Virus record (IMG/VR): IMGVR_UViG_3300011416_000026
Span: 1-32,444 of that record
Source: a virus
Strand: one strand, 5' to 3'
DNA: 32,444 bases
Shown one piece after another: positions 1 through 32,444 of this stretch (the first letter of the stretch is position 1; every line of letters starts with the position of its first letter). The notes under the pieces were generated by a model. The model worked only from the letters and a program-made list of their open reading frames with translations. It was not told the origin of the DNA and searched no databases. Both the position numbers and the translations under genes were made by a program.

Positions 1-1
1 C

Positions 2-487
2 ACCACGAATCTCGGCAACTCGACTGCGCCGAACTTCATCCAGACCGGGCTCGCCGAGGCCCTCTACGTTGGGCTCTCCCAGCAGACCGACCATCTCGAC
101 TTCTGGGTGAGCGTCGCAGCGGCGTACACGACGGTCTCGAACGCATGGAAGTACCTCGACATCAACCAGGCCTGGACGAACCTCACCGGCGTCACGAACG
201 GGGATGCGATCAAGGCGACGGGGAAGCAGCGGATATCGTTCACTCGGCCGACGCCCACTTCCTGGGCGAAGTGGGAGCAGCCCTTCGGCGCGTTCGGGTC
301 CGCTGGCCCGTGCTACTGGCTCAAGATGGACTACACGGGCGGCACGGTGGCTGGGACTGGGAACGCGAGGACGAGCCACGACCCGAACTGGTTCGGCCGG
401 CTCTTCGAGTGCCTCGGCGTAGGGCGCACGCCGGTAGGCGAAGGTGAATACCTGGGCGTCTCGGCTCGATTCCGGGAGGTGATGTAG
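2..487 (+). CDS. Distal tail protein, C-terminal part (5' end missing)
   Basis: The frame is open from base 2 to the TAG at 485-487 (161 codons) with no convincing start, so the gene is truncated by the window edge. The last two bases of the window plus base 1 make a Gly codon that puts this frame in register with the truncated gene at 31753-32444; joined, they would encode 392 aa. The visible part is rich in Trp, Tyr, Gly and Thr, typical of beta-structured distal tail proteins. No catalytic motif is seen. The following gene starts on the last base of this stop codon, which indicates translational coupling. Being a tail or baseplate component is inferred from position between the tape-measure region and other tail genes. 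Confidence 0.75.
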   Translation, partial: TTNLGNSTAPNFIQTGLAEALYVGLSQQTDHLDFWVSVAAAYTTVSNAWKYLDINQAWTNLTGVTNGDAIKATGKQRISFTRPTPTSWAKWEQPFGAFGSAGPCYWLKMDYTGGTVAGTGNARTSHDPNWFGRLFECLGVGRTPVGEGEYLGVSARFREVM

Positions 488-729
488 TGCCATACAACGC
501 GAACCAGTGGGCGGCGGTGATCGGGTCCGTCCAGAACCGAGGCTTGAGAGCTCAGCTCCTCATCCAGGTCTGGGAGCTCCAGAAGGTGTCCCCCGTCGGG
601 CTGGATCCGAATGATCAGACGTATCAGCTCGGCATGTCCATCGCGCAGCGCCAGGCGATCCGGTCCGAGTTCCTGTCGATCGTTGACTCGATGATCGTGG
701 ACCTGACCACGGCGAGGGACGCTCCGTAA
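487..729 (+). CDS. Small tail-region protein of unknown function
   Basis: An 80-aa protein with a GTG start whose G is the last base of the preceding TAG stop. It has no signal peptide or membrane segment. The sequence looks mainly helical, with an Ile/Val/Leu-rich C-terminal half (a segment like FLSIVDSMIVDL near residues 59-70). It sits between two large tail proteins with 1-nt spacing on each side, so it is probably a structural or assembly component of the distal tail. I do not recognise a family. Confidence 0.7.
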   Translation: MPYNANQWAAVIGSVQNRGLRAQLLIQVWELQKVSPVGLDPNDQTYQLGMSIAQRQAIRSEFLSIVDSMIVDLTTARDAP

Positions 730-730
730 G

Positions 731-2599
731 ATGGCCTCGAACGGTCCAGGCGTGAACCTTGACGCGAGCGTGCCTCCCGTACGCATCACGTTCTACGACA
801 CCGCGCACGCCGATGCCCAGGACGACGGGCTCGGTAACTTCGATTACGACTACCACAAGATTTGGGCTTGCATGGGTCGGGTTGGATCGAACGCGGTCAT
901 GCGGGTTGGTTTTGTCGAGGAGGGGAACCCCTTCACCGGGGCCGCGGCCGGGTGGATCGAGCCGAACGCGGGTGGAGTGTTCGGAGGCGTGAACCAGTGG
1001 AACGCGCTCACCGCCTACGATCCGCTCGGAGGTCCGGCCTTGAACGACTACTGCATCTACGGTGCGCTGGAGCCGTTCGGCGGGTTCATGCTCCACCTGG
1101 ACGCTCCGCTCGCGGGACAGCCCGCGTTCACGTTGCAGTACTGGAGTGGGGCCTGGACGACGATCGCGTTCACCACGACGCCCGACTTCACTCAGGCGCT
1201 GGGGACTCCGAACCAGCGGGCTGAGTGGACTTTCTACGGGCTCTCCCCGGCTCCTGTGGCCGCCGTGATCGGGACCAGCGTCACGCCGTACTACTTCGCG
1301 CGGTTGCTCCGTGGGGCCGCGGACGCATTCGGCGCTCCCGCCGCCAACACCGCCTACAAGGACTACCTCTACGGGCACTTCAAGCGGTACTGGAGTGAGT
1401 ACGATCTCAAGCGAGGAGACGACGGGGCCGGATCGTCCCCGACGTCGTTCCACGACACCCTGTTCAGTCTGTCCTACCGGCACGGGTTCGGCACGGACGG
1501 GGCGCGCGGCAACCAGGCGCAGCGCGTGATCTTCGGGAAGAAGACGACGCAGACCACGCGCGCGTCTCCGCTCTATCCCTGGGTGATTCAGCAGAACGTG
1601 AAGAAGGCGCAACGAAACTACAGCCTGTACGGCGGTGCGGTCGTAGGGGTAGGCGAAGCTGGTGGAGCCGTCACCTGGATCAAGTCCGGCGGGACGGCCG
1701 AGATCCTGGCGTGCCTGATCTCCGGGTATCAGAGGCTCGGGTTGGGGAGCGCTGGAGCATCCACGCTCGATCTTGTCGAGGACCTGGTATTTATCAACGC
1801 GCCGGACTCACCGAACAAGATCAGCGAGAATTTCGCAACGCTTGCCGGAAAGAACATCTCGATGTACGTGAACCAGAAGGGACTTTCGACGTCCTCCGGC
1901 ATGGTCCGCTTACAGTCGTCCGGCTCGATTCAAGGCGCCAAGTTCAATGATGACCGATTCACTCCGGGCAGTTCGGTCGGCCAGATCTTCAAGAGCGTTC
2001 CTGGGCGCAACTTCATCGTGGACCACCAGTGGGGAGGGCCGGACTCGAAGCTCGCCGAAGGCTCCCTCTTAAGCGCGGGGAATGAACTGGTGGAGCCACG
2101 TCGCCTTCACATCCTAGTCCACGAGAACGGGACCAATACGCCGCCGGTCTCCGGGATGCCGGTACGGATCACCGGGTCCGACGGTGTCGTGCAGACGGAG
2201 CCGACGGCTGTGCTCGACGCGAACGGGGAGTGCGACTTCAACAACGATCTGGGCGAGCCGTACGGAGACGTCTCAGGGAATCGATTCGTCTGGGCCAGCG
2301 TATGGCGCACCACGGGGACGACGACCGAGGAGCTGCTCGACGAGCCGCTGAAGGTCGAGATCAACGCCGGCGACATGGCCGGATTCAATCCCGACTACGT
2401 GTCCATGACGATCCTCATGCGGTTCCCTCGCGGCCTGGTCTACAACCTGGACACCGCCACGTGGGAGCGCGTTGAGTGGCAGCGGGAGGACGCCTCGATC
2501 ATGCTCGGCTTGAAGAGAAGCGCGATCACCCCGATCACCTCGGCCGACATCCCGCTGCCCGAGTCCTCGGAGATTCGCTACGAGGGCGTAGTCCCGTGA
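731..2599 (+). CDS. Large distal tail / baseplate protein
   Basis: A 622-aa protein starting at ATG 731, one base after the upstream stop. The sequence is soluble, aromatic- and Gly-rich with alternating polar/hydrophobic stretches, as in beta-structured fibre or baseplate proteins; there is no signal peptide or coiled coil. The region around residues 450-520 (LHILVHENGT through VSGMPVRITG) resembles an Ig-like or carboxypeptidase-regulatory-type beta sandwich. The C-terminus ends in GVVP, a motif that recurs twice in the protein encoded at 3063-4460. Role as a structural tail component is inferred from position and composition; the family is not recognised. Confidence 0.75.
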   Translation: MASNGPGVNLDASVPPVRITFYDTAHADAQDDGLGNFDYDYHKIWACMGRVGSNAVMRVGFVEEGNPFTGAAAGWIEPNAGGVFGGVNQWNALTAYDPLGGPALNDYCIYGALEPFGGFMLHLDAPLAGQPAFTLQYWSGAWTTIAFTTTPDFTQALGTPNQRAEWTFYGLSPAPVAAVIGTSVTPYYFARLLRGAADAFGAPAANTAYKDYLYGHFKRYWSEYDLKRGDDGAGSSPTSFHDTLFSLSYRHGFGTDGARGNQAQRVIFGKKTTQTTRASPLYPWVIQQNVKKAQRNYSLYGGAVVGVGEAGGAVTWIKSGGTAEILACLISGYQRLGLGSAGASTLDLVEDLVFINAPDSPNKISENFATLAGKNISMYVNQKGLSTSSGMVRLQSSGSIQGAKFNDDRFTPGSSVGQIFKSVPGRNFIVDHQWGGPDSKLAEGSLLSAGNELVEPRRLHILVHENGTNTPPVSGMPVRITGSDGVVQTEPTAVLDANGECDFNNDLGEPYGDVSGNRFVWASVWRTTGTTTEELLDEPLKVEINAGDMAGFNPDYVSMTILMRFPRGLVYNLDTATWERVEWQREDASIMLGLKRSAITPITSADIPLPESSEIRYEGVVP

Positions 2600-2630
2600 C
2601 CTCTATCACTGAAACCGGAGGACAGTTCCA

Positions 2631-3053
2631 ATGTCTCAGATGACCGATTTCCTGGAAGCAATGCTCTTGAACGGACTGCTGAGGACGGCGGCGTTCACGA
2701 AGCCGTCCACGGTGGCGGTAGCTCTCTGCACCGGGGCGCCGGGTGAGACAGGCACGATTGCGAACGAGGTGACGAACGCGAACGGGTACGCGCGAGTGGA
2801 CCTCGGGGCCCCGGCCGACGCGGACTGGGCTGCTCCTGGAGCTGGCGGGCTCGTGGACAACGCGGCAACGATCACGTTTCCGACCTGCGTCACGGCCACG
2901 TGGGGCACCGTGAGCCACGTGGCGATCACAGACAGCGCGACGCACGGGGCGGGGAACGTGCTGCTCTACGGCACGCTGGACGTGAGCAAAGTGGTCGGGG
3001 TCGGGGACGTCGTGAAGTTCAATGTCGGCGAATTGAACGTCACCTTCGCCTAG
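2631..3053 (+). CDS. Phage tail fibre-associated structural protein
   Basis: A 140-aa protein at ATG 2631, preceded by a GGAGGA Shine-Dalgarno about 9 nt upstream. The N-terminus (MSQMTDFLEAMLLNGLLRT, then FTKPSTVAVALCTGAP) follows the pattern of a common phage structural family: a short helix, LLN..LR, then VxVALxT.xP and NGYAR. Those proteins lie in tail fibre or baseplate clusters of many siphoviruses and have no known enzymatic role. The C-terminal half is predicted beta-rich. Family membership is recalled from the pattern and not checked by search. Confidence 0.75.
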   Translation: MSQMTDFLEAMLLNGLLRTAAFTKPSTVAVALCTGAPGETGTIANEVTNANGYARVDLGAPADADWAAPGAGGLVDNAATITFPTCVTATWGTVSHVAITDSATHGAGNVLLYGTLDVSKVVGVGDVVKFNVGELNVTFA

Positions 3054-3062
3054 GGGCTGGCT

Positions 3063-4460
3063 ATGTCCGTAGCGCTACGACTAGGGTCAACCGCGCTCAC
3101 TACGAGCGCGACCGCAGACAACATCACGATTATCGGTCCGTCCACCGGAGTCGTGAACGGCGACCTATACATTGCCTGCATCTACGGGAACAACAACCTG
3201 GCCGTAACCGCCGAGGCTGGGTGGAATCTACTCCTCGAATTGAACAACACATCCGCGATGCGGGGCACGATCTTCTGGAAGATCGTCGAGACGGGCGACC
3301 CTGGTAGCGGGCACGTCTTCACGAAGTCGGCCGACGACAACCTGCTCATGGCCGGGTTTATTGTGGTCTACAGCGGGTGCGATGGCACAACTCCAATCGA
3401 CTCGGGAACCCCATCGACAAGCGCGAACGCCTCGTCAGACACCATCTCCTACGCTGATTTCAACCCGGCCGAGTCGAGCGCCTACGTTCTCGCTGTCGCG
3501 TTCTACGCGGAGAACACTACAAATCCTGGGACCGTGAGCGGGACGAACCCGACGTTCGCAGAGGATGCGGACGCTGAGACGGGCGTGGGAGCCGACTGCT
3601 CGATCTTTGTCAATTCCGGGTCCTCGGACGGGTCCGCAACGGGATCGCGCACCCAGGCGAGCAATGCCGCGGTTGACAACATCAACATCGGGGTCCTGTT
3701 CGGGCTAAAGGCGGCCGGGACGATCCATACAGTCTCGGCGTCGATCAGCGCGGCCGCAACGGTCGTTGCTTCCCTGGTCCTGACGGCCGTGGCGGTGGCC
3801 AGCATCGCGGCTTCCGGGTCCGTCACGGCCGCAGCGGTGGCAGAGTACGCCGCGGCATCGAGCATTGCAGGCTCCGCGACGGTGGAAGCGGCTCTCACCC
3901 TAGAATCCGGCGGGACCACCCACGAGGTGGCCGCCTCGATCCAGGGAGCCGGTACCGTCACTGCCAACGCGGTCACGGAGTATGCCGCCCAGGCCTCCGT
4001 AGCGGGCTCAGGTGCGGTCACAGCGGCGGCTTCGGTAGACCGTCTGGCCTCGGCCCAGATCGTCGCCTCAGGCAGCGTAGAGGCGGCCCCGGTGGCCACC
4101 TACGCGGTATCGGCGTCGGTCCAGGGCTCGGCTACCGTCACTGCGGATCTGACGCTGGAGGCTGCTGGCGGCACCACGCACGAGGTCGCGGCCCAGATCG
4201 CGGGGGCCGGTACCGTATCAGCCAACGCCGTAGCAACTTACTCCTTGGTCGCTACGGTACATGGCTCGGCGTTCGTTTCCGCAGTCGAGGCCTCGTCTCC
4301 TGTGCCTCAGCCTGGCCCCTCCATTCCTCTCGACGCCCCTTCCAGCGAGACCTTCCAGGGCGTCGTGCCCGACTTCATCTCTGAATCTGTAGACGCCTCC
4401 AGCGTCGTCACCTTTCAAGGGGTCGTCCCGGATTTCGCGGTCTACGACCTGGGGCCATAG
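3063..4460 (+). CDS. Repeat-containing tail fibre-like protein
   Basis: A 465-aa protein starting at ATG 3063, nine bases after the upstream stop. Residues 1-220 form a beta-rich globular region. From about residue 222 to 410 there are roughly nine imperfect repeats of about 20-25 residues, Ala/Val/Ser/Thr-rich with a core like GAGTVTANAV or GSATVTADL. A longer unit containing THEVAA.I.GAGTV occurs twice (around 3918 and 4176). The C-terminus is proline-rich and carries two copies of TFQGVVPDF, echoed by the GVVP end of the 731-2599 product. The repeats suggest an elongated beta-repeat shaft, hence a fibre or receptor-binding role by inference. Confidence 0.75.
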   Translation: MSVALRLGSTALTTSATADNITIIGPSTGVVNGDLYIACIYGNNNLAVTAEAGWNLLLELNNTSAMRGTIFWKIVETGDPGSGHVFTKSADDNLLMAGFIVVYSGCDGTTPIDSGTPSTSANASSDTISYADFNPAESSAYVLAVAFYAENTTNPGTVSGTNPTFAEDADAETGVGADCSIFVNSGSSDGSATGSRTQASNAAVDNINIGVLFGLKAAGTIHTVSASISAAATVVASLVLTAVAVASIAASGSVTAAAVAEYAAASSIAGSATVEAALTLESGGTTHEVAASIQGAGTVTANAVTEYAAQASVAGSGAVTAAASVDRLASAQIVASGSVEAAPVATYAVSASVQGSATVTADLTLEAAGGTTHEVAAQIAGAGTVSANAVATYSLVATVHGSAFVSAVEASSPVPQPGPSIPLDAPSSETFQGVVPDFISESVDASSVVTFQGVVPDFAVYDLGP

Positions 4461-4464
4461 ACCA

Positions 4465-4824
4465 ATGCCGAACCTGATGCCGGAGGTCGTGAAGGAAGTC
4501 CACGTGGGGGACGTGAGGCCGCTCTCGTTCGTGTTCCTGAAGCCCAACCGGGTCGAGCCCTGGTCTCTCGTCGGCTATGGCGCCGGGATCTCGTTCTGGT
4601 ACGGGGACCTTCCGCCTCACATCGAAAGGGCCGCCTCGGTCGACGGGCCCACTGGCGTCGTGACCTATGAGCTCCTCGGGGATGAGTTCACGACCGAGGG
4701 CGATATCTTCGCCCAGTTCGAGGTGATCGTTCCCGACTGGTACGTGAACGGTGCCGTCGGCAGGTCCTTCGTCCGGACGTGCTCTCCGATCCTGAAGCTC
4801 AGGGTCATGCGGAGGCCCACGTGA
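4465..4824 (+). CDS. Baseplate-type small tail protein
   Basis: A 119-aa protein with an ATG start four bases after the preceding stop. The pattern (VHVGDVRPLSFVFLK, then a central SVDGPTGVVTYEL segment and an aromatic C-terminal part) resembles the N-terminal beta-sandwich of BppU-like baseplate proteins, which attach receptor-binding proteins to the tail tip. The downstream gene overlaps it by 4 nt (GTGA) and begins with a comparable GPIFRFSV segment, so the two may be related by duplication or assemble together. Family assignment is tentative. Confidence 0.65.
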   Translation: MPNLMPEVVKEVHVGDVRPLSFVFLKPNRVEPWSLVGYGAGISFWYGDLPPHIERAASVDGPTGVVTYELLGDEFTTEGDIFAQFEVIVPDWYVNGAVGRSFVRTCSPILKLRVMRRPT

Positions 4825-6155
4825 GAGAGTTCGATCCCATCTGGGACGGTGCCCAGGGCCCGATCTTCCGCTTCAGCGTGAGAGACGTCGCCGGAGTCCG
4901 GGACATGGCGACCGCTGCCGTCGAGCTCTACGTCGAGGACGACGACGGGAATCCTCTCGGGATGAGGCCCGGAGTCGTGATCTCCCCGAAGGTCAATGGG
5001 GAGGTGAACGTCATGCTCAAGGGTAGCGAGACCGACTTCGCTGGCCTCGGAGACCGGCTGGTTCTGGTCCCCAAGTTCTACTACGCGACCTCGCTCGCGG
5101 GACTGCCCGCGACCAATCTGCTCGCGAATCCCTCGTTCGACGCGGCGACCGGGACGCCCCCTGCGAGGCTCCCGGACGGCTGGACGCTCGTCGGAGCGCG
5201 CACCGCGACATGGGACAACTACGCGAACGACCCGGCTCCTCCCGCGATCTTCGGGACATTCCAGCTCGTGAAGCACGCGACGGTCTCCGAGCCCGACTAC
5301 ATCCAGCAGGTCCTCTCTCTCTCTGCGGCCGCGGGAGACGTGCTTTCGGTCGGATGCTGGCACCGATGCCATTCTGGTGCCGGCGAGGCCGCGAACGACG
5401 ACCACGCGCTCAAGTTCCATCTGGGTCTGAACGCGGACACGATCCAGCGACTACGCGTCGGGTCGAATGACTGGTACTTCACGGTCGGCTCGGTCGTGGC
5501 GGATACCACGTTTTCGGCAGCTACCGTGGCGATCGATCTCCGCGGCACGACCATGTCGAACCGGCTCGACGAGGCCTTCGCCTTCCTCGGAACCTGGAGG
5601 ACCTTCTTCGGAGAGAGGAAGCGGATCCAGGTGAAGCCGAGATCGAGGCCCGTGAAGAGCACGAATCAAATCGCGAAGGTCGGGGGATTCGAGAAGGACT
5701 CGAACGCGGACGGCTTCCCGGACACCTGGTCGAACCAGGCCGCGGGCGTGACGTTCTCGATGGAGAAGATTCCGGCGAACGTGGCAGAAGGGAGCTCGTC
5801 GCTCAAGGCGGTGCTCACGGACGAGACGAACAACCTGATCCGGCTCGTCTGGCGGGACAAGTATCTGGCTGGCGAGACCTGGAGGGCGCGAGTCAAGGTG
5901 AAGACCTCGGGGGCGCTTTCGGGGGGATCCGGCACCGGCGGATACAGCATCGCCCTCCAAACGGCCCCGTTCGACGGAGTCGATCAGTTGGCATCGACGA
6001 CCCTGGGGACGAGCCTCGGATCCTTCACCGACCACGAGGTTACGCTCGCTCTCACCGCAGACCGGAGCGAGCTCTGGATCACGATCAACCTGAACGGACA
6101 GACCGGAACTCTCTGGCTCGACGACGTTCGCCTGGATCGCACCGCAACCCCGTGA
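4821..6155 (+). CDS. Tail protein with two carbohydrate-binding-module-like domains
   Basis: A 444-aa protein; GTG 4821 is chosen because it overlaps the upstream TGA in a GTGA arrangement. Residues 1-95 look like a baseplate-attachment domain. Residues ~97-260 begin TNLLANPSF and fit a jelly-roll carbohydrate-binding module (LLANPSFD...W... pattern, with a VLSVGCWHRCHS strand). Residues ~275-444 (GGFEKDSNADGFPDTW to TLWLDDVRLDRT) form a second module of the same kind. This suggests a receptor-binding or surface-glycan-binding tail protein. Residues 176-201 are encoded by a 78-bp segment that recurs at 14531-14608, antisense inside the exonuclease gene. Confidence 0.8.
   Translation: MREFDPIWDGAQGPIFRFSVRDVAGVRDMATAAVELYVEDDDGNPLGMRPGVVISPKVNGEVNVMLKGSETDFAGLGDRLVLVPKFYYATSLAGLPATNLLANPSFDAATGTPPARLPDGWTLVGARTATWDNYANDPAPPAIFGTFQLVKHATVSEPDYIQQVLSLSAAAGDVLSVGCWHRCHSGAGEAANDDHALKFHLGLNADTIQRLRVGSNDWYFTVGSVVADTTFSAATVAIDLRGTTMSNRLDEAFAFLGTWRTFFGERKRIQVKPRSRPVKSTNQIAKVGGFEKDSNADGFPDTWSNQAAGVTFSMEKIPANVAEGSSSLKAVLTDETNNLIRLVWRDKYLAGETWRARVKVKTSGALSGGSGTGGYSIALQTAPFDGVDQLASTTLGTSLGSFTDHEVTLALTADRSELWITINLNGQTGTLWLDDVRLDRTATP
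5346..5423 (+). repeat. 78-bp dispersed repeat, copy 1
   Basis: This segment matches 14531-14608 in the same orientation at 65 of 78 positions by hand alignment. Here it is coding in the sense direction (residues 176-201 of the tail protein, beginning SVGCWHRCHSGAGEAAND). Nine of the 13 differences fall at third positions of this frame and are silent; the other four give D/N, L/I and K/R. Homology stops abruptly on both sides. Confidence 0.85.
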
Positions 6156-6163
6156 GGAACTGA

Positions 6164-6517
6164 ATGAACGAAAGCCAGTGGATCGGGAGCGGGCTTCAGG
6201 CGCTGATTGTGTTGGTCGCGACCGTGGGGGCGTGGTGGGCGCTCAAGTCCGATGTCCGCTCTCTCCGAGAGGCCCAGAACGTGATTGCGTCAGACGTGAA
6301 CGAGATCAAGGAGAACATCAGGCAGGCTGGATACATGTCGAAGGCCGACGTCGACCGGCTGCTCAACGATGCGAACGGGGTACACCGGCGCCATGATGAC
6401 GAGATCGCGGACCTCAGAAGGGAGAAGCTCTCCGTCGCCGACTACGGCCGGGAGCGAGAGCTGATCCTCGAGCGCCTTGCAAGGCTCGAGAGCCCACGGC
6501 GTACCGGGAGGCGGTAG
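6164..6517 (+). CDS. Membrane-anchored coiled-coil protein of the lysis cassette
   Basis: A 117-aa protein with ATG 6164 after a GAGGAACTGA leader. Residues about 9-27 are one hydrophobic segment (ALIVLVATVGAWWAL), followed by a highly charged helical region to the C-terminus (EIKEN, RRHDDEIADLRREK, RERELILERLARLE). One N-terminal membrane anchor plus a periplasmic or cytoplasmic coiled coil fits XhlA-like or i-spanin-like lysis proteins. Position directly before the endolysin supports a lysis role, but topology and function are inferred. Confidence 0.7.
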   Translation: MNESQWIGSGLQALIVLVATVGAWWALKSDVRSLREAQNVIASDVNEIKENIRQAGYMSKADVDRLLNDANGVHRRHDDEIADLRREKLSVADYGRERELILERLARLESPRRTGRR

Positions 6518-6520
6518 GGA

Positions 6521-6631
6521 ATGATGTTCTTCGTTACGATCGCCGCGCTGGTGGTCGTGTTCCTCATCTGGGTCAGGCTCTGCGACTGGGTCCTCGACTG
6601 GGTTGATCGCGGAGGAAGGGGGAAGAAGTGA
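6521..6631 (+). CDS. 36-aa single-span membrane peptide
   Basis: A short gene at ATG 6521 (a second ATG follows directly), three bases after the upstream stop. The product starts MMFFVTIAALVVVFLIWV, a clear transmembrane helix, and ends in a positively charged tail. Its TGA overlaps the endolysin GTG start as GTGA, and the endolysin SD lies inside it. Such peptides in lysis cassettes are often pinholin-like or holin-accessory proteins; the sequence shows only a membrane helix, so function is inferred. Confidence 0.6.
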   Translation: MMFFVTIAALVVVFLIWVRLCDWVLDWVDRGGRGKK

Positions 6632-6966
6632 CACTGGGGCAGAAGCAGCGCCTCTTCGCTCAGCACGTCGCCGGGCTCGTCACACACATCTACGCGGTCG
6701 GCTACGAGGTCTCGCTCGACTGGTGCTACCGACCCCCGGAGATCGCCGCCTACTACGCCGACCTCGGCATCGGAATCAGGTCAAGCCTCCACACCGTGAA
6801 GCTCGCGATCGACCTGAACCTGTTCCGGGATGGAGTCTGGCTCAGGACGACGGAGGCTCACCGGCCGATCGGTGAGTGGTGGGAGAAGCAGCACGAGCTC
6901 CTGCGCTGGGGCGGGAGGTTCGGGGACGGGAATCACTACTCGATGGAGCACGAGGGAAGGAAGTAA
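6628..6966 (+). CDS. Endolysin, M15-family peptidase
   Basis: A 112-aa protein with a GTG start that overlaps the upstream stop (GTGA) and follows a strong purine-rich SD (GGAGGAAGGGGG). It is a compact M15 (VanY/D,D- or L,D-peptidase) domain that cleaves peptide cross-links of peptidoglycan. Visible motif: SLHTVKLAIDL with zinc ligands His55 and Asp62, Arg35 in CYRPPE, and FGDGNHYSM with a third ligand, probably His103. Length is typical of single-domain Gram-negative phage endolysins. There is no signal peptide, so export depends on the holin. Confidence 0.88.
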   Translation: MTLGQKQRLFAQHVAGLVTHIYAVGYEVSLDWCYRPPEIAAYYADLGIGIRSSLHTVKLAIDLNLFRDGVWLRTTEAHRPIGEWWEKQHELLRWGGRFGDGNHYSMEHEGRK

Positions 6967-7028
6967 CGCCGGGTGGCCCGCGCCGGCTGAAACGGTGCTG
7001 CGGGTAACGTGAAGCGGGGAGGTGAACG

Positions 7029-7358
7029 ATGGATTCGATTCTGAAGCTCTTGACCGACAACTCGGTCCTGGTGATCGTTGGCATCGTGACCGGGATCCTG
7101 ATCCGGTACGTGCCGGTCATCGGTAAGATCCCGAACTGGGTCACTCCGTACCTGAACGCCCTGGTGCTCTTCTTCGGGGCGTGGGCTGTGCCCCCAGCGG
7201 AGGCGGGGATCCTCGGGGACATCGCGAGCAAGTTGGGGGTATTCGGCCAACTGGTGGGGTCGATCGCGATCGCATCGGTGCAGTCTGCCATCTACGAGAC
7301 GTTCCTGCATCACCCGATCAAGGTGCTGGAGGCAAAGGGCGCGCTGAAGAAGCAGTAG
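7029..7358 (+). CDS. Holin-like membrane protein
   Basis: A 109-aa protein at ATG 7029 with a GGGGAGGTGA SD just upstream. Hydrophobic segments lie at about residues 11-30 (VLVIVGIVTGILIRYVPVI), 42-62 (LNALVLFFGAWAVPP) and a weaker one near 75-90, followed by a charged C-terminus (KVLEAKGALKKQ). This topology and the position directly after the endolysin fit a holin that permeabilises the inner membrane. It is the last gene of the plus-strand late region before the converging early operon. Confidence 0.75.
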   Translation: MDSILKLLTDNSVLVIVGIVTGILIRYVPVIGKIPNWVTPYLNALVLFFGAWAVPPAEAGILGDIASKLGVFGQLVGSIAIASVQSAIYETFLHHPIKVLEAKGALKKQ

Positions 7359-7384
7359 GGAATTCGGGGGCCTGAAGGTTCGAG

Positions 7385-7405
7385 CCAGGGCCCGCGCCGC
7401 CCTGG
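7385..7405. terminator. Putative bidirectional terminator hairpin
   Basis: CCAGGG and CCCTGG form a 6-bp GC-rich stem around a 9-nt GC-rich loop, between the stop of the holin gene and the stop of the converging minus-strand operon. The poly-T tract on the plus strand is weak (GGTTT), so intrinsic termination is plausible but not certain. Confidence 0.45.
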
Positions 7406-7409
7406 TGGT

Positions 7410-7703
7410 TTACATCGATACCCGACGGCCCCCTTCATTCCCTCGCCGCCGCGTCTCGACGAACTTCTTCCTCGATGCCAGTATCGCCTCGATCAGCTGG
7501 AGCCGAGTCATCGAGTTACCGTCGATGAGGATCGGGAGCTCTTCGTAGACATCGTGGCAAGCCTGGTGGCAGTCCCTCAGCTCGTCGTGATTCATCCCGA
7601 TCAGAGCGCCCACGTTCGACAGCGGGTACTTCCCCTTGAGCCGGTGGATCCGCTCCGGCGCGATCGGTGCCCACTTGATTCGCTCGAAGCCGGGCCAGCC
7701 CAT
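7410..7703 (-). CDS. Hypothetical early protein
   Basis: A 97-aa protein, last gene of the leftward early operon. The start ATG overlaps the stop of the upstream 65-aa gene by one base. The sequence is soluble, with a central LIGMNHDELRDCHQACHD segment holding several His/Cys residues and a basic C-terminus (SRKKFVETRRRGNEGGRR). I do not recognise a family. Early expression is inferred from operon position. Confidence 0.65.
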   Translation of the reverse strand: MGWPGFERIKWAPIAPERIHRLKGKYPLSNVGALIGMNHDELRDCHQACHDVYEELPILIDGNSMTRLQLIEAILASRKKFVETRRRGNEGGRRVSM

Positions 7704-7900
7704 CAGTCGCGAACTTCCTCGATCACGATTGTTCCTGGTAGCGGGGTGAGTACCAGCTTCCAGCCTTGCGATTGGGCTCGTTTCGCTGCCCTCTCAGCGT
7801 GAAACCTACATGCTTCCACTTCTGGATAATGATCGTTCCACTGGTATCGGAACGCTGCGGGATTCTGGCACCACTCACGGTTGCACTTTGTCTCGGTCAT
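7703..7900 (-). CDS. 65-aa Cys/His-rich protein, putative zinc-binding
   Basis: ATG 7900 is chosen because it overlaps the upstream TGA (ATGA); the open frame extends further upstream but only as a shadow of the neighbouring gene. The product MTETKCNREWCQNPAAF then CRFHAERAAK shows C-x4-C and C-x2-H pairs that could hold one zinc. Small zinc-finger proteins of this size are common in early regions of phages of high-GC hosts. Function unknown. Confidence 0.6.
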   Translation of the reverse strand: MTETKCNREWCQNPAAFRYQWNDHYPEVEACRFHAERAAKRAQSQGWKLVLTPLPGTIVIEEVRD

Positions 7901-8205
7901 GCCTCCCCCTCGATCACGACCCGGACCTTGATCGGCTTGTCGGTTATCGGTGGGCACCCGGCGCGATGGAGCCACTTGATGCAGACGAGCGCCTTCTCGT
8001 GTCGTCGCTGTCCAAAGGGGCGCACTTTGGCCTGACCACAGTTGGCCGTGCATGGGCACCGCCACACCCACACCTCGATCCCCCGCCGCTTGCGCTTGGA
8101 GATTCCCTGACCGCACTGAGGGCAATCAATGCCCCCTTTGCGCGGCGCAGCATTCATGTCCTGCTTACATGTCGGGCACAGCGCCCGCCGCTTGCGCTTG
8201 GTCAT
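7897..8205 (-). CDS. 102-aa zinc-ribbon protein
   Basis: ATG 8205 overlaps the upstream stop as ATGA. The product begins MTKRKRRALCPTCKQDM and contains CPTC, CPQC and C-x-C-x3-C clusters (CPCTANC), fitting at least two zinc ribbons separated by basic stretches (KRKRR occurs twice). Nucleic-acid binding is plausible. The first codons share a 15-base block with the downstream gene start and with an internal segment of this gene (8085, 8187, 8444), suggesting local duplication. Confidence 0.65.
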   Translation of the reverse strand: MTKRKRRALCPTCKQDMNAAPRKGGIDCPQCGQGISKRKRRGIEVWVWRCPCTANCGQAKVRPFGQRRHEKALVCIKWLHRAGCPPITDKPIKVRVVIEGEA

Positions 8206-8462
8206 TCGAGCCCCTTTTTCATCCGGTCCGCATCGTCCTGCGCGTCGTTGAGTCGCTGCTTTAGTAGCTTGGCAATCGGGTCTATCAACATGAAGCTGAG
8301 GCAGGCCGGTGGATAGTAGAGCGTCACGGATGCCTTTCTGTTCCTTCCTGCCCAATACGGAAGGCGCAACATGATATTTCCGTTGGTGAGAGTCTTGATC
8401 TCTATGCTGAGCATTTCGCTCTTGATGACGATGTGTGCCGGGAGCCGCTTGCGCTTGGTCAT
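8202..8462 (-). CDS. Hypothetical early protein, 86 aa
   Basis: ATG 8462 is preferred over a GTG at 8498, giving MTKRKRLPAHIVIK. The N-terminal MTKRKR and the underlying bases match the start of the next gene downstream. The middle is beta-like (EIKTLTNGNIMLRLPYW), followed by a helix with charged residues near the C-terminus (RLNDAQDDADRMKKGLE). No family recognised. Its stop overlaps the next start (ATGA), placing it in the coupled early operon. Confidence 0.6.
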   Translation of the reverse strand: MTKRKRLPAHIVIKSEMLSIEIKTLTNGNIMLRLPYWAGRNRKASVTLYYPPACLSFMLIDPIAKLLKQRLNDAQDDADRMKKGLE

Positions 8463-8502
8463 GGCTGCCCTGAGAGTTGAGCCGCCAAGCTGGCGCACTC
8501 GG

Positions 8503-8790
8503 TTATTTCAGCACGTCGTTTAGTTCGGCTATCCACGATGGCAAAGTCCTATCGGTTGGTAGACTTTCACCAGAATATGAACGCGCCATCTCACCCCACA
8601 CTTTCTGCATGCACGCCCGGAGCCGGTCGCGTTCGGCACGGGCCGTCTTAGCTTCGGCCGAGAGTTGGGCGCGTTCGTCTCGAAGCCTGGCGAGCAGGAA
8701 ACGGATGCGCTCATGTTTCCCAAACTCAATCTCAGTACCCTCAAGCACCTGCCACAGCGCCTCGTCCACGGTCATCGGCTTCTCAGGCAT
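8503..8790 (-). CDS. Hypothetical coiled-coil early protein
   Basis: A 95-aa protein with ATG 8790 overlapping the upstream gene by 8 nt. Residues about 27-65 are strongly helical and charged (RIRFLLARLRDERAQLSAEA, then KTARAERDRLRAC), a probable coiled coil. The last 30 residues include a WIAELNDVLK helix. No family recognised; the protein may act as a small structural or adaptor subunit. Confidence 0.65.
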   Translation of the reverse strand: MPEKPMTVDEALWQVLEGTEIEFGKHERIRFLLARLRDERAQLSAEAKTARAERDRLRACMQKVWGEMARSYSGESLPTDRTLPSWIAELNDVLK

Positions 8791-9037
8791 CGCGGCCCTC
8801 CATGCAGCCGCAACTTATCAATTGCCCACCGCATTTTGGACACCGCTCAAAGTCGCATCCGGGCACGTGGTATTGCCCGATTCTGGCCGCGCAGTCGTGG
8901 CAGGTCGATGGGGGCTCCCACGCATCTCCGTCCGGCCACTTCTCTTTCCCAAACTTGACGCGCTGTCTGTTCAGGCCGTCAATAGTCAGTGTCACAGCCA
9001 ATTGCGCGTTCTCCAGTTTCTTGCCCCATCCGTCCAT
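8783..9037 (-). CDS. 84-aa zinc-finger early protein
   Basis: ATG 9037 has a strong SD (GGAGGG) 6-7 nt upstream, so it is chosen over the longer open frame. The C-terminal half has CHDC, H, C, CPKCGGQ and CGC groups, enough for two zinc sites; the spacing CHDC...HVPGCDFERCPKCGGQ matches a small phage/bacterial protein type seen repeatedly in accessory regions. It overlaps the end of the upstream gene by 46 nt in another frame. Function unknown; zinc binding inferred from residues. Confidence 0.7.
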   Translation of the reverse strand: MDGWGKKLENAQLAVTLTIDGLNRQRVKFGKEKWPDGDAWEPPSTCHDCAARIGQYHVPGCDFERCPKCGGQLISCGCMEGRDA

Positions 9038-9372
9038 GACTTTCCCTCCAGCATGTCGGCCCAACGATCAAGCGCCGAATTGAAGTTACGCATCATCCCC
9101 ACGACCCTCTCCCTCCGCTCCCGGTCGGCGTGGATCAGCGCGAGGGCGCGGCGCAGTAATTCCAGGTGGGCCACTTGATCTCTGTATCCCACTGGAGCTT
9201 TTGCGTTAATCACCCTCTCCAGCAACTCCTCCGCGCTCTCCTGCTGCGGCGGGGATGGCTTCGCCTCCTCCAGCACCGCGCGGGCGGAACCTCCCCGAAT
9301 CCCGTCTTCAGTAGACCACCCCCGCACCATCGCCATCAGGAACTCGTCCGTCGCCTTCGTGTACTCGGACAT
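8992..9372 (-). CDS. Hypothetical early protein, 126 aa
   Basis: ATG 9372 follows the stop of the PA14 gene by two bases, with a GGAGG SD inside the end of that gene. The product MSEYTKATDEFLMAMVRGW... is helical and charged (EELLERVINAK, HLELLRRALALIHADRERRE) with no membrane segment or Cys cluster. No family recognised. Coupling to the secreted PA14 protein gene suggests co-expression, not necessarily a shared role. Confidence 0.65.
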   Translation of the reverse strand: MSEYTKATDEFLMAMVRGWSTEDGIRGGSARAVLEEAKPSPPQQESAEELLERVINAKAPVGYRDQVAHLELLRRALALIHADRERRERVVGMMRNFNSALDRWADMLEGKSWTDGARNWRTRNWL

Positions 9373-9374
9373 CA

Positions 9375-10160
9375 CTACCTCCAAGCGCTGGCCGGGATGA
9401 TCTGGTCCCCGCCGGTCGGAGTGAGCCACCGAATGGACGCCGCGGCCTGCCCGGTCTGGTGGCGGTACTCCAGCACCGCGTCGTAGCGGTTTCCCGCCGT
9501 GAGCCCGACCGTTTTGCACAACTCCCCGCACGACGTGCCGACGTCCCTCTGTGACAGGAGCGATCCGGTCAGGTAGAACTTGAAGTCCCCGTTGCACACC
9601 TCGGGGCAGATGGTGAAGTTCCCGCTCATGGGCGCCCGGACCTGCCCCGTCCACCGCACCGAGAACTGGTCGGCCCCCATGCCTGGTAGCGGCGCCCCGC
9701 CCCACGACTCGTTGATGATGGAGTCAGGCAGCGCGTCGAACAGGGCCGTGAAGTCGGCGTTGTCGTAGTAGGCCGCGGTCAGGTCGGACGGGCTCGGTTG
9801 GGGCGCCGTGGTCGTGTCCATCGGGACCGCGAAGACGTAGTGCGCCGGGCAGGAGTAGTACCCGTAGATGTCGCCCGCCTCGACCAACAACTCCCCGACG
9901 GATCCGTCCTCGACATCGAACAGGATGCCGATCAAGTCTCCTTCCTTCCCGTGTACCGTGACGGTGCCGAACGGGATGGTGTCGGGGTCGGTGGTGCGCC
10001 ACCCGAAGATTCGGAGCGTGGCCAAGTCCTGGAGCAACGTGCCGGTGGTGTCGAGGCACACCGTGTCCTGGTTCCGGTCCGGCAGGGTCATCCATATTCG
10101 GAGGCTTCCGCCTTGCGCCGTTCCCACGTACGAGCCGAGGCACAGGAGACAGAGCAGCAC
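9375..10160 (-). CDS. Secreted PA14-domain protein
   Basis: The frame is open to ATG 10253, but upstream starts would overlap the zinc-finger gene (10088-10279) heavily; GTG 10160 gives 261 aa beginning with a short hydrophobic export-like segment (LLCLLCLGSYVGTAQ). The start remains uncertain. The C-terminal ~130 residues look like a PA14 beta-barrel: AAYYDNADFTALFDALPDS, FSVRWTGQVRAPMSGNFTI, GDFKFYLTG, and a closing strand AAASIRWLTP. PA14 domains usually bind glycans or sit in adhesins, toxins and glycosidases. A secreted PA14 protein in a replication operon is unusual and may alter the host surface. Confidence 0.72.
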   Translation of the reverse strand: MLLCLLCLGSYVGTAQGGSLRIWMTLPDRNQDTVCLDTTGTLLQDLATLRIFGWRTTDPDTIPFGTVTVHGKEGDLIGILFDVEDGSVGELLVEAGDIYGYYSCPAHYVFAVPMDTTTAPQPSPSDLTAAYYDNADFTALFDALPDSIINESWGGAPLPGMGADQFSVRWTGQVRAPMSGNFTICPEVCNGDFKFYLTGSLLSQRDVGTSCGELCKTVGLTAGNRYDAVLEYRHQTGQAAASIRWLTPTGGDQIIPASAWR

Positions 10161-10279
10161 AGCTCGTGCGGATCGAGATAGTGCTGCTTCCGCTGCATCC
10201 GTACATAGGACGGCAGCTTGCTGAACGGCTTTCCGCACTTCGAGTAGGCGCATTTGAGTAGTACCCTCCGCCCCTTCAC
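10088..10279 (-). CDS. 63-aa zinc-finger protein
   Basis: GTG 10279 overlaps the upstream TGA (GTGA). The product has CAYSKCGKPF near residue 10 and HELCCSVSCA near residue 38, a C-x4-C...C-x4-C arrangement (first cysteine of the CC pair) like the small zinc fingers found in phage early regions. The C-terminus is basic and Trp-containing (ARTWERRKAEA). It overlaps the start of the PA14 gene in another frame. DNA or RNA binding is inferred only. Confidence 0.6.
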   Translation of the reverse strand: MKGRRVLLKCAYSKCGKPFSKLPSYVRMQRKQHYLDPHELCCSVSCASARTWERRKAEASEYG

Positions 10280-10482
10280 CCCTCCGGCGGCGCCTCGGCC
10301 AGCGGCAACTCTTCCTGGCCGCTCTCGACGCAGAGCCTCCGGATCTCCGATACCAGATTGTCGATCGACTTCCTGCACCGCTTCGCCTCTTCCTTGTAGG
10401 CGTCCTCTTCCTTCTCGAGCTGCGTGACGATCGCCCACTTGGCGCGGCACTTGTCGACGATCACTTGAGTCGTCTCAGACAT
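10276..10482 (-). CDS. 68-aa charged helical protein
   Basis: ATG 10482 overlaps the upstream gene by 8 nt. The product MSETTQVIVDKCRAKWAIV... is almost entirely helical and charged through residue 50 (QLEKEEDAYKEEAKRCRKS), suggesting a short coiled coil, then an acidic Pro-rich tail. Its stop overlaps the next start. Function unknown. Confidence 0.62.
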   Translation of the reverse strand: MSETTQVIVDKCRAKWAIVTQLEKEEDAYKEEAKRCRKSIDNLVSEIRRLCVESGQEELPLAEAPPEG

Positions 10483-10723
10483 GCGGCATCCCTCCTATTT
10501 CCGTCCACTCGACTTCGATCCGATGCTTCACGGGGCATCGGTACTCTCTCCGCATCACTCGCGCAGACCCTCCCATGCCCTCGTAGGTCTTCACGCATCT
10601 ATCCGGGCCGTACGCGATGGCGGTCAGCGAACAGGAAGACCCGTGAGGGACCAGTTCCCTCCAGACGTGCGCGCACATCCGATCAAGGATCTCGGGTTTC
10701 TGGGTCACGCGCTCTACCTTCAC
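10475..10723 (-). CDS. Hypothetical early protein, 82 aa
   Basis: GTG 10723 overlaps the RusA stop as GTGA. The product contains four cysteines, three His and an RVMRREYRCPVKHRIEVEW segment near the C-terminus. It could bind metal, but spacing does not match a standard finger. Following RusA directly, it may be part of the replication/recombination set. Confidence 0.6.
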   Translation of the reverse strand: MKVERVTQKPEILDRMCAHVWRELVPHGSSCSLTAIAYGPDRCVKTYEGMGGSARVMRREYRCPVKHRIEVEWTEIGGMPHV

Positions 10724-11166
10724 GGGAGTAGCGACCCCTGCGTCTCGGAAACGGCGCGAGCTGCCTGAGACGGGACCTCGATCTCATCGATCAAGATCGA
10801 TACCCCCGGCTGCTCGGAGTAGACCTTCGCGGCACAGAGCCGAACGATCTGCGAGTCGTCCACGTAGGCGATCCCATTGAGCGCATCGGCAAGGGCCTTG
10901 AACAGGTTGTCTATGTCGGGCCTCTTCACATGGTGGAGCACTCGCTTCGGCAGGCTCGCAGGGCGAGGGAGATAGAACACGAGCGACATCTGTAGCGGCC
11001 CCGAGAGTGGGATCTCCGGCTTCACCGCGATCGCCTGCGCCTGAATCGTTCTCTTCCAGTCGGTGACTTCCTTCTTCTCGAAGACCTGGACGAACGCGCC
11101 GCGGCGCTGGAATCGAGGCCGCGCCCAGGGCGTGGGGTAGCCGTAGATGCGCGCGCAGAAGGTCAC
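10720..11166 (-). CDS. rusA: RusA-family Holliday junction resolvase
   Basis: The open frame reaches 11469, but GTG 11166 is chosen because it overlaps the upstream TGA (GTGA) and gives 148 aa, close to the family size. RusA is a dimeric endonuclease that nicks Holliday junctions and branched DNA symmetrically. Visible signature: KRPDIDNLFKALADAL (residues 81-96) with the catalytic Asp84/Asp86 area, followed by YVDDSQI with Asp103/Asp104, plus Lys90. The N-terminal strand ending in RPRF is also typical. It sits in the same operon as the exonuclease, annealing protein and replisome organizer, which fits a recombination-dependent replication or genome-processing role. Confidence 0.9.
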   Translation of the reverse strand: MTFCARIYGYPTPWARPRFQRRGAFVQVFEKKEVTDWKRTIQAQAIAVKPEIPLSGPLQMSLVFYLPRPASLPKRVLHHVKRPDIDNLFKALADALNGIAYVDDSQIVRLCAAKVYSEQPGVSILIDEIEVPSQAARAVSETQGSLLP

Positions 11167-11390
11167 GGACGCAGCATCGCCTTCATCCCTTGGCAGCTGG
11201 CGATCTCGGATTCCGTCAGGTCGCGCCCCAGGAAGTCTCGCCAATTGTCCGGACGCATCTCGGCTCCTATGAGATTCTTCCTCTTCTCGTCCCATATGAT
11301 TGTTTCCCCATCGTAACCGGCTATGAGCAGGAGCCTGGCCTGCTGTCGCTTGTGCAACTTGCGCGCGAACAAGAACCGATACTTCGTCAC
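11163..11390 (-). CDS. Hypothetical early protein, 75 aa
   Basis: GTG 11390 overlaps the stop of the 32-aa membrane peptide gene (GTGA), and its own stop overlaps the RusA start. The product begins MTKYRFLFARKLHKRQQARLL (basic), has a central IIWDEKRKNLIG segment and a C-terminal DLTESEIASCQGMK. No family recognised. Translational coupling on both sides supports that it is real. Confidence 0.6.
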   Translation of the reverse strand: MTKYRFLFARKLHKRQQARLLLIAGYDGETIIWDEKRKNLIGAEMRPDNWRDFLGRDLTESEIASCQGMKAMLRP

Positions 11391-11485
11391 TCCCGATCTC
11401 CCTTCCCGATGTCAACCGCCCTCGCGAGCATCCACACCACCGCCACCACCATCGCGACCCAGATCGCAACGCCGACCCAGATCAC
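11387..11485 (-). CDS. 32-aa single-span membrane peptide
   Basis: A very short frame starting at GTG 11485 that overlaps the replisome-organizer stop (GTGA) and ends overlapping the next GTG start (GTGA). The product MIWVGVAIWVAMVVAVVWML followed by a charged tail is a plain transmembrane helix. It was kept because both ends follow the coupled-overlap pattern of the operon and because the 92-nt gap is otherwise empty. Function unknown. Confidence 0.55.
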   Translation of the reverse strand: MIWVGVAIWVAMVVAVVWMLARAVDIGKGDRE

Positions 11486-12288
11486 GGCATCGCCTTCTCG
11501 GCCGCCAGAGCCGCGAGCGATGCGTTGAATCTCTCCAACGCCTCAGGGTCGTCAGGTGGCGCGTCCCGCTCCCGGCTCTCCTCAAGCTCACGAGCGCGCT
11601 GCTCCCGATGCGTCTTCTCCGATGCGACGCGCTCCTCCGGCGTCAGTTCCTTCTCGACCCTCGGAGCCTTCTGCTGATCCTCCGCGAGCCGGTTCACGAT
11701 CCAGACTCGGGTGAACCTCGGGAGCCTCAGCTTCGCCGGATTCGCGAGGAGCCATTGCCGCAGGTGATCCAGCTTCGCGGGGACGTCTACCGACGGATAG
11801 GCCTTGCTCCACTCGGCGACCGATGCGTGATCGATGTGCTCCAGCACTCCATCGAGCTTTGTGGGGAAGGAGATCGCGATCGTGGGGTCAGCGGACGGAG
11901 AGGCGATCGGCTCTCGCTTGGGCGAGCGGTTGTCCCGCCAGTACTTCCGGTGATAGTCCCGGCGATCCTCGGTGCTCCGCAGCTCTCGGTACTTCTCGTA
12001 GTTGACTATCTTCCAGCCCCAGGTGCGGTCCTGGGTGAGGCGGACGAACCTGCGTCCATCGTGCTCGGTGCTCCGGCTCTCAGGATCCGGCTCCTCGAAT
12101 CTCCGGCATACGATCCAGACCTCATCGACCACGAGCCCGGTAGCCTCTGCGATCGAGCGAGGGTGCTCATCGAGCACACCATCGATGTCACAATTCGAGC
12201 AGGCATACATCATCACCAGCTGCCCGTGCGAATCGCCCCGTAGCGATCCCTTCCACAGCGACGAGTGAATCTTCCCGTACCCGGCCAT
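11482..12288 (-). CDS. Replisome organizer / replication initiation-like protein
   Basis: A 268-aa protein at ATG 12288. The N-terminal ~110 residues follow the pattern of phage replication proteins with a winged-helix domain (SLWKGSLRGDSHGQLVMMYA, then CDIDGVLDEHPRSIAEATG, then TWGWKIVNYEKYRELR). The KIVNYxKYR segment is typical of such replisome organizers. A basic linker follows (RRDYHRKYWRDNR), then a helical C-terminal part with acidic/basic stretches. These proteins bind the phage origin and recruit the host helicase. No helicase or loader gene is seen, so the host helicase is presumably used. Confidence 0.75.
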   Translation of the reverse strand: MAGYGKIHSSLWKGSLRGDSHGQLVMMYACSNCDIDGVLDEHPRSIAEATGLVVDEVWIVCRRFEEPDPESRSTEHDGRRFVRLTQDRTWGWKIVNYEKYRELRSTEDRRDYHRKYWRDNRSPKREPIASPSADPTIAISFPTKLDGVLEHIDHASVAEWSKAYPSVDVPAKLDHLRQWLLANPAKLRLPRFTRVWIVNRLAEDQQKAPRVEKELTPEERVASEKTHREQRARELEESRERDAPPDDPEALERFNASLAALAAEKAMP

Positions 12289-12318
12289 CCGCCCTCGACC
12301 TCCCTGTCTCCCGCCCCG

Positions 12319-12525
12319 CTACGGAACCGCCTTACTCCCTCGCCATCGATAGAAGACAACCGGCCCGTCCTGCTTCTCCCTCTCGTACTGGTCGAGCACT
12401 TTCAGCGGTCCCAACCAAGCCTTCCTCGGCAGCTCCATGTGAGTCGGGGGCTCCACGCCGAGAGGCAGCGCGAACCGGAGCCCGTCCTCCCACCCTCCGA
12501 CCAGCTCGACCACGACCGGATCCAT
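12319..12525 (-). CDS. Hypothetical early protein, 68 aa
   Basis: ATG 12525 overlaps the upstream TGA by one base (TGATG). The product MDPVVVELVGGWEDGLRFAL... has a mixed alpha/beta look with a DQYEREKQDGPVVFYRW segment. No metal-binding cluster or membrane span is present. It lies between the annealing-protein and replication genes and is presumably translated with them. No family recognised. Confidence 0.62.
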   Translation of the reverse strand: MDPVVVELVGGWEDGLRFALPLGVEPPTHMELPRKAWLGPLKVLDQYEREKQDGPVVFYRWRGSKAVP

Positions 12526-13604
12526 CAGGCGCCGGCCCGCTTCGCCTCCTCAGCTGCCGCGAGCTCCCGGTACTCCTTCGCCGCCTCGATCAGCCGCTTC
12601 GTGACCTCTGCCATCTGGTCGCCGATCGAGAGCCCGCTAGCCGCGACCTCGTTCGTGATCCGGGTCCGACGTGCCGCGAGCCAGTCGTGCTGGGTGGGCA
12701 GGGGCTCCAGCTGGGGGGGTGTGGACACGGAGGGAGGAGCTGGCGGTGCGGGCGCCGCCACAGGTGTGACAGAAGTGACAGAACCGACACCCACGGCGGC
12801 CTTGAGCCCCTCCAGCCCCGGCGCCGACGATCCGACAGGAACCTCCACCTTCTTCGACGGATCTATGAAGGCCTCGTCGACCGTGGCCTCTCCGTCCCGG
12901 ATCGCGCGAGCTGCCGCCCTGAGCGTCACCAGGTGGTCCGACGTGATGTCCTCGATCCCGGAGACCCCGAGGGTCGTGAAGACCATTTCCTGGGACACGC
13001 CCAGGTTCTGGAGGTAGGCCAGGCTGTCAGCGCGACGGCTGGAGAGCGTCTTCTCGTCTCCCTTGACCACCTTCCTCGCTTCCTGGTAGATCGGCTCCCA
13101 GAACGCCCGTGGGACGCCCGCGAGCGCGGCGTTGCGGCGGGCGATGGCGCACGCGGCGCGCCCCGTGACGACGACCATGTCCGGCGTGTACCGCTTCCCG
13201 TTCTTACCGAGGATCCCGCGCTGGACCTCGTCGCTCGTCGCCGAGTTGCTCTCCAGGTCGTGGAAAACTCCCTGGGCCGTGACCGTCGCGTCGTCTACCG
13301 CGACCACGCGGGACGAGACCCGGCAGTTCCCCCAAGCCGAGATCGCCATCTCAGCGAACCGGATCGATGCCCCCTCGATCGTTTTCCCGGCCCGCGGCAT
13401 CGCGAAGATGCAGGCCTCCGCGACGTCAGGGTTGAGGACGACCATGTCCTTGAGATGCTTCGTGAACCTTGTCACGCTCCGAGGGAAGGCCTTTGCGGTC
13501 GCGACCTGGGAGTCGATCGCCGCCCTCTCGAGCAGTACAAGATTCGTAAGCGATGGGACCTCTAGCGGCTGCACTTCGATCACTTCCTGCTCCTGCTCCA
13601 GCAT
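12525..13604 (-). CDS. Probable single-strand annealing / recombination protein
   Basis: A 359-aa protein. ATG 13604 has AGGAGG six bases upstream, making it a better start than the GTG one codon earlier. Residues ~40-190 contain a phage recombination-protein-like pattern: CIFAMPRAGKTIEGASIRFA, WGNCRVSSRVVAVDD, GVFHDLESN, GRAACAIARRNAAL and a VPRAFWEPI segment. After a Pro/Ala-rich linker (~265-295) comes a helical C-terminal tail. I place it with phage proteins that accompany an exonuclease; annealing activity is inferred from pairing with the YqaJ gene next door, not from a diagnostic motif. A different DNA-metabolism role is possible. Confidence 0.68.
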   Translation of the reverse strand: MLEQEQEVIEVQPLEVPSLTNLVLLERAAIDSQVATAKAFPRSVTRFTKHLKDMVVLNPDVAEACIFAMPRAGKTIEGASIRFAEMAISAWGNCRVSSRVVAVDDATVTAQGVFHDLESNSATSDEVQRGILGKNGKRYTPDMVVVTGRAACAIARRNAALAGVPRAFWEPIYQEARKVVKGDEKTLSSRRADSLAYLQNLGVSQEMVFTTLGVSGIEDITSDHLVTLRAAARAIRDGEATVDEAFIDPSKKVEVPVGSSAPGLEGLKAAVGVGSVTSVTPVAAPAPPAPPSVSTPPQLEPLPTQHDWLAARRTRITNEVAASGLSIGDQMAEVTKRLIEAAKEYRELAAAEEAKRAGA

Positions 13605-13639
13605 CACGCGCCTCCTAGTCTCGGAAAAAGGGGGCGGGG

Positions 13640-13708
13640 CTACCCTGCGAAGGTCTTCGCTGGCCGCTTCCCCGTCAGCCGACGGCTCAGCGTCGAGCCC
13701 GCCCCCAT
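13640..13708 (-). CDS. Possible 22-aa peptide between exonuclease and annealing-protein genes
   Basis: An ATG directly after the exonuclease TAG opens a 22-codon frame rich in Arg, Lys and Gly. No distinct SD is seen. It may be a spurious frame in a GC-rich spacer; listed because the ~100-nt gap is otherwise empty. Confidence 0.2.
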   Translation of the reverse strand: MGAGSTLSRRLTGKRPAKTFAG

Positions 13709-14779
13709 CTAGCTCTTCTTCTTGATCAGCCGGAACGTGCGGATCCCCGGCTTTGAGTACCTAGCCTTGGCAAGTTCCAGGTTCACCATGTCCCCTTGGT
13801 GGAGCTCCTGAAGCCGCTCCATGAGCGCCTGAGAGAGCCGCTCCCACTCGACCGCCTGCTTCGGTTTCGCCGCCTTCCAGGTCACAAGCCAGCCGTCACC
13901 GTCCATCCCCTCCGCGTCCCCGATCAAAGACTTCAGCTGGTTCACGATCGAGCCCTCTCTGCCCTCGAGCTCGCTGATCTGTTCCTTCAGGGATAGGAGC
14001 TCCTTCCCGAGGATCTGGGCGGCGTCGGTGGCAGGGATTCGAGGCGCCGTGTCGGCCGGGTGGAAGGCCTTCAGATACGCCGACGCTCCGTCGCTTCCGT
14101 CGATCGGGGGCTGGGCGCCCTGGACGATGTAGGTCTGCCACCACTCGGTTAGTCTCGAGATCAGGATCTCCTCGAAGACCGCGTCGCGACGAACCGTGTA
14201 GATACGGAAGTCGGATCCACCGATCAGGACCGCGATGTCCCAGACGGGGAATCCCGTCACGGCCATGTAGTGCAGGCACTGTACGAGGTAGTGCCTTGGG
14301 ATCTCGTCGGTGCCCTCGGGGCCCCAGCCGGTGTCGGCCCAGGCGTTCGCGGTCTTTATCTCGAGCCCCCGTTCCTCTCCGATGACGAGGAAGTCTGGCG
14401 TCGCGATCAGGCAGTCGTGTTCCGGGTGCTGCATGAGCTTCTCAGGCTTCCAGACCTTCAGACCCGTCTTCTCGGTGTACCGCTTCGCGACGATGTCTTC
14501 GAGCGCAAGGCCCCACCACATGGGCTCGGTTCGGTTGGATGCTGGCACCGCTGCCACTCCGGCGCCGGAGAAGCGGCGAACGACAACCACGCGATCCGGT
14601 TCCACCTGCTTCTTGGTCTGCGCGCCTCCCGTCTTCTCGAGCCAGATGCTGAATGAAGTCTCCCAAGGGGAGAGCCCGAGGATCGCCGCCGCGTCGGACC
14701 CGCCGATACCGCGGCGCCTCTGCGCGAGCCAGAGCGCGCGCCCGATGGTCCGGTCTTCCAACGCCACGCCCGCCCTCAT
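13709..14779 (-). CDS. YqaJ-like recombination exonuclease with an in-frame insertion
   Basis: A 356-aa protein; ATG 14779 has a GGAGGTG SD and overlaps the upstream stop (ATGA). The frame upstream is a shadow. The YqaJ/lambda-exo fold is visible: RRRGIGGSDAAAILGLSPW near residue 22-39, WWGLALEDIVAKRY near 88-101, ATPDF (Asp129), LEIKT (Glu140, Lys142), then HYLVQCLHYMAVTG. It degrades one strand of duplex DNA to provide substrate for the annealing protein next door. The C-terminus adds a coiled-coil-like helix. Residues 58-83 correspond to the 78-bp repeat shared with a tail gene and exceed the usual spacing in this family by about 20 residues, so the enzyme appears to carry an insertion. 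Confidence 0.85.
   Translation of the reverse strand: MRAGVALEDRTIGRALWLAQRRRGIGGSDAAAILGLSPWETSFSIWLEKTGGAQTKKQVEPDRVVVVRRFSGAGVAAVPASNRTEPMWWGLALEDIVAKRYTEKTGLKVWKPEKLMQHPEHDCLIATPDFLVIGEERGLEIKTANAWADTGWGPEGTDEIPRHYLVQCLHYMAVTGFPVWDIAVLIGGSDFRIYTVRRDAVFEEILISRLTEWWQTYIVQGAQPPIDGSDGASAYLKAFHPADTAPRIPATDAAQILGKELLSLKEQISELEGREGSIVNQLKSLIGDAEGMDGDGWLVTWKAAKPKQAVEWERLSQALMERLQELHQGDMVNLELAKARYSKPGIRTFRLIKKKS
14531..14608 (+). repeat. 78-bp dispersed repeat, copy 2
   Basis: The match to 5346-5423, given in that orientation. Here the segment lies antisense within the exonuclease gene and encodes residues 58-83 of the enzyme (minus strand). Its plus-strand reading keeps the peptide SVGCWHRCHSGAGEAAND almost unchanged. 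It contains the perfect 14-base palindrome CTCCGGCGCCGGAG, flanked by CCGCT and AGCGG, which the other copy lacks. Confidence 0.85.
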
Positions 14780-15063
14780 CGCGCACCTCCGTCGACGAGC
14801 TCGCGCTCGCGGTCTGTGAGCCCGTCCGAGTTGCCGAGGTCTACTTGATCGGGATTCGAGAGGATGACGACGCGGCTCGTGCCGTACTGCTCGCGCAGCT
14901 TCCGGTACTCCATCAGCGCGCGAGTGAAACCGAACCGCCCGTGATCGCACCGGACCCCGTCCTTGCCGACCGACTCGACCGCGTACCAGGTGCCGGGGAT
15001 CTTCGGCGTCTCGACATCGACGCCGCCCTTCCGAAGCAGACCGTTCATCCGATCGAGCGTCAT
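14776..15063 (-). CDS. Hypothetical early protein, 95 aa
   Basis: ATG 15063 overlaps the upstream stop as ATGA; its own stop overlaps the exonuclease start. The product starts MTLDRMNGLLRKGGVDVETP, has an IPGTWYAVESVGKDG strand region and a charged C-terminus (LTDRERELVDGG). No motif or family recognised. Its position directly before the exonuclease suggests a role in early DNA metabolism, but nothing in the sequence confirms it. Confidence 0.65.
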   Translation of the reverse strand: MTLDRMNGLLRKGGVDVETPKIPGTWYAVESVGKDGVRCDHGRFGFTRALMEYRKLREQYGTSRVVILSNPDQVDLGNSDGLTDRERELVDGGAR

Positions 15064-15317
15064 CGCGCACCCGCCCGCTTCTGCTCGAGCTCAAGGCCCG
15101 TTCGGATGGGAAGCGTGAACGCGCCGGCATCGGCCCCAACGAAGAGCATCAGGTCCTGGCCGCAGGTCATGCACATGTACAGCCGCTTGCCGACTCGCTT
15201 GGTCCGCCGAGATCCGCAGATGCATTGGATCGATCGGTAGATGTGTGAGTCAGTTAGATTCTTTCCGCCTTCTGTCTGGACGGTGAGCTTGGTCGTAGCA
15301 GCGGGCGCAGAATCCAC
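15060..15317 (-). CDS. Zinc-ribbon protein, start uncertain
   Basis: The C-terminal 62 residues hold a clear zinc ribbon: CIC, then CMTC after a basic loop (GSRRTKRVGKRLYMCMTC). Just upstream no ATG/GTG/TTG follows the HNH stop, so GTG 15317 (85 aa, overlapping the HNH gene by 68 nt) is a compromise. The same frame is open without interruption up to ATG 15707, which has a good GGAGG SD; that would give a 216-residue-scale product enclosing the HNH gene in another frame. The stop overlaps the next start (ATGA). Confidence 0.5.
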   Translation of the reverse strand: MDSAPAATTKLTVQTEGGKNLTDSHIYRSIQCICGSRRTKRVGKRLYMCMTCGQDLMLFVGADAGAFTLPIRTGLELEQKRAGAR

Positions 15318-15645
15318 GACGGAGTGGCTTGTAGGGGCGGGCGCAATTGGCGCATGGTTTCGGAGGCGCCGCTGGCCCGCTCCTGGGCGAAGCAACGAAG
15401 CGATCCAATCGCCCATCGATCTGCATGTGGCAACGGCGGCAGAGAATCTTGATGTTGGTCTGGGCGTGGTTGTTAAGGTCTCCGTCAATGTGGTGCCGGT
15501 CGCGCCCCACGGCGCCACACAATTCACATCCGCCAAGCGCGTACCGGTGACTGACTCGATATCTCTTTGATCTGTCTGAGGCGGCGTCGCCTCGCCAGGC
15601 GTAGTGGTCCGCTTCCGTGGCGACGTTTCCCTTGCCACGAGGCAT
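15250..15645 (-). CDS. HNH endonuclease
   Basis: A 131-aa protein at ATG 15645 with an excellent SD (GAGGAGG, spacing about 5). The HNH beta-beta-alpha-metal core is visible: C40/C43 (CELC), HHID (residues 51-54), N at ~64 (TNIKI) and CRRCH (69-73), giving the zinc-stabilised form. A second zinc ribbon follows (CANC at 98-101, CARC at 113-116). HNH proteins of this kind are nicking or double-strand endonucleases, often free-standing homing enzymes. It is the first large gene downstream of the leftward promoter and lies within a longer open frame in the zinc-ribbon gene's register, which fits insertion of a mobile endonuclease gene. Confidence 0.82.
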   Translation of the reverse strand: MPRGKGNVATEADHYAWRGDAASDRSKRYRVSHRYALGGCELCGAVGRDRHHIDGDLNNHAQTNIKILCRRCHMQIDGRLDRFVASPRSGPAAPPKPCANCARPYKPLRRGFCARCYDQAHRPDRRRKESN

Positions 15646-15976
15646 GGGCCCTCCTCAATCGAGTGGTATGTCGGGGTGAGTGGGACTGACTCGGAAAACT
15701 TGCTCATCACTGGCCTCCGCAGGGCTTGGGTTTCCGCTGCGGCGGACCGCGAGACAGCCGTTGACGCCCAATCCGCTCCCGTCATAGGCTGTCGTCACGA
15801 CACCGCCGCTAGCGGTGTTCGAACCAGGCGGGGGCCGGGTCTGCAGGCATGCTGTTCCCGGCTTCCCGCCTTTACTTCTACTCCGTTGCTGCACCTACAC
15901 TTACCGGGGACGGATGGGATCTGGTGGTCTCCGAGGACTTCAAATCCGATGCACCGTCTCAACCGTCACACTCAGA
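15646..15976 (-). other. Untranslated leader between the early promoter and the HNH gene
   Basis: About 330 nt lie between the -10 element at 15977 and the HNH start. I see no convincing full gene. A short frame begins at ATG 15707 (GGAGG SD) with MSKFSESVPLTPTYHSIEEG and continues into the HNH region. A GTG-started frame at 15894-15655 has no SD and unlikely composition. GC-rich inverted segments such as ACCGCCGCTAGCGGTGT at 15811-15828 could form RNA hairpins. The leader length leaves room for antitermination or attenuation, which cannot be shown here. Confidence 0.4.
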
Positions 15977-16005
15977 ACTATACAGCGCTCTATATCGGCT
16001 GTCAA
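15977..16005 (-). promoter_or_regulatory. Sigma70-type promoter for the leftward early operon
   Basis: On the minus strand TTGACA (16005-16000) is followed after exactly 17 nt by TATAGT (15982-15977). The -35 is a perfect consensus and the -10 differs at one position. It points into the HNH gene and the whole operon down to 7410. The -35 overlaps the stop codon of the 54-aa gene upstream. It is by far the best promoter I can see in the window. Confidence 0.8.
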
Positions 16006-16166
16006 GGGGAATTCTGAACTTTTTTCTTAGCCCTCTGCCGCTTCGTCCGCCAGGCTTTCAACGCGCGCTCGCGCATGATCCTGCTCCGCTCGGCAGCGCT
16101 CACTAGCTTCCAGGAGTTCTTGCCTCCCTTGCGACCAATCTCAGACGCGGTGGGTTGCTTCTTCAT
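16002..16166 (-). CDS. 54-aa basic KGG-type small protein
   Basis: ATG 16166 overlaps the upstream stop (ATGA). The product MKKQPTASEIGRKGGKNSWK, with an AAERSRIMRERALKAW segment and a Lys/Arg-rich tail, follows the GRKGGK...ERSxIxRxxAxxAW pattern of small conserved proteins found in bacteria and phages. Their role is unclear; the charge (about +14) suggests nucleic-acid contact. Its stop overlaps the -35 box of the early promoter, so readthrough from the integrase promoter would cross that promoter. Confidence 0.68.
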   Translation of the reverse strand: MKKQPTASEIGRKGGKNSWKLVSAAERSRIMRERALKAWRTKRQRAKKKVQNSP

Positions 16167-16273
16167 ACCGGAAACTTCCGAAGTGACTTCATGATTTGCC
16201 TGGCCGCCTTTTTCACAAATCGCTTCACCCGCCGCTGTCGCTTCGCCTCGATCTTCTTGGCGAGCTTTGACAT
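16163..16273 (-). CDS. 36-aa very basic peptide after integrase
   Basis: ATG 16273 lies four bases after the integrase TAA, and AAGGAA spans that stop. The product MSKLAKKIEAKRQRRVKRFV... is strongly basic and probably one helix. It ends with an ATGA overlap with the next small gene. The position after integrase and the basic helix invite comparison with excisionase or nucleoid-like accessory factors, but it lacks a recognisable winged-helix and no claim is made. Confidence 0.55.
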   Translation of the reverse strand: MSKLAKKIEAKRQRRVKRFVKKAARQIMKSLRKFPV

Positions 16274-16277
16274 TTCC

Positions 16278-17168
16278 TTAGCGGTCAGATACTTCCTCTT
16301 CCCCACCACGACCCCCAGTTGACAGCTTCGCAATCAGCCGAATTCCGCGACTCAGATCCTGCTCGTTCGTGATTGCGTAACGACGGTAGATCGACTCCGT
16401 TTTGTGCCCTGTCAGGGCCATCGCTACGGACCTCGGTACGCCAGCGCGCTCCATGTTTCGAACCGCACTTCTGCGCAGGTCGTGAAATACCGTATTCCTC
16501 ACACCGGCGTCCCTGCAAGCCCTAATCCACTCGCCCCGGAAATCTCGGACCAGCTTGCCGCCGCGGTGGAAGACGTACCGGCCCGAAGCTCGGGCGAGAG
16601 CCCGCCTGATCACCGCGCGGAGCCAGGGGTGCCCGTCATAGGGGATCACCCTCCCCTCGTCGTTCTTCGTCTCGCCCGCGGCAAGCCGGACCGTGGAGGC
16701 GTCCAGGTCGACACGGTCCCAGGTGAGCCCGAAGATCTCGGCCCGGCGCCACCCGGTCACGTAGGCGAAGACGGTGGCGTCCCGGACCGGCTGGGGCAGC
16801 CGGAGAAGGATCTCCCGGAGAGCGCCAAAAGTGACAAAACCCTGCCGCGTGTTCCTGACCGTCGGGCGAGCAACCAGCGGCCTGGCCGAGATCCACCCGT
16901 GGTGCACCGCCAGGGTCAGCGCCCTCCCCAGGAGCGCGATCTCGTATCGGATCGTGGACTGCGCCGCACCCTCAGCGCGTCGCGCCAGAGCGTAGTCCAG
17001 GCTGAGCCCGTAGGCCGCAGACGAAGGAACTCGGTCCAGGTGGGCTCGGAGGTGGGCAAGGGCCGCCGAGGCCCGCCTGAGGCTTCTGCGGCCGTGGAAT
17101 GCGTAGTCCCTGAGAAGGAGCTGCTCGAGATCGCCCATCCGTGGGCCGGCTCCGTTGGCTCGGCCCAT
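16278..17168 (-). CDS. int: Tyrosine recombinase / phage integrase
   Basis: A 296-aa protein starting at ATG 17168; ATG 17135 is an alternative. It integrates the phage genome into the host chromosome by strand exchange between attP and attB. The N-terminal ~110 residues form a SAM-like core-binding domain. The catalytic domain shows R141 (TGWRRAEIFGL), K168 (ETKND), H229-x-x-R232 (HDLRR), H255 (GHKTES) and the nucleophile Tyr264 (YRRYAI), so all key residues are present. There is no long N-terminal arm-binding extension as in lambda Int. It is co-directional with the exported protein gene upstream (19-nt gap), and the CTCAAC repeat array lies upstream of both. Confidence 0.93.
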   Translation of the reverse strand: MGRANGAGPRMGDLEQLLLRDYAFHGRRSLRRASAALAHLRAHLDRVPSSAAYGLSLDYALARRAEGAAQSTIRYEIALLGRALTLAVHHGWISARPLVARPTVRNTRQGFVTFGALREILLRLPQPVRDATVFAYVTGWRRAEIFGLTWDRVDLDASTVRLAAGETKNDEGRVIPYDGHPWLRAVIRRALARASGRYVFHRGGKLVRDFRGEWIRACRDAGVRNTVFHDLRRSAVRNMERAGVPRSVAMALTGHKTESIYRRYAITNEQDLSRGIRLIAKLSTGGRGGEEEVSDR

Positions 17169-17187
17169 TCGGCAGAAGAGTAATGGG

Positions 17188-17544
17188 TTACGGCAAGTAG
17201 AACCGGACGCCGATCCCCATGGTGATCAGGCTCAAGCTCGTGTAGGCGGTGTTCGGCTCCTCAAGCGGGTCCCGGCCAGGGGAGTCGGCCACGCTCGCCG
17301 CCATGACGAAGCTCACCCACTTGTCTGCCGGGATCGTCAGCTCGCCGAAGAAACGGTTGGAATCCTCAACAATACTCAACTGTTGAGTCAACTGGGGGTC
17401 AGAGATGACGATTTCACCCCAAGCCCTTCCATAGCCTACAAATAGGCTGGTTCTTTGGTCTGGATTCCCCTCAACGACACCCGCAGCAGCAACCATCGGA
17501 AGACACGAGCACCCCAGCAGCACGAGCCCGACAAGAGCCTTCAT
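17188..17544 (-). CDS. Exported small outer-membrane-like protein
   Basis: ATG 17544 has AGGAGG six bases upstream. The first ~20 residues (KALVGLVLLGCSCLPMVAAA) form a signal peptide with an AAA-G-type cleavage site. The mature ~97 residues alternate polar and hydrophobic residues (TSLFVGYGRAWGEIVI, KWVSFVMAASVAD, YTSLSLITMGIGVRFYLP) like membrane beta-strands, with an aromatic near the end. This resembles a short outer-membrane barrel such as phage Lom-type proteins, though small for an eight-strand barrel. It is probably expressed from the lysogen to change the host surface or exclude other phages; that is inference. Several CTCAAC repeats lie within its coding sequence at 17365-17387. Confidence 0.7.
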   Translation of the reverse strand: MKALVGLVLLGCSCLPMVAAAGVVEGNPDQRTSLFVGYGRAWGEIVISDPQLTQQLSIVEDSNRFFGELTIPADKWVSFVMAASVADSPGRDPLEEPNTAYTSLSLITMGIGVRFYLP

Positions 17545-17581
17545 TGACGCCTCCTGAGTTGTAGACGGGGAAACGTAAACC

Positions 17582-17590
17582 ATTATACCA
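17582..17590 (-). promoter_or_regulatory. Extended -10 promoter for the exported protein-integrase operon
   Basis: The minus strand reads TGGTATAAT, an extended -10 (TGn) with a perfect TATAAT, 38 nt upstream of the exported protein start. No good -35 is present; instead the dyad CTCAACA-TAAT-TGTTGAG (17601-17618) covers the -35 region, so a protein binding CTCAAC would be positioned to repress or activate. Confidence 0.7.
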
Positions 17591-17760
17591 CCTACATCGA
17601 CTCAACATAATTGTTGAGTACTCAACAGCACTCAAATTGAAATTTGAGGACTCAACAACTCAACCGAGGCAGAGGCAGAGGCATAAGAAACACGTAGAGG
17701 TTCGCATAGGTCTTCTAGTCTTTCAGCCTCTACGCATACTAGCGCTGGACACTCAACACC

Positions 17761-17789
17761 CTCAACAACTCAACAGTTGAGTTGTTGAG
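17761..17789. repeat. Perfect 14-bp inverted repeat of two CTCAAC units
   Basis: CTCAACAACTCAAC (17761-17774) is followed after one A by its exact reverse complement (17776-17789), so four hexamers form one 29-bp palindrome. It lies on the terminase side of the array. It could bind a tetramer or two dimers; no T-tract follows, so it is not a terminator. Confidence 0.85.
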
Positions 17790-18000
17790 TAACGCCTCCA
17801 CCGGCTCCGACCGTATTGCCTCAGTCGCTCCGCTCCATCGGCCAGCAACAGTTTCATTCTGAAACATACTGAAACACCAAAGGCCCCAGCAGAAAACCTC
17901 AACACGACTCAACACCGCTCAACACCGCTCAAGAATTACGCCCCACATGTTCCCCGATGGAACTTGACCCACATCTTGGCGCAGGTGTATTCCCCGCAGC

Positions 18001-18423
18001 GTGAGCCAGCAGATCGAGCACGTGAAGGGATTCCGTGGCGGCGTCGTTTCTCACGGGTACGGATCTGGCCGGCCGCTTCTCTCGGACGAGGAGCGGGCGC
18101 TGCGAGCTCGAGCGAGGCTGTACGGGAACAGGTGGCTACCGAAGGCGGTGGTGTACTGCATCGGGGTGCTGCGCGATTCGAAAGCGGACCCGTTTCTGCG
18201 AATGCGCGCTGCGGAGAATCTGTTCGATCGCTTCGGTCTTCCCAGGCGCAAGGAGACAGACGTCGAGGGGAGCGTGAGCACGGAGAGCATGGCGATCGCG
18301 ATGCATGCGCTGATCGAGGACGTCGTGACGAAGATCCTTTCGGAGCGAGAGAAGCACGCGGTGCGCGCTGAGGACGTGCCCTTCGTGGAGTCGAGCAGCG
18401 GGAACGGGAGCGGCGTGGAGTAA
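18001..18423 (+). CDS. terS: Terminase small subunit (probable)
   Basis: A 140-aa protein at GTG 18001; no clear SD is visible, so the start is less certain. It is assigned mainly from position directly before the large terminase and from an N-terminal to central helical DNA-binding-like part (LSDEERALRARARLYGN, then DPFLRMRAAENLFDRFG), followed by a helical oligomerisation-like stretch (MAIAMHALIEDVVTKILSER) and an acidic tail. Small subunits recognise the packaging site and regulate the large subunit. The repeat array just upstream could be its binding site, though this is not shown. Confidence 0.65.
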   Translation: MSQQIEHVKGFRGGVVSHGYGSGRPLLSDEERALRARARLYGNRWLPKAVVYCIGVLRDSKADPFLRMRAAENLFDRFGLPRRKETDVEGSVSTESMAIAMHALIEDVVTKILSEREKHAVRAEDVPFVESSSGNGSGVE

Positions 18424-18456
18424 GGCAGCACGGCGGGGCGGGGTGGAGGTGGGGCG

Positions 18457-20106
18457 GTGGAAGTCGGAGCTGCGAACTGGGGCGGCGTAGTCTCGGCGCA
18501 CGGAGGTGCCGGCGCCGCCTTTGACGCGGCCGCCCCGCCGGTTCAATTCGAGATCGGTGGAGATCTCGAGGAGATTCTTCTCTGCACTCCAGGCATCGGG
18601 CCAACACCGACCGCGCACTTTGTCACTCGCTACTGCAACGCGAAGGGCCTCATTCCCGCCTGGGACTTCACCCTCGAGTACATCGCAGCCTACGAGTCGC
18701 ACGTAGACCTGCACGTCGAGAAGTCTCGGCAGATGCTGATCTCTTGGCTCGGCTGCGCTTGCTTCCTCCACTCGCTGATGTTCGAGCGCGGCTTTGCTGG
18801 GCTCATGGCTTCGCGGCTTCAGGACCTGGTCGACGACGGTGGAGAGCACTCGACGACGGACTCTCTCTTCGGTCGCATCCGCCACCTGTACGAGCACCTG
18901 CCTCCGTGGCTCCAGCAGCACGCTCCGGTTCGGTTCGCTCACCTTCGAATTTCGTGCCCGTCGATGCAGTCGTACATCGTTGGAGATGCGTCGAAGGGGA
19001 ACACGGGGCGAGGTGGGACGTATGACCGCGCGCTGGTGGACGAGGCGGCATACATCGAAATGTCCGAGGCCTCGCACCGCGCGCTTCGTCCTGCCTGCCC
19101 TCGTGGAATCATCTACCAGTCGACACCGAACGGGAGGAAGAACCTCTTCGGCCGCATCCGGTACAACCGAGAATCAGGATTCACGAAGTTGTCCTACCAC
19201 TGGAGCCGGCACCCATCGAGGAAGCGGGGCCTGTATACCGACGAGGATGGGAAGGCCCGGTCCCCGTGGTACGACGCTGCGACTCAGGATCTGAGCGACG
19301 AGCAGCGCGCTCGCGAGTACGACCTCGACTACACGACCTCGCTCTCTGGGATCGTCTACAAGGAATTCTCGATCCGCACTCACGTCAAGCCCGCGTCGAC
19401 GCTCCCTCTGCTGCCCGGCGTGACGGTCTCCGTCGGGATCGACTTCGGGCATGCAAGGAAGACCGCGGCTCTGATCTGCCAGCAGGTCGGACCGGTGTTG
19501 CGGGTGATCCAGGACTTCGAGGGAAAGCATCGCGCGGCGAGGCTGAACGCGATAGACCTTGCGACGCTTCTCCGCGCGACTGGATTCACGCCTCCGCTCA
19601 AGAGCGAGCTGCTAGAGCTGGTCCCTGATCCCACCGGGCAATACGAGGGGGTGCCCTCAGGGAATTCGATCTTGAGCTACTACGATTCCGTGGGATTCAA
19701 GCGGGTCCGGTTCCCGATGTTGCAAGGTCCTGGAAGCGTCGCCCTAGGTATCGAGCTCGTGCGCGAGAAGCTGGTCGCGGGCGAGATCGTGATCTCGGAC
19801 TCGTGCCGGATTCTGATCGACCGGATCGAGGACTACCGCTACAAAACGGACCGCATCACGGACGACATCAAGAGCAACATCCCCGACCACGACATGGCGT
19901 CTCACATCATGGATGCGCTGCGCTACGTGGTGACCGGGCTGTTCACCGCCGCAGGCCCGAATCCGCTCGACGACTTCACCCCGCTCAGCGAGCGCGCCTA
20001 CACGCAGGACGGCGAGAGATCGATCCTGGACGACGATGACGACAGCGCACCGAGCGGCCCTGGCCGGATGCTTCCCGCGATGCGGGCCCAGTGGGGGCTC
20101 TACTGA
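18457..20106 (+). CDS. terL: Terminase large subunit
   Basis: A 549-aa protein at GTG 18457 with a GGAGGTGG SD. It is the packaging motor and headful/cos nuclease. Visible motifs: a Walker A-like KSRQMLIS at residues 89-96 (unusual: no GK[ST]), Walker B ALVDEAAY with Asp195-Glu196, a coupling motif STPNG at 222-226, and the RNase H-like nuclease with Asp329 in VGIDFGH and Asp486 in MDALRY near the C-terminus. Length and domain order match tailed-phage large terminases. Its stop overlaps the portal start (TGATG). Confidence 0.92.
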   Translation: MEVGAANWGGVVSAHGGAGAAFDAAAPPVQFEIGGDLEEILLCTPGIGPTPTAHFVTRYCNAKGLIPAWDFTLEYIAAYESHVDLHVEKSRQMLISWLGCACFLHSLMFERGFAGLMASRLQDLVDDGGEHSTTDSLFGRIRHLYEHLPPWLQQHAPVRFAHLRISCPSMQSYIVGDASKGNTGRGGTYDRALVDEAAYIEMSEASHRALRPACPRGIIYQSTPNGRKNLFGRIRYNRESGFTKLSYHWSRHPSRKRGLYTDEDGKARSPWYDAATQDLSDEQRAREYDLDYTTSLSGIVYKEFSIRTHVKPASTLPLLPGVTVSVGIDFGHARKTAALICQQVGPVLRVIQDFEGKHRAARLNAIDLATLLRATGFTPPLKSELLELVPDPTGQYEGVPSGNSILSYYDSVGFKRVRFPMLQGPGSVALGIELVREKLVAGEIVISDSCRILIDRIEDYRYKTDRITDDIKSNIPDHDMASHIMDALRYVVTGLFTAAGPNPLDDFTPLSERAYTQDGERSILDDDDDSAPSGPGRMLPAMRAQWGLY

Positions 20107-22262
20107 TGCCTCTCCTGGAGCGAGTCGGTCAGCCCATCGGTGGATCTGGAATCCCGCTCATCGGGAACGAGAGCTGGAGGGCGGACGAGTACAACGTCGA
20201 CCTATCGTCTCCGCAGCAGTCGGTCGCCACGTTCGACCGGATGCAGAGGTCGGACGCACAGGTCAGGCGCTCTCTCAACAACCTGCTCTACGCGCTGACT
20301 TCGGCCCAGTGGAGGATCGACGCGCAGAAGGACGACAAGGATGGTGAGAAGGTCGCCAAGTTCGTTCGTTCAGTCCTGATGCCCGGAGAGACCTACGGAT
20401 ACTCGGGGCTGACGCCATGGCGGGACACGCTGTCGAATTCGCTCATCGCGACCTGGGCGGGCTTCTCGGTGATCGAGAAGGTCTGGGGCTACCGCGCGTC
20501 GGACGGTAAGCAGGTCTACGGGGCGCTCGAGGCGCGGCTTCCGAAGACGATCCGCAACTGGACACTCGCTCCGAAGGGGCCGTCGCGGCTCGAGTCGGTG
20601 ACCCAGCAGGTGCAGCTTCGGACCGGGGAGATGAAGGACGTCACGATTCCCGCAGAGCGGCTGATCGTGACCTCGTTCAATCGGCAGGGAGACAACTACT
20701 GGGGCGAGTCGATCCTCCGGCCTGCTCACTTCAACTGGCGCCGGAAGCTCGACCTGCTCAAGTTCGACGCGATCCAGAAAGAGCGCATGGGCGGGATCTT
20801 CTGGGTTCAGTCGAAGGAGGGCACCAGCCCAAGCCTGGAGCAGATCCGGGAGGCGAAGCGGGTCCTCGAGAGCTTCCGGATCCACGAGAAGCAGGGGCTC
20901 TACTTCCCGAGCGTGTTCGAGTTCCATGCGCTATTCCCAGGAGGAGAGGGCGGGAAGTTCATCGAGTCCGTCGAGTACGACGACCGGATGATCGAAGGGT
21001 CGATGTTCTCGATGTTCCAGTCTCTCGGGACCGGGGACAAGGGCGCTCTCTCCGTGGGCACCGTGCAGCTCGACTTCATGCTCCTCGCCTACCAGGGCGT
21101 TGCGAAGCTGATCGAGGACACCTTCGGAGAGCAGGCGATCGTTGAGCTCGTGAACATGAACTTCGGGGAGCGGGAGCTCTACCCGAGGCTCGCGTGCGAG
21201 AACTTCCTCCAGATGAAGCCCGACCGCCTCGCCTCGGTGCTCGAGCCCCTGGTCAAGGTGGGGCTCATCCGGATCGATCAGCCTATCCGGGTCCTCATGC
21301 GGGAGAAGTTCGCTCTCCCCGAGGAGGACGAGGCGACGCTGGAGCCGAGTCCCGCGGAGCGCGCCGAGGCCTTGGCGAACGCAGCGGTCAAGGCGAGCGC
21401 GCGAGAGGGTGGCGAGAAGAAGCCCGAGGAGAAGCCCGCCGAGAAGATCGAGAAGGCATCGAGGCTCGGGCAGCCCTTCTGGCGGGATGCGATGCCGCAC
21501 GAGGCGCACGTCGACTGGGACGGCACCGCGGCCCTCCTGGCGGGCGAGCCGATCCGGATCTGGCATCGGGTGGTGGCGCCCGCGCGTCGTGAGATCGCCA
21601 TCGCCATCGCGAAACACTTCTCCAGCGCCACGGATCTCAGGCAGGCGAGGCGTCTCGCTGAGGTGCCTGGTGAGGCTGAGCTCGCGCGCGCCGTGGGCGA
21701 CGAGCTGCAGGGCGTGTACGGAGCTGGGCGTAAGAGCGTGCTCGGCGATCGGAAGCGTCAGCTGCTCCAGAAGGCGGACGACGAGGACGACGACGATGAA
21801 TTCAACACGGAGCCGACCGCGAAGCAGCGAAAGGACGTTGACTGGTTGGCCGCCGGTTTCACGACCGTCATGGTGGGTTCGATGGTGCAGCGGGCGATCG
21901 AGGCGGGCCAGGTGTCGAGAGACGCGGGCCGGTCACCGGAGCGCCAGGAGCGGGACATCCTCGAAGCACTCGTCGGCTCTGAAGGACTGAGCGAGAACGT
22001 CCAGCTCGCGAACCTGGCGGGGAGAGTCGCGCGAGCCTACACCAACGGGCGAGTTCAGCAGGGCCAGGCAATGAAGACCGCAATCTCCTCGATCTTCTAC
22101 TCCGCACGGATGGACACGAACACCTGCGATCCGTGCTGGGCGATGGACGGAGAGGAGCTCGACTTCGACACGTACGAGAGCCAGGTCCCGAATCCCGAAT
22201 GCGACGGGCTGGATCGCTGCCGATGCGAGCCGGTCTTCGTGTTCCGAGAGGTAGCCGCATGA
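20106..22262 (+). CDS. Portal protein fused to a MuF-like head morphogenesis domain
   Basis: ATG 20106 overlaps the terminase stop; an ATG at 20091 lies inside the terminase. The 718-aa product has a Mu gp29/DUF935-like portal part (FDRMQRSDAQVRRSLNNLL, TWAGFSVIEKVWGYR, then the NYWGESILRPAHF region) to about residue 410. A Lys/Glu-rich linker follows (EKKPEEKPAEKIEK), and a C-terminal part resembles MuF/SPP1 gp7-type minor head proteins, ending with a Cys-rich DTNTCDPCWAMDGEEL...CRCEPVF signature. The portal forms the dodecameric DNA channel; MuF-type domains are minor capsid or ejected proteins. The usual two genes seem fused here. Confidence 0.82.
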   Translation: MPLLERVGQPIGGSGIPLIGNESWRADEYNVDLSSPQQSVATFDRMQRSDAQVRRSLNNLLYALTSAQWRIDAQKDDKDGEKVAKFVRSVLMPGETYGYSGLTPWRDTLSNSLIATWAGFSVIEKVWGYRASDGKQVYGALEARLPKTIRNWTLAPKGPSRLESVTQQVQLRTGEMKDVTIPAERLIVTSFNRQGDNYWGESILRPAHFNWRRKLDLLKFDAIQKERMGGIFWVQSKEGTSPSLEQIREAKRVLESFRIHEKQGLYFPSVFEFHALFPGGEGGKFIESVEYDDRMIEGSMFSMFQSLGTGDKGALSVGTVQLDFMLLAYQGVAKLIEDTFGEQAIVELVNMNFGERELYPRLACENFLQMKPDRLASVLEPLVKVGLIRIDQPIRVLMREKFALPEEDEATLEPSPAERAEALANAAVKASAREGGEKKPEEKPAEKIEKASRLGQPFWRDAMPHEAHVDWDGTAALLAGEPIRIWHRVVAPARREIAIAIAKHFSSATDLRQARRLAEVPGEAELARAVGDELQGVYGAGRKSVLGDRKRQLLQKADDEDDDDEFNTEPTAKQRKDVDWLAAGFTTVMVGSMVQRAIEAGQVSRDAGRSPERQERDILEALVGSEGLSENVQLANLAGRVARAYTNGRVQQGQAMKTAISSIFYSARMDTNTCDPCWAMDGEELDFDTYESQVPNPECDGLDRCRCEPVFVFREVAA

Positions 22263-23278
22263 ACAGAGACTTCTACCTGCCCATCGACAAGGTCGACGAA
22301 GAGACTCGCATGGTCTACGGCTACGCCTCCACGACAGCACTCGATGCCCAGGGCGATCGCATCAGCCTGGAGGCGATGCGCGGCTCGCTCCCCGACTACA
22401 TGCGGTTCGGAAACATCCGGGAGATGCACCAGCCGAGCGCGGTCGGGAAGGCGATCAGCGCGGTCGTCGACGAGACCGGGATGTACATCGGTGCGCATGT
22501 GGTCGACGACGTCGCGTGGAAGAAGGTGAAGGCGAAGGTCTACAACGGATTCTCGATCAAGGGGAGCGGGAAGCGAGAGGGAGAGTGGATCACGAAGCTC
22601 AGGCTGGTCGAAATCAGCCTGGTCGACCGACCGGCCAATCCGGACGCGGTGTTCGACGTCTGGAAGATGGACGGCACTCACGAAGGAGAGCGGACAATGA
22701 ACCTGAAGAAGTTCGGCGGACCCGAGAACGGGACCGAGGAAGACGTCGAGAAGCTCCTCAAGGCGTCGACGAGCAAGATGATCGAGGAGAACGCCGGGCT
22801 TCGCAAGGAGCTCTCCGAGGTGAAGACCACCGCCGGCGAGGCTTTGGCTCTCCAAGCCAAGGTCGAGGAGCTTCAGAAGAACATCGACGACCGCAACGAG
22901 AAGGACCTCGCGACTTCGATGAAGAAGGTCCTCGACGGCGCAGTCGCGGCCGGGAAGATCCGGGCTGCGGAGCGCACGGAGTGGGAGAAGAACTTCCGCG
23001 ATCTCGGCGGCGCTCGCTGCGAGCGGATCCTCAAGAACATGGCAGCCGTCGTTCCGATGGGTCAGCGGATCGGTGCCGGAGGGGACGGGGAGGAGTCGAC
23101 GACCGAGCGCTGCGAGAAGATCGTCCAGAAGATCATGCAGGACGAGAAGGTCACTTTCGACGTCGCCTACTCCAAGGCGTACGAGAGGAATTCGAAGCTC
23201 TTCCAGCAGCGAGACGCCGAGCAGCTCGCGATCGCGGGCGGCGGCATCGGTGGGGGCGTCGAGGGCGACGCCGAGTAG
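22259..23278 (+). CDS. Prohead protease-scaffold fusion
   Basis: ATG 22259 overlaps the portal stop (ATGA). In the 339-aa product residues 1-~140 are a prohead protease: His57 in NIREMHQPS, a YNGFSIKG segment with candidate nucleophile Ser99, and the LRLVEISLVDRPANPDA strand shared by this family. Residues ~147-339 form a long charged coiled coil (EEDVEKLLKAS, AKVEELQKNIDD) and a Gly-rich end, typical of an internal scaffold. The protease cleaves scaffold and itself during head maturation. An internal in-frame ATG at 22697 with a good SD would make the scaffold alone. Confidence 0.82.
   Translation: MNRDFYLPIDKVDEETRMVYGYASTTALDAQGDRISLEAMRGSLPDYMRFGNIREMHQPSAVGKAISAVVDETGMYIGAHVVDDVAWKKVKAKVYNGFSIKGSGKREGEWITKLRLVEISLVDRPANPDAVFDVWKMDGTHEGERTMNLKKFGGPENGTEEDVEKLLKASTSKMIEENAGLRKELSEVKTTAGEALALQAKVEELQKNIDDRNEKDLATSMKKVLDGAVAAGKIRAAERTEWEKNFRDLGGARCERILKNMAAVVPMGQRIGAGGDGEESTTERCEKIVQKIMQDEKVTFDVAYSKAYERNSKLFQQRDAEQLAIAGGGIGGGVEGDAE
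22683..22699 (+). promoter_or_regulatory. Internal ribosome binding site for a separate scaffold protein
   Basis: AAGGAG at 22683-22688 lies eight bases before ATG 22697, in frame with the protease gene (codon 147, MNLKKFGGPENG). Initiation here would yield a 193-aa scaffold without the protease domain, the arrangement known for lambda C/Nu3. Confidence 0.6.
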
Positions 23279-23334
23279 TCAAGAACCCGGTTCGCCCGTA
23301 AGCGGCTGACCGATCAAAAGGGAGGTTTCGAGCA

Positions 23335-23742
23335 ATGCCATCGAGTGGAGAGCACGGAGCATACAAGTGGGCGAACGCAACGCAGGGGATTCAGGGTCAG
23401 CTCGCGAAGCTCAGCGCGGCCGAAACTCTGGACGTCAGCACGTCACTCGCGGACACGCCCTACGGGCCGCTGCTGAATCAGCCCAAGCAGAACGAGGGCG
23501 CGCAGGTGCCCAATCCGAAGTACGGGGAGGACGTCCAGGTGCTGTGCGACGGGACGACCGACATCCTCGTCGGAGACCCGATCAAGGTGAACGCTACGGG
23601 ACGCGGTGTGAAGGCAGCTCGCAGCGGGACGTTTGTAGCCACCACCACCTACATCATCGGCTACGCCCAGGAGGGATTCACGACGAACGGGGACGGCGTA
23701 ATCACGATCAAGTGGATGCCGCAAGAGGGCAGCTGGGCCTAA
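23335..23742 (+). CDS. Head decoration-like protein
   Basis: A 135-aa protein at ATG 23335 with an AAGGGAGG SD about 9 nt upstream. The second half (DVQVLCDGTTDILVGDPIKV, GRGVKAARSGTFVATTTYII, then GDGVITIKWMP) looks like the beta-tulip or beta-barrel capsid cement proteins found between protease and capsid genes. Such proteins trimerise on the capsid surface and stabilise it. The N-terminal ~50 residues are polar and could be a capsid-binding arm. Assignment rests on position and beta pattern. Confidence 0.68.
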   Translation: MPSSGEHGAYKWANATQGIQGQLAKLSAAETLDVSTSLADTPYGPLLNQPKQNEGAQVPNPKYGEDVQVLCDGTTDILVGDPIKVNATGRGVKAARSGTFVATTTYIIGYAQEGFTTNGDGVITIKWMPQEGSWA

Positions 23743-23814
23743 GTAGGTAACTGATCGCCGCGGCCAGGGGGTCGCGGTTGCGCAGCATGGGGCTGTGACG
23801 GGAGGAATGAAGAG

Positions 23815-24798
23815 ATGCCTGGTGATGTCAGATTCGTTGCCCCGATCGACACGCTTGCGAGCAGTGTCGGCCTGGCGTACATGCAGAATCGCGCCCGCTA
23901 CTTCGGCGCGGACGACTTCTTCCCGTTCGTCCCGTTCGACGGGTACAACGGGTCGATCTTCGTCGAGGAGGCGCTGAGCAATCTTACGGCGCCGAACGCT
24001 CTCGCGGGCGACGAGACCGGCTATAAGACGGTCAGCTTCCGCGGGAAGGCCATCCCCTTCATGGCCGAGGACTTTGGCTTCCAGAGCCTCGTGACGTGGA
24101 GGCAGCTCAACTCGACGAAAGCGCCGGGCATGCCGCTCACCGCCCGTCGCCAGCGCTCGCTCACCGAGAAGGTCTGGCTCGCTCGCGAGATTCGCGCGCA
24201 GGTCATTGTGGACGCGATCACCCCGGACACCTCGCTCTCGGGCGCGTTCAAGTGGAACGCGACGTCCTCGCCAACGCCGGCGCCGCGCACCGACATCATG
24301 GCGGGGAAGAAGAAGGTGCTCCAGTTCACGGGACGGGAGCCAAACAAGGTCGCCATGACCGGCACGGTTACGGACGACCTCATCACGCGCGAGTCGAATC
24401 TGTCGGCTGGCGCGCTCCTCAAGGACGCGATCAAGTACGTCATGCAGGCGACGGGGCGCCAGATCAACGAGCCCCTGATCGCTGCGTACTTCGACGTCGA
24501 GATGGTCCGCTTCCTGAAGGGAGTGAAGGGGACGGCCGCTCCGACGGGCACGGTGGAGGGAGCGCTCGCAACGCAGGGCTCCTACATCTGGCCTGCGGAC
24601 GAGGTCTACATCTGGTACGGCGAGAGCGATCCCGGTGCCGAGACGTCGAGCTTCGGCCTCTCGCCGGGCGTCCTGAATTACGGAGCCGCTTCGTTCCCCG
24701 ATTCCATGCGGCGCGGCATCTGGGTCCAGGCGTTCCAGGCTCTGATCGAGCTCACGGCCGAGGCGAAGTCGATGTACGTGCTCGGCACGGTGCTCTAA
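23815..24798 (+). CDS. Major capsid protein
   Basis: A 327-aa protein at ATG 23815 with a GGGAGGAATGAAGAG leader. It lies directly after the protease-scaffold and decoration genes and carries a hallmark mix of HK97-fold features: an N-terminal arm, a long helix around ARRQRSLTEKVWLAREIRAQ (residues ~104-123), an E-loop/P-domain region, and a C-terminal strand region (GIWVQAFQALIELTAEAKSM). Length is close to that of lambda gpE-like capsid proteins. The protease-scaffold partner supports a maturation pathway of the HK97 type. No database search was possible, so the family within HK97 folds is not stated. Confidence 0.82.
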   Translation: MPGDVRFVAPIDTLASSVGLAYMQNRARYFGADDFFPFVPFDGYNGSIFVEEALSNLTAPNALAGDETGYKTVSFRGKAIPFMAEDFGFQSLVTWRQLNSTKAPGMPLTARRQRSLTEKVWLAREIRAQVIVDAITPDTSLSGAFKWNATSSPTPAPRTDIMAGKKKVLQFTGREPNKVAMTGTVTDDLITRESNLSAGALLKDAIKYVMQATGRQINEPLIAAYFDVEMVRFLKGVKGTAAPTGTVEGALATQGSYIWPADEVYIWYGESDPGAETSSFGLSPGVLNYGAASFPDSMRRGIWVQAFQALIELTAEAKSMYVLGTVL

Positions 24799-24801
24799 CC
24801 G

Positions 24802-25152
24802 ATGCGCAAGCTGAACGTGGAGCTCCCGAATCACTGGGAGCTCCACGCGGACGGTCGCCGGCCGATGCTGGTTCATCCAGACGGTCGTCGTCTCGAGCCG
24901 AAGGACTTCGCCGCCGAGGCGGACGCTCAGGCGGTCTACCGGGCGTTGAAGCTCGAGGAGGATCGGCGCGGCCGCATCTACGCCGGAGTCGAGAACAGCA
25001 CCGATTGGATCGTGATCTGGTCGGCCCGCGTCGTGATCGGGGACTACTTCAACAGGAAGACGTCTCCGTTCCATGCGGACAAGCTGCTTCACGAGGAGAC
25101 GGAAATGGCGGTCCGGCGCGAGCAGCTCGAGCGCGCCTGGATCTGGAACTGA
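24802..25152 (+). CDS. Hypothetical head-region protein, 116 aa
   Basis: ATG 24802 follows the capsid stop by three bases. The product MRKLNVELPNHWELHADGRR... is soluble with a Trp-rich C-terminal helix (EEDRRGRIYAGVENSTDWI, EQLERAWIWN). It might be a small head or connector accessory protein; no motif allows assignment. A compact operon position between capsid and connector genes supports it being real and late-expressed. Confidence 0.65.
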   Translation: MRKLNVELPNHWELHADGRRPMLVHPDGRRLEPKDFAAEADAQAVYRALKLEEDRRGRIYAGVENSTDWIVIWSARVVIGDYFNRKTSPFHADKLLHEETEMAVRREQLERAWIWN

Positions 25153-25164
25153 CGGAGGCGCGCG

Positions 25165-25509
25165 ATGGAGGAGAAGCTCAACAAGATGACCGTGGAGTGC
25201 AACAGTCTCCACTTCAGAACGGGGATCCACGCGAAGGGCCAGGTGATCGAGGCGACCGACGACGAGGCGATGGAGCTGATGAAGGACGGGAACGCAAGCC
25301 CGGCTCCAGACAACGCGGTCGTCAGCGTGGGAGTCCCGAAAGTGATGGACCCGATCGAGCGCGATCTGCGCGAAGGGAAGTTCAAGGAGATTCGGGAGAG
25401 TGGAGCGATTCAGCCCCCCGCGGGTGCCGAGAAGCTCCCTACCCCTCCCGTCGGTCCTGGGCCCGCCCCGCGCGATTACGCTGACATCCAGCCGATCCCG
25501 AAGGGCTGA
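25165..25509 (+). CDS. Hypothetical head-region protein, 114 aa
   Basis: ATG 25165 has a GGAGGCGCG leader. The first half is compact and possibly beta (MTVECNSLHFRTGIHAKGQV, then IEATDDEAMELMKDG); the second half is proline-rich and likely disordered (PPAGAEKLPTPPVGPGPAPR). The N-terminal part resembles small proteins placed after capsid genes, but I cannot name the family. Confidence 0.65.
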   Translation: MEEKLNKMTVECNSLHFRTGIHAKGQVIEATDDEAMELMKDGNASPAPDNAVVSVGVPKVMDPIERDLREGKFKEIRESGAIQPPAGAEKLPTPPVGPGPAPRDYADIQPIPKG

Positions 25510-25517
25510 GCTGATCC

Positions 25518-25964
25518 GTGGCCGGATACTGCGACATCGACGACGTCCGCCAGTGGATGCCCGGCGGGCAGTCGATCGATCAACAGACGGGGAATCCGAC
25601 CGCTCCCACCGTGATCGAGTGGATCGATCAGGTCGCGAACCAGGTCAATGCTGCCTTCAAGGAAGGTGGCGCGAGTGTCCCGCCGGGGGACGTTGATGTC
25701 CTCGGGGACCTGAAACTCAAGTGCGCTCGCGAGCTCGCCTATCAGGTGATGACCGTGAGGGGCGCGATCGGGGACGACGACACCGTCCCGCTCTTCCGCG
25801 AGTGGCACGAGGATTTCAAGAAGCTGCTGGAGCTGATCGCGGCGGGAGAGTACGGGGCGACCACTGGCGACACCGACGTTCCCTGGAGTCACACTCGGGA
25901 CGCGGACACCGCCGATCCAAGCGACGATCGCAATCCCGTCTTCACGAAGGACTACGTACCGTGA
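25518..25964 (+). CDS. Head-tail connector / adaptor protein
   Basis: A 148-aa protein at GTG 25518. It begins MAGYCDIDDVRQWMPGGQ and has helical segments (TVIEWIDQVANQVNAAFKEG, then LKLKCARELAYQVMTVRG and FREWHEDFKKLLELIA). The pattern YCDIxDVRxWM followed by a helical bundle fits gp6-like adaptor proteins that bind below the portal. The stop overlaps the next GTG start. Role inferred from order (capsid, adaptor, morphogenesis, terminator, tube). Confidence 0.72.
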   Translation: MAGYCDIDDVRQWMPGGQSIDQQTGNPTAPTVIEWIDQVANQVNAAFKEGGASVPPGDVDVLGDLKLKCARELAYQVMTVRGAIGDDDTVPLFREWHEDFKKLLELIAAGEYGATTGDTDVPWSHTRDADTADPSDDRNPVFTKDYVP

Positions 25965-26467
25965 TCGCGATCCGGGTGAGGACGGAGCCCGATCTCCAGA
26001 GGCTCTCCGGGATGCTCGGGGAGATCCAAGCTGCGGCCAGGAACATCAGGCCGGCCCTGCCTGCAATCGTGGCGGTGGTGAAGCGGCAGTTTGCCCATCA
26101 GTTCGAATCGGAAGGAGCTCGGAGCCCCTCCGGCCGATGGCAGCCGCTCTCACCCCGCTATGCCGCTTGGAAGGCGCGGCGACACCCAGGCGCCAAGATT
26201 CTAGAGCGTACAGGCGCCCTCAAGCGATCACTCACGAGCTACGGTGCGGGCTCTATCGTGACCTACGGGGCCAACTCGGTCTTCATCGGATCGTCGATGC
26301 CCTACGGACCGTACCACCAGACGGGCACGAGGAATATGCCGCGGCGCGCTCCGATCGAGCCGACGGATCGGGACGTGAAGGAGTGGGTCGTCGTCATCCG
26401 GGACTACTTCGAGCGCGTCGGCAGTCGAGCCGGATTCACTGGCCGATTCGCCGGGGCGATGAGGTGA
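25961..26467 (+). CDS. Virion morphogenesis protein, Mu gpG/HK97 gp10-like
   Basis: A 168-aa protein; GTG 25961 overlaps the upstream TGA. It has the family pattern: a helix-rich first half (LQRLSGMLGEIQAAARNIRP), SPSGRWQPLSPRYAAWK, then ILERTGALKRSLTSYG, SVFIGSSMPYGPYHQTGTRN, MPRRAP and a C-terminal helix. Phage virion morphogenesis proteins act at the head-tail joining or tail completion stage. Length matches. The strongly conserved HQTGTRN-type motif gives good confidence. Confidence 0.85.
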   Translation: MIAIRVRTEPDLQRLSGMLGEIQAAARNIRPALPAIVAVVKRQFAHQFESEGARSPSGRWQPLSPRYAAWKARRHPGAKILERTGALKRSLTSYGAGSIVTYGANSVFIGSSMPYGPYHQTGTRNMPRRAPIEPTDRDVKEWVVVIRDYFERVGSRAGFTGRFAGAMR

Positions 26468-26470
26468 TCC

Positions 26471-26983
26471 GTGGCGATCAGCGGAGAACCCAATCTCGCG
26501 TTCATCATGGAGACGCTCAAGATGGAGTTTTCTCTGATCCAGCCTCCCGACTTCTTCACGACGCTCCGGGATGTGGACTGGCCCGAGTTCCCAGATGAAG
26601 CGATCGACATGGTAGCGGCGAGCGAGTCTCAGCATTCGGTGCGCCTCTGGGCCCCGTTTCACGGTGGGGAGGGATCCCGCCAGGAGAACAGCAGCGAGCT
26701 CTCTCCGATCGCGAGCATCACCTGCGGCTGGGTCGTCAAGGGGACTTCGGAAGTCCAGCGGCAGATGGCTCTCGCGACCGCAGACGTGCAGCACCTGATG
26801 CAGGACAACCCCGCACGGGATCGGCCAGGTTACTCCGGGCCGAACACCTGGGGGCTCTTCACGAGGAAAACGCCGGGGACGCGAATTCAGTGGGAGATCC
26901 CGAAAGTGGCCCAGTCCTACGGCATCGGGATCGTCTGGAGCTTCTGGGATGTCGAGTATCGACACCCGATGCCAATGGGTTGA
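26471..26983 (+). CDS. Tail terminator-like protein
   Basis: A 170-aa protein at GTG 26471, three bases after the upstream stop. It has an alpha/beta pattern with an acidic early part, a central SITCGWVVKGTSEVQRQMAL stretch followed by a helix, and C-terminal aromatic strands (GIVWSFWDVEYRHPMPM). Position between a morphogenesis protein and the tail tube gene is where tail terminator or completion proteins lie. The assignment is positional. Confidence 0.6.
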   Translation: MAISGEPNLAFIMETLKMEFSLIQPPDFFTTLRDVDWPEFPDEAIDMVAASESQHSVRLWAPFHGGEGSRQENSSELSPIASITCGWVVKGTSEVQRQMALATADVQHLMQDNPARDRPGYSGPNTWGLFTRKTPGTRIQWEIPKVAQSYGIGIVWSFWDVEYRHPMPMG

Positions 26984-26999
26984 GGGGAGGAGAGGGGCG

Positions 27000-27206
27000 A
27001 TGAAGAAGACGATCTATCTGGAGGGGCCCGCGGAACAGATCGACATCATCTGGGGCGGCGGGCACCTCGAGTTCAAGAAAGGGCAGCCTCTCGAGGTAGA
27101 CGCGGCCTTGGCCGACGAGCTCCTCGCGCGCAACCCGGAGGGCTACACGCTCGACGAGGCTGCCGGCTACGGTGTCAACATCTGGACGGAAGGCGGTGGG
27201 GAGTAA
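27000..27206 (+). CDS. Small tail-region protein, 68 aa
   Basis: ATG 27000 has a strong purine-rich SD (GGGGAGGAGAGGGG). The product MKKTIYLEGPAEQIDIIWGG... contains LEFKKGQPLEVDAALADELL, a pattern seen in short proteins found just before tail tube genes of siphoviruses. It ends immediately before the tail tube ATG. A tail assembly role is likely by position. Confidence 0.68.
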   Translation: MKKTIYLEGPAEQIDIIWGGGHLEFKKGQPLEVDAALADELLARNPEGYTLDEAAGYGVNIWTEGGGE

Positions 27207-28280
27207 ATGGCGATCGCGAACGGATTCAACCACTTCCTCTCTTGGAAGCCTCAGACCGCCTTCGGCACGAAGGCCACCGGGCTCGCGAAGACGATGGTCC
27301 CGATCCGCAGCGGTCAGATCTTCGACCCGCAGCCGTTTCGCCGGATGCGTGGGACGGTCGTCCAGTCGATCGGGAAGGTATCGAACCTCTACACGGTCGC
27401 GAAGATTCTCCCGTGGCGGGCCGAGCTAGAGCTCATCAGCCCGAGGACTGCGAACGACACCGTTCGGGACTTCCTCCGCGCCGCGTTCGGGAAGGAAGTC
27501 ATCACCACCGTCGGCCCTTTCACGAAGAAGTACACGATCAATGATCCGCTGGTTGACGGTGGGACGGACACCTCGACCGATTTCTACGGCCGCGCGCTCA
27601 CGCTCCACGAGCAGGCCGACGACTCGGCCGGAGCGGCGATCTTCTCCCACGAGGTGCAGGACGCGATCGTAGATCGGGCCGAGTTCATCTTCGAGCCCGA
27701 CGCCGTCACGAGGATCTCGCTCTCGGGCCGGGCGTCGAGGCTCACTGCCGGCGCGACCGACATCAGCCCGGCCGACCCAACGGGCGGCGTTCACACCTGG
27801 GAGCACATCCGCAACACCGCGAACAGCGGGCTACGGATCGGGACCGCGAACCCCCCGACCGTCACCGACAACGTCGTCTACTCGAGGGCCACGCTCCGGG
27901 TACAGAACACGGCGCGCTACAACCCCTGGTGCGGGGAGGACGTGAACAGAGAGGCTCGGATCTCGGTCCGCGGGGAAGTCTGCGACATCGAGCTCGAGGT
28001 CGTGCTCGACGTCGAGAACGACATCGCGAGCCAGTACGACACAAAGAACATGGTCGACCACTGGGCGGCGGCGACGGCGGTCAACATCGACTACCTGTCC
28101 TACATCAGCTCGACCGAGATCTTCGAGCTGAAGGCGAGCGCGGCGACTGCCGCTGCGATCGTCGATCGGTGGGGCTTCTCCACGCCCGGACCGGGCCCGA
28201 TGCAGGCCACGGTCGTCTTCAAGATTCTCCCGAACGTGCTGGGCGACGCGTTCATTCAGCTCACGACGGTAGACGTGTAG
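27207..28280 (+). CDS. Major tail tube protein
   Basis: A 357-aa protein at ATG 27207, directly after the preceding stop. It is beta-rich with the typical start of large tube proteins (NGFNHFLSWKPQTAFGTKAT), a central EFIFEPDAVTRISLSGRA strand region and an N/C part (VDRWGFSTPGPGPMQATVVF). It lies directly before two chaperone genes and the tape measure, which is the standard place for the tube protein that polymerises around the tape measure. The length suggests an inserted domain or a larger tube family. Confidence 0.82.
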   Translation: MAIANGFNHFLSWKPQTAFGTKATGLAKTMVPIRSGQIFDPQPFRRMRGTVVQSIGKVSNLYTVAKILPWRAELELISPRTANDTVRDFLRAAFGKEVITTVGPFTKKYTINDPLVDGGTDTSTDFYGRALTLHEQADDSAGAAIFSHEVQDAIVDRAEFIFEPDAVTRISLSGRASRLTAGATDISPADPTGGVHTWEHIRNTANSGLRIGTANPPTVTDNVVYSRATLRVQNTARYNPWCGEDVNREARISVRGEVCDIELEVVLDVENDIASQYDTKNMVDHWAAATAVNIDYLSYISSTEIFELKASAATAAAIVDRWGFSTPGPGPMQATVVFKILPNVLGDAFIQLTTVDV

Positions 28281-28312
28281 ACGAGTAAACCCGTTCGAGA
28301 AGGAGGCGCGCG

Positions 28313-28690
28313 ATGTCGAACGTACTGGAGAGATATCTCGGGGGGAACCAAACCCGACGCTTCACCGATTCAGACGGCTTCACCTGGGAATACAAGCCCA
28401 TCATGGGCGAGCAGGAGGTAGAGATCTGGGGCGGCGTCCGGATCCTCGGCGCCGCGGATGGGAAGGATCAGACCGCGGAGCGCGCCGCTGCGGTGGCGAA
28501 GAAGCGGGAGAACATCTACAGGCTCTGCGTCAACGGTCTCGTCGAAGAGGGGAGCGGGCTGGTCATGCCGCTCCCCTTCGAGTCCGTGCGCCGGAAGAGC
28601 CTCTTCGAACTGACGGAGCACATCCTCGAGGACGACCCGGTCTCGGGAGCGAAGGCCGAAGCGGCCGGGAGGTTGCTTCCGAAACCCTGA
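28313..28690 (+). CDS. Tail assembly chaperone (gpG-like)
   Basis: A 125-aa protein at ATG 28313 with a GGAGG SD. The helical, acidic C-terminal half (SVRRKSLFELTEHILEDD) and position between tube and tape measure fit the tail chaperone that coats the tape measure during assembly. Its last codons are CCC TGA, a known shifty stop: a +1 slip would enter the frame of the next gene and make a G-GT type fusion. The next gene lacks its own SD, which supports fusion. Confidence 0.78.
   Translation: MSNVLERYLGGNQTRRFTDSDGFTWEYKPIMGEQEVEIWGGVRILGAADGKDQTAERAAAVAKKRENIYRLCVNGLVEEGSGLVMPLPFESVRRKSLFELTEHILEDDPVSGAKAEAAGRLLPKP
28685..28690 (+). promoter_or_regulatory. Putative +1 programmed frameshift site CCC-TGA
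   Basis: The codons CCC TGA close the first chaperone frame. Slipping one base forward re-pairs Pro-tRNA on CCT and continues GAG TTC TGC GCC into the second frame, giving a fused protein. The same CCC-TGA shifty stop was described for Listeria phage PSA. The frame relation (register 2 to register 0) needs +1 or -2, not the common -1. Confidence 0.62.
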
Positions 28691-28700
28691 GTTCTGCGCC

Positions 28701-28979
28701 GTGATGGACGCGATCGGCGAGCGCTACGGGATCCGCCCCTCTGCCTACTTCAACATCTCCCTCGAAGAGGAAGGGGACCTGGCGCTCGCCTTCGATACCA
28801 CGGTCCGGCTGAGGGGCCAGCGGTACCGGGACGATCAGATGCACCGGGAGCGCGGGACCTTGAGACCGAAGGGAAGAGAGGAAATTCAAGTCCAGAAGAT
28901 CGCTCAGGCCAATGCGTTCGAGGAAATCAGGGCGAAGCTGGACAAGGTGAGGGCGATGAAGGGCACGGAAAATGCCTGA
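28701..28979 (+). CDS. Tail assembly chaperone extension (GT-like)
   Basis: Frame open from upstream of 28620, with GTG 28701 and ATG 28704 but no SD, so it is probably made mainly as a frameshift extension of the 28313-28690 product beginning near 28689. The extension (MDAIGERYGIRPSAYFNISL, followed by a charged helical end) matches the role of T domains that bind the tube protein while the G part binds the tape measure. Its stop overlaps the tape measure start. Confidence 0.72.
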   Translation: MMDAIGERYGIRPSAYFNISLEEEGDLALAFDTTVRLRGQRYRDDQMHRERGTLRPKGREEIQVQKIAQANAFEEIRAKLDKVRAMKGTENA

Positions 28980-30888
28980 TACCAGATTCGGGCTCCTGAT
29001 CGAGGGTGAGGACCGGGCCTCCCAGGCCATCGGCCGCCTGATCCAGGAAAGCCGAGAGCTCAACGCAGAGATGAGGCGCCTCCACGACGCCGGCGCCCTC
29101 GGAGCCGACGTCGCGACCAAGCTCGGGGCCGCCTACCAGCGCCAAAAAGAGATACAGGGCCAGCTCCGGATGGAGTCGAAATCCCTGGCCGATCAGACGG
29201 CCGGGCTCGAGACGATCTTCAAGTCCCTGCTGGCCTTCCTCCCAAGCTTCACCGCGGGCGCCGCCGTTACGGGCTTCGTCACGATGGCGCGCAACGCCGC
29301 GGACCTCCAGGAAGGGCTCGCGAACCTCACAGACCAGCTCGGGATCGGGGAGGCATTCATATCGGGCCTCCAGATCTCAGCAAGGGAGGCGGGCCAGGAC
29401 TTCGGCACGCTGTCGATGGGCGTGACCAGGTTCAACGTCAGGATTGCCGAGGCAGCCCGCGGTAACAAGGAGGCGACCCAGACCTTCCGAGAGCTCGGGG
29501 TCGCGGTCCGAGACGAGGCAACTGGGGGCATCAGGCCGACCGAGGAGATCCTCAAGGACGTTGCGGCCGCGCTGGACTCCATTCCGGACCCGGCCGAGCG
29601 GGCCCGCGTCTCGGTCGAGCTCTTCAGCCGATCCGGGAGCCGGTTCCTCACGACCCTCTCGGCCGACCTCGAAGCCAACAAGAAGCGTGCGGAGGAGCTG
29701 GGGCTCGTATACGGCACGACCGTCGCCGGGCAGGTCACACAGGTCGATCGGTCCTTCGATCGCCTCGGCACGGCCACGAAGGGCCTCACAGCGAGCCTCT
29801 CAGCGATCGCCGCGATCACGCTAGCACCGATCATCGAGGACTCTGCGGCTCTGGCCGAGAACCTCGCGAAGGCGGCCAAGAACGCCGCGGATGCGTTCGC
29901 CGAGATCGAGAAGATGAAGCTCCCGCCTACGGTCGTCGCGACCCCGAGGGGCTTCGCGGACCGAGCTCAGGCCCAGGCTGAGGCGGGCGGGAACTTCCTC
30001 CAGCAGCAGAACGAGCAGCTGCGCCGTGGGCTTGGCCTCATCGTCCCCGGCACGACGTGGCCGCCCCCAGGCCCCGCGTTCCCCAGCCAAGAGCAATTCA
30101 TGGAGATCGACCGGGCCACGGGCGCCCTGGTCAAGTCGGCCGAGACGCTCGAGGAGGAATTCAAGCGGCTGTCGGAGGCCTCGATGTTGGTCGGAGGCGG
30201 CCAGAAGACGATGTCGGGGATGTCGGTCCGCGGGCTCCCGACCCCGGAGGACAAGATCTCGAAGGCGTACCGGGAGAACGACGCCTTCTGGGAAGAGGTC
30301 GCCGAGCAGCAGAAGAAGAGCAAGAAGGAGGCGCTCGATGGCGGCAAGGCGGCCGAGGCGTCGAAGGACAAACTGAAGACCCAGGTAGACGCTATCGACG
30401 ATGCGGTGACCAGCGTCTTCTCGAATTTCTACCGATCGGTGATCGAGGCTCGAGATCCGCTCCAGTCTCTGGTCGAGGTGCTCATCAATACCGTTATTTC
30501 CGCCTTCGCCCGCGGCGGCTTCGGTGGCGGCGGCGTCGGTGGAATCATCGGTGGAATCGTCAGTGCGGTCATCCCCTTCGCGCACGGAGGCACGATCGCG
30601 AGCGGGATCCGCGGCAGCGACACCGTCCTTGGGGTCTTTCACCGGGGCGAGACCGCGATCGACTCGACGCTCACGGACTGGCTCACGGAGCAGATGAGGG
30701 CTAGCCGGGCCCCGTTCTCCTCAGTGGCTCAGCAGGGAGCGACGATCGTGAACTTCAACGACGGCGCCCTCCGCATCGAGGCGGGCGGCGGGCTCACCGA
30801 CCGGGCCTCTATTCGCCGCCTCGTCAACCGGGACTTGATGCCCGAGATCGAGCGCGCGATCCGAACTTCGTCGTACCGGAGGAGCTGA
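28972..30888 (+). CDS. Tape measure protein
   Basis: A 638-aa protein at ATG 28972, overlapping the preceding stop by 8 nt. It is largely helical and low-complexity Ala/Glu/Lys-rich, with coiled-coil start (IQESRELNAEMRRLHDAG), hydrophobic segments near residues 84-107 and 263-287, a Gly-rich C-terminal hydrophobic part (GGFGGGGVGGIIGGIVSAVI), and the typical end SGIRGSDTVLGVFHRGE. It sets tail length and spans the inner membrane during DNA entry. At about 0.15 nm per residue the tail would be roughly 95 nm; this estimate assumes an extended helix. Confidence 0.9.
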   Translation: MPDTRFGLLIEGEDRASQAIGRLIQESRELNAEMRRLHDAGALGADVATKLGAAYQRQKEIQGQLRMESKSLADQTAGLETIFKSLLAFLPSFTAGAAVTGFVTMARNAADLQEGLANLTDQLGIGEAFISGLQISAREAGQDFGTLSMGVTRFNVRIAEAARGNKEATQTFRELGVAVRDEATGGIRPTEEILKDVAAALDSIPDPAERARVSVELFSRSGSRFLTTLSADLEANKKRAEELGLVYGTTVAGQVTQVDRSFDRLGTATKGLTASLSAIAAITLAPIIEDSAALAENLAKAAKNAADAFAEIEKMKLPPTVVATPRGFADRAQAQAEAGGNFLQQQNEQLRRGLGLIVPGTTWPPPGPAFPSQEQFMEIDRATGALVKSAETLEEEFKRLSEASMLVGGGQKTMSGMSVRGLPTPEDKISKAYRENDAFWEEVAEQQKKSKKEALDGGKAAEASKDKLKTQVDAIDDAVTSVFSNFYRSVIEARDPLQSLVEVLINTVISAFARGGFGGGGVGGIIGGIVSAVIPFAHGGTIASGIRGSDTVLGVFHRGETAIDSTLTDWLTEQMRASRAPFSSVAQQGATIVNFNDGALRIEAGGGLTDRASIRRLVNRDLMPEIERAIRTSSYRRS

Positions 30889-30892
30889 CCCC

Positions 30893-31753
30893 GTGCCCGT
30901 TGAAACCATCCTCTTCCTGGACAACAAGGTTGATCCGTCGAACACGGCGCTCTCGATCCACAGCGCGAGCAGCACGGAGAATGGATACTCGACCGAGAAC
31001 GTGCGTGACACGGACTACTCGACCGCATGGAAACCGAGCGACAGCTCCTCCGACGAGTACATCCAACTCGACGGAGGAGCCGCAGGCTTCCTCGGGAATT
31101 CGCCGGACACGAACTACATGGTGATCGGATACGACGCCCGTGGCGTGCAGCAGACCACGATCCGAGTCCGGACTGACAGTGGCGATAACCCGGCGGGTGC
31201 GTTCTCTGAGAACCGAGCGACATTCACCCTGAACGCCTCGGGCCCCACCTGCGCGTGGGCCTCCACCGGGGCCGCTTCGACCGGGCGGCGCTACTGGAGG
31301 ATCCTCCAGCTCAACTCGGAGCGCGGGGGAGGCACGAAGACCTGCCCGATCTTCTTCGCCGCCCTATACAACTCCGTCACTGGCGTCTTCAGCATCGACT
31401 CCGACTTCCCAGGCGAATCGATCGACGCTGCGCGCCTCGATTCCTCCTACAACGTAGCCATCGCGAAGAGCGTCGGCGGCCACGTCTTGACAAACAGGAT
31501 CGCCAAGGGCCAGCAGGACTTCGATCTCGTCTTTGACCCCGCATCGCTCACTCTCTGGGAGACGCTGCGCGATCAGTTCTTCGCGATGGACGGACCGCAC
31601 CGCGCCTGGCCGATCCAGATCCAGGGACTACGCAATTACGCCCTCGCGAACTTCCAGTTAGTCCGCATTGACGGGAACCGCTGGGGCTCTCGGCGCGGCT
31701 ACGTCGACACCTACCCGGCCAGCATCCCGCTAGTGACGGAGCCCTTCTCCTAA
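30893..31753 (+). CDS. Distal tail protein, jelly-roll type
   Basis: A 286-aa protein at GTG 30893. The N-terminal part (LDNKVDPSNTALSIHSASST, TDYSTAWKPSDSSSDEYIQLD, NYMVIGYDARG) has the look of a discoidin/F5-8-C-like galactose-binding fold, followed by strands to the C-terminus. Proteins of this type follow the tape measure and form the distal tail ring or hub. Its stop overlaps the next start (TAATG). Assignment is from pattern and position. Confidence 0.72.
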   Translation: MPVETILFLDNKVDPSNTALSIHSASSTENGYSTENVRDTDYSTAWKPSDSSSDEYIQLDGGAAGFLGNSPDTNYMVIGYDARGVQQTTIRVRTDSGDNPAGAFSENRATFTLNASGPTCAWASTGAASTGRRYWRILQLNSERGGGTKTCPIFFAALYNSVTGVFSIDSDFPGESIDAARLDSSYNVAIAKSVGGHVLTNRIAKGQQDFDLVFDPASLTLWETLRDQFFAMDGPHRAWPIQIQGLRNYALANFQLVRIDGNRWGSRRGYVDTYPASIPLVTEPFS

Positions 31754-32444
31754 TGGCGCTCAAGGAGGAACAGGGCAGGACTGGGACGAGGGCGAGACTG
31801 ACCGTCTCCTTCAGCGTGACGGACACCCCGCTCGGGAACCCAGCATTCATCGGGTCGGACTCGGGCTTCCTGATCGGAACGAACCGCGTCTACCCGGTCA
31901 TCCACTCCTGGGGGGACTTCGCGAAGGAAATGGGAGGGTCGACCGTCGACTCGGCCACCGTGACGCTCTCGTTCCTCTCCGACGCGATCTGGGCGCCTAC
32001 GAACGGAACCACCAGGAAGAAGGTCGTCGACTGGTTCCGGGAGCTCCAACTCAGGGATGTTGGGGTCGGTATTCTTCAGTGGAGCGACCTATCCCTATCC
32101 GGCGAATTCATCTGGATTGGGTATGTCGTTGGCATCGAGAACTCCAGACTACAGGACGGGATCCCGGTCCTAGATGTCCTGCTGGCAGCTTCGGTGCGGG
32201 ATCTCGAGCGTATCCCGATTTCGGACCTCATCACGAAGGCCAGCTTCGCCAACTGTCCGGACCAGTCGCTCGGGCTGATGCTGCCTAGAGCCTACGGAGA
32301 GGTGTTCAACGGGCTCTCTGGTGGAGGCGGCGGGCGCAACACGCGCGGGATGACGGGGCACACGATGCAGGGCATCCGTGGCGTCGTGGTGGATGAGAAC
32401 GTGGCGACCGCGAAGTCTACGATCCGCTTCTCCAAGAACGACGG
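31753..32444 (+). CDS. Distal tail protein, N-terminal part (3' end missing)
   Basis: ATG 31753 overlaps the upstream TAA. The visible 230 codons include SFSVTDTPLGNPAFIGSDSG, a charged region ending KKVVDWFRELQLR, and SFANCPDQSLGLMLPRAYGE, with a Gly-rich loop further on. The frame runs off the window end and, with base 1, continues into the frame at 2-487. Position after the distal tail ring suggests a baseplate hub or tail-tip protein. No catalytic motif seen. Confidence 0.72.
   Translation, partial: MALKEEQGRTGTRARLTVSFSVTDTPLGNPAFIGSDSGFLIGTNRVYPVIHSWGDFAKEMGGSTVDSATVTLSFLSDAIWAPTNGTTRKKVVDWFRELQLRDVGVGILQWSDLSLSGEFIWIGYVVGIENSRLQDGIPVLDVLLAASVRDLERIPISDLITKASFANCPDQSLGLMLPRAYGEVFNGLSGGGGGRNTRGMTGHTMQGIRGVVVDENVATAKSTIRFSKND

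Follow-up and report, generated by a model that had tools for sequence, protein, structure and literature searches.

Here, we describe a recombination exonuclease gene of a metagenomic phage that carries, in its reading frame, 78 bp matching the opposite strand of an unrelated gene in the tail region of the same genome. These 78 bp probably record a one-off, relatively recent illegitimate insertion of a diverged tail-region fragment, which fell in frame and was tolerated. As an example of a new protein segment arising by antisense reading of an unrelated gene, the case is unusually legible: the sequence shows which gene was the source, that a sister phage has the empty site, and that divergence preceded insertion. 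The stretch of DNA analyzed, referred to below as the window, spans the whole of a linear IMG/VR virus record (32,444 bases), which contains two copies of the segment only.

These copies, at 5346-5423 and 14531-14608, lie in the same orientation with their codon boundaries aligned and are identical at 65 of 78 bases. The edges are sharp on both sides, identity dropping abruptly beyond 5345-5423 and 14530-14608. No other non-self match in the window is as strong (BLASTN E = 4.6e-17, 85 bits); the runner-up lies inside gene 3063-4460 (E 1.8e-9). When both copies are read on the plus strand, the encoded peptides, SVGCWHRCHSGAGEAANDDHALKFHL and SVGCWHRCHSGAGEAANDNHAIRFHL, respectively, share 23 of 26 residues, and the three differences are all conservative. 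Nine of the 13 base differences fall at third codon positions of this frame, which are first positions of the exonuclease frame. The repeat, its orientation, the peptide identity and the placement of these nine differences had all been reported in the original prediction, and each is borne out here.

Table 1. Features of the window relevant to the insertion
Feature	Position	Strand	Basis or remark
Tail-region gene, 444 aa, function unknown	4821..6155	+	GTGA overlap with preceding gene
Resident copy of the 78-bp segment, residues 176-201 (SVGCWHRCHSGAGEAANDDHALKFHL)	5346..5423	+	Conserved in L093 and L099
YqaJ/RecE-like recombination exonuclease, 356 aa, catalytic core intact	13709..14779	-	PF09588, phrog_434, fold
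78-bp insert, exonuclease residues 58-83 (QVEPDRVVVVRRFSGAGVAAVPASNR), apparent antisense of a diverged tail-segment allele	14531..14608	-	Absent in relatives
3' junction of insert (exonuclease orientation), tandem TCGGT TCGGT across the boundary	14526..14535	+	Sequence
5' junction of insert (exonuclease orientation), CTTCTT then GGTCTG	14609..14620	+	Sequence

The plus-strand copy is part of a late/tail-region gene that is conserved but has no assigned function. Full-length homologues of this gene were recovered from two IMG/VR records, L093 (59% identical) and L099 (56%), and in all three phages that have the gene the segment is continuous and conserved. The protein matches no Pfam or PHROG family and has no confident fold, its AlphaFold model being poor (pLDDT 48), which leaves the earlier label of receptor-binding protein without support. 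GenBank phages yielded no homologue, the records of exonuclease neighbors contained no relative of the gene, and a portal search returned short contigs only, none with the gene. Two GTDB matches (L094 and L095) were discarded as spurious, being short frame matches. Single-sequence scans of IMG/VR, with the exonuclease or with the whole tail-region protein, recovered no relatives; alignments and a short region were required instead.

The identity of the minus-strand gene as a YqaJ/RecE-like exonuclease, proposed earlier from the sequence, is confirmed by matches to PF09588 (E 3.5e-37) and phrog_434 (E 4e-84) and by a lambda-exonuclease/LHK-Exo fold (Foldseek to 3sz4, 3syy and 3sm4). D129, E140 and K142 are invariant across the aligned exonucleases, in the arrangement of the PD-(D/E)XK core (D, E-x-K), and by analogy with the family they are likely to be the catalytic residues. 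The adjoining gene (12525-13607, minus strand) matches only phrog_3657, a family of unknown function (2e-44), and judged by its position may encode a single-strand annealing partner. A PA14-domain protein (E 8.8e-11) is encoded at 9375-10253 on the minus strand, inside the early minus-strand block and not among the structural genes.

Comparison with other exonucleases locates the insert. In about 80 YqaJ/RecE-type relatives, 40-43 residues separate the GGSD and WG motifs (52 in four of them), compared with 65 here; a single value of 71 (L024) reflects a mis-start at an upstream GGSD. When the protein is aligned with its phage relatives, residues 58-83, exactly the extent of the repeat, face a gap in almost every sequence; in L007, a short unrelated insertion occupies this position. 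An 11-residue insertion (e.g., IFTVNEHGGFE) is found in the same loop in L007, L056, L059 and L073. The closest sister phage (G020; 43 kb, the phage of L099) shares the tail-region gene and the exonuclease with the window phage, but its exonuclease lacks the insert. Its exonuclease is the closest found (52% in the multiple alignment), and its loop reads LEKTGQVKDRPP-TKPMEWG at the insert site, and thus represents the empty site. With the insert subtracted, the loop of the window phage has 39 residues, about one fewer than the 40-43 of its relatives, in a loop that is variable in length, and the exact limits of the insert could shift by some bases, as some YqaJ loops read QVEPEE (e.g., L033) and the insert starts QVEPDR.

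Because all three phages with the tail-region gene have the segment uninterrupted and conserved, and because YqaJ relatives, the sister phage included, lack it, the comparison indicates that the segment originated in the tail-region gene and entered the exonuclease gene in reverse. The same direction of transfer had been proposed originally from the pattern of codon differences, with the absence of residues 58-83 from YqaJ relatives named as a check; about 80 of them do lack these residues, and close relatives with the same residues, sought as counterevidence, were not encountered. Both of the nearest relatives, G020 (L104-L106) and G015 (L096-L097), share the tail-region gene, and G015 shares other late genes as well. 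G015 has no YqaJ and, by eye, appears to have a replication module with a RecD-like helicase and a nuclease; module exchange appears to account for the difference in replication genes between it and the window phage.

In an AlphaFold model based on a 37-sequence alignment, the exonuclease core is predicted with confidence, and residues 57-80 form the main internal segment of low confidence, a loop between helices 42-50 and 85-105. This low-confidence loop, the intact fold and the 11-residue insertion in the same loop of relatives suggest that the insert is, most simply, a tolerated surface extension of the enzyme.

The substitutions between the two copies bear on timing. Averaged over mutational paths, the 13 differences comprise 9.5 silent and 3.5 replacement changes in the tail frame, versus 2 silent and 11 replacement changes in the exonuclease frame. 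When these substitutions are placed at random, the tail frame has on average 4.05 silent changes, and a count at least as high as that observed has a probability of 0.0002; in the exonuclease frame, the silent count is no different from random placement, and hence gives no sign of constraint. Since the differences are mostly silent in the tail frame and mostly not in the exonuclease frame, the two copies must have drifted apart before the transfer, when each was still part of a tail-region gene, and the insertion is the more recent event. The exonuclease copy has hardly been altered since its arrival.

The same sites point to the donor. At the 13 differing positions, L099 has the base of the insert at seven and that of the resident tail gene at two, which argues that the fragment came from a different, diverged allele of the tail-region gene. 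For example, NDNHAI is common to the insert and L099, whereas the resident tail gene has NDDHAL. The donor allele was probably that of a related phage, a reading that fits the earlier suggestion of a captured foreign tail-gene fragment. The allele itself was not found in the IMG/VR, GTDB genome and phage GenBank sequences searched, a set from which records very near the window were possibly omitted.

The junctions offer some indication of mechanism. In the tail gene, the segment is immediately followed by GGTCTG (5424-5429), a sequence that occurs again six bases past the insert, so that, at this 6-nt offset, it represents a possible junction microhomology. The junction microhomologies (Table 1) are weak; they are compatible with template switching or single-strand capture and do not prove a mechanism. 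The fragment came from a diverged tail-region allele that shares about 83% identity with the resident copy and most likely belonged to a related phage in the same cell. We suggest that illegitimate recombination with little homology joined it to the exonuclease gene, into which a short single strand or a template switch would have been copied. The phage's own RecE-type exonuclease system may have assisted the joining. The fragment entered antisense, in frame and without stops, into a variable surface loop between two exonuclease helices, adding about 25-26 disordered residues that leave the catalytic core intact and were probably tolerated, with no evident function of their own. RecET has been reported to promote recombination between sequences of 5-13 bp (PMC2327257). 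Like phage mosaicism produced by illegitimate or Red/RecET-type relaxed recombination, the present case would involve an exchange between related phages and a phage-encoded RecE-like exonuclease (PMC2327257). Mosaicism, however, usually exchanges modules, or segments of genes, between corresponding positions, whereas here a reversed sub-gene scrap sits in a non-matching place. Should reads confirm the insertion, it would show that recombination in phages moves fragments smaller than a gene between sites that do not correspond, and that a recombination enzyme can accommodate such fragments in its variable loops.

Several other explanations can be weighed against illegitimate insertion. The window is a metagenomic virus record, the insert is known from this record only, and the donor would be a related phage within the same sample; each of these would suit a chimera, in which a library or amplification artefact joined the tail fragment of a related phage to the exonuclease contig and no real genome carries the product. 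We consider this unlikely. No exact match between the insert region and the resident tail gene exceeds 14 bases, a length too short for the usual assembly k-mers, so an assembler could not have built the insert from shared words. A chimera would further need two switches 78 bp apart, both dominating coverage. Finally, the insert keeps the frame, contains no stop and occupies the single loop in which differences in length are tolerated among relatives, a combination that luck would produce roughly one time in ten by our rough estimate; these features favor a real sequence that has passed selection. It is also conceivable that the fragment was copied long ago from the phage's own tail gene and that the two copies then diverged in place. 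The insert is indeed nearer to the resident tail gene (65/78) than to L099 (59/78) or L093 (51/78). Divergence of the exonuclease copy in place, though, should have left changes that are silent in the exonuclease frame or unconstrained. Instead, both bases found only in the insert are silent when read in the tail frame and replacements when read in that of the exonuclease, and nearly all change would need to have hit the tail copy. This makes such self-copying very unlikely, except where it was followed by a recombinational swap of the resident tail allele, in which case it becomes equivalent to the explanation we prefer.

A role for selection in keeping the segment is harder still to credit: either the mRNA would silence the late mRNA of a co-infecting rival, or the loop would alter partner binding by the exonuclease. 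For the specific proposal that early exonuclease mRNA is complementary to, and represses, the tail-region mRNA of a rival phage (and in part the phage's own), we see only a slim chance. The predicted 78-nt duplex with the resident mRNA is strong (-140.9 kcal/mol), the exonuclease lies among early minus-strand genes and the tail-region gene among late plus-strand genes, and the rival's allele would presumably match the antisense segment near-perfectly. Nevertheless, complementarity follows automatically from antisense insertion, there is no conservation in relatives, and no independent evidence of regulation was found. The openness of the antisense frame was set aside as a sign of function: a stop on the reverse strand requires a plus-strand TTA, CTA or TCA codon, and the segment has few of these.

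The original prediction had also raised a small mobile or gene-conversion element comparable to protein-inserted elements. Gene conversion is rejected, as flanking homology is absent. Rickettsia palindromic elements and other protein-inserted elements are short in-frame insertions that add a segment to protein genes, and the insert resembles them in being short, discrete, in frame and within a protein gene. It also has a perfect 14-bp palindrome, CTCCGGCGCCGGAG, at its middle (14557-14570), formed in part by a base unique to the insert. That it is such an element is nonetheless scarcely credible. In place of multiple dispersed copies there are two, one of which is the ancestral coding sequence of a conserved gene; the insert is not palindromic overall, and folds no better than shuffles (z -0.86, -0.06 and -1.09), with no hairpin-forming unit. 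The patterns searched for in IMG/VR and in GTDB genomes turned up no dispersed copies, and a degenerate DNA pattern for CWHRCHSG found nothing. Transposons and MITEs are likewise a poor fit: the insert ends (14526-14535 and 14605-14620) show neither terminal inverted repeats nor a target-site duplication. Diversity-generating retroelements have template and variable repeats in tail genes, and here too there is a short repeat pair with one copy in a tail-region gene. The second copy, in contrast, is antisense in an exonuclease gene, and the differences are not confined to template adenines but comprise 13 of mixed type, nine of them at third positions. Thus, the 78-bp insert reveals no new mobile element.

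A close parallel is short-patch double illegitimate recombination, reported by Harms et al. in 2016 (cited in PMC7192050). In this process, described in bacterial chromosomes and in transformation, short ectopic DNA is copied into an unrelated site through two homology-poor junctions, leaving a local templated change. Here too, an ectopic template can be identified, since the insert matches the tail-region gene and not YqaJ. Unlike those chromosomal cases, the present one concerns phage genes, with an antisense in-frame product, weak microhomology and a donor that was not found.

Two other sets of repeats are present in the window. The tail-region gene 3063-4460 contains internal repeats of about 65 bases at 3909-4231, at most 80% identical, with a GTTHEVAA..GAGTV motif. 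A sequence of about 19 bases, GCCGCTTGCGCTTGGTCAT (plus strand), recurs at 8084-8102, 8186-8205 and 8443-8462; two identical copies form the starts (MTKRKR) of two different small minus-strand genes, and the near copy encodes SKRKR within another gene.
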